Shown here piece after piece: positions 1-64,000 of a stretch of DNA of 64,000 bases; positions within the stretch are counted from its first letter, which is position 1, and each line of letters opens with the position of its first letter. The notes under the pieces are model-generated. The model had not been told where the DNA came from. It searched no databases and saw nothing but the letters and a program-made list of their open reading frames with translations. The stretch comes from Chthoniobacterales bacterium (lineage in GTDB: Bacteria; Verrucomicrobiota; Verrucomicrobiia; Chthoniobacterales; DASVRZ01). Location of the stretch: the NCBI GenBank assembly GCA_039930045.1, contig JBDSQB010000002.1, positions 326,286 to 390,285 on the forward strand. The letters run 5' to 3'. A program made the position numbers and the translations under genes.

Positions 1-792
1 GGGCAAAAAGTGGAGGTCACCCTGTCTTCACTTCCGAGTAAAACACTGGAAGCACCGATCATTTTCATCAATCCCAACCTGGATAACACGACCCGCAGCG
101 CCATGGTCCGGGTGGAGGTGGCCAATCCGCAGCGCGAGCTTTTGCACAAGACCTACGCCGAGGTTCGAGTTACAGCGGAATCTCCCGAAATGCTGACCGT
201 TCCCCGCAGCGCTGTTTTGTGGTCAGGCAAACAGCCACGTGTGTATGTAGAAAAATCTGTCGGCAACTACGAGCCGCGTGCCGTCACCCTCGGCCAGCCC
301 GGCGACGAAGCATGGGAAGTGATGGAAGGCTTAAGTGAGGGCGAACACGTTGTAGTGAGCGGCAACATGCTCATCGACGGTCAGGCGCAGATGGATCGTC
401 TGGGCGATTCAGTTCCTCAGGACGAGCGTCATTCTTATCTGGCCGGAGTCGTTGCCCTGAGTGAGGCATTGGCTGCGGACGACTTGCAACGTTATCGAAT
501 AGCCCTCACGAAACTGCCCGCCGCGCCGGCTGGTTTCTCCAAAAAGGCTCCCGAGCCTGGCAACGATCTGGAAACAACCCGCCAGCACTTTCAGCCCTTC
601 AGCGAAACGGTGGTGGCTGCTGCCCAAAAGATTCGTCGCGACATTCCCAACCTGAAAATTTTTAGCTGCCCCATGAGCAATCAGGCTGCGGATGGTGTGC
701 CGAAAAATGCCCGATGGGTGCAGCTCTCACCTGCAATCCATAATCCTTACCTCGGAAAAGAAATGCTCAATTGCGGCGAGGAAGTGCCATGA
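1..792 (+). CDS. RND efflux periplasmic adaptor (CusB/HlyD family) with DUF3347 tail, 5' partial
   Basis: The frame is already open at base 1, so the N-terminus, including signal peptide and hairpin, lies outside the window. The visible part starts in the beta-barrel/membrane-proximal region (PRSAVLWSGKQPRVYV and GLSEGEHVVVSGNMLIDGQ are typical adaptor motifs). The last ~130 residues form a DUF3347-like domain, recognisable by the end motif CPMSN, then NPYLGKEM, then NCG, which in this family is thought to help handle metal. The stop overlaps the start of the RND pump by 4 bases (ATGA), so the two are translationally coupled. Adaptors of this class bridge the inner-membrane pump and the outer-membrane channel for copper/silver export. 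Family is sure; metal is inferred from the neighbour. Confidence 0.9.
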   Translation, partial: GQKVEVTLSSLPSKTLEAPIIFINPNLDNTTRSAMVRVEVANPQRELLHKTYAEVRVTAESPEMLTVPRSAVLWSGKQPRVYVEKSVGNYEPRAVTLGQPGDEAWEVMEGLSEGEHVVVSGNMLIDGQAQMDRLGDSVPQDERHSYLAGVVALSEALAADDLQRYRIALTKLPAAPAGFSKKAPEPGNDLETTRQHFQPFSETVVAAAQKIRRDIPNLKIFSCPMSNQAADGVPKNARWVQLSPAIHNPYLGKEMLNCGEEVP

Positions 793-3700
793 TCGAACGG
801 ATAATCCATTGGTCTCTGCGGAACCGCTTTCTCGTTGTTTGCGGGGCGTTGTTTCTGGTGGCATTTGGCATCTACTCGATTGTGCACACACCAGTCGATG
901 CGATCCCCGATTTAAGCGAGAACCAAGTCATTGTCTTCGCTGACTGGACAGGCCGGAGTCCCACCGAAGTGGAGGATCAGGTGACTTATCCGCTCTCGGT
1001 TAATCTCCAAGGTCTGGCGGGTGTGAAAACAGTCCGGGCCAATTCGATGTTTGGCTTTTCTTTAATCACCGTCGTATTCGACGATTCGGTGGATAATTAT
1101 TTCGCCCGATCACGGGTGCTCGAACGCCTAAATTATCTCGGCAACATCCTGCCGTCGGGTGTTGAGGCGCGCCTCGGACCAGACGCCACAGGACTCGGCT
1201 GGATCTACCAATACTATCTCGACGTCGATCCGAAACCCGCGCCGAACGGCTACGACCTCGGTGAGCTGCGTTCCGTCCAGGATTGGTTTGTGCGATATCA
1301 ATTGAACTCAGTTCCGGGCGTCGCCGAGGTCGGCAGCATTGGTGGTTTTGTTCGTCAGTATCAGATCGAAGTGGACTCGCAAAAGATGCGTGCCACGGGC
1401 GTTTCACTAGCCATGGTTATGGAGGCCGTGGGACAGAGCAACCTCAATGTCGGGGGCAAAACCATCGAAGAAAATGGCATGGAATTCATCGTGCGCGGAG
1501 TCGGTCTCGTGCGAAACACAGCCGACTTGGAGAACACTGTGCTGCTCGCTCGCGAAGGAACACCGGTTTATTTGAAGGATGTCGCTCGTGTTGAAATGGG
1601 CGGCGATTTCCGGCGCGGGACTCTCGATGTCAACGGACATGAAGTCGTTGGCGGAACAGTGGTCATGCGCACCGGGGAGAACGCCCATGAGGTCATCAAG
1701 CGCGTGAAAGAAAAGATTGCGCAGATTTCCCCCAGCCTGCCGCCGGGTGTAACGATTCGGTCGTTCTACGATCGCAGCGAATTGATCGACCGCACCATCG
1801 AAACGCTCAAGCACGCGCTTACCGAAGAAGTCATATTGGTCACGCTGGCGCACATCATTTTCTTGTTTCACTTCCGCAGTATCTTGATCGTCACGATCCC
1901 ATTGCCGCTTTCGATTTTGATCTCTTTCATCCTGATGAAGGAGTTTGGAATCACTTCAAACATCATGTCGCTTTCCGGCATCGCCATTGCCATCGGCGTG
2001 CTGGTCGATGCCGCGATTGTGCTCACGGAAAATGTCCTCCGCCATGCCGAACGAGCCGAAACCGAAAAGGGCAGCCAGCTCACTCCCGCAGAAACATTTG
2101 AAGTCGTCCTCGCTGCATCCGCGCAGGTCGGACGCCCGATCTTTTTTACAATGGCGATCATCATCCTGGCCTTCGTTCCGGTCTTCGCGCTAGGCGGACA
2201 GGAAGGAAAAATGTTTCATCCGCTGGCCTTCACCAAGACCTTTGCCATGATCGGCTCGACTTTGCTGGCAGTCACCATCGTGCCGGTGCTGTGCACATGG
2301 CTGGTGCGCGGCCCATTCCATTCGGAGGATCGTAATTTTGTCATGCGGTTCCTGCTACGCCTTTACGATCCCTGCCTGGATTTCGCCCTGACTCATCGCA
2401 AAACCGTTCTCGCTCTCGCCGCCTGTCTCCTGGCAACCGCCTGTCTCGTCGCATTTGGATTACCAGATACAATCCACCGGCATCTCACCGGCATCCCCAT
2501 TTTGGATCGGGTTACGGCCGGGATCGGGCAGGAATTTATGCCGCCGCTGAATGAGGGCAGCCTGCTTTTCATGCCCACGTTTGTTCCAGCCACGTCGCTC
2601 ACAGAAGTAAAGCGCGCGATGAACTGGCAGGATCGCGTGATTAAGGAAACTCCGGAAGTGCTCTCGGTTGCCGGCAAACTCGGCCGTGCCGACACGGCCA
2701 CCGATCCGGCTCCCACAGAAATGATTGAGACGACCATCATGCTCAAGCCTCAATCCGAGTGGCGGCCAGGTCTGACCAAACAAAAGCTGATCGACGAACT
2801 TTCCGCCAAGATGCGTCTCGTGCCCGGCGCGGCTCCGGGTTTTCTCCAGCCGATTGAAAATCGCGTGCTCATGATTTCCACCGGCATTCGTGCGCAACTC
2901 GGCGTGAAAATTCTGGGGGACAATCTCGACGCGTTGCAGGCGAAGGCGTTCGAGGTGCAGCGCATCGTCGAGCAAGTCAGCGGTGCCACGGGCGTCGCGC
3001 CGAGCCGCGTTCAAGGGAAACCTTTCATTGAAATTGAAGTCAACCGCACGGCCATGGCCCGGTTCGGCTTGCGTGCGCAGGATGTTCTGGAAACGGTCGA
3101 GGCCGGTCTGGGCGGCAAGACGGTTTCCACTGCCATCGACGGTCGGGCTCGGATTCCTATTCAAGTGCGACTCGAACGTAGTGAGCGCGAGGATATCACC
3201 CGGCTGCGCGATGTGCTGGTGACGTCGCCCAACGGCCAGGTCATTCCGCTAGGGCAAGTTGCGGAGATCCGGCGCGTGGAGGGTCCGAACGAGATTGCCA
3301 GCGAAAATGGACGCCTGCGCGTATTCGTTCAGGCGAACGTTACCGGACGCGACTTGGGGAGTTTTGTCAGCGAGGTGAAGTCGCGCATCGACCAGGAAAT
3401 CATTCCCCATCTCGCGAAGGGGATGACCGTGGAATACAGCGGAGAATTTGAGAGTCAGATCCGAGCCGCAAAGACTTTGCGCGTGATCGTTCCCGCAGTG
3501 CTCTTCATTATTTTCCTGCTGCTCTACATGGTTTATCACAATGCAAAGGAAGCGGCACACGTCATCCTGGCCGTGCCGTTTGCGTTGAGCGGCGGCGTGT
3601 TTTTGCAATATGCCAAGGGCTACAACTTCAGCGTCGCAGTCTGGGTGGGTTACATCGCGCTCTTCGGAACGGCGATCCAGACCGGAGTCGTGATGGTCGT

Positions 3701-4001
3701 TTATTTGGAGGAGGCTGTGGCCACTCGCATGAAAAAACTCGAAGCCGCATTCAGTCAGCGCGATCTCGTGGATGCGATCAAGGAAGGCGCGCGGCTCCGG
3801 CTCCGTCCAAAAGTGATGACTGTGGCCACGATCGTCGCGAGTCTGCTACCGATCATGTGGAGCACGCGAACCGGCTCGGAAGTGATGAAGCCGCTGGCCA
3901 CACCAGTGATTGGCGGAATGGTTTCGAGCCTGCTCCACATCCTGATCGTCACCCCGGCGATCTTTCTCTGGCTGCGCACGAGGGAAATGAAACTCACATG
4001 A
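789..4001 (+). CDS. cusA: CusA/CzcA-family heavy-metal RND efflux pump, probably Cu(I)/Ag(I)
   Basis: Inner-membrane proton-driven pump of 1070 residues, normal for HME-RND proteins. The start was taken at the ATG that overlaps the adaptor stop, giving MIERIIHWSLRNR. The fourth membrane helix reads AIAIGVLVDAAIVLTEN, close to CusA, with proton-relay Asp at about 407. Three methionines that match the CusA periplasmic copper triad are present at about 595 (LLFMP), 645 (PTEMIETT) and 695 (RVLMISTGI), with spacing 50 and 50, as against 573/623/672 in E. coli CusA. This points to monovalent Cu/Ag rather than Zn/Co/Cd. It overlaps the outer-membrane channel gene by 4 bases. A slightly longer open frame begins upstream at 771 but lies inside the adaptor gene. 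Confidence 0.95.
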   Translation: MIERIIHWSLRNRFLVVCGALFLVAFGIYSIVHTPVDAIPDLSENQVIVFADWTGRSPTEVEDQVTYPLSVNLQGLAGVKTVRANSMFGFSLITVVFDDSVDNYFARSRVLERLNYLGNILPSGVEARLGPDATGLGWIYQYYLDVDPKPAPNGYDLGELRSVQDWFVRYQLNSVPGVAEVGSIGGFVRQYQIEVDSQKMRATGVSLAMVMEAVGQSNLNVGGKTIEENGMEFIVRGVGLVRNTADLENTVLLAREGTPVYLKDVARVEMGGDFRRGTLDVNGHEVVGGTVVMRTGENAHEVIKRVKEKIAQISPSLPPGVTIRSFYDRSELIDRTIETLKHALTEEVILVTLAHIIFLFHFRSILIVTIPLPLSILISFILMKEFGITSNIMSLSGIAIAIGVLVDAAIVLTENVLRHAERAETEKGSQLTPAETFEVVLAASAQVGRPIFFTMAIIILAFVPVFALGGQEGKMFHPLAFTKTFAMIGSTLLAVTIVPVLCTWLVRGPFHSEDRNFVMRFLLRLYDPCLDFALTHRKTVLALAACLLATACLVAFGLPDTIHRHLTGIPILDRVTAGIGQEFMPPLNEGSLLFMPTFVPATSLTEVKRAMNWQDRVIKETPEVLSVAGKLGRADTATDPAPTEMIETTIMLKPQSEWRPGLTKQKLIDELSAKMRLVPGAAPGFLQPIENRVLMISTGIRAQLGVKILGDNLDALQAKAFEVQRIVEQVSGATGVAPSRVQGKPFIEIEVNRTAMARFGLRAQDVLETVEAGLGGKTVSTAIDGRARIPIQVRLERSEREDITRLRDVLVTSPNGQVIPLGQVAEIRRVEGPNEIASENGRLRVFVQANVTGRDLGSFVSEVKSRIDQEIIPHLAKGMTVEYSGEFESQIRAAKTLRVIVPAVLFIIFLLLYMVYHNAKEAAHVILAVPFALSGGVFLQYAKGYNFSVAVWVGYIALFGTAIQTGVVMVVYLEEAVATRMKKLEAAFSQRDLVDAIKEGARLRLRPKVMTVATIVASLLPIMWSTRTGSEVMKPLATPVIGGMVSSLLHILIVTPAIFLWLRTREMKLT

Positions 4002-5203
4002 AAATTTTTCTGCTCAGCTTCTTTGCGGTGGCTTCCCTGCAGGCAGCAAGCTTCACGCCGGAGACGGCGGCGGTCTATGCGCTACAGCACAATCCTGATT
4101 TAGCAGCGGCCAGAACCCTGATTGCCGAGGCCGAGGGACGCCTCATCCAGGCAGGTCTATGGAGCAATCCTGAGTTTGAGGCGAATGCCGATGTGGGGGT
4201 GAGCGATCGCACGATCAGCGCCGGACTCAGCCAGAAATTTCCCCTCGCCGGACGCCTTGGGCAAGCCCGCGCTGTGGCCCGGGTGGATGTCGCCATGGCC
4301 GTGGCGGAGTTCCACAATCAGCAACGACTTCTCGCCGGCAACGTCCTCACCCAGGCCCGCGCCATTCTCCTCCTGGACAAACGGATCGCCGTCCATGGGA
4401 GTCAGATCGCACTCCTGGATCGCATTTTGGAGCAGACGACGGCGCTGGCTTCCGCTGGCACGGGCGACACCAACGACATCGGCGTGGTGCAATTGGAAAA
4501 GACCACGCTCGGCTTGCAGCGACAGGCGCAAATCGTCGCCCGCGACAGCTCGCACGATGCCTTGCGCGGCCTGATGGGATTGCAACCAGGGACACCAATG
4601 GAGATCACCGGTGCGTTGCCAGCCTTGCCTAAAAGCTTCGCTGTCGCACCCGAACGTCCCGACTTGCAACTAGCTCTTCTCCAATCCGACAAATCCCAAG
4701 CGGAGCAGCGGCTGGCTCGCTTGGAGAAATGGGAAGACCTCACCGTTGGCTTGGGAGTCAGCCGTCAGCGCGAGGATGGGATGTCGGAGAACATGGCGCA
4801 GCTCAAGTTTTCCCTGCCGCTGCCGGTCTGGAATCGCAATCAAGGTCGCATCGCGGAGACCCAGGCTGCTGGTGAACGCGCCCAAACCCAAATCACCGCG
4901 CGACAGCTCGCCATCTCCACCGAGATCCGCGAGGCGCAAACCCGCGCGACGGGTCTGGCGGAGATTTTGCGTCAGCTCGATGGCACCGCGCAAGCGCAGG
5001 CCCGGCAGAACACGGAACGCATCCAGCAAAGCGTCGCCTCGGGCACCGGCACCTTTGTTTCCATCTACGAAAGCCGACGCCAGCACCTCACCCTAGCCCT
5101 CACTTCGCTGGAGACAGAAATGCAACTCGTCTCTGCTCTGACCGATTGGGAAACTCGCACGGGTCATTTCCCAGCCGGGGTCCGGGCCGCCTTAAAACCG
5201 TGA
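3998..5203 (+). CDS. TolC/CusC-family outer-membrane efflux channel
   Basis: The start ATG overlaps the pump stop and opens a clear signal peptide (MKIFLLSFFAVASLQA, then ASFTPE). The 401-residue product has the alternating coiled-coil/beta-strand composition of outer-membrane efflux proteins, with repeats beginning at EAVYALQHNPDLAAARTLIAEAEGRL-type segments and again in the second half. No lipobox cysteine is seen, unlike E. coli CusC. As third gene of a coupled adaptor-pump-channel operon it should complete the tripartite metal exporter. Product family is sure; the exact substrate follows from the pump. Confidence 0.9.
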   Translation: MKIFLLSFFAVASLQAASFTPETAAVYALQHNPDLAAARTLIAEAEGRLIQAGLWSNPEFEANADVGVSDRTISAGLSQKFPLAGRLGQARAVARVDVAMAVAEFHNQQRLLAGNVLTQARAILLLDKRIAVHGSQIALLDRILEQTTALASAGTGDTNDIGVVQLEKTTLGLQRQAQIVARDSSHDALRGLMGLQPGTPMEITGALPALPKSFAVAPERPDLQLALLQSDKSQAEQRLARLEKWEDLTVGLGVSRQREDGMSENMAQLKFSLPLPVWNRNQGRIAETQAAGERAQTQITARQLAISTEIREAQTRATGLAEILRQLDGTAQAQARQNTERIQQSVASGTGTFVSIYESRRQHLTLALTSLETEMQLVSALTDWETRTGHFPAGVRAALKP

Positions 5204-5336
5204 CTCCAGTGGCTCATCATACGTTCTCGCATCCGATTGGCAGGACAAGGTTGAGTCTGGCTCTGTTTTGTGACGTTTGGGTGACGAAACGAACTCTGGC
5301 TTGCCTCGGGCGGAGCTTCAATTTATTCCAAGTCGC

Positions 5337-5789
5337 ATGGAAAAGATTCTTTTTGTCTGCATTCATAATAGCGCCCGCAGTCAGATGGCGGAGGCGTTGT
5401 TGAATCATTATTGCGGCACTCAGATGCGGGCGGAGAGTGCCGGTCTGGAGCCGGGCGTGCTGAATCCGCTGGCGGTCGCGGCGATGGCCGACATGGGGAT
5501 CGATATTTCCCAGAAGCAGCCGCAGGGGGTCCTGGAGCTCTTTCAAGCGGGGCGATATTACTCGCACGTGATCACGGTGTGCGATGAGACGAGTGCGGAG
5601 CGGTGCCCGATATTTCCAGGGATAGCCCAGAGATTGCACTGGGGATTTCCCGATCCTTCGTCTTTTACCGGCACTTGGGAGGAGCGTCTGGAGAAGACGA
5701 TCTCGGTGCGGGAGATGATCGCAGGGAAGATCGCGGAATGGTGCGCGACGAAGTGCGAAAAGGGGATAACGCCCCCGGCAGGGGTCTAG
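5337..5789 (+). CDS. arsC: Arsenate reductase, thioredoxin-coupled LMW-PTP type
   Basis: A 150-residue cytoplasmic enzyme. The phosphatase loop C-I-H-N-S-A-R sits at residues 8-14. Two further cysteines at 82 and 90 (VCDETSAERCPIFPG) lie where the ArsC redox relay needs them (Cys10, 82 and 89 in the staphylococcal enzyme), and a WGFPDP motif follows. This favours arsenate reductase over a plain tyrosine phosphatase, which lacks the extra cysteines. The ATG at 5337 was preferred because the preceding in-frame residues do not resemble the family. It lies 133 bases after the efflux operon in the same direction. No ArsR, ArsB or Acr3 gene is visible nearby. Confidence 0.88.
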   Translation: MEKILFVCIHNSARSQMAEALLNHYCGTQMRAESAGLEPGVLNPLAVAAMADMGIDISQKQPQGVLELFQAGRYYSHVITVCDETSAERCPIFPGIAQRLHWGFPDPSSFTGTWEERLEKTISVREMIAGKIAEWCATKCEKGITPPAGV

Positions 5790-5803
5790 TCAGCCGGGGT
5801 GGC

Positions 5804-5826
5804 GGCCAGTTTAGAGAAAAACTGGC
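5804..5826. other. Stem-loop between convergent arsC and prepilin genes
   Basis: GCCAGTTT and AAACTGGC form an 8-bp stem around a short AGAGA-type loop. It lies in the 56-base gap between two convergent genes, where a bidirectional terminator would be expected, but no T-run follows on either strand. It could act as a transcript end stabiliser; terminator function is not shown. Confidence 0.35.
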
Positions 5827-5845
5827 GGCCACGGGCTGGCGAGCA

Positions 5846-6265
5846 TTAGTTGATGGAATACGGGGCCCAGAAGCTGGCGTTAGCCACGTCGGAGAGAGCC
5901 GTGTTCGTGGTGGTGGGCAGCTTCGGCAATGAGTCCACGGTCGGGACGGCGATGGTGTTGCCGAGTTGGTCCGTGATGGCATTGGCAGCGGCAGCGACTT
6001 GGAGCCGGGTGCCGGTTTTCAGATATTTGGAGATATCCGCGCCGGTGGGCTGCATGCCCGTGGCTTTGCTGGTTTCGATGGCGTAGAGATCGACTGCCGC
6101 GTCGATGAGGCGGAGGTCGTTCTTTACGGCGGTGGCCTGGGATCGCTTGCGGGCCCGCAGGAAGCTGGGAACAGCGACGGAGGCGAGCAAGGCGATGATG
6201 GCCACCACGATCATAATCTCGACGAGGGTGAAGCCCCCGCGATGAATGTGGTTCTTGTGTGTCAT
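5846..6265 (-). CDS. Type IV pilin/type II pseudopilin-like prepilin
   Basis: A 139-residue protein with a short basic leader (MTHKNHIHRGG) and a textbook class III signal: G before FTLVEIMIVVAIIALLASVAVPS, with Glu at +5. Processing by a prepilin peptidase and N-methylation of the Phe are expected from the family. Basic residues follow the helix (RARKRSQA), then a small globular domain with ANASFWAPYSIN at the end. The fold resembles the short GspG/PilA-like pilins found in multiple copies in Verrucomicrobiota and Planctomycetota. It is separated from the minor-pilin operon on the same strand by a PEP-CTERM gene on the other strand. Role as a major or accessory subunit is open. Confidence 0.9.
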   Translation of the reverse strand: MTHKNHIHRGGFTLVEIMIVVAIIALLASVAVPSFLRARKRSQATAVKNDLRLIDAAVDLYAIETSKATGMQPTGADISKYLKTGTRLQVAAAANAITDQLGNTIAVPTVDSLPKLPTTTNTALSDVANASFWAPYSIN

Positions 6266-6605
6266 AGGTTTATTTATTGGCTGCTATTATGAATGGAATT
6301 TTTCTTCCAAGGGTAAATTAGCAGTAGCCGTGCCAGCAGGGGATGGATGTCACGAAAAAGCACAGACAGACTGGAAAATAGCTGCGGCTGCGAGAACCTC
6401 CGGAGATCTCTCTCTAGCGGGGTGGCGGGGTGCTTACAGCTCACCTCCCAAAAGTGAGCGGTTGCGACGCAAAAGTGAAAAAGTTCGCTTCATCCGCAGA
6501 AAAAGGCTTTACAGCCGAGCGGTAAAATCTTTTTCTGGTGCTTGCGTTCTCCTAAGCCACCCGCAAACAAGGGCTGCCCGTGGAGTTTGCCACATCAACC
6601 TCTAC
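6266..6605. other. 340-base divergent intergenic region with an imperfect inverted repeat
   Basis: It separates the minus-strand prepilin from the plus-strand PEP-CTERM gene and should hold both promoters. The only clear structure is an imperfect inverted repeat at 6498-6512 (AGAAAAAGGCTTTAC) and 6522-6536 (GTAAAATCTTTTTCT), 13 of 15 pairs, about 70 bases before the PEP-CTERM start. It may be an operator or an RNA hairpin. No convincing -35/-10 pair or further gene was seen. The PEP-CTERM frame is open here too, but without a plausible start. Confidence 0.4.
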
Positions 6606-7397
6606 TTGAAGACCCTATCCACCCCAGTCCTCTGCCTGCGTAGCCTCGCCTGGGCGGGCCTAGCCTCAGCAATCATTGCAAACTCACCTGCGGCGATCAC
6701 GACGTATATTTCCAAGTTTGACCAGCAGGCCATCGAGGAGGCTTACACCAGCGGGACGACCTTTTTGACGGATGACTTTGGCACCAAGGCCGGCAATCGC
6801 GGAGTTTTTACCAGTTTCACCGGCTCGACAACGGGCATCACTTACACGGGCACCGGCTCGCCGCAGATTCAGGCGAATGACCAATACGGCGGCAATGGCA
6901 CGGGAAACTATCTCGGAGTTGCGTCGGGGGCGGTGGTGACGGCGACTTTCGCGGCACCGGTGGAGTATTTCGGCCTCTACATTTCGGCTCTGGACGGCAA
7001 CAACGTGATCAAGCTCTACAATGGCTCTACGCTGTTGCTGACCTTCAATGCGAGTTCGCTGACGACATTGCTGCCCAACAATCCCACGAGCACGGTGCGG
7101 GCGATCGACAATACGCTCTACAACACGGATCAGTATTATGGCCAGCCGGTGACCGGCTCGAATGCCAGCGAGCCGTATGCGTATGTCAGCTTCTTCGCCA
7201 CAGCGGGAACGAAGATCACGAGCGCGGTGCTGAGCGAATCCGTGGCGATCTTCGAGACGGATAATTACAGCATTCGCACGACCGCGCCCGCTGTGGCGAC
7301 GAGTCTGGTGCTCGTGCCCGAGCCGGGCACGACTTCGCTAATGATCCTCTCTGGCACTGCGCTGGCCTGGATGCTGAGCCGGCGGCGGACGGCCTGA
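6606..7397 (+). CDS. PEP-CTERM sorting-domain exported protein
   Basis: The C-terminus carries the complete exosortase signal: VPEPG, a hydrophobic segment (SLMILSGTALAWML) and a basic end (SRRRTA). The frame is open from 6246, but that start would overlap the divergent prepilin. The TTG at 6606 begins a good signal peptide (KTLSTPVLCLRSLAWAG, then LASAIIANSPA), so it was chosen, giving 263 residues. The start remains uncertain. The body is Gly/Thr/Ser-rich (TTFLTDDFGTKAGNRGVFTSF) and looks like a beta-sandwich, as in many PEP-CTERM proteins. Exosortase is expected to anchor or release it at the outer envelope. It sits inside a cluster of prepilin genes but on the opposite strand. Confidence 0.8.
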   Translation: MKTLSTPVLCLRSLAWAGLASAIIANSPAAITTYISKFDQQAIEEAYTSGTTFLTDDFGTKAGNRGVFTSFTGSTTGITYTGTGSPQIQANDQYGGNGTGNYLGVASGAVVTATFAAPVEYFGLYISALDGNNVIKLYNGSTLLLTFNASSLTTLLPNNPTSTVRAIDNTLYNTDQYYGQPVTGSNASEPYAYVSFFATAGTKITSAVLSESVAIFETDNYSIRTTAPAVATSLVLVPEPGTTSLMILSGTALAWMLSRRRTA

Positions 7398-7399
7398 AC

Positions 7400-8002
7400 T
7401 CAGTTTGGAGCGTCCTCGGCCTTGTAGCTGGCGTCAGTTTCGAGAAAGGTATTGAGCAGACGGCTGGTGCGGTGGCCGGCACCCTCAAATTCATTCGGGC
7501 CGGCACTGAGCACGACTATCCACTGATCCTTGGCGCTGTAATTGAGGAAGGTGACGCTAGTGCGGAAGGGACGACCGAAGTAGCCGTATTGGAAGACAAA
7601 CTGGTGGCTCGTCCACTGGTTGATCGGGAAAACATTATCCGCCTCGGAGGCCATGATGATCTCGGTAGAGCCCTCGGGCAAAAGCTTGCGCGCCGCTTCG
7701 AGATAGACCGGAATGTTTCCCTGAAAAGCGGGCTTCTTTTCGTTCAGCGGCGACAGGGCGATCTTCAAAGTGGCATTGGCCAGATCGGTGAAAATAAACT
7801 CCGCCTTGCCCGCATCCCCGGAAACTTTGGTGGTGCCGTCGATCCGAAAATTCACCTTCCGCGTGTCGTTTAGCAGAGAATAATGACGCTGGGCTGGTCC
7901 ATCGACAAACGTGACTGCGGACTGCGGGGTGAAGTCCCAGGCGAAGGCGCTCCAAGCGGAGCCGAGGAAGACGGTCGCGCAAGCAATAAGAGAGGTTTTC
8001 AT
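7400..8002 (-). CDS. Small secreted protein of the minor-pilin operon, function unknown
   Basis: A 200-residue product with a signal peptide (MKTSLIACATVFLGSAWSAFA, then WDFTP). It starts 5 bases after the stop of the PilX-like gene, so it belongs to the same operon. The mature part has alternating beta-strand pattern and repeated aromatic strands (HQFVFQYGYFGRPFRTSVTFLNYS). No cysteine pair, transmembrane helix or known motif was recognised. The open frame extends further upstream into the PilX-like gene, but the ATG at 8002 gives the only sensible N-terminus. A periplasmic assembly or tip-associated factor is possible from context alone. Confidence 0.75.
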   Translation of the reverse strand: MKTSLIACATVFLGSAWSAFAWDFTPQSAVTFVDGPAQRHYSLLNDTRKVNFRIDGTTKVSGDAGKAEFIFTDLANATLKIALSPLNEKKPAFQGNIPVYLEAARKLLPEGSTEIIMASEADNVFPINQWTSHQFVFQYGYFGRPFRTSVTFLNYSAKDQWIVVLSAGPNEFEGAGHRTSRLLNTFLETDASYKAEDAPN

Positions 8003-8007
8003 GGGAG

Positions 8008-9867
8008 TTAGAAGCGAATGAGGTTGCCGCGGGTGCGGGTGACGACGTCCAGACTTCCCGGGGGCGGGGTGGCGAGGAACGAGCTGTCGAAGTTCCAGGC
8101 GCGGTTGGGCGCGGCGTAGATGGCCCCGGTATCCCATTCTCCGGTGAAGGTCTTGCTGGTGAAAAGCTGCACCATGGAACCGAAGTAGGTGAAGCTGTCA
8201 TTGGTCCAATCCTCCAGAAAGCGTGGGAAGTTATTAAACCCACCCGAGTAGCCGTAGCTGTTGTTGGTGGCGGAGTTGGAATCCGGGTCCCATCCCGATG
8301 GGATGTTGCCGGTGACGATGGCGGTGTTGACGGTGGTGCTGCTGGCAGGTCTTGAGGAGAGAGCGTTGGCGGAGTTGGAGTCGTTCCAAGTATTGGAAAG
8401 AATGGTAACGGCGTCGCCGATAACGGCGGAGGGAGCCTTGGTGTAGCCGGAAACGACAGGGCTGTCGGTGTTGCTAGGGTTGCCGCCGTTGTTGGACGGA
8501 ACGTTGTTAACTGTGGCCGAAGTGCTGCCGGTGTTGTAATCGCCCTGGATGTAAATGGGGTTTTCGCTGACGACGGTGAGACCGGTGGGAGGCAGGGTGC
8601 CCCCGTTTTTTAGACGAACCGCCTTCGGGTCCGAGGCTCCACTCGAACTCGTATCATAGACATAGAGGACGCCATTGGTGGTGAACCCGGTAGCCGCGCT
8701 GAGCGTGCTGCGAATGGCATTGATGTCCACCGTGGAGACATCGACGGTTTTGTTTTCGCGTCGGTCAGTGATGGTTTGGGCGGTGATGGCGCTCTTGATC
8801 GTAGTGATCTGGGCGGCGGTGAGTGCGACGCCGTTCTGCGTGGTGATGGTGATGTTGGTCGCGACGGAGGCGGGGCCGGTGATTTTAACAATGATGCCAG
8901 CCTTGGTGTAGAGACGGCGATCCGCGATGGCGGGATCATCCGCATAACCCGCGACGGGCGGCTCGATCAACTCGCGCATGCTATCGTTGTTGGGATTGGA
9001 GTCCGTGGTGCTGAGGACCGACTCCGGCCTGGTGCCGAGAGGATAGAGCGTGGAAACAGTGTTCACCTGGGCGGACTGGCCGCCATTTGAGAAAACCGGG
9101 GAATAATTGGAGCCTGAGTTATTCCAAGCCGTCGCGCCGGTGGGATATTCCGTGGAAGTGTAGCCATCGACGTTCGAGGTGTTGTTCTGGAAAGTGAGCG
9201 CCGTTGTCGTGCCGCCGCTCATGTAAGCCTTGTGGTTGGTGTGGACGAGTCCGGCAATAATCATGGGGGCCGGCTTGTAAAACTCGATGTCGTCCTGGAA
9301 AAATCCCATCGCCTGGAAGAGCGGGACGGAGACGTATTCGATGGTGCGTTTCAACCCGTAAGTCTGGGCGCTGGAGGCGGAGCTTTTCGCGAGTTTGACG
9401 CTGGCGGTGTAGGAAAATTTCACACCTTTCCAGCCGGGATATTCCGGCAGATCCACATAGACGGCGGCGGGCAGTGTGGAAGTCGTCGTGGGCAGCGGAG
9501 CGCCATAGTCGTCCACCACATCGATCTTCAACTGGCCGCCCGAGGCGTAGGGGAAATTGAATGGCGAGTTGGCCGTCGGTGGCGTCGGGCCGCGGACCGT
9601 GGAGTCGATGTCCGCAGAATTGGGCGGTCCGTATTTCGCGTTGGCGGCCTTGAGCCAGATTCCGTAAGCCGTTTCCAGAGCGCCTTCGCTTTCAAAGCGC
9701 AGGTCGGAATAATCGCGGCTGGTATCGACTTGCTTGCCGATCCCTTGGGTGTGGTTCAGCGCGATGCCGACCACGCCCGCGATGACGAGGGCGACAAAAA
9801 TGGCTGCAAGCAGAGCCGCTCCGTCTTCCCGGCTCGTGAGTTTGGTAGTGATGAATTTATTGTGCAT
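8008..9867 (-). CDS. PilX-like pilus assembly/prepilin-like protein, 619 aa
   Basis: The N-terminus (SREDGAALLAAIFVALVIAGVVGIAL) is a single hydrophobic helix after a short charged leader, like PilX/GspK proteins whose cleavage motif is degenerate. A large extracytoplasmic part follows, rich in Thr, Ser, Asn and Gly (for example NNTSNVDGYTSTEYPTG), with long beta-strand-like stretches. It overlaps the end of the PilW-like gene by 11 bases. At 619 residues it is far longer than canonical PilX (~200), so it may carry an adhesive or structural domain. Verrucomicrobiota encode multi-gene prepilin cassettes with one oversized member, and this locus follows that pattern, though I cannot confirm membership of a named family. 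Confidence 0.75.
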   Translation of the reverse strand: MHNKFITTKLTSREDGAALLAAIFVALVIAGVVGIALNHTQGIGKQVDTSRDYSDLRFESEGALETAYGIWLKAANAKYGPPNSADIDSTVRGPTPPTANSPFNFPYASGGQLKIDVVDDYGAPLPTTTSTLPAAVYVDLPEYPGWKGVKFSYTASVKLAKSSASSAQTYGLKRTIEYVSVPLFQAMGFFQDDIEFYKPAPMIIAGLVHTNHKAYMSGGTTTALTFQNNTSNVDGYTSTEYPTGATAWNNSGSNYSPVFSNGGQSAQVNTVSTLYPLGTRPESVLSTTDSNPNNDSMRELIEPPVAGYADDPAIADRRLYTKAGIIVKITGPASVATNITITTQNGVALTAAQITTIKSAITAQTITDRRENKTVDVSTVDINAIRSTLSAATGFTTNGVLYVYDTSSSGASDPKAVRLKNGGTLPPTGLTVVSENPIYIQGDYNTGSTSATVNNVPSNNGGNPSNTDSPVVSGYTKAPSAVIGDAVTILSNTWNDSNSANALSSRPASSTTVNTAIVTGNIPSGWDPDSNSATNNSYGYSGGFNNFPRFLEDWTNDSFTYFGSMVQLFTSKTFTGEWDTGAIYAAPNRAWNFDSSFLATPPPGSLDVVTRTRGNLIRF

Positions 9868-10750
9868 TTCGGGGGCGGAGCAGGGTGTCGATGCGCATGG
9901 ATGTGTTGAAATCCTTCGCTTCTTTCTTGGTTAAAACGCTGTTGTTGTCCCGGTTCTGCACCCGGAACGACAGACTGAGAAATGGCTCGGTGTTTTTGAT
10001 GACGATGGAAAACGGCGTCGCCTCGCCCGAGCTGGTGCCGACGTCCGTCGTGAGAACGGAATACGGCGTGGCGGACGTGGTGTAGGTCGTCGCACCCTCC
10101 ATCGTCGGATAGTAACGCAACTCGTTGCCGACGATGATAAAGGCGACGCGCCGAACCAGCGTCGCTGGTTTTTTATCGCCGGCGACCCAGGCAATGCCGG
10201 AGCTGTTGCCAGATTTCAACGTCACCGAGATGCTTTGCAACTGGCTGGAAATGACTCCGCCGCTCGCGGTGCTGACTCGGGAGCGGTTATCCGAGCCATC
10301 GATCAAAACGACATCGTCGGCTGAAGGAATCGGAGCGATCACCCGCGGATTAGTCGAGCGCTTCATGCTGAAAGTCGTGGCCGTGGCGGCACCCGTTCCT
10401 TCCATGATGTAGGGGCCGCCGAGATATTTATCGAAGATGATGCCAGCTGCTGGCCCGATGCCAGCCGTGGCTCCTGCGACAATCGCCTGTGTGGTGAATC
10501 CGCCACTGCCGTTGAGGGTCACGAGTTGCGGCATGTCGGTGGCCTGGCTGACTTCGGCGTTGATCCGGTCCAGCCCAGCTCGCAAGGCGCCGCCCGAGCT
10601 GTTGATGGAATAATTTTTTGCGTAGAGCACCGTGCCCGCGGTCATGATGTAATAGGCGATGCCGCCGACGAGTGCGAAGAGCGCGCCAGCCACCATCACC
10701 TCCACGAGGGTGAATCCACTTTGCATGGTCTGTCGCAGCGAGTTTCTCAT
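9857..10750 (-). CDS. PilW-like minor prepilin
   Basis: 297 residues with a class III leader (QTMQSG before FTLVEVMVAGALFALVGGIAYYIM) and Glu at +5. The size and the segment AGLDRINAEVSQATDMPQLV after the helix resemble PilW/GspJ-type minor pilins, which prime fibre assembly at the inner membrane. Start and upstream stop overlap as ATGA, so it is coupled with the PilV-like gene. The C-terminus ends in RIDTLLRPRNAQ and overlaps the start of the next gene. Confidence 0.82.
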   Translation of the reverse strand: MRNSLRQTMQSGFTLVEVMVAGALFALVGGIAYYIMTAGTVLYAKNYSINSSGGALRAGLDRINAEVSQATDMPQLVTLNGSGGFTTQAIVAGATAGIGPAAGIIFDKYLGGPYIMEGTGAATATTFSMKRSTNPRVIAPIPSADDVVLIDGSDNRSRVSTASGGVISSQLQSISVTLKSGNSSGIAWVAGDKKPATLVRRVAFIIVGNELRYYPTMEGATTYTTSATPYSVLTTDVGTSSGEATPFSIVIKNTEPFLSLSFRVQNRDNNSVLTKKEAKDFNTSMRIDTLLRPRNAQ

Positions 10751-11280
10751 ATGTCAGGCGACCGGATCGAGGTCAGGGTGTAACTCGGCTTGGACTTGCC
10801 ATTGATCGAGTAATCCAGTGTGAACGTGATGCGGCGCGTGTTGGCGTTGTAAGTCGAGCCGGAGAAGAGTGCCACCGTGCGCTTGAGCGTGCCCGTAACG
10901 AGCACCGTGCCATCGCGGGCGGTGATGAGGGCGATCGGGGCGGAACCGAGCGAGACATCGGACGTCTCGTTCCAGCCGGTGCCGGTGTTGACGGCCAAAA
11001 TCGCGGGAATGTTCGACGAATCGAACGGCACCGTCATCGCCATTTCCATGTTGCGCTGGACGACTTCGCGGGCCGCTGACATGACGCGCAGCGAACCAGC
11101 ATCGCGATTGAGCGTCAGCAAAGCGTCGATCCCAGCCATGCCAAAGAGCGCCAGCAATGTCACAGCCACAGCGACTTCGATAATCGTGAAGCCGGCGTTT
11201 TTTTTGGGAAAACGGGCCGAAGCAACAGGGATGCGTTTCGTGCGCAGCCCCCGGAGTTTCGCGTAGAGTGCTTGGATCAT
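10747..11280 (-). CDS. PilV/GspI-like minor prepilin
   Basis: 177 residues. A longer leader than usual (about 30 residues, basic) precedes G-FTIIEVAVAVTLLALFGMAGIDALL, with Glu at +5. The stretch SAAREVVQRNMEMAMTVPFDS after the helix fits the PilV/GspI type. It is the first gene of a four-gene minus-strand operon (PilV-like, PilW-like, PilX-like, secreted protein). An alternative start nearer the cleavage site is not obvious. Function as a minor pilin is from family knowledge; which fibre it serves is unknown. Confidence 0.8.
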   Translation of the reverse strand: MIQALYAKLRGLRTKRIPVASARFPKKNAGFTIIEVAVAVTLLALFGMAGIDALLTLNRDAGSLRVMSAAREVVQRNMEMAMTVPFDSSNIPAILAVNTGTGWNETSDVSLGSAPIALITARDGTVLVTGTLKRTVALFSGSTYNANTRRITFTLDYSINGKSKPSYTLTSIRSPDI

Positions 11281-11641
11281 AACATGTAACCAAGCAGGTC
11301 AGATGCCATGCTAACTAGGGATATGACTCCCAGTTCAATCGCTTCCAGCGTCCGTCAGCTTTGCCTAGGTTCGGCGGCATCTGGCCGCTTGGGATGCTTG
11401 TGCCGCACGTTATCGAGGATTTGCACCGAGTGGCCGCAGCCCCACATCACCGCGAGGAAGATAAGCAATGTGAGGAGCATGTGATTTCTTTTGTTAGCTC
11501 AAACCATGCCGGACGCTTCCTTTTCGGCTCTTATTTTTTACTCAGGTTCAGCACTTCCCGTGAGGCATCCAAACGATTCCAGCATTCGTTTGTAACTCGA
11601 ATTGCCAGTGTCTGCCTGCCCTTGTAAAAAGCTTGTGCTCC
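11281..11641. other. 361-base gap before the hybrid kinase; mostly featureless
   Basis: It lies between the divergent minor-pilin operon and the histidine kinase gene and must hold both promoters. The only coding candidate is a 41-codon frame at 11355-11480 on the minus strand. No clear terminator, tRNA or long repeat was seen. Confidence 0.4.
11355..11480 (-). CDS. Possible 41-aa small membrane or secreted peptide
   Basis: A short ATG frame with an N-terminal hydrophobic stretch (MLLTLLIFLAVMWGCG) followed by a polar, basic tail (VRHKHPKRPDAAEPRQS). The cysteine after the hydrophobic run gives it a lipoprotein-like look. It is in the same direction as, and 74 bases before, the minor-pilin operon. 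At this length chance cannot be excluded, and no family is recognised. Confidence 0.3.
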   Translation of the reverse strand: MLLTLLIFLAVMWGCGHSVQILDNVRHKHPKRPDAAEPRQS

Positions 11642-14600
11642 ATGCCGAACCTTTCTTCGCCCACTGCCAAGCTTGAGGCGCAGCGCATTCTCGGTGAAAA
11701 AAGTTTTCGCCAGCTACTGAATCGCTCCAGCAAGGTGCTGATCCTCACTCTCGGCGGGCCGCTGCTCATGCTGGTGGCACTGGTGTTGCTCCTGCTCCAT
11801 TCGTCCGACCGGGTGGAGCACACCAACGAGGTCATCCTGAAGGCTCGTGAATCCCAGAATCTCCTCATCACCCTGCAAAATGGAGTCCGCGGCTACCGAG
11901 CTGGGCGCGATGAAACATTTCTCATCCCCTACGCCGCGGCGCGTCTGAAAGTGCTGCCGCAACTTGATGAATTAACCAATCTGGTCTCGGACAATCGGCC
12001 GCAGCAGGACCTCGTCCGGGAGGCGCGCCACACGGCGGAGAGTTGGATGCAACTCGTGGCCAACTACCTTTCCAAGATGAAGCGCGGCGAGGCGGACCCA
12101 GCCCCGGAGGTGCTGCAGCAGGGACGGCAGTTGATGGATCAAACGCAGGACACGCTGGAGAAATTCATCGCCGGGGAACATCATCTCCGGCTGCGGCGTG
12201 CTGAAAGGTTGCACGCCATCGAGCTGGCCCTCTTTGCCCTCCTCGGTCTGTCCGCATTGATAGGAATCCCGACGCTGGTCTTTTTCCTGCAAGGCCTCCT
12301 GCGCCGGGCCAATGGTGCCTACCAGGACAGCTTAGCGGCGGCGGAACGGCGGGCGAGCGAGTTGCAAGTCACTCTGCACTCCATCGGCGACGCGGTGGTG
12401 GCGACAGACCGGCGCGGGCGAGTGGAGTTTCTGAATGCCGCCGCTGAGAGATTGATGGGCTGGACGAATGCCGACGCCCAGGGCCGTCCGCTGCCGGAGG
12501 TCTTCGCTATTTTCAACGAGCAGACCGGAGCCGTGGCGGAGAATCCCGTGGAGCGCGTCCTTCGCGAGAACGTCGTGGTGGGCCTGGCGAATCACACGGT
12601 GCTGCGCTCGCGCCAAGGCATCGAAGTGCCGATCGAGGATTCCGCCGCGCCGATCCGGGCGGAGAATGGCGAGGTTCTCGGAGTGATCCTTGTTTTTCAC
12701 GATGTCACGGAGAAGAAAAAGGCCGCGCGCCAGATGCAATCGATCCATCACCGGGGTGTTTTTCTGAACGAACTGGGAGAGTCCACGCGGACGCTGCTCG
12801 ATGGCGAGGCCATTATGGAAGTGACCACGCAGGCGCTCGGTCGTTACATGAAAACGTCGCGCTGCGCCTACGCCGAGGTGAATCCAGCGACGGATGAATT
12901 CGTCATTCCGAACGATTACACCGACGGCTGCGCCAGTTCGCGGGGCGAGTACCATTTGACTCTGTTTGGTCCGCGCGCCGTGGCGGATATGCACGCGGGC
13001 CGCACGCTGGTCTTGCACGATGTCGATGCGGAACTCTCCCTCGAGGATGGAGCGGAGATGTTCAATGCCATCGGGATCAAGGCCCTGATTTGCTGTCCCC
13101 TGGTGAAGGAGGGCAAGCTGCACGCGATGATGGCTGTGCATCAGACGCAGCCGCGCCATTGGACCGTGGACGAAATCGGACTCGTCGAGGAAGTCGTGGA
13201 GCGCTGCTGGTCCACGATCGAGCGCGCCCGGGCCGAGGCCGAGTCGCGGGAGCGCGCCGAGCGTTTCCGGCTGCTCTCCGAGGTGGTTTCGCTTCAGGTC
13301 TGGATGGCCGATGAACGTGGGCACATCAATTATGTGAACCAGGAATGCGTCGATTATTTCGGCCTCGCCTCTGCGGACGCACTCCTCGGCCAAGGCTGGG
13401 CGAGTTTCCTTCACCCCGAAGACCTCGACCGCGTGACCCAGCAATGGCACGACTCGATCACCACCGGTAAACACTACGAGACGGAGTTCCGCCTGCGTAA
13501 TGGAAGTGGCGATTATCGCTGGTTCATCACCCGGGCGGAGACGATGCACGACCCCAAAACGGGGCCGGGCAAATGGTTTGGCACGAACACCGATATTCAG
13601 GATTTGAAGCTCGCGCAGGGCAGGGCCGAGGCGGCGAATCTCGCGAAAGACGCCTTTCTCGCCGCGCTTTCCCATGAGCTTCGAACTCCGCTCACGCCGG
13701 TGCTGATGACCGCTGCCACGCTCCGCCACGACGACCGTCTCCCTGGCGAGATCCAGGAGCAGCTTGAAATGATCGAGCGCAACATCGCCCTGGAAGCCCG
13801 GCTGATCGACGATTTGCTCGACGTCACGAGCATCACCCAGGGCAAGCTCCAACTCCGCACACAGCCTTGCGACGCGCACGCCCTCATCCGGCTCGCCGTG
13901 GAGATCGTCCGGCAAGACGCCGAGGCCAAGGAACTCACACTGACCTGCGACTTCCAGGCGACTCGCAACGAAGTCGATGCCGACCCGGCGCGTTTCCAGC
14001 AAGTCATCTGGAACCTGCTGCGCAACTCCGTGAAATTCACTCCGCGCCAGGGCCAGATTACGATCCAGACGCGCGATCACGAAGACCGGTTGCAAATCGA
14101 GGTCGCCGACTCCGGCATTGGCATCGAACCCGGATTGCTGGATCAGATTTTCACCCCGTTCGAGCAGGGCGGGCTCACCGGCGACCATCGTTTCGGCGGC
14201 ATGGGACTCGGACTCGCCATCGCCCGCGCCATTCTGGCGGTGCATCACGGCAGCATTCGCGCCCAAAGCGCCGGCTCGGGTCAGGGCGCGACCTTCGTCA
14301 TCGACATTCCTGCGACTCTACCGACCGGTCTCCAGCCTATTATAAAAGGACACCCCAACGGCACCCTGCCCACCGCCGCTCTCGAGAAAACTCCGCTCCG
14401 GCTCCTGCTCGTCGAGGACCACGATTCGACTTTGCTTGTTCTCACAAGACTGCTTTCCCGCGACGGGCATCAAGTCGTCCCGGTCGCCTCCGCCACTGCC
14501 GCATTGGCCGCCGCGAGTCAGGAAACATTCGACCTCGTCATCTCCGATCTCGGCCTGCCCGACGGCACGGGTCACGAGCTGATGCAAAAGCTTCGGGCGC

Positions 14601-14740
14601 AATACGGCCTGCGCGGCATCGCTCTCAGCGGCTACGGCATGGAAGACGACATGGCCCGTTCCCGCGACGCCGGTTTCATTCTGCACCTGATCAAACCCGT
14701 GGATTTCACCCGTCTCCGGCAGGCGCTGGCCTCGCTCTGA
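11642..14740 (+). CDS. Membrane hybrid sensor histidine kinase (CHASE3-PAS-GAF-PAS-HisKA-HATPase-REC)
   Basis: 1032 residues. Order: TM helix ~31-53; CHASE3-like sensor ~56-190 (NVRGYRAGR-type motif ENLLITLQNGVRGYRAGRD region); TM helix ~192-217; PAS ~238-360; GAF ~373-530; second PAS/PAC ~541-653; HisKA with phospho-accepting His at ~678 (LSHELRTPL); HATPase ~775-895 (DSGIGI and GMGLGLAIAR); and a receiver ~918-1032 with acceptor Asp ~969 (SDLGLPDGTG). The ATG at 11642 was preferred to the TTG three codons upstream. No separate response regulator or output gene lies next to it, so it probably relays to a phosphotransfer protein elsewhere. The signal is unknown. Confidence 0.92.
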   Translation: MPNLSSPTAKLEAQRILGEKSFRQLLNRSSKVLILTLGGPLLMLVALVLLLLHSSDRVEHTNEVILKARESQNLLITLQNGVRGYRAGRDETFLIPYAAARLKVLPQLDELTNLVSDNRPQQDLVREARHTAESWMQLVANYLSKMKRGEADPAPEVLQQGRQLMDQTQDTLEKFIAGEHHLRLRRAERLHAIELALFALLGLSALIGIPTLVFFLQGLLRRANGAYQDSLAAAERRASELQVTLHSIGDAVVATDRRGRVEFLNAAAERLMGWTNADAQGRPLPEVFAIFNEQTGAVAENPVERVLRENVVVGLANHTVLRSRQGIEVPIEDSAAPIRAENGEVLGVILVFHDVTEKKKAARQMQSIHHRGVFLNELGESTRTLLDGEAIMEVTTQALGRYMKTSRCAYAEVNPATDEFVIPNDYTDGCASSRGEYHLTLFGPRAVADMHAGRTLVLHDVDAELSLEDGAEMFNAIGIKALICCPLVKEGKLHAMMAVHQTQPRHWTVDEIGLVEEVVERCWSTIERARAEAESRERAERFRLLSEVVSLQVWMADERGHINYVNQECVDYFGLASADALLGQGWASFLHPEDLDRVTQQWHDSITTGKHYETEFRLRNGSGDYRWFITRAETMHDPKTGPGKWFGTNTDIQDLKLAQGRAEAANLAKDAFLAALSHELRTPLTPVLMTAATLRHDDRLPGEIQEQLEMIERNIALEARLIDDLLDVTSITQGKLQLRTQPCDAHALIRLAVEIVRQDAEAKELTLTCDFQATRNEVDADPARFQQVIWNLLRNSVKFTPRQGQITIQTRDHEDRLQIEVADSGIGIEPGLLDQIFTPFEQGGLTGDHRFGGMGLGLAIARAILAVHHGSIRAQSAGSGQGATFVIDIPATLPTGLQPIIKGHPNGTLPTAALEKTPLRLLLVEDHDSTLLVLTRLLSRDGHQVVPVASATAALAAASQETFDLVISDLGLPDGTGHELMQKLRAQYGLRGIALSGYGMEDDMARSRDAGFILHLIKPVDFTRLRQALASL

Positions 14741-14789
14741 CTCTAAAACTGGACCGCCCGGCGACGTTCTGGCAGGCTGCCTATTCCAA

Positions 14790-16376
14790 ATGAAAAATTA
14801 TGACTTTGTCGTGATCGGCAGCGGAGTGGCAGGACTCACTTTTGCTCGCAAAGCGGCGGCCACGGGCCGGGTGGCCCTGATTACAAAACGCACTGGATCG
14901 GAGTCCAACACAGCTTATGCCCAAGGCGGCGTGGCCTGTGTGACGAGCGATGAGGATTCATTCGACTTGCATGTGAATGACACGTTGGTAGCCGGCGCGG
15001 GGCTTTGCGACGAGGTTGCAGTGCGCCAAATCGTGATGGACGGCCCGGAGCGAATTCAGGAGTTGATCGATCTCGGCGTGCAATTCGACGAGGGCAAAAC
15101 GGGCGAGGTCGATCTCACGCAGGAAGGCGGACATTCGCGGCGGCGCATTTTGCACGCCGCGGATCTCACTGGAAAAGAAATCGAGCGCGCCCTCATCGCT
15201 GCCGTCACGAATCATCCGCAGATCGATTTGTTGGAGAATCACATGGCCGTGGATCTCATCACCACCGGCAAACTCGGCTACGCAACGGAGGATCGCGTGT
15301 TGGGCGTTTACGTGCTCAATGAACACACCGGCGAAGTGGAAACCGTCCGCAGCGACCGGATCGTTCTCGCCACCGGCGGCTGTGGAAAAGTCTATCTTTA
15401 CACGACGAATCCCGACATCGCGACCGGCGACGGCGTAGCCATGGCCTGGCGCGCCGGGGCGACGATTTCGAATATGGAATTCATCCAGTTCCATCCGACC
15501 TGCCTGTTTCACCCGGAGGCAAAATCGTTCCTCATCAGCGAGGCCGTGCGCGGTGAGGGCGGTATTTTGCGCAATGAAAAAGGTGTCCGCTTCATGGAAA
15601 CAGCCGACCCTCGCATGGAACTCGCCCCGCGCGACATTGTGGCCCGCGCGATCGATGCGGAGATGAAACGCACCGGCGCAAAATGCGTTTACCTCGATAT
15701 TTCGCATCAACCTGCGGAGTTTGTGATGCGTCATTTTCCGAACATTCACGAGACCTGTCTGCGCTTCGGGATCGACATTACGAAGCAGCCAATCCCGGTG
15801 GTGCCGGCAGCGCATTATCAGTGCGGCGGCGTGAAGACGGACATTCACGGCGCGACGACTTTGAAGGGACTCTTCGCCATCGGCGAGGTGGCCTGCACCG
15901 GATTGCACGGCGCGAACCGGCTGGCGAGTAATTCGCTGCTGGAGGGAGTCGTCATGGCCAAGCGCGCCTGCGACAAGGCGGCCACGCTCGATTATTCGGC
16001 CAATCACGAGGAATACCGCCTGCCCGAATGGCGCGCTGGCAATGTGCAAGACGTGGACGAACTCGTCGTGATCTACCATAACTGGGACGAAATCCGCCGC
16101 CTGATGTGGGATTACGTGGCCATTGTGCGGACCGACAAACGCCTCCAGCGTGCTGCAACTCGATTACGAAATTTGCGCCGCGAGATTCAGGATTTTTACT
16201 GGAATTTCAAGCTCACCACCGACCTGCTGGAACTGCGCAACCTCGTCACTGTCGCCGGCCTGATTGTCGATAGCGCCCTCAGTCGCAAGGAAAGCCGCGG
16301 CCTTAATTTCAATCTCGATTACCCGCAAACGGACGATCTGCATTGGAAAAAAGACACGCTCATCCGGCGATATTGA
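14790..16376 (+). CDS. nadB: L-aspartate oxidase
   Basis: 528 residues, the normal length. It oxidises L-aspartate to iminoaspartate in de novo NAD synthesis, using FAD in the cytoplasm. The N-terminal dinucleotide fold is VVIGSGVAGLTFA, with NTAYAQGGVACV next. Substrate-site motifs EFIQFHPTCLF, SEAVRGEGG and HYQCGGVKTDIHG are present, and the C-terminal flavoprotein motif is GLHGANRLASNSLLEGVV. The helical C-terminal domain ends with PQTDDLHWKKDT. nadA and nadC are not adjacent. It begins 49 bases after the kinase gene and could share its transcript. Confidence 0.96.
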   Translation: MKNYDFVVIGSGVAGLTFARKAAATGRVALITKRTGSESNTAYAQGGVACVTSDEDSFDLHVNDTLVAGAGLCDEVAVRQIVMDGPERIQELIDLGVQFDEGKTGEVDLTQEGGHSRRRILHAADLTGKEIERALIAAVTNHPQIDLLENHMAVDLITTGKLGYATEDRVLGVYVLNEHTGEVETVRSDRIVLATGGCGKVYLYTTNPDIATGDGVAMAWRAGATISNMEFIQFHPTCLFHPEAKSFLISEAVRGEGGILRNEKGVRFMETADPRMELAPRDIVARAIDAEMKRTGAKCVYLDISHQPAEFVMRHFPNIHETCLRFGIDITKQPIPVVPAAHYQCGGVKTDIHGATTLKGLFAIGEVACTGLHGANRLASNSLLEGVVMAKRACDKAATLDYSANHEEYRLPEWRAGNVQDVDELVVIYHNWDEIRRLMWDYVAIVRTDKRLQRAATRLRNLRREIQDFYWNFKLTTDLLELRNLVTVAGLIVDSALSRKESRGLNFNLDYPQTDDLHWKKDTLIRRY

Positions 16377-16479
16377 ACAATTTCCGAGCCAGGCGTCTTA
16401 AAACCTGCGCCCAGCCCGAATCGGTGGTCTGCCTTATGCTTATTAAAAGCGTATGAGCCCGCTGAAAGTCCGCTTTGAC

Positions 16480-16500
16480 ACCCGCCGCACGCGGGTTTTG
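16480..16500 (+). terminator. Weak intrinsic terminator downstream of nadB
   Basis: ACCCGC, a five-base loop (CGCAC) and GCGGGT followed by TTTTG. It lies about 100 bases after nadB and just before the likely ATG of the next gene, which supports that ATG rather than an earlier start at 16453. The U-tract is short. Confidence 0.5.
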
Positions 16501-16554
16501 CAGTTGCGACGGGATGGGTTAATCTTTATAAAAATCTGCTCCCCCGCACGACCT

Positions 16555-17382
16555 ATGAATTTCCCACGCCTGCTCATCGCCATTCTGCTTGGCCTCAGCT
16601 TGCCCGCCATGGCGGCGGACCCATATCAAAGCAGCTCCGACTTTGAGAAATATGCGATGAAACTTCGCGAGGACGCCCTCTCGAAGATTCAACCCCAAGT
16701 CGTCCTGCCCTCGACCTCGACTTACGGTGCGCTCTACGGAAACGGCGGCTACCCGTGGAAGCGCAACATCGTCACCACCACCTTCTGGATCGGTGAAAAC
16801 GCCGGCCAAAACAACCCCGTCGATAACATCCGTAGTTCCTGGGATGTGAACTGGAAGTCCAACTACGGCGGCACCGACAATCCCGATCCAGCCGCGCGGA
16901 GAAACTTCGTTCCAGTTGGATTCCTCCCTCGCCAAAATCCTTTCTACATCGCGCTGCCTTACAATGACATCATCAACTCCAGTGCGCACAAGCCGGAGGC
17001 AAAATTCGTCATTCCCTGGTTCCGCCGTGCCTATCGCGAGCCTGGGCAGTCCGTTTGCAAAGGCCGCTGGCTGGCCATCCGCCGCGGCAATCGCGTCTGC
17101 TTCGCGCAATGGGAGGATTGCGGACCGTTTCGCACCGATCACTGGCAATACGTCTTCGGCAACGAACTCCCCCGCTGGAATCTGAATGGCGGCGCCGGTC
17201 TCGATGTTTCGCCAGCCGTCCGCGATTATCTCGGGATGAACAACACCGACCATTGCGACTGGAAATTTGTCGAGTTCCGCGATGTGCCGCCCGGACCATG
17301 GGCGCGTTACGGCGACAATAATCCCTTCGTCCAGAACGCCCGTCGCACGACGGAGCGGGTAGTGGAAAACAAGACCAACTAG
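16555..17382 (+). CDS. Secreted protein with double-psi beta-barrel-like C-terminal half, unknown function
   Basis: 275 residues from the ATG at 16555, which opens a clean signal peptide (MNFPRLLIAILLGLSLPAMAA). The C-terminal half shows the layout of RlpA/expansin-type double-psi barrels: FAQWEDCGPF, then after an insertion GAGLDVSPAVRDYLG, then DWKFVEFRDV. This resembles the family pattern of V-D-GP followed by DLS-A---LG. Four cysteines (VCKG, RVCF, EDCG, DHCDW) suggest disulfides. The N-terminal half is Tyr/Asn/Pro-rich and unassigned. The barrel call is by pattern only. It converges on glpX with a 4-base overlap of stops. Confidence 0.72.
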   Translation: MNFPRLLIAILLGLSLPAMAADPYQSSSDFEKYAMKLREDALSKIQPQVVLPSTSTYGALYGNGGYPWKRNIVTTTFWIGENAGQNNPVDNIRSSWDVNWKSNYGGTDNPDPAARRNFVPVGFLPRQNPFYIALPYNDIINSSAHKPEAKFVIPWFRRAYREPGQSVCKGRWLAIRRGNRVCFAQWEDCGPFRTDHWQYVFGNELPRWNLNGGAGLDVSPAVRDYLGMNNTDHCDWKFVEFRDVPPGPWARYGDNNPFVQNARRTTERVVENKTN

Positions 17383-18428
17383 ATTTTGTGATCGGCGCGG
17401 TCGCTGCGGAGATGAATCGTTTTCCGCTGTAAATTGTGTACGGCACGAATGTACCGCACCGTCTGGCTGCGAGCTCGCATCAGGATCGAATGCGTGATCG
17501 CTGTGTGCCCGATCATTTTTACGCCAGGCAGGAGCGGACTGTCCGTGATTCCCGTGGCGCAAAAAATGGCGCTGTCGCCGTGAACCATGTCATCGGCCGT
17601 GTAGATACGAGTTAGATCGTTATCAGAAAGCGTCCCGCGCAACGCCTCGCGTTCATCGTGATCGCGAAACCACATCCGCATCTGAATGTCGCCACCCAGT
17701 GCGCGCAACGCCGTCGCGGTTAGCACTCCTTCTGGCGAGCCGCCAATTCCGACATACAGATCGATGCCGCTATCGACCAACGCCGGCGCGACTGCCGCCG
17801 TAATGTCTCCATCGGAAATCATCCGCAACGTCGCACCCGCCTCGCGCACCTGCTGGATAAACGTCTCATTTCTCGGACGATCCAAAACCTGCACAACGAG
17901 ATCCGAGACACGTTTTCCCAAGATGCGACCAATGAAGGCGAGCGTCTCCGAGAGCGGCTGGTCGAGCCAGTCTGCGGCGACATTAAATTTCCGGATCGCC
18001 TCCGCCACGTCGCGTCCATAGGCCAGCTTGTGCGCGTAATAGCTCGGGATATTCATCATCGCTTTCTGGCCTTCGGGAACCTCTGCCGCAGCAATGACAG
18101 AGATGGAATTCGCCATTCCTTTCGAGATGTTAGTGGTGCCATCCACCGGATCGAGCGCTATGTCAAAATGCGGCGCGCCCTCCCGCCAAGTTCCTAGTTT
18201 ATCTCCCAGGAAAATCCCCGGCGCATCGTCCTTGATCCCCTCGCCGATGACGACTTCGCCGCAGATGTTCACCAGATCGAACACACCATAAATCGCATCG
18301 CACGCCGCCTGATCCGCCTCTTCTTTTTCGCCTCTCCCGATCCAGCGCAACGCATTGAGCGCGGCATTTTCCGTGGCTCGGACAAACTCGAATTCGATGG
18401 TGCGTTCTGGATCGTGAAAGGTGGACAT
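17379..18428 (-). CDS. glpX: Class II fructose-1,6-bisphosphatase
   Basis: 349 residues. It hydrolyses fructose-1,6-bisphosphate in gluconeogenesis. Motifs of the lithium-sensitive phosphatase superfamily are intact: GEVVIGEGIKDDAP (metal-binding Glu), ALDPVDGTTNISKG and GIGGSPEGVLTATAL. It lies 23 bases downstream of the rhamnulose-phosphate aldolase gene in the same direction, so it may be the last gene of the rhamnose operon. That fits use of the triose product for gluconeogenesis. The class-typical C-terminal region HTAITHSILMRARSQTVR is present. Confidence 0.95.
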   Translation of the reverse strand: MSTFHDPERTIEFEFVRATENAALNALRWIGRGEKEEADQAACDAIYGVFDLVNICGEVVIGEGIKDDAPGIFLGDKLGTWREGAPHFDIALDPVDGTTNISKGMANSISVIAAAEVPEGQKAMMNIPSYYAHKLAYGRDVAEAIRKFNVAADWLDQPLSETLAFIGRILGKRVSDLVVQVLDRPRNETFIQQVREAGATLRMISDGDITAAVAPALVDSGIDLYVGIGGSPEGVLTATALRALGGDIQMRMWFRDHDEREALRGTLSDNDLTRIYTADDMVHGDSAIFCATGITDSPLLPGVKMIGHTAITHSILMRARSQTVRYIRAVHNLQRKTIHLRSDRADHKI

Positions 18429-18451
18429 ATTCAGGAGGGGTTGGTGAAATG

Positions 18452-20647
18452 TTAGCGCAGGAATGCCTCGTGTAAACCGCCATCCACCGTGATGATCTGG
18501 CCGGTCGTTTTGCTCAGGCGATTACTCACCAGGAGGAAGTAGGCTTCGGCCTGATCCGCCGGGGTAATCGGCGCCTTCGTTAGGGTGCGATCCGCGTAGA
18601 ATTGCGCGAGCTTGCTAACCAATGATTCTGTCGCCTCGTCGTCCGTGTAGGGAATGTTATATTTCGCCAGTGAACCAATCACGCGGTCGCGCGGGAACAT
18701 TGCAGAACCTTGCACAACGGTCGCCGGAGCCACGCCGTTCACGCGAACCAACGGCGCAAGTTCGATGGCCAGTTCGCGGACGAGATGATTCGCCGCCGCC
18801 TTGCTCGTGTCGTAGGCGAGGCTGCCTTTTTTCGCGACTGCCGCGTTCGCGCTCGTGGTTAGTACTAGCGCGCCCTTGAGTCCCTGCTCTTTCCAGGTTT
18901 TGTAAGCCTCGTCGGCGACAAAATACAGACCGGCAACATTGATGCCAAAAGTCAGCGCCCACTTGTCGTCTGGAATGTGGCCCGACGTGTCGCTGGCGAC
19001 AAAGATTCCGGCGGTCACCTCAATTGCATCGAACCCGCCGTAAGCGAGCGCGACCTGATCTAACATCGCCCGAATGCTCGCGCGATCTGTGATGTTAGCA
19101 GCGAGTCCGATGGCTGGTCCGCAACCGGAAATGCCGCTACCCGCGACGCCGATACCGAGTCCCAACTTATCGGTGATTTCTTTCGCAGTCGCCTCGGCGG
19201 CTACTTGATTCAAGTCCACTGCGACGATGTGTGCGCCTTCCCTGACGAGACGATGCGCGGTTTCTTTTCCAATGCCGCTGCCAGCTCCGACGACGATATG
19301 AATCTGCCGTGCTAGTTCTTTCTCGGCAGGCATGCGCTGGAGTTTGGCTTCTTCCAGCAACCAATACTCAATGTCGAAGGCTTCCTGGAGTGGGAGCGCA
19401 ATGTATTCATCAATCGCCTCCGCACCGCGCATCACTTCGACCGCGCAGTTATAGAACTCCGCCGTCACGCGACTTTCAGACTTATCTTTGCCCCACGCGA
19501 CCATGCCAAGCCCAGGGATAAGAATCACCGTTGGGTTCGGATCGCGCATCGCTGGCGAATTGGTGCGCTTGCAGCTTTGATAGTACTCCGCGTAGTCCGC
19601 GCGATATTTCACGAGTCCGTCGCCTAGTTTTTTCTTGAGCGCAGCGATGTCCTCCGTCTGCGGATTCCAGTCCACATAGAGCGGCTTGATCTTTGTGCGC
19701 AGGAAATGATCGGGACAGCTAGTACCCAGCTCGGCGAGGCGAGGCGCGTCGGCGCTGTTTACGAAGCGCAGGATTTTTTTGTCGTCCTGAATTGTCCCGA
19801 CAAAGCGGGCTTTCTGCGAAACTTGTCCGCGCAGCCAGGGAAGAACGGCTGCTAGTGTAGCGCGGCGTTTCGCTTCATCGAGCGATTGATATTTGGCTCC
19901 GCCGAAAGCTTTGGCATCGCCGCCTTTGGCCTGATACTTCGCCTCGATGTAAGCTGCGGCTTTTTCGATCAGGGTTAGAGTCAACTCATAGCATTCCTTC
20001 TCGTCGTCGGCCCAGTTGATCAGGCCGTGCTGGCCCATGATAATACCGCGCGCATTTGGATGCTGGCGGCAGATTTCTTGCATGGCCAGACCCAGCTCAA
20101 ACCCGGGCCGCAGCCAGGGAGTATGAATGACTTCGTCGCCAAAGATCGCCTTGGTGAGTGCTACGGAATTTTTCGACGCAGCAACAGAGATAGCCGCATT
20201 CGGATGCATGTGATCGACGTGTTTCGCCGGGATAAAAGAATGCAGCGGCGTATCAATGGAACTCGGCCGCGGGTTTAAGTTAAACGTAGCGTGCGAATAC
20301 ATGCCTACCATTTTGTCCTCGGCATCCGTCTTCGGTCCACGCTCAGGAGCGGCGGCATAAAGTTCCTGCAAGCCGAGAAGTTTTTCCTGGTAGAGCGAGG
20401 AGAAATTTTCGCGTTTGCTAGTACGCAAATCGCCGCCGCTGCCCTTCACCCAGAGAACCTCCGTGGGCTTGCCGGTGAGCGGATCGTTTTCAATGATCTT
20501 CGCCGAGGTGTTGCCGCCGCCTGTGTTAGTTATGCGCTGGTCGGCACCGAGGATGTTAGAACGGTAGATCAGTCTGCCCACGGGATCGAGAGAGGCTGCG
20601 AAGGTGTCGTCCCAGGAGTAGTTAACGAATTGATAGGTCTTGCTCAT
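18452..20647 (-). CDS. rhaD: Bifunctional rhamnulose-1-phosphate aldolase/short-chain dehydrogenase
   Basis: 731 residues in two parts. Residues 1-~430 are a class II aldolase with metal ligands in HVDHMHP (H146, H148) and IIMGQHGLINW. Residues ~448-731 are an SDR with VGAGSGIGKE and a catalytic Tyr612-Lys616 pair (YDTSK). The fusion is known from rhamnose loci of Bacillus and other phyla (RhaEW type). The aldolase cleaves L-rhamnulose-1-phosphate to DHAP and L-lactaldehyde; the dehydrogenase oxidises lactaldehyde. The start overlaps the kinase stop by 4 bases. Product roles follow the family. The SDR substrate in this organism is inferred. Confidence 0.93.
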   Translation of the reverse strand: MSKTYQFVNYSWDDTFAASLDPVGRLIYRSNILGADQRITNTGGGNTSAKIIENDPLTGKPTEVLWVKGSGGDLRTSKRENFSSLYQEKLLGLQELYAAAPERGPKTDAEDKMVGMYSHATFNLNPRPSSIDTPLHSFIPAKHVDHMHPNAAISVAASKNSVALTKAIFGDEVIHTPWLRPGFELGLAMQEICRQHPNARGIIMGQHGLINWADDEKECYELTLTLIEKAAAYIEAKYQAKGGDAKAFGGAKYQSLDEAKRRATLAAVLPWLRGQVSQKARFVGTIQDDKKILRFVNSADAPRLAELGTSCPDHFLRTKIKPLYVDWNPQTEDIAALKKKLGDGLVKYRADYAEYYQSCKRTNSPAMRDPNPTVILIPGLGMVAWGKDKSESRVTAEFYNCAVEVMRGAEAIDEYIALPLQEAFDIEYWLLEEAKLQRMPAEKELARQIHIVVGAGSGIGKETAHRLVREGAHIVAVDLNQVAAEATAKEITDKLGLGIGVAGSGISGCGPAIGLAANITDRASIRAMLDQVALAYGGFDAIEVTAGIFVASDTSGHIPDDKWALTFGINVAGLYFVADEAYKTWKEQGLKGALVLTTSANAAVAKKGSLAYDTSKAAANHLVRELAIELAPLVRVNGVAPATVVQGSAMFPRDRVIGSLAKYNIPYTDDEATESLVSKLAQFYADRTLTKAPITPADQAEAYFLLVSNRLSKTTGQIITVDGGLHEAFLR

Positions 20648-22089
20648 AAGTTAGTAAATTTGGCGTAAGCCTGCTGCCACGCTTGGGTTTGGTTGGGTTG
20701 ATATGTGATAACAGAAAAAGAGTCGGCCACAAGCTGGCGTCCGGCTGTAAGAGAGTCGAGATGGCCGAGGGCGAGCGCCTGCACGAGGACGTTGCCAATG
20801 GCGGTCGCTTCGACGGGTCCAGCAACGACGGTGAGTCCAGTGGCGTCGGCACTGAATTGGTTAAGCAACTCGCTCTGGCTGCCTCCGCCGACGATATGAA
20901 TGCGACTCAAATGGCGGTTGGTTAGCAGCTCGATTTCGCCAATGGTCTGACGATACAACAAAGCCAGACTTTCCAGAATGCAGCGGGTGAATTGGCCGGG
21001 TGTTTCGGGAATCGGCTGGCTTGTCTCCGAGCAAAACGCGGCGATCTTCGCGGGCATGTTTCCCGGTTTCATGAAGCGGTCGTCCGACGGATGAATGAGC
21101 GAGCGCAACGGCTCTGCGGCGGCGGCTTGTTCCATCATCCAGCCGTAGGTATAGTCCATGTTAGAAGCGGCCCAGGCTCGGCGGCATTCCTGGAGAATCC
21201 AGAGGCCGACGATGTTCTTGAGAAAGCGTGTCGTTCCACCGTAACCCGCTTCGTTGGTGAAGTTATGCTGGCGCACGACTTCCGTGGTTAGAGGAACATC
21301 TAACTCGACGCCTAACAACGACCACGTGCCGGAGGAAAGGTAGGCCCAGTCTTCGCCGGGTGTGGTTGGAACGGCGGCGATGGCGGCTCCGGTGTCGTGC
21401 GAACAGGTAGCAATGACTTCGATGGAACTCGACTTGAGTTTTCCTAACAAGGTTCCGCTTGGGACAATTTTCGGAAAAATGGCTTCAGGCAATCCGGCGC
21501 GCGCGATCAAGTCGAAAGACCATTTACGCTGGTGCGGATTATAGAGTTGCGTGGTGCTCGCAAGACTTTCCTCGATGACGGAGGTGCCGCTAAAACGGTA
21601 GTTGAAGTAGTCGGCAATGGTTAGAAACACAGCAGTCTTTCCTAACACTTCGGGATTCAACTCCAACTCAGCCGCTAGCTGGTAGAGCGTGTTGAAGTGC
21701 ATGAACTGGATGCCTGTTTCCGCGAAGATGAATTCGTCGCCGATTTTTTTTCTAACCTCCGGGAAGACTGCGTCCGTGCGCTCGTCGCGATAGTGATGCG
21801 GCTCGGCCAGCTTTTCGCCCGCGGCATCTAACAAAACGTAATCCACGCCCCAGGAATCGACGCTGATTCCTGAGATGGTTAGGTTCTTTTCCAAGGCGAG
21901 TTGCACACCACTCTGGAGCGATGCAAAGATGACTTCGGTGTCCCAGCGCATGTCGCCTTCCTTCTGAATAATGGCGCTCGGAAAACGATAAATTTCCTCC
22001 AAAATGAGGCGGCCCCTGTCGAGGGTTCCTAACATGACGCGTCCACTTTCCGCGCCGAGATCGCAAGCTAGATAATGATGCAAGTCCAC
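20644..22089 (-). CDS. rhaB: Rhamnulokinase (FGGY family)
   Basis: Phosphorylates L-rhamnulose at C1. About 481 residues from the GTG at 22089 (VDLHHYLACDLGAESGRVML), matching the family length. A TTG two codons later is an alternative. A longer frame to 22215 would overlap the regulator gene. Motifs: N-terminal phosphate loop ACDLGAESGR, GISVDSWGVDYVLLD, THDTGAAIAA-type SHDTGAAIAAVP, YLSSGTWSLLGVE and IHIVGGGSQSELLNQF. Its stop overlaps the aldolase start (ATGA). Isomerase (RhaA/RhaI) and mutarotase are not in the window. Confidence 0.93.
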   Translation of the reverse strand: MDLHHYLACDLGAESGRVMLGTLDRGRLILEEIYRFPSAIIQKEGDMRWDTEVIFASLQSGVQLALEKNLTISGISVDSWGVDYVLLDAAGEKLAEPHHYRDERTDAVFPEVRKKIGDEFIFAETGIQFMHFNTLYQLAAELELNPEVLGKTAVFLTIADYFNYRFSGTSVIEESLASTTQLYNPHQRKWSFDLIARAGLPEAIFPKIVPSGTLLGKLKSSSIEVIATCSHDTGAAIAAVPTTPGEDWAYLSSGTWSLLGVELDVPLTTEVVRQHNFTNEAGYGGTTRFLKNIVGLWILQECRRAWAASNMDYTYGWMMEQAAAAEPLRSLIHPSDDRFMKPGNMPAKIAAFCSETSQPIPETPGQFTRCILESLALLYRQTIGEIELLTNRHLSRIHIVGGGSQSELLNQFSADATGLTVVAGPVEATAIGNVLVQALALGHLDSLTAGRQLVADSFSVITYQPNQTQAWQQAYAKFTNL

Positions 22090-22103
22090 TACAGAGGGGG
22101 GAT

Positions 22104-22880
22104 TTACGCTACGACGAGTTGCCGGCTGGTGAGAGTGATTTGAGCGTTGGTGAGCTGGTCGCCGTGCGCATCGGTGATGATGTGCGGAACCTCGGTCCAC
22201 TTGGCGAGCGGACAATGAGCTTTACGATTGATCTTGGTGGCGTCGAGACAAAAAAAGACGTCCTCTGTGCGCGACAAAATCGTGCGTTGAAACGTGACGA
22301 CGTCGGCCTGCGAATTCCACAAGCCCTCGGCGCTCATGCCCTCGGCTCCAAGAAAGGCGGCGTCGAACTGCCACAGCCGGGCCATTTTCTGCGTCTTGTC
22401 GCCGAGCAGCACGGCCTGGCGACTGAAAAATTGTCCGCCGAGGAGATGCGTTTGCACGCCAGCCATGCGGCTGAGGATTTCGGCGACGGGAAGGTTGTTG
22501 GTGACGATGGTGAGATCGGTGAGGGCGGTCTGGGCGAGCGTTTTGGCGATGGCCAGCAGCGTGGTGCCGGCGTCGAGAAAATAGGTTTCGCCCGATTTCA
22601 TCTGGTGAATGGCGGCCTCGGCGATGCGCTGCTTGGCGGCGGGTGCCACGCGTTCGCGGTCGCTGAAAGCGGGGAAATGCTCCGCGTATTCGCCGACGGC
22701 GCCGCCGTAAGTGCGGGTGATTTTTCCCTCTTCATGGAGCACGGCGAGGTCGCGCCGGGCCGTGGCCTCGGAGACGCCGAGCAGACGGCAGATCCGGGTG
22801 ATGGAGAGATAACGGTCGCTTTTTAGAAGGGCACGGAGCCCCTCGCGTCGGGCATGAACTTGGTGGAGGGCAACTTTCAA
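22104..22880 (-). CDS. DeoR-family transcriptional regulator of the rhamnose operon
   Basis: 258 residues with an N-terminal DeoR winged helix-turn-helix (LSITRICRLLGVSEATARRDLAVLHEEGKI, then TRTYGGAV). The C-terminal sugar-phosphate-sensing domain of the isomerase-like fold follows (YFLDAGTTLLAIAK, IVTNNLPVAEIL, HLLGGQF, LDATKI). The start is a TTG at 22880. An internal ATG would remove the DNA-binding part. It is 14 bases before the rhamnulokinase start and in the same direction, so it is probably cotranscribed. Repression of the operon relieved by a pathway phosphosugar is the family norm and is inferred here. A perfect palindrome lies 23 bases upstream. Confidence 0.88.
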   Translation of the reverse strand: MKVALHQVHARREGLRALLKSDRYLSITRICRLLGVSEATARRDLAVLHEEGKITRTYGGAVGEYAEHFPAFSDRERVAPAAKQRIAEAAIHQMKSGETYFLDAGTTLLAIAKTLAQTALTDLTIVTNNLPVAEILSRMAGVQTHLLGGQFFSRQAVLLGDKTQKMARLWQFDAAFLGAEGMSAEGLWNSQADVVTFQRTILSRTEDVFFCLDATKINRKAHCPLAKWTEVPHIITDAHGDQLTNAQITLTSRQLVVA

Positions 22881-22902
22881 TGTGCCGCAAGTAAAGACAA
22901 TA

Positions 22903-22922
22903 TATGATTGGAGTCAATCATA
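22903..22922. promoter_or_regulatory. Candidate operator of the DeoR-type regulator
   Basis: TATGATTG and CAATCATA form a perfect 8-bp inverted repeat around GAGT. It lies in the 62-base gap between the end of the tonB-like gene and the TTG start of the regulator, exactly where an autoregulatory operator over the promoter would sit. AT-rich half-sites of this length are usual for DeoR proteins. Confidence 0.6.
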
Positions 22923-22942
22923 AAACTTTGAGTCGATTGGAA

Positions 22943-23698
22943 TCACAGTCGAATTCCAATGGGAAGAGTTATCTTGCCTGCGGCACCGCTTTTTACCCGA
23001 TAATTGCTACGCACATGCTTGATAACCAAGGCATCCATGGCGGAGTTTCCGGAGCTCCGAATAATGTTCACTTCCGTGATCGTGCCACCTGAGTAAATGA
23101 TCGACGCGGAGGCGGATGCTTTCATTCCCTGCAGGCGTTGCTTCATGCTGTAAGGCACGATCAGGTTTGGTGTGGAAATGAAGTCGGCACGACCACCAGA
23201 TTTCACCGCACCCGTGCCGCCGGCCACACCGCCGTGTGCGGCGTCCACGCCTTTGATGGCACCGGGACGCGCGTTTGGATTGACTCCGGACGCTGGGGCC
23301 GGTTTGGTCGTGTTGGACGGAGTTGCCTGCGGCTTGGGCGTGACTTTGGGTTTGGGCGTTGCCGCTGGAGTCGGACTGAGAGCTTCCTCTGGCACTGCGA
23401 AATCCTGCGGAACGACTGGCGGAGGAGGCGTTTCCTCAGGTTCGGGCGGCGGCGGTGTGGTCTCTGGGGCTGGCGGCGGGCCCGTTTCGATGTCGTTGGT
23501 GCCGAGTGGCGGAGGCTCGTTTTCTTCACCGACGATTTCGATATCGAGCGAGTTATCCACCGGGGGCAGGGTCGTCGGTGTAAGAAAAGCACCGAGATAA
23601 ACCGCGCCGACATGCAACGCGACGGAAACGAGCAGGAGAACGATGAAGGTGTAGTCTTTTTTTCCCGTGGACGGGCTGGGCAGACGTGGCGCAGTCAT
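22943..23698 (-). CDS. TonB-family energy transducer
   Basis: 251 residues: one N-terminal helix (FIVLLLVSVALHVGAVYLGAF, with the SVALH motif of TonB), a long Pro/Glu/Lys-rich periplasmic spacer (~residues 45-140), and a C-terminal TonB domain (residues ~165-251) in which GTITEVNIIRSSGNSAMD is the core motif. It couples the ExbB/ExbD proton channel to outer-membrane receptors. It follows exbD by 18 bases. No TonB-dependent receptor lies nearby, so it serves receptors elsewhere. Confidence 0.88.
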   Translation of the reverse strand: MTAPRLPSPSTGKKDYTFIVLLLVSVALHVGAVYLGAFLTPTTLPPVDNSLDIEIVGEENEPPPLGTNDIETGPPPAPETTPPPPEPEETPPPPVVPQDFAVPEEALSPTPAATPKPKVTPKPQATPSNTTKPAPASGVNPNARPGAIKGVDAAHGGVAGGTGAVKSGGRADFISTPNLIVPYSMKQRLQGMKASASASIIYSGGTITEVNIIRSSGNSAMDALVIKHVRSNYRVKSGAAGKITLPIGIRL

Positions 23699-23716
23699 CG
23701 GAATGGAACTCGTTAT

Positions 23717-24172
23717 CTAAGGAGTCGGCGGCTTCGGTGGGGCGGGCGGAGGATTGCCGCCAGAGGCTTCGGGGCGGATCTCGAAGGCCACCTTGGTAAT
23801 GCCCGCGCGCTTGACGCAGTCGAGGACGTTCACCACGTCGCCGTGAGTGGAGTCTTTGTCGCCGCGAATGTAGATTTTCGTATCGGGTTTGCGGGCGATC
23901 TCGTCCTTCAATCGAGTGAGAAGCTGATCACGATCGACCTTGTCTTTTTCAAAATAAATCGTGCCCGTGACATCGATGGTTACCGTGATGAAATCCGGCT
24001 TCTGCTCCGGCGTGCTCGCGGAGGCCGTCGGCATGTTGATTTTCATGCCGCGCATCTGGATCATGCTCAGGCTCACGAGCATGAAAGACGCGAGCAAAAA
24101 GAACATGATGTCGATCAGCGGAATGATCTCGATGCGTGCCTTTTTGTGCGGTATGGGCGAACGCAATTTCAT
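23717..24172 (-). CDS. exbD: ExbD/TolR biopolymer transport protein
   Basis: 151 residues with a basic start (KKARIEIIPLIDIMFFLLASFMLVSL). The membrane Asp in the PLIDIMFFLL helix is the proton-carrying residue conserved in ExbD/TolR/MotB. A periplasmic domain (YIRGDKDSTHGDVVNVLDCVKRAGITKVAF) and a Pro-rich end follow. The start overlaps exbB by 4 bases. ExbD rather than TolR is supported by the downstream TonB-like gene and lack of TolA/TolB/Pal. Confidence 0.92.
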   Translation of the reverse strand: MKLRSPIPHKKARIEIIPLIDIMFFLLASFMLVSLSMIQMRGMKINMPTASASTPEQKPDFITVTIDVTGTIYFEKDKVDRDQLLTRLKDEIARKPDTKIYIRGDKDSTHGDVVNVLDCVKRAGITKVAFEIRPEASGGNPPPAPPKPPTP

Positions 24173-24813
24173 TCGGGCTGGCCTTTCGCGCGCGGCTTTT
24201 TGCTGGTCTTGAGCATGATCTCGAGGTTGTTGGCGGCAGTCTCAATTTCAAACTGAAGCTTCGTCACCAGCGCGCCGAAATAGTTGTAAAAAAGCACCAC
24301 GAAAACCGCCACGCCCAGGCCGCAAGCCGTCGCGATGAGCGCCTCGCCGATGCCACCCGAAACCTTGGATACTTCGAGCCCGGATTCCCCGACGGCGTTG
24401 AAGGAATGCATGATTCCCAGGACGGTGCCCATCAATCCGAGGAGCGGCGCGATGGTGATCAAGGTGTCCATCGCCACGAGGAATCGGCCGGCTTTTTGCA
24501 ATTCGGCACCTGACGCGACGGTGAGTGCGCCCTCCAGCGAGGCGTGGTGATGATTCAATGCATGCCAGAGGACTTTGACCACCGGATCGCGGGCGTCTTT
24601 CGCAGCGGCGGAGGCGGCGCTGATGTTTCCCTCTTCGAGTGCGCCATAGACTTCCTCGAGTTTAGCCGGTTCGCGATGGGCCGCGTGTGCCGTCCACCAA
24701 ATGATGCGGTCGAGAATCACCGCCACAGCCGTGATCATGACGACTAACATGGGCCACATAATCGGGCCGCCCTTGTGAAATTGATCGATGACGACGTTGG
24801 CTATCATAGGCAT
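24169..24813 (-). CDS. exbB: ExbB/TolQ/MotA-family proton channel subunit
   Basis: 214 residues with three membrane helices: near residues 15-35 (MWPMLVVMITAVAVILDRII), ~115-140 and ~155-180. The diagnostic segment is LITIAPLLGLMGTVLGIMHSF followed by GIGEALIATACGLGVAVFVVLFYNYF. It forms the inner-membrane motor with ExbD. First gene of exbB-exbD-tonB; ATG at 24807 is an alternative start two codons in. The 277 bases upstream, shared with the divergent recombinase gene, show no obvious structure. Confidence 0.93.
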   Translation of the reverse strand: MPMIANVVIDQFHKGGPIMWPMLVVMITAVAVILDRIIWWTAHAAHREPAKLEEVYGALEEGNISAASAAAKDARDPVVKVLWHALNHHHASLEGALTVASGAELQKAGRFLVAMDTLITIAPLLGLMGTVLGIMHSFNAVGESGLEVSKVSGGIGEALIATACGLGVAVFVVLFYNYFGALVTKLQFEIETAANNLEIMLKTSKKPRAKGQPE

Positions 24814-25090
24814 GAACCGCAGTTTGGTTGTTGAGCTATTTGGCGAGCCGGTCCCGCCTTTCGCAAAATGATTCCCCTTTTATATCACTGATGTGACCGC
24901 TGTTTGACCAGCGTTTACCCGCCTGCCAGAGCCCGAGCCCGTGCAAGCACAGGGATTTGGTAAGGGTCTGGCAAAAAAGAGTCAAAGAATTATTCGGTTG
25001 CCATCGAAATTAGGTTTTAGATTCGTTGAGAAACACCGCAACGAGCTTTCCCGCCACCATTCATCGTTGTAGGATGGCTTCCAGATTTCA

Positions 25091-26002
25091 ATGAAACCCA
25101 AATCGCTCCTGAAAGTCCGCGATCAGCGTCTGGAAAAAGCGTTTTTCCAATACCTCGAAGTCGAACGCAACTCGTCGCCGAGAACGCTTATCGCCTACCG
25201 CCAGGCTTTGGAAACATTGCGCGCGCAGCCGAAATTCAGTGGCTGGGACACGGCAGACGCGAACCTGTTTCGCAATTTCCTTCTGACTCAAATGAAGGCC
25301 GAGGTGGCGCGCTCCTACATTCGGCTGCAATTCTCCGCGTATCGCAGTTTTTACCGGTTCCTGATGGAGCGGCACGGCTTCGCGACGAGCCCGGTGAAAG
25401 AAGTGCAACTCCCGAAAATGGGGCGTCGTCTGCCTGTGGTGCTGACGATTGCGCAGATTGACGAGCTTTTTTCGCTCCCGCTGTCGCTGCAGCTGACGAA
25501 GCAGGCCCCGACTTGGATGCCACAGCGCGACTGCGCGATTCTGGAGCTCTTTTACAGCAGCGGCCTGCGTTTGTCCGAGTTGGCCGGGCTGGATGTGGCC
25601 GACCTTGATCCCTATTCGGAGGCCGTGCGCGTGATGGGCAAGGGCGCGAAGGAACGCATCTGCCCGGTGGGAAGCCGTGCGCTGACCTGTATTTCCCAAT
25701 ATCAGAGCGTGGCCAACGTCCGCAGCGGCCCGCTTTTTATCAACAAACAGCGCAAGCGCATCAACGTGCGTTCCATCTGGCTCATGCTCCGCAAATATCT
25801 CGCTGCCTCGAGCATTCCGCTCAAAGTCAGCCCGCACAAGCTGCGCCACAGTTTCGCCACCCATCTGCTGGACGCCGGGGCCGACCTCCGCAGTGTGCAG
25901 AGTCTGCTCGGCCACGCCAGCCTTTCGACGACGCAGATTTATACGCACGTGACCACGGAGCGCATCAAGAAGGTCTATGATTCCGCGCATCCGCGAGCCT
26001 AG
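25091..26002 (+). CDS. Tyrosine recombinase, XerC/XerD type
   Basis: 303 residues, the usual length for chromosome-dimer resolvases. The N-terminal SAM-like core-binding domain (YLEVERNSSPRTLIAYRQAL) precedes the catalytic domain with Arg in SSGLRLSELAGL, His/Arg in HKLRHSFATHLL, His in LGHASLSTTQ and the nucleophile Tyr in IYTHV. This is the full R-H-R-H-Y set. No integrase-type arm domain or attachment repeats were seen, so a housekeeping Xer role is more likely than a mobile element, despite the nearby tRNA. Which Xer it is cannot be decided without the partner. Confidence 0.92.
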   Translation: MKPKSLLKVRDQRLEKAFFQYLEVERNSSPRTLIAYRQALETLRAQPKFSGWDTADANLFRNFLLTQMKAEVARSYIRLQFSAYRSFYRFLMERHGFATSPVKEVQLPKMGRRLPVVLTIAQIDELFSLPLSLQLTKQAPTWMPQRDCAILELFYSSGLRLSELAGLDVADLDPYSEAVRVMGKGAKERICPVGSRALTCISQYQSVANVRSGPLFINKQRKRINVRSIWLMLRKYLAASSIPLKVSPHKLRHSFATHLLDAGADLRSVQSLLGHASLSTTQIYTHVTTERIKKVYDSAHPRA

Positions 26003-26093
26003 CGTGCGGGGCGTTTGGGCACATGCGAGTCCGAATGTTATCAGCATTGCAAAACAGGCGCGCTCCGCTATTTTGACTGCAAGAAAGTTCTCT

Positions 26094-26738
26094 ATGTTTA
26101 CCCCCAAAACTGCCCGCCAAACTGCCGGATTCACTCTGGTCGAACTCCTCACCGTCATTGCCATCATCGCCATCCTAATGGGCATCCTGTTTCCTACCAT
26201 CGGTTCGGCCATCGAAGCCGCAAAGAAGACTCAGGCCAAGAACGACGCGCTACAAATCGTCAATGCCATTAAAGGCTATTACACAGAATACGGTAAATAT
26301 CCCAGCCTTGATGCGGCCACTGCTCCAACTACAGATACCAAAATCACCACAGCGAGCGATAATGCCAAACTCATTGATATCCTCCGCAGTAATACAACAA
26401 CTGGTTCGAACACTGCTTTGGTTACAGCGATGAACCCAAGGAAAATTGTTTTTTTGGAAGTTCCCAACGCCAAAAATTTAGGTACAGCCGCCAAGGAACG
26501 GGCTGGCATTGGCAGCTCTGGCCAATATCTCGACCCATGGGGTACGGCAAAGGGGTTTTATTACATCACCTTTGATACCGATTACGATAATCAGGTGGAT
26601 AATCCATATTCTTCCAATGCGGGCAGTTCTAAACTAAGCACTGGGGTTATTGTGTGGTCGCTTGGGCGCGATGCGGCCGGCGGAGCTGCCGATAAAAATG
26701 CAGGCACTTCCAAAGACGACGTGATTTCCTGGCAGTAG
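26094..26738 (+). CDS. Type II pseudopilin/prepilin-like protein
   Basis: 214 residues from the ATG at 26094; the open frame extends back into the recombinase gene but without sense. The leader MFTPKTARQTAG precedes FTLVELLTVIAIIAILMGILFPTIGSAIEAAKKTQAKND, a canonical class III signal with Glu at +5. The globular part has the GspG-like elements YYTEYGKYPS, QYLDPWGTAKGFYYITFDTDYD and VWSLGRDAAGG. It has slightly lower GC than its neighbours. Its stop is only 8 bases before a tRNA gene, so both may be on one transcript. Confidence 0.9.
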   Translation: MFTPKTARQTAGFTLVELLTVIAIIAILMGILFPTIGSAIEAAKKTQAKNDALQIVNAIKGYYTEYGKYPSLDAATAPTTDTKITTASDNAKLIDILRSNTTTGSNTALVTAMNPRKIVFLEVPNAKNLGTAAKERAGIGSSGQYLDPWGTAKGFYYITFDTDYDNQVDNPYSSNAGSSKLSTGVIVWSLGRDAAGGAADKNAGTSKDDVISWQ

Positions 26739-26746
26739 CAAGAAAA

Positions 26747-26820
26747 GCGGGTGTAGTTCAATGGTAGAACGGCAGCTTCCCAAGCTGCATACGAGGGTTC
26801 GATTCCCTTCACCCGCTCCA
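26747..26820 (+). tRNA. tRNA-Gly (anticodon CCC)
   Basis: A full cloverleaf: acceptor GCGGGTG pairs with CACCCGC, D-arm GTTC/GAAC, anticodon stem GCAGC/GCTGC with loop TTCCCAA (anticodon CCC), T-arm GAGGG/CCCTT-type stem with TTCGATT loop. The CCA end is encoded. It closely matches E. coli glyU. The tRNA reads GGG codons. Confidence 0.97.
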
Positions 26821-26841
26821 GCAGGTTTGAGATTTTCTGCT

Positions 26842-26893
26842 ACCGGTTAAGTGAGCCTCTTTGTTCTTGGTTTATTGGCTCAAAACCGGTTTT
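26842..26893 (+). terminator. Hairpin after tRNA-Gly: terminator or xylF leader structure
   Basis: ACCGGTT plus GTGAGCC and the partner GGCTCA plus AACCGGT can pair as a long imperfect stem around a ~19-base loop, and the 3' arm runs into TTTT. It sits between the tRNA 3' end and the xylF ATG. It may end the prepilin-tRNA transcript, or form a control structure for xylF. The loop is large for a classical terminator. Confidence 0.4.
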
Positions 26894-26913
26894 CCTATAG
26901 GATTCATCCTCCT

Positions 26914-27966
26914 ATGTCCTTAAAATCCAGTCTCGTCGTCGTTTCCTTGGTTCTCAGCATTCTCATTGGTCTTTTCCTCGGGAAAAGCGGCGATATAAAA
27001 AGCGTAGGCAAGACCGCTGGGCGTCCGCTGATTGGAATCTCGCTCGACACCCTCAAAGAAGCCCGCTGGCAGGCGGACGCGGCCCTCTTCAAGCAGCGTT
27101 GCGAGGAACTCGGCGCGGACGTTCTCGTCCAATCGGCCAACGGCGACGACACCCGGCAGATCAACGACGTGCAATCGCTCATCAGCCGCAAAATCAATGT
27201 CTTGGTCATCGTTCCCCACGACGGTGCCGCCATGGCGAAGGGCGTGCAAATCGCTCATGAGGCCGGCATCCCGGTCATCGCCTACGACCGGCTCATCAAA
27301 AACTGCGACCTCGATGTTTATCTCAGCTTCGACAACATCAAAGTCGGCCGGCTCCAGGCGCAGTGGATTCTGGACCATCTGCCCACGCCGGGAAAAGGCC
27401 GCATCGTGCTGGTAAATGGCTCGAAGACCGACAACAACGCCTTCCTTTTTCATCAGGGTGCGATGGAAGTTTTCCAGCCCTTGATCGACAAGGGCGATGT
27501 GCAAATCGTCTGGGAGGACTGGACTGAAGATTGGAAACTGGAGAACGCCAAGAAAATCGTCAACGCCGCTCTCAGCAAGCTCGGCAAGGACGGGTTTGAT
27601 GCCGTTCTGGCTGCGGCGGACGGCGTGGCTGGCGGCTCCATTCAGGCACTCAGTGAGGAAGGCGTCGCGGGCAAAATTCTCGTCACCGGACAGGACGCGG
27701 AACTCGTGGCCTGCCAGCGCATTATCGGCGGCACGCAGTCCATGACGATCTACAAACCTCTCAAAAAACTCGCGTCCAATGCCGCCGAAGTCGCCATAAA
27801 AATGGCCAAGGGAAAGCCTGTCATCGCTAACAAAACCGTCAACAACGGCCAGATCGACGTCCCGTCTGTTCTGGGAGATATTTTTGCCGTCGATAAAACC
27901 AACATGATGGAAACAGTGATCGCCGACGGATTCCAGAAGAAGGAAGCTGTTTACGGAACGCACTGA
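26914..27966 (+). CDS. xylF: D-xylose-type ABC transporter substrate-binding protein
   Basis: 350 residues from the ATG at 26914. An N-terminal hydrophobic segment (SSLVVVSLVLSILIGLFLG) acts as signal peptide or anchor. The binding domain has the XylF pattern: GISLDTLKEARWQADAALFKQ, DVLVQSANGDD, INVLVIVPHDG, GIPVIAYDRLI and VNGSKTDNNA. It delivers pentose or a related sugar to XylG/XylH. 28 bases separate it from xylG. Substrate xylose follows from the family; arabinose or galactose types are less similar by eye. Confidence 0.92.
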   Translation: MSLKSSLVVVSLVLSILIGLFLGKSGDIKSVGKTAGRPLIGISLDTLKEARWQADAALFKQRCEELGADVLVQSANGDDTRQINDVQSLISRKINVLVIVPHDGAAMAKGVQIAHEAGIPVIAYDRLIKNCDLDVYLSFDNIKVGRLQAQWILDHLPTPGKGRIVLVNGSKTDNNAFLFHQGAMEVFQPLIDKGDVQIVWEDWTEDWKLENAKKIVNAALSKLGKDGFDAVLAAADGVAGGSIQALSEEGVAGKILVTGQDAELVACQRIIGGTQSMTIYKPLKKLASNAAEVAIKMAKGKPVIANKTVNNGQIDVPSVLGDIFAVDKTNMMETVIADGFQKKEAVYGTH

Positions 27967-27994
27967 AACTCGGCTGTAGCCCGGTTTTCCCCTC

Positions 27995-29530
27995 ATGAAC
28001 GTCCTACTTTCAGCCGAAGGCTTGGTAAAGGAATTCCCCGGAGTGAAGGCTCTGGACGGCGTCAGCTTCGACCTGCGGGCTGGTGAGTTGCATGCCTTGT
28101 GCGGTGAAAATGGAGCCGGGAAATCGACCCTCATCAAGACACTTTCCGGTATTCATCCTGCGGGAAGTTACGAGGGAACCCTGCACGTCGAAGGCCGTGC
28201 TGTTGCCTTTGCCAATGCCAAGGAAGCCGAAAAAGCCGGCATCGGTGTGATCTATCAGGAACTCGCCCTCGTTCCAGAAATGACGGTGGCGGAAAACATT
28301 TTTCTAGGAAACGAGCCACGCTCTTTCGCGGGCGTGCTGATCGACTGGGATCGCATTTATCGCGAGTCGAAGATTTTACTGGATCGATTCGGACTCGCGA
28401 TTGATCCGGCGGCGAAAGTCCAGGATCTCGGCGTGGGTCATCGCCAGCTCGTGGAAATCGCCAAGGCGCTCTCCAAGGAAACGCGCATCCTCATTCTCGA
28501 CGAACCCACCGCCGCGCTTACCGAGCAGGAGGTTGCCGTGCTCCTCGACATGCTGCTCGATCTCAAAAAACGCGGCATGGCTTTGGTTTATATCAGCCAC
28601 AAACTGGACGAAGTTTTTGCCGTGGCCGACCGCATCACTGTCTTGCGAGACGGAAAAAGCATCACCACTCTCAACGCTGCCGAGACCAATAAAAATGAAG
28701 TCATCCGCCACATGGTCGGGCGCTCCATCGAGGACCTTTTCCCGAGGCGCGCAGGCCAAGTGGGCGAACTCAGACTCGATGTAAAAAATCTCTCCGTCCA
28801 ACATCGCGGCAAGACCCGGTTGCGCGACATTTCATTGCAAGTCCGCGCGGGCGAAGTCCTCGGCATCGGAGGCCTCATGGGAGCCGGTCGCAGCGAATTG
28901 CTCATGCATATTTTCGGCGCTTACGGCACCCGGACTTCGGGCGAAATCAAGCTCAACGGCACCGCCCTCGGCCCTCGCTCCAAACCCACCGATTGCATTC
29001 GCCGTGGCCTCGCCGTGGTGAGCGAGGACCGCAAACGCTATGGCCTCGTGCTCGATCAATCGATTGGCTTCAACATGGCGCTTTCCTCTCTCGATCAAGT
29101 CGCCTGGCGCGGCTGGGGGCTCATTCAGGAGCAGCGCGAGGAAGCGCGCAACCACGACTATTTTCGTTCCCTGCGCGTGAAAGCTCCCGGACTCAAAACT
29201 CGCGTCGGCACGCTCTCCGGCGGCAACCAGCAAAAGGTCGTTCTCGCCAAGGCGCTGATGACCAGCCCGCAGGTTGTTTTCCTCGATGAACCGACCCGCG
29301 GCATTGATGTCGGAGCCAAACTGGAGGTCTATGAATTGGTCAACCGCCTAACCGACGAGGGAAAAGCGGTCGTCTTGGTCAGCAGCGAACTTCCCGAACT
29401 CATGGGCATGAGCGACCGCATCGTCATGCTTGCCGAGGGCCAGATCGGGGGCGTCTTCACCAAGTCCGAAGCCACTCAGGAAAAACTACTCGCCGCCGCC
29501 ATGGCCAAATCCAATCCCGACTTCCTATGA
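27995..29530 (+). CDS. xylG: Sugar ABC transporter ATP-binding protein, duplicated domains (XylG)
   Basis: 511 residues with two ABC domains. The first has Walker A GENGAGKSTLIKTLSG, an LGVGHRQLVEIAKALS signature region and Walker B ILILDEPTAAL. The second has a degenerate Walker A (GLMGAGRSELLMHIFG), signature LSGGNQQKVVLAKAL and Walker B VVFLDEPTRGID. This asymmetry is standard for XylG/RbsA/MglA. It overlaps the permease start by 4 bases. It energises uptake from the cytoplasmic face. Confidence 0.95.
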   Translation: MNVLLSAEGLVKEFPGVKALDGVSFDLRAGELHALCGENGAGKSTLIKTLSGIHPAGSYEGTLHVEGRAVAFANAKEAEKAGIGVIYQELALVPEMTVAENIFLGNEPRSFAGVLIDWDRIYRESKILLDRFGLAIDPAAKVQDLGVGHRQLVEIAKALSKETRILILDEPTAALTEQEVAVLLDMLLDLKKRGMALVYISHKLDEVFAVADRITVLRDGKSITTLNAAETNKNEVIRHMVGRSIEDLFPRRAGQVGELRLDVKNLSVQHRGKTRLRDISLQVRAGEVLGIGGLMGAGRSELLMHIFGAYGTRTSGEIKLNGTALGPRSKPTDCIRRGLAVVSEDRKRYGLVLDQSIGFNMALSSLDQVAWRGWGLIQEQREEARNHDYFRSLRVKAPGLKTRVGTLSGGNQQKVVLAKALMTSPQVVFLDEPTRGIDVGAKLEVYELVNRLTDEGKAVVLVSSELPELMGMSDRIVMLAEGQIGGVFTKSEATQEKLLAAAMAKSNPDFL

Positions 29531-30678
29531 CCACTCAGACTCTCTCCACCACTCCGATCACTGCCCGCCGATTGCCCTTCCGCGCCCTGGCCATGCCGCT
29601 AGCGCTGCTGGCCATCTTTGTTTATTTTACGGTGCAATCCTCCGTTTTTCTCTCCTCGCGCAATCTCTCGATGCTCGCGATCGAGGTTTCGATCACAGCC
29701 GTTCTGGCTTTGGGAATGTTCCTGATCATTCTTCCCGGCCACATCGATCTCTCCGCCGGGAGCGGCGTGGGATTGATCGGCGGTGTGTCTGCGGTGCTTG
29801 TCTTTGAGCACGCCTGGCCGGCTCCGCTCGCGCTCTTGGTCGGCATCATTGCGGCCGCCATCATCTGGCTCGGAATGGGTTCCATTATTATCCGTGAACG
29901 CGTCCCGGCGTTCATTATCACCCTCGGCGGATTGCTCGTTTTTCGAGGGCTGCATTGGCTCGTGATCCACAATGCGACGGTGCCGGTAAGCCGCGGTGGC
30001 GAGGTCAATTTATACTCGATGCTGACGACTTACTATTTGCCGCCCATCGCCGGCTACATGCTCGCGGCGGGCGTTGTGTTAGCCTTGGCGGCGGTTCGCT
30101 GGAGTGAATATCGGCGCCGCAAAGCCAGCGGCATCGACGGCGAGCAACTCTTTCTCCAGACCTTCGTCGCGGCTCAAACCCTCTTTTTTTTCGTCCTCAT
30201 CTGCAACGCCTATCGCGGCATTCCCCTGCCCGCCCTGGTGCTCGGCTGCGTGGCATTTCTGGCTTACGTGCTCACCACACAGACGCCGTTTGGGCGCTAC
30301 CTCTACGCCATCGGCGGCAATGAAGAGGCGGCCGTCGTCAGCGGCGTTCCCGTGGCGAAAGTAACGATTGGCGCATTTCTCATCATGGGTTTGATCGTCG
30401 CGATCACCGGATTTCTGCAAACCGCTTACTCCGGTGCCAGCACGACGACGGTCGGCTCGTTGATGGAACTCGACGCCGTTGCAGCCTGCGTCATCGGAGG
30501 CACCAGCCTTAAAGGCGGACGCGGAACCGTGGGCGGAGTCTTGCTCGGAGCCTTGATCATGGCCGCCCTGCTCAATGGTATGACGCTGCTCGCCGTCAGC
30601 CCCGAATCCAAATACATCGCCCGCGGCATTGTCCTGGCACTGGCTGTTTGGGCGGATGTGCGGTTGGGAAAGAAATAA
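29527..30678 (+). CDS. xylH: Sugar ABC transporter permease (XylH)
   Basis: 383 residues with about ten membrane helices, close to E. coli XylH (393). The BPD-2 family motifs are GMFLIILPGHIDLSAGSGVGLIGG, RVPAFIITLGGLLVFRGLHWL and DAVAACVIGGTSLKGGRGTVGGVLLGALIM. A loop of ~25 residues between helices (SEYRRRKASGIDGEQLF) is characteristic of XylH and distinguishes it from RbsC. Third gene of a coupled F-G-H operon. Xylose isomerase, xylulokinase and a ROK/XylR regulator are absent here. Confidence 0.95.
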   Translation: MTTQTLSTTPITARRLPFRALAMPLALLAIFVYFTVQSSVFLSSRNLSMLAIEVSITAVLALGMFLIILPGHIDLSAGSGVGLIGGVSAVLVFEHAWPAPLALLVGIIAAAIIWLGMGSIIIRERVPAFIITLGGLLVFRGLHWLVIHNATVPVSRGGEVNLYSMLTTYYLPPIAGYMLAAGVVLALAAVRWSEYRRRKASGIDGEQLFLQTFVAAQTLFFFVLICNAYRGIPLPALVLGCVAFLAYVLTTQTPFGRYLYAIGGNEEAAVVSGVPVAKVTIGAFLIMGLIVAITGFLQTAYSGASTTTVGSLMELDAVAACVIGGTSLKGGRGTVGGVLLGALIMAALLNGMTLLAVSPESKYIARGIVLALAVWADVRLGKK

Positions 30679-30743
30679 ATGAAACTCCGCTCTGGCGGCG
30701 TTTCACGCGGCTAGTTGGCTCGAAAATAGCTTCACAAGAAGCC

Positions 30744-33350
30744 ATGCGAGCCGTTTTTGGAATTCTTATTCTGTGTACGGCACACTCCGTCCTTTCGGCT
30801 CCGCTTACCGAAGCCCGCATCAATCGGGTGCAACGCGATGTGCGTGTTATCGAGGACAATGGAGCTGCCATTGCCGCCAGGGAAGGCGAGATTGTTCGTG
30901 GGAGACAAGGCGTTCGGACAGGTCCACAATCCGCCGCTGAACTCCTCTTTCCAGATCAGACCCTGGCCCGACTGGGTTCAGATACTCTGTTCACTTTTGA
31001 GACTGGGACGCGGAAAATGAACGTGGAAAGCGGCCTGCTTCTTTTCCAAGTTCCGCGAGGCGTCGGCGGCGCGAGCATTCAGACCGGAGCCATCACGGCG
31101 GCCATCATCGGCACGACGGGTTTCATCGAACGCGGCCCGACCCATTACAAATTGGTGCTGCTGGAGGGGACGATGCGGGTTTTCCTCAATAACAAACTTC
31201 GCGAATCCATGATGGTCCATGGCGGTCAGATGCTGATCGGGCCGATTAAGGACGACTCTTTCAAGAATTGGCAGACCGTCGAAATCAACACGGCGAAGTT
31301 GATGAAGACCTCCAAACTCCTGGACGGTGGAAAGTTCAAGCCATTGTCGCATGAGGCTCTCAAGAAAATCCAAACCGTCATTGACGACCAAAATGGCCGT
31401 GTGCAAACGGGCGGCCTGACTCCGACCAATCTAGTGATCGACGGCTACGGCACGCAATTGGTCGCCGTGGACACCCCATCACAACCAACCGTCCGGGATG
31501 GCGATGTGCGAACTCCGACGCAGACACTCGAAACCATTGTCACCACCACCTCGGCCACGCCAGTCCCCACCCCACTGGCCGTTCCCACTCCCACGCCGCT
31601 GCCCTTCAATACCCCCACACCCGACCCCACTGCCACGCCGGACCCTGTGGCCACCCCTACGCCAACGCCGATCTCCACACCCACTCCTGTCCCGACCGCC
31701 ACACCGGGCCCAACACCGACACCGCGCCAGATCCCGATCATTGGTGACGAAACGGCGGATTATCCATCCATCGACGATACAGCCATTGCCAGCGGCAGCT
31801 CTTACACGGGAGTCACATTGCACCTCCGGCCAGTTCTCAACACCGTGCTCACCACCTACATCGTCAGCGATGTCGCGAACACCGTTTTCGACCTGCGCGG
31901 CAGCACGCCCACCATCACCAGCGGCATCCTCACCGCCCTTCCGCTGGGCTTGGGCAACATCATCAGCAATGTTCTTTCCACGGGAACGACTTACGGCGGA
32001 TTCGCAGTGGACGGCCCCGCATCTGCGTTCCTGTTCGGCTCCACGCAAACCTTCGACCTGCAAACTTCCTTCGATGGACGCTTCGGCTCAAATTACGATT
32101 TCTCATTCCCCACATCGGGAGTTGCAGTGTTCTCTTTCACCTCCTTGCAACTGTCAGGCACGCCCCAAGTGCTCGCCAATGGCAGTGCGAAAAACGTGGC
32201 GCTCATCAGCAACACCAACGGAATTTCCCTCGCCACCGGAGGATCCAATGTGAGTCTGAATAATTTCTCCAGCTTCACCCTCGCTGCGAAATCGGGCGAC
32301 ATTAGTCTCGCCAATGGCGGCACCATTTCCGCCACGACGACGCCATTCAAGTTTCTGCACCTCTACAGTCGCGCGGGAAAAGTCACCCTCAATGGAACGA
32401 TCAATTTGCCCACCGCAAATCTTTACATTGATTCCGCGCAGGACCTTGAGTTGAAGTCCACTGGCAGCGCCACATTCAACCGCGGCCTCTTTAATTCGTT
32501 GGGAAAAATCATCCTCGGTGGCACTACCACATCCGATTACCTCCAACTCGACGCGAGAGACACATTGGATTTGCGGGCAACTCTGCAAACACACGAAATG
32601 TTTGGCCTGACCGATGGACAACTAGTCGTTACTGGAGCCATCAACGCTGCTCCCAAATTGGCCGATACCACGGGCGGCGGCATCACCTTGGAAGCTGCGG
32701 ACACCCTCACCGTTTCCTCCAATCTGACTGCCACTGGTGCTCCCGATCCATTGGCAGCCGGGTCTGCGTCACGCATCAAGCTCACCGGGAAACGTCTCAC
32801 CGGCACCGCCATTTCCATCACCAGCACCGCGCAATTGAAAGCTCTCATGGATCAACTAGGCACCGGCGCTGGCGGCAAAGTGACCATGGAATCTCGTGGC
32901 GGCGACATTATTATCAACGGCGCCGTCATCGCTGAACAAGGCACCATCGATATTCAAAACACCGGCGCGAATGGCGTGATCACACTGGATGGTTCCACCG
33001 TGGCCGCCGATGTAGTGAAGGCCAACGCGCTCGGCACCAATGGCGTGCTCAACATCAAGGGCGGCAGCATTTCTGCAGACACGTTGCTCAAGCTCTACGC
33101 TGGCGGCAGCAACGGCACAGTCCACTTCCAGGACAATGTGACTCTGAACGGCAACAGCACGAAAATCATCGCCGCGAACACCGTTCAGATCGACAACTCG
33201 AAAGTCGTCACGGTAAATGGACTCGCACCCGCCCAGGTTTACACGAACAACGCCCACTACACCGGCAGCGACGGTGATAACACCACAAGCGGAACCTTCG
33301 GCGGCCAGGGCGCGACCACACAGCCGCACTCGACGCGGCCTTCCTACTGA
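30744..33350 (+). CDS. FecR-domain protein with Pro/Thr linker and beta-helix-like C-terminal region
   Basis: 868 residues from the ATG at 30744, which opens a signal peptide (MRAVFGILILCTAHSVLSA). Residues ~25-150 form a FecR-type domain (EGEIVRGRQGVRTGPQSAAELLFPDQT, then NVESGLLLFQVPRG and GTTGFIERGPTHYKLVLLEG). Residues ~267-330 are a dense Pro-Thr repeat linker. The remainder is a repetitive Asn/Gly/Thr region typical of beta-helix or filamentous-haemagglutinin-like surface proteins (NLYIDSAQDLELKSTGSATFNRG). No FecI-type sigma factor is adjacent, so anti-sigma function is unlikely. A cell-surface or peptidoglycan-associated role is inferred. Confidence 0.82.
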   Translation: MRAVFGILILCTAHSVLSAPLTEARINRVQRDVRVIEDNGAAIAAREGEIVRGRQGVRTGPQSAAELLFPDQTLARLGSDTLFTFETGTRKMNVESGLLLFQVPRGVGGASIQTGAITAAIIGTTGFIERGPTHYKLVLLEGTMRVFLNNKLRESMMVHGGQMLIGPIKDDSFKNWQTVEINTAKLMKTSKLLDGGKFKPLSHEALKKIQTVIDDQNGRVQTGGLTPTNLVIDGYGTQLVAVDTPSQPTVRDGDVRTPTQTLETIVTTTSATPVPTPLAVPTPTPLPFNTPTPDPTATPDPVATPTPTPISTPTPVPTATPGPTPTPRQIPIIGDETADYPSIDDTAIASGSSYTGVTLHLRPVLNTVLTTYIVSDVANTVFDLRGSTPTITSGILTALPLGLGNIISNVLSTGTTYGGFAVDGPASAFLFGSTQTFDLQTSFDGRFGSNYDFSFPTSGVAVFSFTSLQLSGTPQVLANGSAKNVALISNTNGISLATGGSNVSLNNFSSFTLAAKSGDISLANGGTISATTTPFKFLHLYSRAGKVTLNGTINLPTANLYIDSAQDLELKSTGSATFNRGLFNSLGKIILGGTTTSDYLQLDARDTLDLRATLQTHEMFGLTDGQLVVTGAINAAPKLADTTGGGITLEAADTLTVSSNLTATGAPDPLAAGSASRIKLTGKRLTGTAISITSTAQLKALMDQLGTGAGGKVTMESRGGDIIINGAVIAEQGTIDIQNTGANGVITLDGSTVAADVVKANALGTNGVLNIKGGSISADTLLKLYAGGSNGTVHFQDNVTLNGNSTKIIAANTVQIDNSKVVTVNGLAPAQVYTNNAHYTGSDGDNTTSGTFGGQGATTQPHSTRPSY

Positions 33351-33369
33351 TTCCGAGCCGGAGCTGGAT

Positions 33370-34065
33370 TTACCCCTCTTCCTGCGCCACCCAATCAATG
33401 GCGAAACGCACCATTTCGCTGGCGTCCTTGAAGTCCAGCTTGTCCTTAATGTGCATGCGGTGAGTCTCGATCGTCTTGATGCTGAGATGCAACTCGGCGG
33501 CGATTTCCCGAGTGCCCAATCCGCGTCCCAGCAGGTGCAAAACTTCAAGTTCGCGGTCGGACAATTTATCTACGGGCGAACCCATTCCACTTTCGACCGA
33601 TTGGACAGCGCGGAAGACGAGTCTCTCGGCAAATCGTGGACTTACATACGTGCCGCCTTCGATGATTTTTTGCATCGCCTCATTCACATAATCGAGCGCC
33701 TCGGCCTTCATCACGTAACCCTTGGCACCAGCCCGAAGAGCGCGGAGAGCGTAGAGCGATTCGTCGTGCATGGAGAGGACAAGGATTTTTAAATCCGGGC
33801 GTTCGCAAAGCATGGACTTGGTGAGCTCAATTCCATTCGTACCCGGCATGGAAATATCCACGAGAACGATGTCCGGCTCGAGCGTGCGCATGGCTCCAAG
33901 TGCTTTCATCGCGTCGTCGGCCTCGCCACAAATGATCACATTTCCAAGTTCCTGAAGCAGCGCAATAATGCCGCGCCGAAAGACGGGGTGGTCATCGACC
34001 ACGAGGGCTTTGAAAGTTTTTGTTGAGGTCGCCTCTGTTTTTTCCAAATCAAGCAAGGGTTTCAT
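33370..34065 (-). CDS. NarL/FixJ-family response regulator
   Basis: 231 residues. Receiver domain ~19-135: acidic pair VVDDHP, phospho-accepting Asp70 (IVLVDISMPG), Ser/Thr switch in LVLSMHD and Lys in GYVMKAEA. LuxR-type helix-turn-helix ~165-225 with LSDRELEVLHLLGRGLGTREIAAELHLSIKTIETHRMHIKDKL. It lies 3 bases after the sensor kinase gene and is certainly cotranscribed. Targets are not evident. It converges on the FecR/beta-helix gene with only 19 bases between stops. Confidence 0.95.
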   Translation of the reverse strand: MKPLLDLEKTEATSTKTFKALVVDDHPVFRRGIIALLQELGNVIICGEADDAMKALGAMRTLEPDIVLVDISMPGTNGIELTKSMLCERPDLKILVLSMHDESLYALRALRAGAKGYVMKAEALDYVNEAMQKIIEGGTYVSPRFAERLVFRAVQSVESGMGSPVDKLSDRELEVLHLLGRGLGTREIAAELHLSIKTIETHRMHIKDKLDFKDASEMVRFAIDWVAQEEG

Positions 34066-34068
34066 AAT

Positions 34069-34761
34069 TCAAATATTCGGGAAAGTGCAGATGACCTTGG
34101 TTCCGTCACCCGCCTTAGATTCGATTCTCAGGCTGCCTTTGAGTGTTTCAGCGCAGAAATACATATTTTGGAGGCCAAGCCCGTCCGTTTTCTCGTCTGG
34201 CTCAAAGCCCATTCCGTTGTCAAAAATCTCGAACGTGACGAGATCATTCGCCTGCATCAAGCCCATGCGAATGCAACTCGCATGGGAAAATTTTAATGCG
34301 TTCTCAATGGCCTCCAATGCGATGCGATACACCTGCCGACCGGACTCTGGGTTGATGAGAGAAACATTTTCCCGGCAGACGATTTCACATGGGACTACCG
34401 AAGTTATTTTTGAAGCCAGATTCTGCAATGCCGCCTGTAAATCCCCGCCGCTGGCGAAGCTCTCACCTTGAGTCAGTTCCCTGCAACTCTCGATCGCATC
34501 ATTTAGAAGGCCAACCAATTCATGGAGCTTCGCCGCACGAATGACATCCACTTTTTCCAAGTCCCGCGCGAGGATTTTGGCCGCGAAGGTGATTCCCAAA
34601 AGCTGCTGACTGAGAGTATCGTGGAGTCTCTGCCCGAGGAGTCGCGACTCCACTTCTCCAGCTTCCAGAAATGCACGCACGAGCATGTGCTTTTCAGCGA
34701 TCTCCATTTGAAGAAGTTCGCCTCCTGCGGCTAAAAAATTAGAAGTGAAAGCATGATCCAT
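34069..34761 (-). CDS. Soluble histidine kinase (HisKA_3/NarX type)
   Basis: 230 residues from the ATG at 34761; a TTG at 34824 is possible but less likely. There is no membrane helix or recognisable sensor domain. An N-terminal coiled stretch (MEIAEKHMLVRAFLEAGEVESRLLGQRLHDTLSQQ) carries the HisKA_3 phospho-acceptor His in RLHD, then an HATPase with N-box ALEAIENALKFSHAS and DNGMGFEPDEKTDGLGLQNM. Input is probably through a partner protein or a cytoplasmic cue. Paired with the adjacent LuxR-type regulator. Confidence 0.9.
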   Translation of the reverse strand: MDHAFTSNFLAAGGELLQMEIAEKHMLVRAFLEAGEVESRLLGQRLHDTLSQQLLGITFAAKILARDLEKVDVIRAAKLHELVGLLNDAIESCRELTQGESFASGGDLQAALQNLASKITSVVPCEIVCRENVSLINPESGRQVYRIALEAIENALKFSHASCIRMGLMQANDLVTFEIFDNGMGFEPDEKTDGLGLQNMYFCAETLKGSLRIESKAGDGTKVICTFPNI

Positions 34762-34954
34762 TTTTACATCTTGAAAACTGGCAACTGCCTTCGGAGTTAC
34801 GGCCAAAATCCATCGACTGTGCAATTACGCATGGGCCAACAGAATTGGTTGTATGAATCAGGCTTACCCCTGAGCCATTCGTCAGGTGTTCTCAAAACAG
34901 CATCCGCAGCCACGGAGGAATGCGAAAAGGATTACACACAACTCAATCCCAACT

Positions 34955-35608
34955 ATGAATACTACATCCTCTCTTTTCAACCGCAGTCTAGTCGCCAGCC
35001 TGGTCCTGGGCCTGACACCACTGACCGCTTTTTGTCAGATGGAACCTGATCCGACTCCCTCTAAAACCGACAAGCAAACCGGCGAACTTCACACCGGCGG
35101 CAGCAACGCCGCGTCCAATCCTGGCATGGCTCCAACCACGGGCTCCGCTAAAAAAGAAGGCACAGCTCAGGAATCCAACCTATCCGCTGCCGATCAAAAA
35201 TTTATTATGAAAGCCGCGATGGGTGGCATGGCTGAAGTGAAACTGGGCAAGCTCGCAGAGAAAAATGGCAGCAGCAGCCAAGTAAAAGAATTTGGTGCCA
35301 TGATGGTAACGGATCACACCAAAGCGAACACCCAACTCATGAGTGTGGCCAAGTCGAAGGGCATTACGCTGTCCTCCGAGCTGGATGAAAAGCACCAGGA
35401 GAAATATGATAAGATGTCCAAGATGACAGGCGAGGATTTCGACAAAGCTTACATCAAAGACATGGTTACCGACCACAAGATGGATGTGGCGTTATTCAAA
35501 GCTGAAGCCAAAAAAGGCGAGGATGCGGACATTAAAAGCTTCGCCACTGAGACTCTTCCTACTTTGCAGATGCATCTGGAACACATCCAAACGCTGCAAA
35601 AAAAATAG
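34955..35608 (+). CDS. DUF4142 secreted protein
   Basis: 217 residues from the ATG at 34955 with a signal peptide (NRSLVASLVLGLTPLTAFCQ). A Ser/Thr/Gly/Lys-rich linker precedes a DUF4142 four-helix bundle (DQKFIMKAAMGGMAEVKLGKLAEKNGSSSQVKEFGAMM, then DHTKANTQLMSVAKSKG). Such ferritin-like helical proteins are periplasmic or outer-membrane associated and are often induced by stress; their reaction is not known. It is divergent from the two-component pair (about 190 bases between starts) and could be under its control. A strong terminator follows it. Confidence 0.88.
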   Translation: MNTTSSLFNRSLVASLVLGLTPLTAFCQMEPDPTPSKTDKQTGELHTGGSNAASNPGMAPTTGSAKKEGTAQESNLSAADQKFIMKAAMGGMAEVKLGKLAEKNGSSSQVKEFGAMMVTDHTKANTQLMSVAKSKGITLSSELDEKHQEKYDKMSKMTGEDFDKAYIKDMVTDHKMDVALFKAEAKKGEDADIKSFATETLPTLQMHLEHIQTLQKK

Positions 35609-35626
35609 TCACTGCCAGAAATCAGC

Positions 35627-35660
35627 AAAAACGCCGCCTCTACACCGGGGCGGCGTTTTT
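35627..35660 (+). terminator. Strong intrinsic terminator after the DUF4142 gene
   Basis: A perfect 9-bp GC-rich stem (AACGCCGCC / GGCGGCGTT) around a 10-base loop is preceded by A-rich and followed by T-rich sequence (GTTTTTG). It lies about 20 bases after the stop codon. Symmetry (A-tract and T-tract) would let it act on both strands. Confidence 0.85.
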
Positions 35661-35668
35661 GCGTCCGG

Positions 35669-36487
35669 GTGGTGAGTTGCATTCGATTCTCTGCGGTGAG
35701 TGTTCTCCAAACCAACAGTCTGCGGGTGATGACTTACAACGTCCACGGCTGTGTCGGAATGGATCTGCGCCGGTCGGAAAAGCGGGTCGCTGAAGTCATT
35801 GCGAGTTTTCAGCCGGACATCGTTGGACTGCAAGAACTCGACCTCGGGCGCAAGCGTTCTGGGGGTGTTGACCAAGCAGGCCTGATTGCATTGGAACTCG
35901 GATTTGACAGGATTTTTCATCCTGCCTTGATTCGCAACGAGGAGCATTATGGCGACGCGATCCTAAGCCGCTGGCCCATGACGCGGCGGCTCGTGGGAGA
36001 ATTGCCATCGCAGAAGGCGTTCCCATTTCCCGAGACTCGCGGTGCACTTTGGGTGGAAATCCAAACGCCGTTCGGCCGCGTCCACGTTATCAACACTCAC
36101 TTCGGAATCGGGACCGGCGAGCGCATCGAGCAAGCTGAAGCCCTAATCGGTGCGGAATGGATTGGCGCGGTTCCAGAGGAAGAACCGCTTATCGTTCTCG
36201 GAGACTTCAATTCGCTGCCGAGCTCTCGGCCATATCGCATTCTCACCTCCATCTTGCGCGATGCCAGCCGCGTGCATGGCAGACGGAAGCGACCCACTTT
36301 CCCGACGTTTCTGCCTATGCTCCCGCTCGACCACATCTTTGTAAATATGTCTTGCCGCGTGCATGGAGTGGCCGTGGGAGTGGGCCGTGCCGCGCGATTG
36401 GCGTCCGATCATTACCCTCTTTTTGCACTGATCGATCTACATTGCCATACAAGCGAAACTCTGGTGCGCCACGATCTTTCTGCGTAG
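35669..36487 (+). CDS. Endonuclease/exonuclease/phosphatase family protein
   Basis: Up to 272 residues. The fold motif LRVMTYNVHGC (first metal ligand Asn), QPDIVGLQELD (catalytic Glu), INTHFG, VLGDFNSLPSS and the final DHIFV plus SDHYPLF are all present, so the metal-dependent phosphodiesterase site is intact. No signal peptide is clear. GTG starts at 35669, 35672 and 35696 are all possible; the motif lies close after the last. It is 10 bases before the phospholipase D gene, suggesting an operon on lipid head groups or nucleic acid. The pairing with cardiolipin synthase-like proteins is common in bacterial genomes. Substrate unknown. Confidence 0.85.
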   Translation: MVSCIRFSAVSVLQTNSLRVMTYNVHGCVGMDLRRSEKRVAEVIASFQPDIVGLQELDLGRKRSGGVDQAGLIALELGFDRIFHPALIRNEEHYGDAILSRWPMTRRLVGELPSQKAFPFPETRGALWVEIQTPFGRVHVINTHFGIGTGERIEQAEALIGAEWIGAVPEEEPLIVLGDFNSLPSSRPYRILTSILRDASRVHGRRKRPTFPTFLPMLPLDHIFVNMSCRVHGVAVGVGRAARLASDHYPLFALIDLHCHTSETLVRHDLSA

Positions 36488-36497
36488 TTCCACTTTC

Positions 36498-37808
36498 ATG
36501 CACCCCCGACTCCGCTGGACGAAAACACGCTGGCTCTACATCCCACTCGGACTCTGGGTGGGCGCTCTGCTGGCGATCCTGCTGGGATTTGCCGCCTATA
36601 GTATTCTGTTTGTTCGACGGCAGATTGTAGAATATCACATGGGGCATCAGTTTTCGGTCCACGACCCCGCTTTCATCGGCTCAGTCCATGCGCTGGCTGA
36701 TCCCCTGCCCGTCGATGGAAATAAAATCGACCTGCTGCAAAATGGCGGCCAGATTTTCCCAGCGATGCTGGCGGCAATTCGTTCGGCAAAAAAAAGCATC
36801 AACTTCGAGGCCTTTCTTTTTGAGTCGAGTTCCATTGGAACACAGTTTCGTGAGGCGCTCTGCGAGCGAGCCCGCGCTGGCGTGCAAGTCCGTGTTTTAT
36901 TGGACGGAGTCGGCTCCGGCAGCTCACTCAAGAGTCAGGATGTCGATGCATTTCGCGAAGGCGGCTGCCAATTCGCCTACTACCATCCGACTCACACCTG
37001 GCGATTCGATCAACTCAACCGCCGCAGTCACCGCCGTGTGCTGGTGGTGGATGGCAAAGTAGGATTCACCGGCGGCGTGGGTTTCGCCGATCGCTGGCAG
37101 GGACACGCAGACCAGCCGGAGCATTGGCGGGATGTGCAGGCTCGTTTGGAAGGACCTATTGTAACTCGCCTGCAAAGCGCTTTTCAAAAACATTGGATCA
37201 AATCAGGTGGCGATATCATTGCGGGTCCTGATGACTATCCGCTGCTGCCTCCTGCCGGGAATCTCAAGGCGCAGGTCATCGCAACTGAGTCTTTTTCATT
37301 TGCACCTCTCGCTTTTGTGCAGGCAGTGGCGTTCTCGTCGGCCGAAAAATCCATCTTCATTACGAACTCCTATTGTGCACCTAGTAATGCGGAAGTTGCC
37401 CTGCTCTGCGATGCAGTTAAGCGTGGAGTTACAGTTCGGCTTTTACTTCCCGGCACGCACAACGATCAGCCACTGACGAAGGCTGCAGGACGAGCGGCTT
37501 ACGGCAAATTGTTGCAAGGCGGCGTGCAGATTTTCGAGTATGAACCCGCTATGATTCACACCAAAACAATGGTCATCGACGGGATGTTTTCCATTTTTGG
37601 AACTTCCAATTTCGATGCACGCTCCGCGCAATTAAATGAGGAAATCGATGTCACCGTTTATGACGCGGCATTCGCTCAACAAATGGAAAATATCTTTGTG
37701 GGTGATCTGCGATTCTCAAAACCATATCGGTTGGATGATTTTAATCGACGGGGGCTTTGGGAGCGATTCGGCGAATGGATCGTGTTGCCGTTCCACTCGC
37801 AAATGTAG
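36498..37808 (+). CDS. Phospholipase D/cardiolipin synthase-like membrane protein with HxR variant in motif 1
   Basis: 436 residues with one N-terminal helix (IPLGLWVGALLAILLGFAAYSILF) and two PLD domains. The second HKD motif is intact (H354, K356, D361 in IHTKTMVIDGMFSIFGTSN). The first reads SHRRVLVVDGKVGFTGG, with Arg180 where Lys is expected after H178 and D185. This family joins phosphatidylglycerol to make cardiolipin, or exchanges phosphatidyl groups. The Arg replacement may change activity. It follows the endonuclease/exonuclease/phosphatase-family gene by 10 bases. Confidence 0.88.
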   Translation: MHPRLRWTKTRWLYIPLGLWVGALLAILLGFAAYSILFVRRQIVEYHMGHQFSVHDPAFIGSVHALADPLPVDGNKIDLLQNGGQIFPAMLAAIRSAKKSINFEAFLFESSSIGTQFREALCERARAGVQVRVLLDGVGSGSSLKSQDVDAFREGGCQFAYYHPTHTWRFDQLNRRSHRRVLVVDGKVGFTGGVGFADRWQGHADQPEHWRDVQARLEGPIVTRLQSAFQKHWIKSGGDIIAGPDDYPLLPPAGNLKAQVIATESFSFAPLAFVQAVAFSSAEKSIFITNSYCAPSNAEVALLCDAVKRGVTVRLLLPGTHNDQPLTKAAGRAAYGKLLQGGVQIFEYEPAMIHTKTMVIDGMFSIFGTSNFDARSAQLNEEIDVTVYDAAFAQQMENIFVGDLRFSKPYRLDDFNRRGLWERFGEWIVLPFHSQM

Positions 37809-37816
37809 CCGCAGGA

Positions 37817-38050
37817 TTACGCGGCCACGTCATCCTGACCGTGATGCTTCTCCCACCAGTCGGTCATCCGCTCCCAATCCCTCCATGCTTCCTCAGAGGT
37901 CAGCGGATTCCCCGGATGCACCCACATGTCGGAAGTGCCGCGGCAATTCGGAGTCGGGCAATGCAGGGTTTTATCCAATTGTAAATCCAGAGGATCTGGC
38001 AATTCAAACACGCGATTGCAGAGTGGGCAGCGTCGTTTTTTGGGAGGCAT
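37817..38050 (-). CDS. Small zinc-ribbon-like protein
   Basis: 77 residues from the ATG at 38050; further in-frame ATGs up to 38119 would add a basic tail. Four cysteines form a ribbon pattern: C8-x2-C11 (CPLC) and C31-x4-C36 (CPTPNC). The C-terminus is Trp/Glu-rich (EEAWRDWERMTDWWEKHH). Many bacteria have such DUF-type small metal-binding proteins of unknown role. It is convergent with the phospholipase gene. Confidence 0.65.
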   Translation of the reverse strand: MPPKKRRCPLCNRVFELPDPLDLQLDKTLHCPTPNCRGTSDMWVHPGNPLTSEEAWRDWERMTDWWEKHHGQDDVAA

Positions 38051-38119
38051 ATTCTTAACTGAAGGCAGGACCTTCCTATTTTTCATGATGGGGATAATGT
38101 TTTTCATGGGGGGATGCAA

Positions 38120-38136
38120 CCTGCTGAGTCAGCAGG
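38120..38136. promoter_or_regulatory. 17-base palindrome upstream of the trehalose synthase fusion
   Basis: CCTGCTGA, a single G, then TCAGCAGG: a perfect inverted repeat about 100 bases before the treS start and 70 before the divergent zinc-ribbon gene. The position suits an operator for either gene. It is too short and lacks a T-run for a terminator. A short frame of ~33 codons (MMGIMFFMGGC start) crosses it but is not convincing. Confidence 0.4.
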
Positions 38137-38237
38137 CTAGATGGCAATATCCAGTGTCCCCGCATCTTGTATATAGGGCTGACCCCTGAGCGGGATGGAT
38201 GCACGCGCACCACGTATGGGATACGTTGAAAGTGGGT

Positions 38238-41200
38238 ATGAGTAATCCGTTGTGGTTTAAGGAAGCCGTTGTTTACGAGCTGCATATTAAGACTTTTCAG
38301 GACGGCAACGGCGATGGAATCGGGGATTTCCCAGGGCTGCTATCGCGGCTGGATTATTTGCAGGAACTCGGGGTCACAGCCATCTGGGTGCTGCCTTTCT
38401 ATCCCTCACCTTTGCGGGACGACGGCTACGATATTGCGGACTATTATTCGGTGAATCCGAGTTACGGAACACTGGAGGACTTCCAGACTTTTCTACAGGA
38501 AGCCCATGCGCGTGGCCTGCGAGTCATCACCGAGCTCGTGTTGAATCATACCTCGGATCAGAACGTCTGGTTTCAACATTCCCGACGTGCTCCGGCGGGT
38601 TCACCTGAGCGGGAATTTTATGTCTGGAGCGACACCCCGGACCGATATGCCGAGGCGCGTATTATTTTCAAAGACTTTGAAGCCTCCAACTGGACATGGG
38701 ATGCTGTCGCCAAATCCTATTTCTGGCATCGGTTTTACTCGCATCAGCCCGACCTGAATTTCGACAACCCAGCCGTGCATGAGGAACTCTTTCGCGTGAT
38801 CGATTTCTGGCTCGCGATGGGGGTCGATGGCTTGAGGCTCGATGCCGTGCCTTACCTTTACGAACGCGAGGGAACCAATTGCGAAAATCTCCCGGAGACC
38901 CATGCTTTCCTACAAAAATTGCGTGCACACATCGACGCTAAATTTGAGGACCGAATGCTGCTCGCGGAAGCCAATCAGTGGCCGGAAGACGCGGCGAAAT
39001 ATTTTGGTCAGGGCGACGAGTGCCAGATGGAATTTCACTTCCCGCTGATGCCGCGAATGTTCATGTCGATACAGATGGAGGACCGCTTTCCAATCATCGA
39101 CATTATGGAACAGACACCAGCGATTCCAGAATCCTGTCAGTGGGCTATTTTTCTTCGCAACCACGATGAGTTGACCTTGGAAATGGTCACCGATGAGGAA
39201 CGCGATTACATGTATCGCGTCTATGCACTCGATGCGCGCGCTCGAATAAATTTGGGAATTCGCCGCAGACTGGCTCCACTGCTCGGAAACAATCGACGTA
39301 AGATCGAGCTCATCAATTCACTCCTGCTTTCGCTTCCCGGAACGCCCATACTTTACTACGGAGACGAGATCGGAATGGGCGACAATTTTTATCTCGGCGA
39401 CCGCAATGGCGTGCGCACTCCCATGCAATGGAGCGCAGATCGGAACGCCGGATTTTCCTCGGCCAATCCGCAGCAGCTCTATCTGCCAGTCGTCATCGAT
39501 CCGGGCTATCACTATGAATCGGTCAATGTCGAAAACCAACTGACCAATCCCTCCTCGCTCCTGTGGTGGATGCGGCGCCTTTTGCGAGTTAGGCAGCAAT
39601 CACCGGCGTTCTCCAGCGGCTCCTTGGAGTTTCTTCATCCGGATAACGCGGCTGTTCTCGCTTACATCCGCCGTTTGGGAGATGACACAATTTTGTGTTT
39701 GGCAAATCTCTCCCGGTTTTCGCAAGCCATCGAATTGGATCTCGCGGCCTTTGCCGGTTGTGTGCCGTATGAGATGTTTGGTAACACAGCTTTTCCGACG
39801 ATCAAGGAAACGCCCATGGTGTTCACGCTGGCTCCTCACGGGTTCTATTGGCTGTCGTTGAAAAATCCGGTGGAGAAAGCCTTGCAAACACCGGATTGGA
39901 TTCCTCCTCTTCTCACTGGTTTGCCCGCTTGGAACAGCACACTGCAAACTCGTCTGGAGAAAAACATTCTGGCTGCCTGGATGCCAACCTGTCGCTGGTT
40001 TGGTGGCAAGGGTCGTGTGATTCGCGACTTGCACGTTATTCACAACATCCAGCTCGATGCCGGCACCGAGACTGTCCATGTGCTCGCCATCGAAGTGACT
40101 TACGCCGACGGAAATCCGGACACCTGGTTGTTGCCGCTGGCTATTGCCACAGCAGAGATAGCGGCCCAACTCGCCTCGCTTCCGGTGCTCGCCAAATGGG
40201 AATCCGGGGCTGTTCTTTGCGATGCACTCTGGCTTCCTTCGTTCCGTTCGGAATTGCTGAATATCATTCTGCAAGGTGGCAAACATGGTCTTGGCTCAAC
40301 GCAACTGATTGGATTGCCGGGTGGAAATATGACCACGTCTCCGGGGACGCTACCCAGTCGTCTGCTAGGCGGGGAGCAATCCAACACCACGATTGTTTAC
40401 GGAGATCAATGGTTCCTCAAATTCCTTCGCCAATTCGAAAACGGCTCACATCCCGATCTGGAAGTGACTCGTTATTTAACTACCGACGCGGGCTTCACTC
40501 ATTCCGCGCCCTACGCCGGTGCATTGGTACTCCGGTCCGGTCGGAATCAACACGGGCTCATTGCGCTACTTGTCGAATACACTCGCAATCAGGGCGACGG
40601 CTGGGCCTACGCCTTGGAAGCAGCGGGCCGGTTTTTCGAGCGCGTCCTGGCCGCGTCCGGTCCTAATGTGGGCCCTGCAGAAATGGTGGGTGCCATTTTC
40701 CCTGAACGCATGCAACAGCTCGGCCAGCGCACAGCCGAGTTGCATATCGCTCTCGCGAATCGCACCGATTTGCCCGACTTTGCTCCCGAGGAATTCAGCA
40801 CCCTGTGGCAGCGGTCGCTCTATCAGGCGCTGCGTGGATCGACCGGGCGTTTGCTGCGTCAACTTCGTCGGCAAATGTCCATTCTTCCAGACGAACTGCA
40901 ATTTCGCGCCGCACGGCTGCTGCAAGATCATTCCACCATTCTCAAAGCATATGCTCCTCTCATGGATCATCGAATCAAAGCCGTCAAAACTCGTGTTCAT
41001 GGAGACTACCATTTGGGTCAGGTCCTAAACACCGGAAAGGATTTTGTGATCATCGATTTTGGCGGTGAGCCGCGCAAAACTCTGGGTGAGCGCAACCTGA
41101 AACGCTCGCCTCTGGTGGATGTGGCTGGAATGCTGCGGTCCTTCGATTATGCCGCCTGCGTTACGCTTCGGCAGGAACACGAGGTGGATCAATCGACTCT

Positions 41201-41459
41201 CGCGCCATGGGCAGAACTCTGGGTGAAGACGATCAGCGAATCATTTCTGACCGGGTATTTTGCCGCTGCCCGGCCTGCTGGATTAATTCCGGAGAGCGAG
41301 GCAGACACTGCGCTGCTGCTGCGAATTTTCCTGCTGGATAAGGCGATCTACGAGGTTGGATACGAACTCAGTTACCGTCCATCCTTTGTGGAAATTCCTC
41401 TGCGCGCCGTGGAGGCTTTGCTAGCCGAGGCAGCCGGTCAAACGACAGCTACTCCGTAA
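38238..41459 (+). CDS. treS: Trehalose synthase fused to maltokinase (TreS-Mak/Pep2)
   Basis: 1073 residues from ATG 38238, preceded by AAAGTGGGT as a plausible ribosome site. Residues ~1-560 are a GH13 trehalose synthase: Asp202 (DGLRLDAVP), Glu244 (LLAEANQ) and Asp310 ([10 protein letters not shown]) make the catalytic triad. Residues ~600-1070 are a maltokinase of the aminoglycoside-phosphotransferase fold with [11 protein letters not shown] and VIIDFGGEP. Together they interconvert trehalose and maltose and phosphorylate maltose for the GlgE alpha-glucan route. The fusion is known from several phyla. GlgE/GlgB are not in the window. Its stop overlaps the convergent CBS gene by 11 bases. 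Confidence 0.95.
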
Positions 41460-41847
41460 CAATATCATCGCGCGTGATCATGCCCACGATCCGCATTTCA
41501 TTGTCCACGACAGGAAGATAGCGGAGATTTTTTTCCTTCATGATCCGATCCGCCTCGGTGCGATCCTGATGTTCGTAGCAAAAAATGACATCGCGCGACA
41601 TTTGCTCACCAACCCGAATCATCTTGGGATCGTGACCACGTTTGGCCACCTCGCGGTCGGCATATTGGCCACTCATCATGCCCACCAACCGGCGATCTTC
41701 CGTTACGGGAAGCACATCGGTTTCCATGGCACGCATCTTGTGCGCCGCTTCTTCGGTGGTGTGGTCTGGCGTAAGAATGCCTGCCTTTTCTATGACCACG
41801 TCACCTAATTTTTTAGTGGTATCTCCTTCAGTATTTTTCTTTTCCAT
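41449..41847 (-). CDS. Two-CBS-domain protein
   Basis: 132 residues made almost only of two CBS modules: the first with [39 protein letters not shown] and the second with [38 protein letters not shown] pairs bind adenine nucleotides and act as energy or ionic-strength sensors. No effector domain is attached, so it must work through a partner. Such free CBS proteins often occur in stress loci, and the context here agrees. It converges with treS. Confidence 0.9.
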
Positions 41848-41960
41848 AGCCGGCAGGTTAACAGACGATTAACGCGCTTGAGACAACTTGCGGATGTAGG
41901 AAGCACAACGCGGCGCATTAGCCCACATTCGGATGGAACTCGAGTTCCGTAGAATAAAAT

Positions 41961-44572
<2,612 letters not shown>

Positions 44573-44591
44573 CTAACTTCGGCACACGTCG

Positions 44592-45221
44592 ATGTTAAAA
44601 ATGGAAATCCCGCGCAAGGCCATCTACCGGCTTTCGCTCTACTATCGCAGCCTGCAACGATTGAAGCACAATGGCGTCGCGACCGTTTCTTCAGCGACTC
44701 TGGCCAAGGCAGCCGGCGTGAAACCAACCCAACTCCGCAAGGACCTCACCTACATCGGCCAATTTGGCACACGCGGTCTCGGCTATGCGGTGGACGACAT
44801 GTGCGAGCGGCTTAGCGCGGCGATCGGACGGACGGGTTTCCAACCGGTGATTCTGGTGGGCGTGGGACATCTCGGATCCGCTCTGGCTCGTTATGAGGGG
44901 TTTGCCAAGGAAGGTTTCGAGATCGTTGCAGCCTTCGATGCGGATGCCGGAAAACGCCAGGCCATCAGCGGTGCCGACGCCAGCCTGAAGGTTCGCTCCA
45001 CTGCCGGAATGAAGGATTTCATCCGAAAAAAAGCGATCAAGATGGCGATTTTGTCGGTTCCCGTCGTCGTGGCTCAGGAGGTGACCAATGAACTCGTTGA
45101 CGCAGGCATCCAGGCGATTCTGAATTTTTGCCCGACGGTTTTGCAGGTTCCGCCTTTGGTCTTTGTGAATAATGTTGATCTCGCGATTGAACTGGAGAAC
45201 CTCAGTTATTTCATTCGCTAA
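44592..45221 (+). CDS. rex: Redox-sensing transcriptional repressor Rex
   Basis: 209 residues. The winged helix-turn-helix (ATVSSATLAKAAGVKPTQLRKDLTYIGQFGTRGLGY) is followed by a Rossmann domain (VILVGVGHLGSALARY) that binds NADH/NAD+, and a C-terminal swapped helix ending LENLSYFIR. Rex releases DNA when the NADH/NAD ratio rises and controls fermentation and respiration genes. An ATG three codons in (MEIPRKA) is an alternative start. It is the first gene in a run that leads, after 13 bases, into the T2SS operon. This is unusual. Confidence 0.95.
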   Translation: MLKMEIPRKAIYRLSLYYRSLQRLKHNGVATVSSATLAKAAGVKPTQLRKDLTYIGQFGTRGLGYAVDDMCERLSAAIGRTGFQPVILVGVGHLGSALARYEGFAKEGFEIVAAFDADAGKRQAISGADASLKVRSTAGMKDFIRKKAIKMAILSVPVVVAQEVTNELVDAGIQAILNFCPTVLQVPPLVFVNNVDLAIELENLSYFIR

Positions 45222-45234
45222 TCCCCTCCCTCCA

Positions 45235-46173
45235 ATGCGACTTTCAGTTCTCCACGTTCTTGCCGCGCTTCTAGCTTTCGCAGCGACGTCTCAAGCCGGC
45301 GCCACTTTTCTGCAAAACCTGAATGGCGCGGAATCCGCCCAGCTCCCGCAGTGGATGGATGGTCCGCCCATGGCCACACCGGCGAAACATGCCACGGTCA
45401 GTTTTCCGATCAATCCGCCCAAGGCTGAGGATGATTTGATTGTGACAGTTTTTTTTAATGAGCAACCCGGCGGCTTTTTGCGGGTTTATTGGGACGATGG
45501 ATTTAATAAGGAGATGCTGACCGAGAACTTGGCCGAGGGAATTGGCATGGCGAACCGCCGCACGCTGGTGATCAAGCGCGGGACGATGGTGGCCAAGGGT
45601 CTGCTCACTTTTCAGTCGAGTGAAACTCAACTCGGCGTGGACCGCATTTACTGGCAATGGAACCGCCAGCAGTCGGCCTACTTGGACGAGTCCTATTTTC
45701 CGGGCGGACTTCTCGGACGCAGCGGTGAATGGTTGCACGATGACGAGATTGACGGCCTACCCGCGACTCCGCGCAACGATTTCTGGCAGGGCGAGGTGGT
45801 CACCGCTCCGATCATCACCGCGCCAGTGCGGATCGAGCGCGGAGTGCAATTTGTCGCCGAGCTGCCCGAATTGCCAAAATTTGTCCGTGTGCATACGAAA
45901 GTTTCCGGTCTTCCGCTCGGCACCAAGCTCACGCTCTGGGTGAATAACAAACCCGCCGGCGAGGTCTCCGTGGTCGTTCCAGACTTGAGTGATCCGGGGC
46001 TTTTCGAGACGCAAGAAGGAGGTCTCAGCTACACCGGCTGGCGCGAGGCCAGCTTGCTAGTCGAGGCGGCTCTGCTAACAGTGGGAGAGAATCATTTCTA
46101 CTTCGAGGCTGGTAAAGAACTCCCGGCACTGGCCCTAAAAGATTTCGACGTTCAACTGCAATACCCCCAATAA
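45235..46173 (+). CDS. Secreted protein of unknown function at the head of the T2SS operon
   Basis: 312 residues from the ATG at 45235 with a signal peptide (MRLSVLHVLAALLAFAATSQA, then GATFLQNLNG). The rest is predicted beta-rich (VTVFFNEQPGGFLRVYWDDGF, TLVIKRGTMVAKGLLTFQS and EVSVVVPDL), with a conserved-looking YWQWNRQQSAYLDESYF segment. No catalytic motif was recognised; carbohydrate-binding or jelly-roll folds are possible. It begins 13 bases after rex and ends 10 before gspG, so it belongs to the same operon and may be a T2SS substrate or accessory part. Confidence 0.78.
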   Translation: MRLSVLHVLAALLAFAATSQAGATFLQNLNGAESAQLPQWMDGPPMATPAKHATVSFPINPPKAEDDLIVTVFFNEQPGGFLRVYWDDGFNKEMLTENLAEGIGMANRRTLVIKRGTMVAKGLLTFQSSETQLGVDRIYWQWNRQQSAYLDESYFPGGLLGRSGEWLHDDEIDGLPATPRNDFWQGEVVTAPIITAPVRIERGVQFVAELPELPKFVRVHTKVSGLPLGTKLTLWVNNKPAGEVSVVVPDLSDPGLFETQEGGLSYTGWREASLLVEAALLTVGENHFYFEAGKELPALALKDFDVQLQYPQ

Positions 46174-46183
46174 CCAACCAGTC

Positions 46184-46636
46184 ATGCACTCCCCGCTTCA
46201 TTTCACTCCGACTCGAATCACCGGACGCCGCTCGGGCTTCACTTTGATCGAGATCATTCTCGTTCTCTCCATCATTGCCATCCTCATGGGTGCCGTCATT
46301 TACAACATTTCCGGCAACCTCGACGACGCAAAAACCATCACTGCCCGCACTGGCATTCAATCGATCACGACCAGCCTCAAACGCTACGAAATGTCGAACC
46401 TGAACGCGCCTTCAACCGAGCAGGGCCTGGAGGCACTGGTCACCATGCCGAGCGGCCAGCCCAAGCCCCGCGGCTGGATGCAACTCCTTAAGGAACTCCC
46501 GATGGACCCTTGGGGCCAGCCTTTCCAATATCGTAATCCCGGTGTCCACAACACCACCAGCTACGATGTCTATTCTCTAGGCCCCGATAAAAAGGAGAGC
46601 GCCGATGACATCGGCAATTGGAGTGATCCCAAGTAA
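46184..46636 (+). CDS. gspG: Major pseudopilin GspG
   Basis: 150 residues with leader MHSPLHFTPTRITGRRSG before FTLIEIILVLSIIAILMGAVIYN and Glu at +5. GspG features: TARTGIQSITTSLKRYEMSN, LPMDPWGQPFQYRNPG and YSLGPDKKESADDIGNW near the end (the calcium-binding loop). It should form the pseudopilus of the type II secretion system. The gene following overlaps it by 32 bases. Confidence 0.94.
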   Translation: MHSPLHFTPTRITGRRSGFTLIEIILVLSIIAILMGAVIYNISGNLDDAKTITARTGIQSITTSLKRYEMSNLNAPSTEQGLEALVTMPSGQPKPRGWMQLLKELPMDPWGQPFQYRNPGVHNTTSYDVYSLGPDKKESADDIGNWSDPK

Positions 46637-47159
46637 TCAAAGGACGGTGTTTGGGAAACGCCAGCGGGCGTTCACGCTGATTGAGGTCGCGCTCGCGATG
46701 TTCATCGTCGTGCTGGTAATTGGAATCGGACTCCCCTTTGCCACGGGCATGGGACGCGAAAGCCAGTTGCGCGAACCAGCCAGTGAATTGAAAAAGTTCG
46801 CGCTCACCGCCCGCCGCCGCGCGGTCACGCAACAGAAAACGGTGGAGATTTTGCTGGAAAATAACCGCTACGTCCTGCGCGATGCCGTTCTAGAGGACTC
46901 CACCAGCCGTGCGAAGATTGCGCCCGAAACGGACCACGCAGAGATCGATTCCTACACCTTGCCGAAAAATATCACTTATTCCGTCAAGCGCTGGGACGAG
47001 ACCCAATTTGCCGCCAAGGCCGACGCGCGCTGGCGCTTTCTGCCGACTGGTTTGTGCGAACCGATCACCGTGCACTTCGTGCGCGATCAGGATTTTCTCG
47101 AGTTCAGTTTCAATCCGCTCACCGCTCAAACTGAGGACGAAAGTTTCCTCTTCCAGTGA
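46605..47159 (+). CDS. gspH: Minor pseudopilin GspH
   Basis: 184 residues. The leader precedes A-FTLIEVALAMFIVVLVIGIGLPFA with Glu at +5, so cleavage is after Ala rather than Gly. The segment ASELKKFALTARRRAVTQQKTVEILLE after the helix and the later FLPTGLCEPITVHFV are typical of GspH. The start at 46605 lies inside gspG; ATG there is the first in frame. It is joined to gspI by shared stop/start bases (TGATG). Confidence 0.86.
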   Translation: MTSAIGVIPSNQRTVFGKRQRAFTLIEVALAMFIVVLVIGIGLPFATGMGRESQLREPASELKKFALTARRRAVTQQKTVEILLENNRYVLRDAVLEDSTSRAKIAPETDHAEIDSYTLPKNITYSVKRWDETQFAAKADARWRFLPTGLCEPITVHFVRDQDFLEFSFNPLTAQTEDESFLFQ

Positions 47160-47551
47160 TGCAACTTTCGCGGCTCAGATCGGAAAGCGGAATGCTTCTA
47201 CTAGAGGTGATGCTGGCGGTGATCGTTTTTTCACTGGCCGCAGTATCGCTGGCAGTGGCCCTAAATGAATCACTCGATGCCTTTGCCGACGTGCGCCGCC
47301 AGTCGGAAATTCGCCTGCAACTCCAAAGCGCGCTGGCCGAGGCAATCGGGCAAAAACTGACTGTGGGAAAAGAAACCCTGCAACTCGGCACCGGCACAGT
47401 GGTTTACTCACGCGAAGTGACCCTGCTGGACTGGAAAAATCAAAAAAAGGATCCGGTTTCCAATCTCTATCAGGTGGTGATTCACGCCGATTGGCAGGAA
47501 GGCGGCCGCAAGGTGCAACGGGAGGCGATGCAATATGTTTTCCAGAATTAA
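47159..47551 (+). CDS. gspI: Minor pseudopilin GspI
   Basis: 131-residue class protein starting MQLSRLRSESG, then MLLLEVMLAVIVFSLAAVSLAVALNESLDA. Gly precedes Met rather than Phe, and Glu at +5 is kept. The position between gspH and gspJ and the length suit GspI, which with J and K caps the pseudopilus tip. The ATG at 47159 was preferred over GTG at 47156. Confidence 0.85.
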   Translation: MQLSRLRSESGMLLLEVMLAVIVFSLAAVSLAVALNESLDAFADVRRQSEIRLQLQSALAEAIGQKLTVGKETLQLGTGTVVYSREVTLLDWKNQKKDPVSNLYQVVIHADWQEGGRKVQREAMQYVFQN

Positions 47552-48182
47552 GCGTGTCGCCGGCGGAAACCGGTCTGCGTTTACCCTGATCGAGGTGGTT
47601 CTCGGCGTGCTCATTCTGGGCCTGCTTGCCGGCGTACTTTTTACACTGGTTGAAAGCACGATTGGCGCGGCGGCGCAGTTGAGCATCAAGCAAGGTCAGA
47701 CTCAGGAATTAAATGGGCTGATCGAAATTTGCCGTGAGACTTTTGCGACTCTGGATGGACGCGCGCAGTTCACCTCGACCGTCAAACCCGCCACGGGTGG
47801 CGGCTACGTGCAGGAACTTCGAATCGAGGACGGCCCGCTGGCTTTCTCCTGGCAGGGGAATGGGACTGAGACAGGAATCACCACGGTTTCGCCGCGTCCG
47901 CAGGCCAATGGATTGCTGGCTTTTTGTCTTTTGCACGAACCCGACGCGGACAGCACAGAGAACGATAGCAAGCTGGCGCCCAAGCCGAAATGGTTTGTCC
48001 TAGTCCGCGATCTGAAGAAGCTGGAATGGCGCTTTTTCGATCCTCGCGCCGCGACCTGGCGCAAAGAATGGGAGGAAGGCGGCGTGCGGCCCAGCATGGT
48101 CGAACTGGTGATCCAATCTCCCGCCAGCCCCGAAGAAACCCGTGTGGTTTTCCCCATGCTTCCCCCCAGCCCATCACAATGA
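47535..48182 (+). CDS. gspJ: Minor pseudopilin GspJ
   Basis: 215 residues with leader MFSRIKRVAGGNRSA before FTLIEVVLGVLILGLLAGVLFTLVE and Glu at +5. The soluble part starts GLIEICRETFATLDGRAQFTST and resembles GspJ (LVRDLKKLEWRFFDPRAATW). It overlaps gspI by 17 bases and gspK by 4. Confidence 0.86.
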   Translation: MFSRIKRVAGGNRSAFTLIEVVLGVLILGLLAGVLFTLVESTIGAAAQLSIKQGQTQELNGLIEICRETFATLDGRAQFTSTVKPATGGGYVQELRIEDGPLAFSWQGNGTETGITTVSPRPQANGLLAFCLLHEPDADSTENDSKLAPKPKWFVLVRDLKKLEWRFFDPRAATWRKEWEEGGVRPSMVELVIQSPASPEETRVVFPMLPPSPSQ

Positions 48183-49060
48183 AATGGAAGTCGCATCAGC
48201 GCGGCTCGGCTCTTTTGCTCGTCCTCTGGTCGATCATTACAATGTCCGTCGCCGTCCTCGGAGTTGTCGAATACATCCATTACAATTTGGATGAAACTCA
48301 GGGGCTGAATCTGAATTTCGAGCTTCGGCAAATCGCCGAATCTGGCATTGCCGTGGCGTTTTCCCCGCAGATTTCCGAGGGCGATCCGCTGCTGATGGCT
48401 GACATGGGAACGAATGGCGGCCGCTACGAGGTCGTGCTGCACAGCGAGACGGCTCGGTTGCACATCAATCAAATTCTCCAAAAGGGTCGCGAGGATATTC
48501 TGCAACGGCTTTTTGTGGCGTGGGGAGCACCCAGTTCGGATGCTCGAATGGTGGTTGCCAAGCTTATTCTTTGGAGCGGGCGCACCGGCGATGCGACGGA
48601 TAATTATTCAGTGGAGCGTGAGTTTGCCTCGGTCGAACAAATGCGTGACGTCGAGGGCATGGATAAAATCGAGAAACTGCATCCGGACTGGATGAGCGCG
48701 TTTACGATCTGGGGGAATGGAAAAATTGACGTAAACGACGCGTCCGCCGATATTTTGCGAGCCTTCTTCGGAATTGGTGAGCGGAAAGCGGAAAGTTTCG
48801 TGCAATCCCGCTCTGGACCTGACAAAAAAGAGCACACTCTCGACGACCAGCCTTATACCGATATGAAACTCCTCGCTGGCGCTCTCGGTTTTACGGACAA
48901 ACAATTCGCGCCCTACGCCCAGCAGGTATCGCTCGAGACACTTCTAACCCGAGCCGAGAGCACGGCGTTTTTGAATGAGCGGAAGCATCAGATTCGAGTT
49001 ATTTTCAACCGCAAGGCACAACCCCCCGTGATTTACCAATGGCAGGAAGTCCCCCTCTAA
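48179..49060 (+). CDS. gspK: Minor pseudopilin GspK
   Basis: 293 residues from the ATG that overlaps the gspJ stop. Leader MKWKSHQRG, then SALLLVLWSIITMSVAVLGVVEYIHYN; as in other GspK proteins the +5 residue is not Glu. Hallmarks are ARLHINQILQ, KIDVNDASADILRAFFGIGERKAESFV and the long alpha-helical middle. GspK sits at the pseudopilus tip with I and J. It overlaps gspL by 22 bases. Confidence 0.9.
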   Translation: MKWKSHQRGSALLLVLWSIITMSVAVLGVVEYIHYNLDETQGLNLNFELRQIAESGIAVAFSPQISEGDPLLMADMGTNGGRYEVVLHSETARLHINQILQKGREDILQRLFVAWGAPSSDARMVVAKLILWSGRTGDATDNYSVEREFASVEQMRDVEGMDKIEKLHPDWMSAFTIWGNGKIDVNDASADILRAFFGIGERKAESFVQSRSGPDKKEHTLDDQPYTDMKLLAGALGFTDKQFAPYAQQVSLETLLTRAESTAFLNERKHQIRVIFNRKAQPPVIYQWQEVPL

Positions 49061-50328
49061 ATTCTACTCTCGCATTGGCTTCCCCAGAAAAATCACGTGG
49101 CAATTCCCGGAAAAATCCGGATACGCTGCTGCTTCGTCCCGCCGCTGACGTTGGCTGGGAACTCTGGGCCACGGCTCCAGGTGCTCCACGTGAGGCGGGA
49201 CGTTTTGAAACCCTACCTGATCTTGAGAAAAGGAACCTCCTCGCCGTCGCGCTGCCTGCTGATTCAGTGCTGGTGATCTCGCGCTGGCTGCAAACCAACG
49301 ATGACAGCCTGCTGCCAGAGATGGTGCAGATTCTTCTGGACCGCCAAGGCCTAATACCTCGTGAGGAAGGCGGCAAATCGTTCTCTTTCGTCCCAGTCCT
49401 GCATGAGGAAAACCGCACGCTGGTAGCGATCCGACTCCTCGGAACACAAATCCCAGCCGGTTTATGCCAACCTCAGGTGGAGCGTTTTGAAATCGCCGCT
49501 GACCTCCAGCCGCTCATCCGCGATGGACTGACTTTGTGGCGCGAGGCTGGACGGCTGGTCGCGGCATTTTCACGCGCTGGCTCGCTGATTCATCTCCAGT
49601 CGTTTCATGAAGGCGTGCTGAGCGAGAGCATTGCCATTGAACTCCTCTGCACCAAGCTGCAGTTGGAGACGGAGGAAATTTTAACTTCGGAGTTAGGTAT
49701 TTCTCTTCTGGGCGATTTCACCGATGACGAGACTTCACTCCTTACGTCTATTTTTGCAACGACTCCCCGACACGCTCCTATCGAAGCGCCGTTTTTGCCA
49801 CTTGTCGTATCAGACCTGACTCCACCGCTGGTCGAGACGCAGCGGCAGAAAGTACGCACCCGTCAACGCTTGGAACGTGTCCTCTTAAGTGCGGCTGGGA
49901 TTTACGGCCTGCTACTTTTGGGGCTGATTCTGAGTGTGGCTTGGCTTAGTTATAACAACCGCAGCTTACGCAAGAAGATCGCTGCCGATCAGCCAACAGT
50001 TGAAGCCATTCGTTCAACCAATTCCCGTTGGAAAGCGATCGAGGCGGCCATCAATCCCGCGATTTATCCGGTAGAGGTTTTACTGCAATCCGCCTCACTT
50101 TTGCCAGAGGATGGTGTTCGCTTCACTGTCTTTGAGGAAAATAACAATCGAGTCACAATCCGTGGCGAATCGAATAGCGCCGCAGCTGCTTTCAAACTCG
50201 TCGAGGCCATCAAGGGTAAGTCTGAGCTCAATTATTTTGATTGGGAAATGCCCAAGCCCAACATTTTACCGAACGACAAAGCCGAGTTTCTGATCAAAGG
50301 AGAGCCACCCAATGCGCCAACTCACTAA
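49039..50328 (+). CDS. gspL: GspL-like T2SS inner-membrane platform protein
   Basis: 429 residues: a cytoplasmic N-terminal part (~1-270; TLLLRPAADVGWELWATAPG), one membrane helix near residues 275-305 (AAGIYGLLLLGLILSVAWLSYNN) and a periplasmic ferredoxin-like end. This is the order of GspL, which recruits the GspE ATPase. Family similarity is by architecture and by position between gspK and a GspM-like gene. The actin-like fold cannot be confirmed here. Confidence 0.72.
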   Translation: MAGSPPLNSTLALASPEKSRGNSRKNPDTLLLRPAADVGWELWATAPGAPREAGRFETLPDLEKRNLLAVALPADSVLVISRWLQTNDDSLLPEMVQILLDRQGLIPREEGGKSFSFVPVLHEENRTLVAIRLLGTQIPAGLCQPQVERFEIAADLQPLIRDGLTLWREAGRLVAAFSRAGSLIHLQSFHEGVLSESIAIELLCTKLQLETEEILTSELGISLLGDFTDDETSLLTSIFATTPRHAPIEAPFLPLVVSDLTPPLVETQRQKVRTRQRLERVLLSAAGIYGLLLLGLILSVAWLSYNNRSLRKKIAADQPTVEAIRSTNSRWKAIEAAINPAIYPVEVLLQSASLLPEDGVRFTVFEENNNRVTIRGESNSAAAAFKLVEAIKGKSELNYFDWEMPKPNILPNDKAEFLIKGEPPNAPTH

Positions 50329-50845
50329 ACTCGAAAAAACGCTCATCATTGGCTTGGTGGGAACCATTTTCCTGCTCGCAAATCTCTTTGGCGTTTCTGC
50401 GCTGCTGCGCCACCGCCGGGCCTTGCAGCTCGATGCCATAACTCTCAAAGGCGAGCGCGATGAATCCAACATTTGGCTAAATGAAAAAGACAAATGGCTG
50501 ACCCGGAAAGCGTGGCTCGACAAGACCCAGCCCAAGGCATCCCAACCGGAGGCGGCTCAATCCACGTTCTTTGAGGATCTGCAAAAATCCGCCCGCACTC
50601 TCAACCTGGCCATCAATGAGCAGGGCTTTGGTGAGGTCTCCGAGAGCACCTACTTTCAATCCGTTGCCGTCAAAATGCGGATCACCGGCTCTTTGGAAAA
50701 CACTACTCGCTGGCTGGCATCACTTCAACGCCCGGAGCTTTTTCAAGCCATCACCAGCTTTTCGCTGAAGAGTGAAAAAGAACCACCCAATGTGAATGTG
50801 GAACTGGAGATCTCCAAATATTACCGTCCGAGCAATGGCAGCTAG
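50312..50845 (+). CDS. gspM: GspM-like T2SS inner-membrane protein
   Basis: 177 residues. An N-terminal membrane helix (LIIGLVGTIFLLANLFGVSALL) is followed by a periplasmic part with a coiled segment (LQLDAITLKGERDESNIWLNEKDKW) and a ferredoxin-like domain near the end. It matches GspM or PilO in layout. It overlaps gspL by 17 bases and the next gene by 11. Confidence 0.7.
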   Translation: MRQLTKLEKTLIIGLVGTIFLLANLFGVSALLRHRRALQLDAITLKGERDESNIWLNEKDKWLTRKAWLDKTQPKASQPEAAQSTFFEDLQKSARTLNLAINEQGFGEVSESTYFQSVAVKMRITGSLENTTRWLASLQRPELFQAITSFSLKSEKEPPNVNVELEISKYYRPSNGS

Positions 50846-51488
50846 AACCCATATTTTTGCTTTTATCCTGCTGGGTTTGGTTTGCGCAAATGCCGCAGAA
50901 CCGATCATCCCACAAGGCTACGCGCCGGAGCGGTATGAGCGTATCTGGAAGAAATCTCCTTTCACCGTCGCTTCCGTGATTGCGGCTGAACCCGTAAATA
51001 ATACCACCTTTGCCGACTCCCTCACATTGGCGGGTTTGCTGACCATCGATGGCAAACCATTAGTGACTGTTGTAGCCAATGATTCGCAGGAAACGCAGTT
51101 GGTGGAAGCAGACAAGCCAAATGCAGCCGGGCTACAGGTGGTGAGTTTCGTCAATAATCTGGATCCGACCAAAGTGGAAGTCGTTCTTAAAAAAGGTGAT
51201 GCGACTGGCACGCTTCATTTTGTCATCAACGAGACTCCCGCTCCGCCTCCCGACCAGCCGAATGGGGGCCAACCCCCTCGGGTGGTGCAGCCTCGCCTGA
51301 ACAACAACCAAAATATTCCCAATCCCAGCCAGCCTCGCGTGCTCCCCCGCGCTACTGGACCCGTGATGCCGATGCCAGGCGGCCCTCAAATTATTCGTCG
51401 ACGTCAGCTTCAACTCCCAGGAGCCAACCGGCCCAACCAGCCAACGCGCCCCAACTCGCCCAAGGCCAATGTCATTCCACCTCCCTAA
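50835..51488 (+). CDS. GspC/PilP-like secreted protein with Pro-rich C-terminus
   Basis: 217 residues from ATG 50835 with a signal peptide (MAARTHIFAFILLGLVCANA, then AEPII). Residues ~30-130 contain YERIWKKSPFTV, LTLAGLLTIDGKPLVTVVAND and FVNNLDPTKVEVVLKKGD, similar in order to the HR domain of GspC and to PilP, which contact the secretin. No membrane helix beyond the signal peptide is seen, unlike GspC. The last ~70 residues are Pro/Asn/Gln/Arg-rich and low complexity. It directly precedes gspD with no spacing. Assignment is by context and pattern. Confidence 0.65.
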   Translation: MAARTHIFAFILLGLVCANAAEPIIPQGYAPERYERIWKKSPFTVASVIAAEPVNNTTFADSLTLAGLLTIDGKPLVTVVANDSQETQLVEADKPNAAGLQVVSFVNNLDPTKVEVVLKKGDATGTLHFVINETPAPPPDQPNGGQPPRVVQPRLNNNQNIPNPSQPRVLPRATGPVMPMPGGPQIIRRRQLQLPGANRPNQPTRPNSPKANVIPPP

Positions 51489-53771
51489 ATGAAAAAACTG
51501 ATTCTCTCTTTTCTATTCAGCCCGCTTATTTTGAGTGGCTCGCTTTCGGCGCAAAACGAAGTCTCTGGCGATGTGCCGCCGGAAAATGTCGAACCGATGG
51601 CCACTCCCATTTCTTCCGTGAAGAAGACCGATCCAAATGCCGATCCGAGCATGGAGGATAAAATTAGCGTTAATTTTCCCGATACGACTCTGACTCAAAT
51701 CTTGCTCAACTACGAGCGGCTCAGTGGCAAACGTCTCATTAAAGACGCATTACTGGCGGGCCAAAACATGAGCATCGTCGTGGCGGAGCCGGTCAGCAAA
51801 CGCGAGGCCATCTCCATTATCGAGGCCACGTTGTTGCTGAACAATTACGCCCTCATTCCCTTTGGCGAGAATCAGATGAAAATTGTTAGTATCCAGAATG
51901 GCAAAAATCCACGCAGCGAAGGCGTGGCCATCTATACGACACCCAATTCCTTGCCAGAAGGTGACCAAGTCGTGTCCTATTTCATGACCTTCAAATATCG
52001 CGACGCACTGCAAGCCGCGCAGGAACTTGGACAGGCATTTGTGCCGCATCCATATGGGATCATATTTCCGGTTCCAAATGCGCAGGCGGTGATCGTTACC
52101 GAGAGCACATCCGTCATCCGCCGCCTTCTGGAGTTAAAGGAACTCATCGATGTGCCTCCGGCGCGGATCATTTCTGAATTCGTCCCCTTGATCCGCGCCG
52201 ATGCGGAGCGGGTCGCTGAAACGATCACCAAAATGATCGACGCACAGAAAAACAATGCCTCTACCTCGGGCAGCGCTCCTCTCGCCAATAATGGAGCTCC
52301 GCCTCCTCCGAATGCGAATGGTCAGTTGGTCCAAGCCAATAATGTTGGCGGTGGTGATGAATCGGCCTCGAACAGCCTCACGGCGGGGCAAATCCAACTC
52401 ACGGCCGATACCCGCACCAATCGCATTCTAGTTATTTCCCGGCCGTCGAGTTTCCCGTATGTGAAAAGCCTGATTCAGGAATTTGACCGCTCGGTCGGGC
52501 TCACGGAGCCGCTCGAAGTCTCGCTGCGTTATGTGAAACCCAGTGACATTCTGCAAGTGCTTGCCGACCTCCTCACCGAGGATGAAAAAGACGCGGCCGC
52601 CGGTGGTACCAATGCCATTCAGCAGCCCAAGACGCCAGCGAACAATCAGAGCCGGTCCACCAATAACAACAGCCGCTCCAGCTCCAATAGCAACTCGGGA
52701 TCGCTCACTCGTGAGGACTCGCTTGAGGATCCAGAAACTGACATCGGACCCGAGTCCCGCATCGTTGGAAAAACTCGCATCATCGCCGACAACAAAGCCG
52801 GGAAAGTCCTCGTCATTGGTCCGCCCGAAAGCCTCCAGAAAGTTCGCGGCATCCTCGGGCGACTCGACCACAAACCCCAGCAGGTCTATCTCTCGGCGGT
52901 CATCGGCCAGCTCAGCATTACAGGGAACCAACAGTTTGGCATCGACTACCTCCAGTCATTCCTCGGCGGTAAAGGCTCCGGAATTGGCGGCACCGCGATT
53001 ACCTCGTCTCCCGCGAGCACGGCGACTTTCACGTCCCCGGCGGCTTTGAATGCGATTAGCAAACTTCCCGCCCTTAACGGCCTCAGCCTTTACGGCACCG
53101 TGGCCGACAACCTCAGCATCTACGTGCGTGCCTTGGAATCGAGCAATCGATTCAAAGTCCTCTCACGTCCGGCAATCTATGCGTCGAATAATGAAAAAGC
53201 CGTCATCTCCTCGGGGCGGCGCATTGCTGTTCCAACGCAATCGTTGACGAACAACAACCTGAACTCCAACAACACGGCCTCGGTTGTCTCCAATATTGAT
53301 TACGAAGATGTCGTTTTGAAAATCGAGATCGTGCCGCAGATCAATTCCGACCAGGAAGTCACCATGAAGATCGCACAGGTGAACGACAGTGTGAATGGCA
53401 GCCAGACCGTCGCGGGTCAGACGGTGCCAACGATTGCCACTCAGGAAATTCGGACCACGGTCACTGTGGCGAATAAAAACGTCGTCGTCCTCGGCGGGCT
53501 CGTCACCGAATCCACCAGCGATGATCGGAGCAAGATTCCCGTCTTGGGCGACATTCCCTATCTCGGCGCGCTCTTCCGCAACACCAGCAAAAGCAAAACA
53601 CGGGACGAACTCCTCGTTTTCATCCAGCCCAATGTGGTCTCAAACAACGACGAAGCCCAACGTGAAAGTCTGGGCGAGGAAGCTCGCAGCGAGGTGGGCG
53701 TCGAAGGCCGCACGATGGCTGAGGGCGTCCCCACTCCGACTCCGGCGCGGTTGCAGAGATATGGCAAATAG
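51489..53771 (+). CDS. gspD: Secretin GspD
   Basis: 760 residues with a signal peptide (MKKLILSFLFSPLILSGSLSA). Periplasmic N domains run ~50-430; DKISVNFPDTTLTQILLNYERLSGKRLI is the first. Two Ser/Asn/Gly/Pro-rich inserts lie at ~254-300 and ~379-418. The secretin core is ~500-720 with LSAVIGQLSITGNQQFGIDYLQ, FKVLSRPAIYASNNEKAVI and the end motif VPVLGDIPYLGALFR-type KIPVLGDIPYLGALFRN. It forms the outer-membrane pore of T2SS. Its ATG follows the upstream stop with no gap. GspE and GspF must be encoded elsewhere. Confidence 0.94.
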   Translation: MKKLILSFLFSPLILSGSLSAQNEVSGDVPPENVEPMATPISSVKKTDPNADPSMEDKISVNFPDTTLTQILLNYERLSGKRLIKDALLAGQNMSIVVAEPVSKREAISIIEATLLLNNYALIPFGENQMKIVSIQNGKNPRSEGVAIYTTPNSLPEGDQVVSYFMTFKYRDALQAAQELGQAFVPHPYGIIFPVPNAQAVIVTESTSVIRRLLELKELIDVPPARIISEFVPLIRADAERVAETITKMIDAQKNNASTSGSAPLANNGAPPPPNANGQLVQANNVGGGDESASNSLTAGQIQLTADTRTNRILVISRPSSFPYVKSLIQEFDRSVGLTEPLEVSLRYVKPSDILQVLADLLTEDEKDAAAGGTNAIQQPKTPANNQSRSTNNNSRSSSNSNSGSLTREDSLEDPETDIGPESRIVGKTRIIADNKAGKVLVIGPPESLQKVRGILGRLDHKPQQVYLSAVIGQLSITGNQQFGIDYLQSFLGGKGSGIGGTAITSSPASTATFTSPAALNAISKLPALNGLSLYGTVADNLSIYVRALESSNRFKVLSRPAIYASNNEKAVISSGRRIAVPTQSLTNNNLNSNNTASVVSNIDYEDVVLKIEIVPQINSDQEVTMKIAQVNDSVNGSQTVAGQTVPTIATQEIRTTVTVANKNVVVLGGLVTESTSDDRSKIPVLGDIPYLGALFRNTSKSKTRDELLVFIQPNVVSNNDEAQRESLGEEARSEVGVEGRTMAEGVPTPTPARLQRYGK

Positions 53772-53806
53772 CTCGGCGTTCGACTTGGGCTGTTAGGAAA
53801 CATCGC

Positions 53807-56473
53807 ATGACTCCAGAACACCGCCGGCTCGAAGAAGATCAGCGGCGTGAAAAAAACTGGAAGCGCTGGGGCCCATATTTGTCCGAGCGGCAATGGGGCA
53901 CGGTGCGCGAGGATTATTCGGAAACCGGCGAGGCGTGGGAATACTTTCCGCATGATCACGCCCGAAGTCGCGCCTACCGCTGGGGCGAGGATGGACTCCT
54001 CGGATTCACGGATCGTGAATGCCGCCTGTGTTTTTCGCTGGCTCTTTGGAATGGGCAGGATGCCATTCTGAAGGAGCGGCTCTACGGGCTCACCGGCCAC
54101 CAGGGAAATCACGGCGAGGACGTGAAGGAACACTATTACTACCTCGATTCCACCCCGACTCATTCCTACTGCAAGGCGCTCTACAAATATCCGCAGGCGG
54201 CGTTTCCTTACGACAAACTGGTAGCTGAAAGTGCCCGGCGCTCGCGGCTCGATCCGGAATACGAAATCGAGGACACGGGTGTTTTCAATGAGAGCCGCTA
54301 TTTCGATATCTTCGTCGAATACGCTAAGGATGACCCGGATGACATTTACATCCGCATCACAGCGCACAATCGAGGGCCTGAGGCGGCTCCCCTGCATTTG
54401 CTGCCAACTTTGTGGTTTCGCAATTCCTGGATCTGGGGCTGCCGTCATGACGGATGCAGTTTGAAGCCGTCGCTCTGGTTGGAGGACGGCATTGTGCGCA
54501 CGCGTCACCAGTTGCTGGAGGGTTTTACTTTCTGGGCGGCGAAGTCGAACACGGGAGTTGCACCCGAATGGCTCTTCACAGAAAACGAGACGAATTCGCC
54601 GCTTTTTTTCAACTCCCCGAGCTACACATCCTATTTCAAGGACGCCTTTCATCGACGCGTAGTGAATGGCGAACTCGGTGCCGTTTCGCCCAAACAACGA
54701 GGCACGAAAGCCGCCGCGTGGTATCAAACCGTCATCCCAGCCGGAGGCGAAGTGACCATCGACCTGCGGCTCGCGATCCAGCCGCGCTGGCATGGAGCAC
54801 CGAGCCAGGAAAAACGCGAAACGGTATTCGGTCATCGTCTGGCCGAGGCCGATACCTTTTATCGCCGCAACTTCTGGGACGGCGCCACGCCCGAGGAGGC
54901 GAACGTCATGCGCCAGAGCTACGCCGGACTTCTCTGGAGCAAACAATTTTACCATTACGTGGTCGAAGACTGGCTCGACGGGGATCCCACTCAGCCCGTG
55001 CCGCCTGAAGGCCGAAAACTCCTGCGCAACCACAACTGGCGTCACCTCTTTAACCGCGACATCATCTCCATGCCCGATAAATGGGAGTATCCCTGGTATG
55101 CGGCCTGGGATCTCGCTTTTCACATGATCCCAATGGCTGAAATCGATCCAGATTTTGCCAAGCAGCAACTGCTCGTCTTCCTGCGCGAGTGGTATATGCA
55201 CCCCAATGGGGCGCTGCCCGCCTATGAGTGGAATCTCTCGGATGTAAATCCACCCGTCCAAGCTTGGGCCGCCTGGCGGGTTTACAAAATCTCTGCGCCG
55301 GAGGGTCAGCGCGATCGGGATTTTCTCGCGCGAACATTTCAAAAGCTCGTGATGAATTTCACCTGGTGGATCAACCGGAAGGATGACGAGGGTCACAATG
55401 TTTTCTCCGGCGGATTTCTGGGATTGGACAACGTGGGTGTTTTCGACCGATCCAAGCCACTGCCGAATGGAGCAAAATTGCAGCAGGCCGATGGCACCGC
55501 CTGGATGGGTTTCTACTGCGGCAGCATGCTCTCCATGGCAATCGAACTCGCCTTGGAGCGTCCAGTTTACGAGGACATGGCGTCGAAGTTTTTCGAGCAC
55601 TTTATCCGCATTTGCGACGCCATCAACGGTGCCCAGGGCAATGGTCTCTGGGACGATGAGGACGGCTTTTACTATGATCAGATGTTGTCGGAACACGAGC
55701 GGCAGCCGCTGAAAGTGAGATCCGTCGTGGGCTGGATACCGTTGCTCGCGGTCGAACTCATTGACCGCAAAACCCTGGACAAACTCCCTGGGTTTGCCAA
55801 GCGCGCGCGTTGGTTTCTGGAAAACCGTGGCGACCTGTCGGGCAGTATCAGTTATCTGGAGAACAACACCCAGCCGCACGACTATCTGCTCCTCGCAATG
55901 CCCACGCGCGACCGCCTCCGGCGCACCTTGTCCTATGTTTTCGATGAGGACGAGTTTCTCTCCCCATACGGACTTAGATCGCTATCGAAGTGGCATCAAA
56001 AAAATCCCTACACCTTCGCTTTCGATGGCGGCAGCTCCAGCGTGAGCTACGATCCGGGTGAATCTACAACGGGCTTGTTCGGCGGAAATTCCAATTGGCG
56101 CGGGCCCATTTGGTTTCCGGTGAACTATCTCTTCATCGAAGCCTTGGAGCGCTACCATCGCTACTACGGCGACAGCTTCAAAATCGAATATCCCACCCGC
56201 TCTGGGAAAGAGCTGACGTTGGGTGAAATCGCCAAGGACATTTCCGCGCGTCTGGGGAGTCTGTTTCTGCGCGATGCATCCGGCAAACGGCCTTTCGACG
56301 GCCCGGACTGGCCATTTTCCCACGATCCTCATTTCCGCGACTATGCGCTGTTCCATGAATATTTTCATGGAGACACCGGTCGCGGCTTGGGTGCCAGTCA
56401 TCAGACGGGTTGGACCGCACTCGCCACTCGCTGTCTTTCCGACCGAATCTGGCAGCGACATCACCAGAAATAG
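53807..56473 (+). CDS. GH63-like glucosidase (MGH1-type glycoside hydrolase)
   Basis: 888 residues, without signal peptide, so probably cytoplasmic. The family pattern is clear: NWRHLFNRDIISMPDKWEYP, WYAAWDLAFHMIPMAEIDP (Asp435 is a likely catalytic acid), NGALPAYEWNLSDVNPP and SVSYDPGESTTGLFGGNSNWRGPIW (Glu752 a likely base). The catalytic roles are inferred from GH63. Substrate may be a glucosylglycerate, mannosylglycerate or oligosaccharide; this cannot be decided. It lies 35 bases after gspD and could be read through from the T2SS operon. Confidence 0.88.
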   Translation: MTPEHRRLEEDQRREKNWKRWGPYLSERQWGTVREDYSETGEAWEYFPHDHARSRAYRWGEDGLLGFTDRECRLCFSLALWNGQDAILKERLYGLTGHQGNHGEDVKEHYYYLDSTPTHSYCKALYKYPQAAFPYDKLVAESARRSRLDPEYEIEDTGVFNESRYFDIFVEYAKDDPDDIYIRITAHNRGPEAAPLHLLPTLWFRNSWIWGCRHDGCSLKPSLWLEDGIVRTRHQLLEGFTFWAAKSNTGVAPEWLFTENETNSPLFFNSPSYTSYFKDAFHRRVVNGELGAVSPKQRGTKAAAWYQTVIPAGGEVTIDLRLAIQPRWHGAPSQEKRETVFGHRLAEADTFYRRNFWDGATPEEANVMRQSYAGLLWSKQFYHYVVEDWLDGDPTQPVPPEGRKLLRNHNWRHLFNRDIISMPDKWEYPWYAAWDLAFHMIPMAEIDPDFAKQQLLVFLREWYMHPNGALPAYEWNLSDVNPPVQAWAAWRVYKISAPEGQRDRDFLARTFQKLVMNFTWWINRKDDEGHNVFSGGFLGLDNVGVFDRSKPLPNGAKLQQADGTAWMGFYCGSMLSMAIELALERPVYEDMASKFFEHFIRICDAINGAQGNGLWDDEDGFYYDQMLSEHERQPLKVRSVVGWIPLLAVELIDRKTLDKLPGFAKRARWFLENRGDLSGSISYLENNTQPHDYLLLAMPTRDRLRRTLSYVFDEDEFLSPYGLRSLSKWHQKNPYTFAFDGGSSSVSYDPGESTTGLFGGNSNWRGPIWFPVNYLFIEALERYHRYYGDSFKIEYPTRSGKELTLGEIAKDISARLGSLFLRDASGKRPFDGPDWPFSHDPHFRDYALFHEYFHGDTGRGLGASHQTGWTALATRCLSDRIWQRHHQK

Positions 56474-56576
56474 AGCCGAGTCAGGGCGTGCTCTGGCGAA
56501 AGGTCATTTGACAGGGAGCAGTGGAACTCCGATTTTATCCGGCCGCGAATCCTCCATTCAGAGGCGAAACAAACCC

Positions 56577-57092
56577 ATGCTCTGCGACTCCTGCAAATCC
56601 AATCAAGCGAGCGTTTTCCTCACGCAAATCGTCGATGGGAAAATGCAAAAGCTTAATTTGTGCGAGGCTTGCTCCAAGAAAAATGGCGTCACCGATCCGA
56701 CAGGTTTTGCGCTGGCCGATTTGTTGCTGGGCTTGGGAGCGCCGCAAAATATTGAAGTCCCCACGACGACTGAAATCACCGAAGGCCAGTGCCCGACCTG
56801 CGGGTTTACTCAGGCAGACTTCAAGAAAACCGGCCGTCTCGGTTGCAGTGACTGCTATGAGACGTTTGCCGACCAGCTTCAACCGTTGCTCTCGGGAATG
56901 CACAAGGGAACGCGGCACGTAGGCAAGATTCCGGCGCGCCAGTTTCGTGAAGTCGAGCTAACCAATCGCCTGACGGATCTTCGCACGACGTTGCAAAAAT
57001 CCGTTCTCGATGAGGATTACGAACTCGCCGCGAAGCTGCGGGATGAAATTCGTCAGATCGAGCAGCTTCCCGCCAACCAGCCACTCTCATGA
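56577..57092 (+). CDS. mcsA: Protein arginine kinase activator McsA
   Basis: 171 residues from the ATG at 56577; the frame is open much earlier but inside the upstream gene. Two zinc-binding CxxC pairs (CDSC, CEAC), then CPTC and CSDC in the GQCPTCGFTQADFKKTGRLGCSDC region, and a C-terminal UVR motif (DLRTTLQKSVLDEDYELAAKLRDEI). It activates McsB. Its stop overlaps the mcsB start by 4 bases. Confidence 0.93.
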   Translation: MLCDSCKSNQASVFLTQIVDGKMQKLNLCEACSKKNGVTDPTGFALADLLLGLGAPQNIEVPTTTEITEGQCPTCGFTQADFKKTGRLGCSDCYETFADQLQPLLSGMHKGTRHVGKIPARQFREVELTNRLTDLRTTLQKSVLDEDYELAAKLRDEIRQIEQLPANQPLS

Positions 57093-58195
57093 AAATCAAT
57101 CGCCTTTCCAAATCTGGCGAATGGCCTTCCGGCGATGGCGCCAATCAGTCCATCGTTATCACGAGCCGGGTGCGACTCGCCCGCAATCTGGCCAGGCTGC
57201 CTTTTCCGGGATGGGCTAAAAAAGCGGAGCGCGTGCAGACATTGGACATGATTCGTCCTGCGGTCGAAGCATTGCCCGTGATGAAGGAGGCGACTTCCAT
57301 TGGACTGCAAGACCTCACGGCCTTGGAAAAGCAAGTGCTCGTGGAGCGCCATATAATTTCCCGCGAACATGCCGCTAAAGGCGTAGGCAGCGCGGTGGTC
57401 ATCAATAAGAAGCAGACGCTCGCCATCATGATCAATGAGGAGGATCACCTGCGTATGCAGTCGATTCGGCCCGGTCTGCAGCTCAAGAATGTGTTCAAGA
57501 TGATCGACTCTGTGGACTCCGAACTAGAGGCCACGCTCGACTTCGCTTACAGCCGCGATCTAGGTTATCTCACCGCCTGCCCCACCAATGTTGGCACCGG
57601 AATGCGCGCCTCGGCAATGTTGCATCTCCCTGGTCTCGTTCTTAGCGAGCAGATCAATCGCGTGGTTCAGGGTGTGAATAAAATCGGACTTGCCGTCCGC
57701 GGACTTTACGGGGAAGGCACCGAAGCCATGGGCAATCTTTTCCAGATTAGCAACCAAACGACTCTCGGACAGAAGGAGGAAGAAATCATTGGCAACCTCA
57801 CCAAAGTGATAGAAAAAATCATTGAGCACGAGGAAAATGCCCGCGCCGTTCTCGTGGAGAAACGCGCCAATACATTGCTAGATCAAATCGGGCGCGCATA
57901 TGGCACGCTGACTTTTGCCTACTCCATGACGAGCAAAGAGGCGCTGAATCTCTTATCCATCATGCGCCTCGGAGTGGACTTGGGATTTTTTGAGGCAGAC
58001 TACTGTCAGCCGCTCGATGAGCTGTTCATGGAAACGCAACCAGCCCATTTGCAGAAAAGCAGTCAGCAAAAATTAACCGCTGACGAGCGTGATAATCTGC
58101 GAGCCGAGATCATCCGGGGAAAATTGAAAGACTTTTCGCGGCCAAATTTAAGTCGCACGGATATCTCTAAAAAAAAGCCGGACGAGCACGGTTAG
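57089..58195 (+). CDS. mcsB: Protein arginine kinase McsB
   Basis: 368 residues, near the 363 of B. subtilis. Guanidino-kinase fold: VITSRVRLARNLARLPFPGWA, QLKNVFKMIDSVDSELE, LGYLTACPTNVGTGMRASAMLHLPGLVL. It phosphorylates arginines in proteins and marks them for ClpC-ClpP degradation. In Firmicutes it sits with ctsR and clpC; here neither is adjacent. Verrucomicrobiota often carry such a stand-alone pair. Confidence 0.95.
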   Translation: MKINRLSKSGEWPSGDGANQSIVITSRVRLARNLARLPFPGWAKKAERVQTLDMIRPAVEALPVMKEATSIGLQDLTALEKQVLVERHIISREHAAKGVGSAVVINKKQTLAIMINEEDHLRMQSIRPGLQLKNVFKMIDSVDSELEATLDFAYSRDLGYLTACPTNVGTGMRASAMLHLPGLVLSEQINRVVQGVNKIGLAVRGLYGEGTEAMGNLFQISNQTTLGQKEEEIIGNLTKVIEKIIEHEENARAVLVEKRANTLLDQIGRAYGTLTFAYSMTSKEALNLLSIMRLGVDLGFFEADYCQPLDELFMETQPAHLQKSSQQKLTADERDNLRAEIIRGKLKDFSRPNLSRTDISKKKPDEHG

Positions 58196-58324
58196 GTGAG
58201 GCAATTGTTCGACATCACGTTAGCTTCTGTAAATATCGGCGGTCAGAATGGCGAACAAGACTGACTGATAAGGAAACGCGCCAAAAGATCAAGTAAGATT
58301 ATACTTAGCTGGCGAAGAAGATAA

Positions 58325-58903
58325 TCAAATCTCAGCTTGCGTTCTGCGTTTAAAGGCAATTCTACTCAAAACCATAGCACCTATAATCATCAAAACATAA
58401 GAAGACGGTTCTGGAACTGCTGTGATCGTATCAAATGTTAGGTTTAAAGAATTTCCCGATCCGCCCCCGAAGAAGCCAAAAGCTACAACCGTATTCCCGG
58501 TAATAGTACCACTTCCAGGAGTCAAGACCACGGTCGTCTGACTACTTCCAAAGCTGCTCAAGAAGCCACTGTATGTTCTAAAGCTGAAATCTGACGAATA
58601 AAGTCGAACTGTAAATGCAGAATTAGGGTTTGTGCCACTTACAGCTAAGGTCAACTGAATTGTGCTATTGCCTGTAATGTTGATGGGAGTAAATGTTCCA
58701 ATTAGCACATTAGAATCTGTGCCAGTTGCAGGCAAAGTAAAAGCTGTCTGGCCCGAGGTATTAAAGTTTGTGTTGTTGGTGTCCACAGTAAAAGCGGAGG
58801 CACCTGACTCCCCGGTTGAGCCAAAGCCTGTAATTACAATTGCTTGCAAGCTTGTAATTGAAATTACTAAAATCGCAAAACAGCTTAGGATTATTTTTGC
58901 CAT
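58325..58903 (-). CDS. PEP-CTERM exported protein, AT-rich gene
   Basis: 192 residues with signal peptide (MAKIILSCFAILVISITSLQA) and C-terminal VPEPS, hydrophobic SYVLMIIGAMVLSRIAF and KRRTQAEI. The exosortase signal is complete. The centre is Ser/Thr/Gly/Asn-rich with beta-strand pattern (NSTIQLTLAVSGTNPNSAFTVRLYSS). Sampled lines have only about 35-45% GC, well below the rest of the window. It is tandem with the TIGR02597-like gene. Confidence 0.85.
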   Translation of the reverse strand: MAKIILSCFAILVISITSLQAIVITGFGSTGESGASAFTVDTNNTNFNTSGQTAFTLPATGTDSNVLIGTFTPINITGNSTIQLTLAVSGTNPNSAFTVRLYSSDFSFRTYSGFLSSFGSSQTTVVLTPGSGTITGNTVVAFGFFGGGSGNSLNLTFDTITAVPEPSSYVLMIIGAMVLSRIAFKRRTQAEI

Positions 58904-58939
58904 AAATCAAAAGGTCGAAATCAAGTAATAAAACTTAAA

Positions 58940-60013
58940 TTACAGAGTGTATGGAATTGTTTGATTTAGCAACGATGTTCCTGAGGCTATTCCACGTTGA
59001 TTTATCAAGATCATTGAGCCCGCCGGGATAACTACGTTATTGCTAACTGGATTACCAAAAGATTGCTCCCTCCAGTTAGCCCCATCATAGAAAAATGTTT
59101 GTAGGCCGTTTGAGGTTTTGACAGTGACAGTATCCGCAGAGTTTGGCGATGAATTTGATGTCCAGTTAGGCGAATTTTGAAGGTTGAGTCCACTAAGACC
59201 ACTTAAAAGGACGTCGACTGGCCAGCCTTGAGCCAAATAAGTTACGCCTGCATCTTTGATGGGAATAAGACGATTAGTAGAGGGGACTGACCCTAGAATG
59301 GTCAGCACAATATCAGCACTCCCTACCCTACTAAAATTCACACCAGAATCGGGACGAATTGGGGTATTTCCAGACGCAGGATTTCCAAACGAAGCCTGCA
59401 CCCAACCGGGACTATTTAAGCCTGTGGTGGCATAGTAGTATGTTGAAAGTTGACCGTTAACAGCAACAATCACATTGTCAGATGTATTTAAACTAGAACC
59501 TCCAACAATGCCCGTGGAACCGGGGTCGCCAAATAAAATTGCAAGAGTGTCACACGCAAATATCTGATATGTATCGCCTGCTGCAATCTGGAGGGCTGCA
59601 ATATCAGCCCCCGCCAAATCAGCAGGATCGATGAATACGGTGTTTGCGGTGTTTTGAGAATTAGAGTCTGTTGAAATTAGCAAAGTCCGACCTTTGGCAA
59701 CTCCACTGGTAATTTTGATCAATTGAGGAGTTGCCACAGCCGAAAGCTGTCCCGCCGTCCAACCGGCATTGCTATTGGTTATTGAAGAAGATGTAACTGA
59801 CGTAATTACGCCCGCCACTTGTCCGGAGACGACAGAATTAGCAAGAAGGGGAATCGACAAAGGCGTGAGCGTTCGCCCACCCGAACCGTTGCCTGCGCCA
59901 ATAGTTAATGTAACAAATCCCACTGGATCTGTGGTGACTGATTGTGCACCTGCTGTGGACAACATCAGTCCGGCGGCCAGAAAAAGGTATAGGAACTTGG
60001 GGGATTTGTTCAT
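58940..60013 (-). CDS. Secreted TIGR02597-like protein, function unknown
   Basis: 357 residues from the ATG at 60013, with signal peptide (MNKSPKFLYLFLAAGLMLSTAGA). The mature start AQSVTTDPVGFVTLTI and the internal pattern (SNAGWTAGQLS, PQLIKITSGVAKGRTLLI, TANTVFIDPADL) resemble TIGR02597 proteins, which are known only from Verrucomicrobiota and relatives and have no known function. The fold looks all-beta. It is as AT-rich as the next PEP-CTERM gene and separated from it by 36 bases. Family name is from memory of the pattern, not a search. Confidence 0.72.
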   Translation of the reverse strand: MNKSPKFLYLFLAAGLMLSTAGAQSVTTDPVGFVTLTIGAGNGSGGRTLTPLSIPLLANSVVSGQVAGVITSVTSSSITNSNAGWTAGQLSAVATPQLIKITSGVAKGRTLLISTDSNSQNTANTVFIDPADLAGADIAALQIAAGDTYQIFACDTLAILFGDPGSTGIVGGSSLNTSDNVIVAVNGQLSTYYYATTGLNSPGWVQASFGNPASGNTPIRPDSGVNFSRVGSADIVLTILGSVPSTNRLIPIKDAGVTYLAQGWPVDVLLSGLSGLNLQNSPNWTSNSSPNSADTVTVKTSNGLQTFFYDGANWREQSFGNPVSNNVVIPAGSMILINQRGIASGTSLLNQTIPYTL

Positions 60014-60098
60014 AATGCTGATTTGAAGGGAATTTACTACTCCGAAAACAGCGGAGAGTCCAATGAAACTCCGGTGTTTTTGCGGTATTCTTGTCACT

Positions 60099-61337
60099 TT
60101 ATCCGTCGGCGGGGGCGGCATTCCTCAGGATTTTCATGATGGCTGTAACGTTGAGGGCGGCTTTTGTTGCAAATGTCTGCAAGCCAACCCATTCGGCGTC
60201 TTTTCCGTTTGTTGGGTCGCGTTCGGAGCAGTGGCAGTTTTCTCCCTGAGGGCCGAGGCCATCGAGCGTGGGAAAGTGATTCCAGAGAACGTTTCCGTCG
60301 CTTAATCCGCCGCGATCTTCTGCCACAAAAATTGAACCCGAATCTTCCGTGGCCGTTTTCCAAATCGCGAGCAATTGATCGGTCGCGGGATTACGCGGCC
60401 AGGGAACGGTTTCGTGAACGATTTTCACCTGCACGCGGCACTGGCTGGAACCGTCTTTTGCAGAAATGGTCGAGCGTTCGTTCCATGCGAGAATTTTTTT
60501 GCGCGCTTCTTGATAAATTGCTGGATCAAACGCCCGCATCTCGAATGTGGCTGATGATTCGTGTGGCACTCGATTGGGGACTGTCCCGCCGGAGATTTGG
60601 CCCACATTGACGGTCAGATAGCGCTCATAATCGGTTAGCGCGCTGATGTCGGAAATGAATTCGGCCAATTGCACAATAGCGTTCGCACCGCTCGGATGTT
60701 GCGTCCCGGCGTGGGCGGCTTTGCCTTCGACATCGACCCGAAATGCTGCCCGGCCTTTGCGTGAGGAAACCAGCGACACTTCGCCCGGTTCGCCGCCATC
60801 GCCTTCGAAGATAAGGCAGGCCTTCGTCGACGGCGGCAGGATTTCGCGGCAAAATTCCCCAAAATCCTCAGAGACGACCTCCTCGCAAGCGTTCAGCAAA
60901 ATCACCCAGTTGGTTTGCGCAAACACCTCCGGCGCAAACTTTTGCAGCGCAAGCAGCGTCAGCCAAATCATCGCCGTGCCGCCTTTGATATCGTTGGTGC
61001 CAGGGCCGTAAATGCGGTTGCCGACTTGTTCCCAGTGAAAATTGTTTTTGGCCTCTTCCGCAGGCGGATAAACGGTGTCGAGGTGCGAGAGCAAGGCAAT
61101 GGTGGGCCCGTCCACGGGCGCGCAGCGGAGGGCGAGGTGCGGTCCAAATTTTGGATTTGCCGCCTGTTTGAGAGTCGGACGGAAGTCGAGCTGGGCGAAT
61201 TGCTGGGAAATGAGTTGCGCATTTGCCGCGATGCCGTCCCGATTTTCGGTGAAGCTGTTCAGCCCGACCATCTGACGGAGAAATTCCAAGGTTTCCGGCA
61301 GGGCGGACTGGCAAAAGGCAGCGAGATCTTCAGGCAT
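60099..61337 (-). CDS. M20-family metallopeptidase (carboxypeptidase G2-like)
   Basis: 412 residues from the ATG at 61337. Metal-ligand motifs are in order: LLSHLDTVYPP, YGPGTNDIKGG (bridging Asp), LNACEEVVSEDFG (catalytic Glu, metal Glu), FEGDGGEP and the late GENCHCSERD. The dimerisation lid is VEGKAAHAGTQHPSGANAIVQLAEF. The closest look is to glutamate carboxypeptidase and N-acyl-amino-acid hydrolases. There is no signal peptide. Confidence 0.92.
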   Translation of the reverse strand: MPEDLAAFCQSALPETLEFLRQMVGLNSFTENRDGIAANAQLISQQFAQLDFRPTLKQAANPKFGPHLALRCAPVDGPTIALLSHLDTVYPPAEEAKNNFHWEQVGNRIYGPGTNDIKGGTAMIWLTLLALQKFAPEVFAQTNWVILLNACEEVVSEDFGEFCREILPPSTKACLIFEGDGGEPGEVSLVSSRKGRAAFRVDVEGKAAHAGTQHPSGANAIVQLAEFISDISALTDYERYLTVNVGQISGGTVPNRVPHESSATFEMRAFDPAIYQEARKKILAWNERSTISAKDGSSQCRVQVKIVHETVPWPRNPATDQLLAIWKTATEDSGSIFVAEDRGGLSDGNVLWNHFPTLDGLGPQGENCHCSERDPTNGKDAEWVGLQTFATKAALNVTAIMKILRNAAPADG

Positions 61338-61348
61338 GGCTGGAAAAT

Positions 61349-61456
61349 AACCACGAAGACACCTAGGCACGAAGGGAAAAGAAGACGGCAGTCTGTTTTG
61401 AGGAATGCATTTGGCGTCCGTGCTATTTCCCTTCGTGTCTTCGCGTCTTCGTGGTT
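61349..61456. repeat. Large imperfect inverted repeat with CGAAG/CTTCG units
   Basis: Left arm 61349-61379 and right arm 61426-61456, 31 bases each, 27 of 31 paired, around a 46-base loop. The arms contain repeated ACGAAG on the left and CTTCGTG on the right. It lies between the divergent M20 and transglutaminase genes. Repeats of the ACGAAGACACGAAG kind are scattered in many Verrucomicrobiota and Planctomycetota intergenic regions. It may be a REP/MITE-like element. No other copy was seen here. Confidence 0.7.
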
Positions 61457-61522
61457 TAATCCCGCAACTTCTGGGAACCGGGCGACGGACAATTCTCGAT
61501 TAGGTGGGCAGTCTGAAAATTT

Positions 61523-62476
61523 ATGAGCACCATTTCACATCACGAACCTCCCGTCCTCGACATCGCAGTGCGGGTCGGTTGCAAGCTCGTTTATTCAGTC
61601 AACAACGACGTGCCGACTTTCGCCATTCTCAAGCCGCAGCAGGAGCCGACGCAGTCCATTCGGCAGGAAAGCATCCAGCTTTCGCAGAATTCCTCGGTTA
61701 CAGAATACCGCGACGAGCACGGCAACGTCATCTACCGCATGCTCCTCGTACCCGGCGAACACTTCCTGACTTACGACGCCATCGTCATGGTGCCTAGCGT
61801 CCGCGAGGATGCTTGGTGGAGCGATGTGCCCACTCCGGTAAACGAGCTTCCCTCGGAGATTCTGCGTTACACCCAGCCTTCGCGCTATTGCGACTCTGAC
61901 CGCCTGGCTGATTTTGCCTGGAACAACTTTGGGCATCTGCCAGCGGGTTTGTCGCGTGTTTTGGCGATCTGCGAATGGATTCACGCCAATATCGAATATC
62001 GCACCGGCTCCGGCAGCCCGTTCATCACCGCTAATGACGTCATTCAGCGCCGATTCGGCGTCTGCCGTGATTTTGCCCATTGCGCTGTCGCCTTGTGCCG
62101 TGCCATGAACCTCCCGGCCCGCTACGTCAGCGGCTACGTCAGCGATATTGCTTGGAAAGATGACGGTCGCCCCATGGATTTCCACGCTTACATGGAAGTC
62201 TGGCTCGACCAGCGCTGGCAGACATTCGACGCGCGTTTCTTGAAACCACGAATCGGCCGGGTGAGAATTTCCTCTGGATACGATGCAGGAAGTTGCGCCT
62301 TTGGGACGTTTTTTGGTCCGACGCTGCTCCAATATTTCGAGGTCTGGTCGTATCAAGTTGATCCCCGCGAAGTGCACATCGGCGATCCGGTGGATCTCAG
62401 CAAACGCCTCTGTGGCCAGCCAGAATTGCGCTTCCCGACCAATGCGACTCAGACCGCTTTCGAGCAGTCAGCTTAA
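61523..62476 (+). CDS. Transglutaminase-like protein
   Basis: 317 residues. The N-terminal beta-sandwich is of the transglutaminase_N type (VRVGCKLVYSV). The catalytic core follows with Cys181 (RRFGVCRDFAHCAVALCRAMN), His221 (DFHAYMEVWLDQRW) and Asp236 (TFDAR). The family includes proteases and amidases. No signal peptide or membrane helix is seen, so it acts in the cytoplasm unless otherwise exported. Confidence 0.9.
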   Translation: MSTISHHEPPVLDIAVRVGCKLVYSVNNDVPTFAILKPQQEPTQSIRQESIQLSQNSSVTEYRDEHGNVIYRMLLVPGEHFLTYDAIVMVPSVREDAWWSDVPTPVNELPSEILRYTQPSRYCDSDRLADFAWNNFGHLPAGLSRVLAICEWIHANIEYRTGSGSPFITANDVIQRRFGVCRDFAHCAVALCRAMNLPARYVSGYVSDIAWKDDGRPMDFHAYMEVWLDQRWQTFDARFLKPRIGRVRISSGYDAGSCAFGTFFGPTLLQYFEVWSYQVDPREVHIGDPVDLSKRLCGQPELRFPTNATQTAFEQSA

Positions 62477-62523
62477 GATCATCGATACAGCCAGCAAGGC
62501 TGCGGCTTTCGAATATTCTAGGT

Positions 62524-63045
62524 ATGAATAAGAATATTTGCTTATCCGCCCTGCTTACCTTTAGCCTTGTCGGAGCTGGCTGTGAAAAGAAAGTCGAAGT
62601 CGTCATCCCGAGCCCGACTCCCATTGATATCACTCGAACTCCAGAGTCGGCCACGGCCACTTTGGAAACTAAAAAACTTGGAACCGCCATCGACCAATAC
62701 GCTTCCACTCCCAGTGCCGAGAACGCCGCCGATGTAAAACGCGCATTTGCCGATCTGGACGGTGAGATCGCTGAGTTGCAAGCTCGTGTCGCTAAAACCT
62801 CTGGCTCGGATCAGGCTGAAGCCCAGGCGAAACTCACGAATATGCAGACTTACCGTGCCAAGGAAACAGCCCGTTATGCCGCAGCCACAGCCACCGCTCC
62901 ACAGTCAAACATGACACCCATAGAGCCGGTGGACACCCGCACGGGCGCGGAGAAAATTGAGCATACTCTAGACAAGGTCGGACGCTCGATCGAACACAGT
63001 GCGGAAAACGTCGGCGACAAAGTCAAAGATGCCACAGGACAATAA
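62524..63045 (+). CDS. Small exported protein, possible lipoprotein
   Basis: 173 residues with a short signal peptide (MNKNICLSALLTFSLVGAG before C). The lipobox is weak since Gly, not Leu/Val/Ile, stands at -3. The middle is a helical, coiled-coil-prone region (ADVKRAFADLDGEIAELQARVAKTSG) and the end GAEKIEHTLDKVGRSIEHSAENVGDKVKDATGQ has an amphipathic repeat seen in CsbD/late-embryogenesis-like stress proteins. Role unknown. Confidence 0.7.
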   Translation: MNKNICLSALLTFSLVGAGCEKKVEVVIPSPTPIDITRTPESATATLETKKLGTAIDQYASTPSAENAADVKRAFADLDGEIAELQARVAKTSGSDQAEAQAKLTNMQTYRAKETARYAAATATAPQSNMTPIEPVDTRTGAEKIEHTLDKVGRSIEHSAENVGDKVKDATGQ

Positions 63046-63047
63046 TA

Positions 63048-64000
63048 TCATCGAGTGAAGCCCGGCACGGCGGTGATAGCAGAGTAAAATCCAGCCGATT
63101 CGGTAATCAGCGGAAGAAGCCGCTCAATAGCGTGCAAAATCGTGCCATCCATTGGTACCGGCTCTTCAGGGAAATCCTCCCATTGGAGATCAAGATCGAG
63201 CAGTCTTTGCAAAGCCGCTGTTCTGGCCCAAAAGAAAGTCCCAGCCGGAAAATTAATCTCCTGATGCACCACGGGCGGCAACTTCATCCGAGTCAACAAA
63301 TCATTCGCGACTGGAAAATTTTTCCCCCATCCCAAGACATTGGGATCATCTGGAAAAACGATCCCAATCTTTGGATCTTCGACCATCGCTGACAAGATAG
63401 CGTCCATCATGGCCTCGCTGCCACCTACGTGATTCTCAAATAGAAATTCCTTCCAAAGAGCCACCTTGCTCAACTTGAAAGAATGCAACGATTTCTTCGT
63501 GTGCAGATGGCCGACGATGTCGTAATCACGGGCTACTTCTCTGGTAAACATTTTCAGAAACGCCCCAATGTCGCGTCCCCGATTGGGAACCACAGCGACT
63601 TTCATTCGATTCGCACACGCAGAAAATTTGCGCCTAGCCAGCTCCGCAGTCTCTTCATCCGGGACCGAAATGAAAAGATCGATCAAGGTCCGGTTGCGCA
63701 GCAGCCGACGGGAAATTTCCTCCGCCATGTCAGCATAAAAAAAATGGATGTGCAGGGCAATTTTGCAGTCCGCAATAGGCCGGGCATTTCCCACCAAGGG
63801 ATGAATTCGCCGTGCCAACCAAGGGCCTAAAGGCTGTCTAGTTCGAAGAAAATGCACCAGTGGATCACCTGCCAGGATCTGATTTCTTTCCGCATAAATG
63901 CCAGGATGAAAACCTGGGAATGGCTTTCGACGACTCATTCCCTTCGACCAAGAATGAACAAACCAACGACTGGGATCAGCCCAGATTTCTGGCTGGATGG
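63048..64000 (-). CDS. RgpF-like rhamnan/polysaccharide synthesis protein, 5' partial at window edge
   Basis: The frame stays open from the ATG at 63938 to the right edge, and the upstream codons (QPEIWADPSRWFVHSWSKG) are sensible protein, so the start is probably outside. The visible 316 residues contain an N-terminal FHPGIYAERN... DPLVHFL segment, as in glycosyltransferases with the PDV-type leader, and an RgpF-like domain (CKIALHIHFFYADMAEEI, VAVVPNRGRDIGAFLKMF, YDIVGHLHTKKSLHS, NFPAGTFFWARTAAL). RgpF proteins build rhamnose-containing glycans. It is convergent with the small exported gene. Confidence 0.82.
   Translation of the reverse strand, partial: IQPEIWADPSRWFVHSWSKGMSRRKPFPGFHPGIYAERNQILAGDPLVHFLRTRQPLGPWLARRIHPLVGNARPIADCKIALHIHFFYADMAEEISRRLLRNRTLIDLFISVPDEETAELARRKFSACANRMKVAVVPNRGRDIGAFLKMFTREVARDYDIVGHLHTKKSLHSFKLSKVALWKEFLFENHVGGSEAMMDAILSAMVEDPKIGIVFPDDPNVLGWGKNFPVANDLLTRMKLPPVVHQEINFPAGTFFWARTAALQRLLDLDLQWEDFPEEPVPMDGTILHAIERLLPLITESAGFYSAITAVPGFTR

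Follow-up and report, generated by a model that had tools for sequence, protein, structure and literature searches.

A rex gene ahead of type II secretion genes in a Chthoniobacterales bacterium: a probable passenger beside a conserved jelly-roll gene

Introduction

Members of the Verrucomicrobiota often live on polysaccharides and hence depend on export. Among described export systems, the locus examined here is closest to the gsp operon of the type II secretion system (T2SS): it has G and D genes in a single run with H-, I-, J-, K-, L-, M- and C-like ones. Unlike that operon, it has gspE and gspF elsewhere (several homologues of the two are found in other parts of the genome, for example at C16:161751-164143), a C-like gene recognised by fold only, an additional conserved jelly-roll gene before gspG, and rex in front.

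The closest described regulatory system is the Rex regulon. The binding motif of Staphylococcus aureus Rex is given as TTGTGAAW4TTCACAA (PMC2883068), and the source genome of our locus agrees with this system in the protein family and in the type of palindrome, an 18-bp sequence matching that motif. Like a Rex regulon, it also has predicted sites at cydAB and at further energy genes. Here, however, the sites include those at mqnE, polyprenyl synthase and ATP synthase genes, and rex stands before T2SS genes with no recognisable site of its own. A literature search returned no paper joining the redox-sensing transcriptional repressor Rex with type II secretion, and none on the redox-sensing repressor Rex in Verrucomicrobia. 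An earlier reading made from the sequence alone (the sequence-only reading) had offered two explanations for the arrangement: either secretion is tied to the NADH/NAD+ state, or rex simply shares the promoter.

Gene layout and transcription

The window (the whole 64-kb stretch of DNA that was analysed) contains a one-strand run, ending at position 53771, in which rex is followed by the gene of a 312-aa exported protein, here called sec312, and by gspG-H-I-J-K-L-M-C-D (Table 1). Coordinates were rechecked and no gap exceeds 13 bases: the spacing is 13 bases between rex and sec312 and 10 bases between sec312 and gspG, and neighbouring genes from gspG through gspD overlap or abut. The coordinates bear out the layout that had been described from the sequence alone, namely rex, a secreted protein and nine T2SS genes, closely packed and partly overlapping.

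Table 1 Features of the rex-T2SS gene run and of the region upstream of it
Feature	Coordinates	Strand	Basis
icd, monomeric NADP isocitrate dehydrogenase, divergent from rex	42260..44485	-	TIGR00178, 1317 bits
icd-rex intergenic region, 106 bp, the sole one upstream of rex; presumed promoter, without recognisable Rex operator	44486..44591	.	
rex, redox-sensing repressor (possible start 44601)	44592..45221	+	Pfam, NCBIfam, PDB matches
sec312, 312-aa exported tandem jelly-roll protein (predicted), conserved 5' of gspG in relatives	45235..46173	+	
gspG, major pseudopilin	46184..46636	+	PF08334 E 1.9e-27; TIGR01710 E 7e-37
gspH-like minor pseudopilin	46605..47159	+	TIGR01708 E 2.4e-7, below cut-off; syntenic homologues
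gspI-like minor pseudopilin	47156..47551	+	TIGR01707 E 0.0046, below cut-off; syntenic homologues
gspJ-like minor pseudopilin	47535..48182	+	PF11612 E 5.9e-4, below cut-off; syntenic homologues
gspK-like minor pseudopilin	48179..49060	+	NF037980 E 1.2e-8, below cut-off; syntenic homologues
gspL-like protein	49039..50328	+	PilN PF05137 E 0.0048, below cut-off; syntenic homologues
gspM-like protein	50312..50845	+	NF040576 E 0.0034, below cut-off; syntenic homologues
gspC-like protein, 217 aa, predicted HR/PilP fold core, proline-rich tail	50835..51488	+	AlphaFold core 59-130; VIA 3oss_C
gspD secretin	51489..53771	+	TIGR02517 E 4.3e-94, 316 bits vs cut-off 351

Upstream, icd points the other way, which makes the icd-rex gap the likely site of the promoter. 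The spacing between rex and sec312 is as in an operon, so rex and the T2SS genes are probably co-expressed, and this co-expression could be under selection. An alternative is that the T2SS genes have a promoter of their own, in the end of rex or before sec312, and that the neighbourhood is transcriptionally meaningless. In the other loci examined sec312 has no rex before it, which would place a promoter there in another context. On the other hand, the two genes are just 13 bases apart in the window, and a simple scan of 44300-46700, limited to promoters of the sigma70 type and so of little weight, detected no sigma70-like site; its single terminator-like hit was on the - strand. We regard a separate T2SS promoter as improbable.

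Identity of the T2SS subunits

GspG scores above the TIGR01710 cut-off, and the best-matching model of the secretin is that of GspD, TIGR02517, though the score is 35 bits under its cut-off. For H through M the scores fall under the cut-offs of their own subunit models, or a related model alone is matched (Pfam, NCBIfam); all six have homologues in matching gene order in relatives. Several T2SS subunits in this phylum score under the curated models. The 217-aa gene before gspD has no sequence match in Pfam or PDB. Its core, residues 59-130, is predicted by AlphaFold with a pLDDT mostly above 90 and aligns with the HR domain of GspC (3oss_C; VIA, Z 7.0, rmsd 2.5, 64 aligned); in a fold search with this core, ranks 1-9 were GspC and PilP domains, followed by unrelated folds at Z 3.7. 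The gene is read as GspC-like, by its predicted fold only.

A conserved jelly-roll gene beside gspG

In a profile search, sec312 was found directly 5' of gspG and on the same strand in 25 of 34 gspG-centred loci of the host's order, the other nine having no sec312. The adjacency also holds in loci whose remaining gsp genes are inverted or were not seen close by (L056, L057, L059, L060, L066 and L067). Twenty further loci were drawn from the class matches, ten of them in-order and chosen as looking divergent or unlinked, and ten from other orders. Here sec312 adjoins gspG upstream in 12 (three in-order, nine from other orders) and lies away from gspG in eight. Because nine of the 34 loci have no sec312 and eight of the 20 are unlinked, sec312 is not bound to every T2SS. 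All 108 class genomes with any sec312 match have one match each, with up to six candidates scored per genome. Of 288 genomes sampled across the phylum, 11 had a match to the sec312 model; in the four from outside the class it is confined to stretches within positions 108-287 (model length 293).

The gene before sec312 is gspF (PF00482) in the eight loci checked by Pfam, and gspE precedes gspF in both cases tested; the ten proteins sent to this check were chosen for a GspE- or GspF-like look. Greedy gene calling overlooked sec312 in 11 of the 46 loci; genes upstream of it were accepted only with Pfam confirmation. In 5 of 16 loci (L042, L043, L045, L051 and L136) the upstream gene is not GspF-looking. 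The order gspF-sec312-gspG is recurrent, and rex occupies gspF's place in the window. It precedes sec312 in no other locus examined.

None of 25 sec312 family members matched a Pfam model, the window member matched nothing in NCBIfam, and the best PDB match by sequence is unrelated (E 0.23). As far as these matches and a limited literature search go, the family is probably undescribed. The structural model (pLDDT 88.2, pTM 0.84) comprises two jelly rolls and an N-terminal signal-like helix of low model confidence, the signal peptide being judged by eye. Whole-chain Foldseek superpositions of sec312 have TM-scores of about 0.2, and the usable comparisons are the per-domain alignments. The C-terminal half aligns with the N-terminal domain of BcsB (6yg8_D; Z 11.3, rmsd 3.0, 111 aligned, 13% identity), and CBM-like domains of GH86, GH156, GH98 and other enzymes score nearly as high. 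The predicted fold is the jelly roll by which a carbohydrate-binding module is recognised, a match that alone shows no function.

The likeness to BcsB lies in the fold of the C-terminal half, and BcsB is likewise part of an export machine, going by the entry titles; its other parts presumably have no counterpart in sec312. A literature search returned no paper joining BcsB, carbohydrate-binding or galactose-binding-like domains, and type II secretion. The sec312 family is probably a periplasmic part of the T2SS. As a tentative extension, sec312 might be a core T2SS part in one Verrucomicrobiota class: a periplasmic protein with jelly rolls in tandem, its gene often lying between those of GspF and GspG. 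It would recruit cargo or link the pseudopilus with the envelope, in the way that BcsB guides cellulose. Its CBM-like jelly rolls, together with the helix that by eye resembles a signal, would also suit a secreted substrate outside the machine, such as a carbohydrate-binding protein. This seems rather unlikely: a single match per genome among the 108 class genomes, at the scoring depth noted above, and the place of the gene beside gspG, several times between gspF and gspG and in many families, suit a component better. This by-product of the analysis, a conserved and unnamed jelly-roll protein tied to gspG, outweighs the rex linkage.

Rex and its candidate operators

The rex product contains the HTH domain PF06971 and the NAD-binding Rossmann domain PF02629, both above cut-off. 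It matches the NCBIfam Rex model NF003995 (E 1.7e-68; 230 bits, cut-off 126) and Rex in the PDB (E 1e-35, residues 5-206 covered), and on these matches it is certainly a canonical member of the Rex family.

A candidate operator motif, TTGTGAAANNTTTCACAA, was derived from exact TTGTG-N8-CACAA palindromes across the whole source genome. At 0-1 mismatch it occurs in four places in that genome, adjoining cydAB, mqnE, the gene of the F0F1 ATP synthase a-subunit (atpB) and a polyprenyl diphosphate synthase gene, and each of these sites is upstream of the family-matching part of its protein. For three of the four target genes the longest possible ORF begins at or before the site, and the real start is therefore taken to be further down. 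When up to three mismatches are allowed, the source genome has 14 sites against three for a control pattern, with genes inspected at the best four.

The motif was then compared with the presence of rex in 38 genomes of the host's order. At no more than one mismatch it is present in all 17 rex-positive genomes, a number that includes the source genome from which it was derived, and in one of 21 rex-negative genomes, so that motif and rex agree in 37 of 38; a reversed-pattern control was found in none of the 38. The sole rex-negative genome with the motif is G020, which has a completeness of 91% and a congener, G012, that does carry rex. Among 17 sites from 17 other genomes, four lie at mqnE, five at atpB, and eight have no match to the six target proteins tried. 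Because its distribution follows the presence of rex and sites recur at mqnE and atpB, TTGTGAAANNTTTCACAA is very likely the sequence to which the Rex of the source genome would bind as its operator.

Search for an operator at the rex-T2SS run

If Rex repressed its own promoter, expression of the T2SS would be tied to the NADH/NAD+ ratio. The operon-like spacing would suit such control, and at four distant rex loci (L077, L079, L080 and L081) a TTGTG-N8-CACAA palindrome precedes rex by about 210-450 bases, which suggests that some relatives may autoregulate. In the 64-kb window, however, no match to TTGTGAAANNTTTCACAA was found at up to three mismatches, this palindrome form and threshold being the reach of the search. 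The best match in the icd-rex gap has 6 mismatches, a value reached by 11% of mononucleotide shuffles, and the best inside rex has 5, reached by 9%. Taken over rex and sec312, the best matches have 5-6 mismatches and are equalled in 9-30% of mononucleotide shuffles. Judged in this way, neither rex nor the T2SS operon is a Rex target, and the striking linkage of rex to secretion carries no recognisable Rex site.

The first explanation in the sequence-only reading is not supported: operators are recognisable in the genome and its relatives, those examined lie at genes of respiration, and the window has none within three mismatches. Repression of the run by Rex is highly improbable, the relatives searched also showing no synteny (see below), and redox control of the T2SS is discarded on the absent operator and the absent synteny together.

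Two sites elsewhere were recorded in passing. A loose palindrome lies about 10 kb downstream of sec312 at L051, a gspG locus of the rex-positive genome G031, and in G022 a strict site shares a contig with gspG, about 28 kb away from it.

Rex and T2SS genes in relatives

The layout was sought in other Verrucomicrobiota, as had been suggested from the sequence alone, and was not found in relatives from the order, at 40 rex loci or in 384 genomes of the class. In 15 relatives from the host's order having both genes, inspection by eye never placed rex and GspG on one contig. A tblastn search with the window proteins against the 40 rex loci (eight are on the same contigs as others, and one is from Christensenella) returned, besides rex, just two weak gspD pieces, both at L089. 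These pieces (35% over 79 aa and 22% over 258 aa) lie about 6.5-10 kb from rex with no other gsp match, and were rejected as a case of synteny.

Of the 384 class genomes, 145 have a Rex match, 108 have the sec312 family and 31 have both. Among these 31, the window genome is the only one in which rex and sec312 were seen, by eye, on one contig. Draft contigs limit single cases, but hardly all 30. Among the roughly 150 GspG matches listed, and again by eye, rex and GspG share a contig at distances of 22 kb in G326, 50 kb in G056 and 160 kb in G284, and in G290, a genome of one contig, they are about 870 kb apart. No other locus examined has rex beside the T2SS. Within the genomes searched (the order set and the 384 class genomes), whose relatives include none from the window's own family, the linkage is confined to one lineage. 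Of the two findings that the sequence-only reading had set against a linkage, the lack of synteny was obtained, and a separate promoter or strong terminator between rex and the gene of the secreted protein was not, at the level of a simple scan for sigma70-like promoters and terminators.

Rex has recurring neighbours in the relatives. Among the matches listed, and named by eye, these are miaB-like, dnaX-like and ExbB/ExbD-like; many of the clusters of rex neighbours are antisense shadow ORFs.

Proposed arrangement

We favor an account, to which we give a probability of roughly 0.75 as a whole, in which rex is a passenger sharing the T2SS transcript, its product has targets in trans in respiration, and sec312 is a T2SS part independent of Rex. 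A canonical rex would have come to sit, in this lineage, directly 5' of sec312-gspGHIJKLMCD, in a place where gspF is often found in other lineages. From the icd-rex intergenic region, one transcript would probably run through rex into the T2SS genes, and this promoter would have no recognisable Rex site. Rex itself would act in trans on TTGTGAAANNTTTCACAA at cydAB, mqnE, the F0F1 ATP synthase genes and the polyprenyl diphosphate synthase gene. The sec312 protein would be unrelated to Rex, a periplasmic protein of two predicted jelly-roll domains that accompanies the T2SS of the host's class and probably works next to GspG, the secretin or cargo. Of the two explanations first offered, a simply shared promoter is the better supported, and it is most likely that rex simply shares the T2SS transcript.

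The analysis also provides a candidate Rex regulon for the host's order, comprising bd oxidase, menaquinone synthesis and ATP synthase, which can be tested. A fifth TTGTG-N8-CACAA palindrome is located at C12:91128 in the source genome.

Predicted Rex regulon

In the order, the predicted Rex regulon comprises bd oxidase, MqnE, ATP synthase genes and polyprenyl diphosphate synthase. Rex operator-like sites of the window's own genome are listed below, and in relatives such sites were found again at mqnE and atpB. Four Rex operator-like sites were also observed in the 91%-complete genome G020, in which no rex was found; the assembly may lack the gene.

Coordinates of the downstream ORF and of Rex operator-like sites in the same genome
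Feature	Position	Strand	Location
888-aa ORF	window 53807-56473	same as gspD	35 bases downstream of gspD
Operator-like site L107	C9:70027
Operator-like site L108	C10:41921
Operator-like site L109	C13:50744
Operator-like site L110	C3:205697

Genes neighboring sec312 and the gsp loci

The 888-aa ORF has no match in NCBIfam and is glycosidase-like as judged by eye. At locus L123, a homologue (50% identical) lies a few kb away from a sec312 copy.

Divergent sec312-family copies not beside gspG were observed in genomes G005 and G355, each followed 7–16 bases downstream by a ~670-aa gene with a membrane-like N-terminal segment (judged by eye). In four family f8 genomes, sec312 and gspG share one strand, and the remaining matched gsp genes lie immediately adjoining on the opposite strand. 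In G077, gene order is permuted, with gspK, gspL, gspM, a gspC-like gene and gspD preceding sec312, gspG, gspH, gspI and gspJ.
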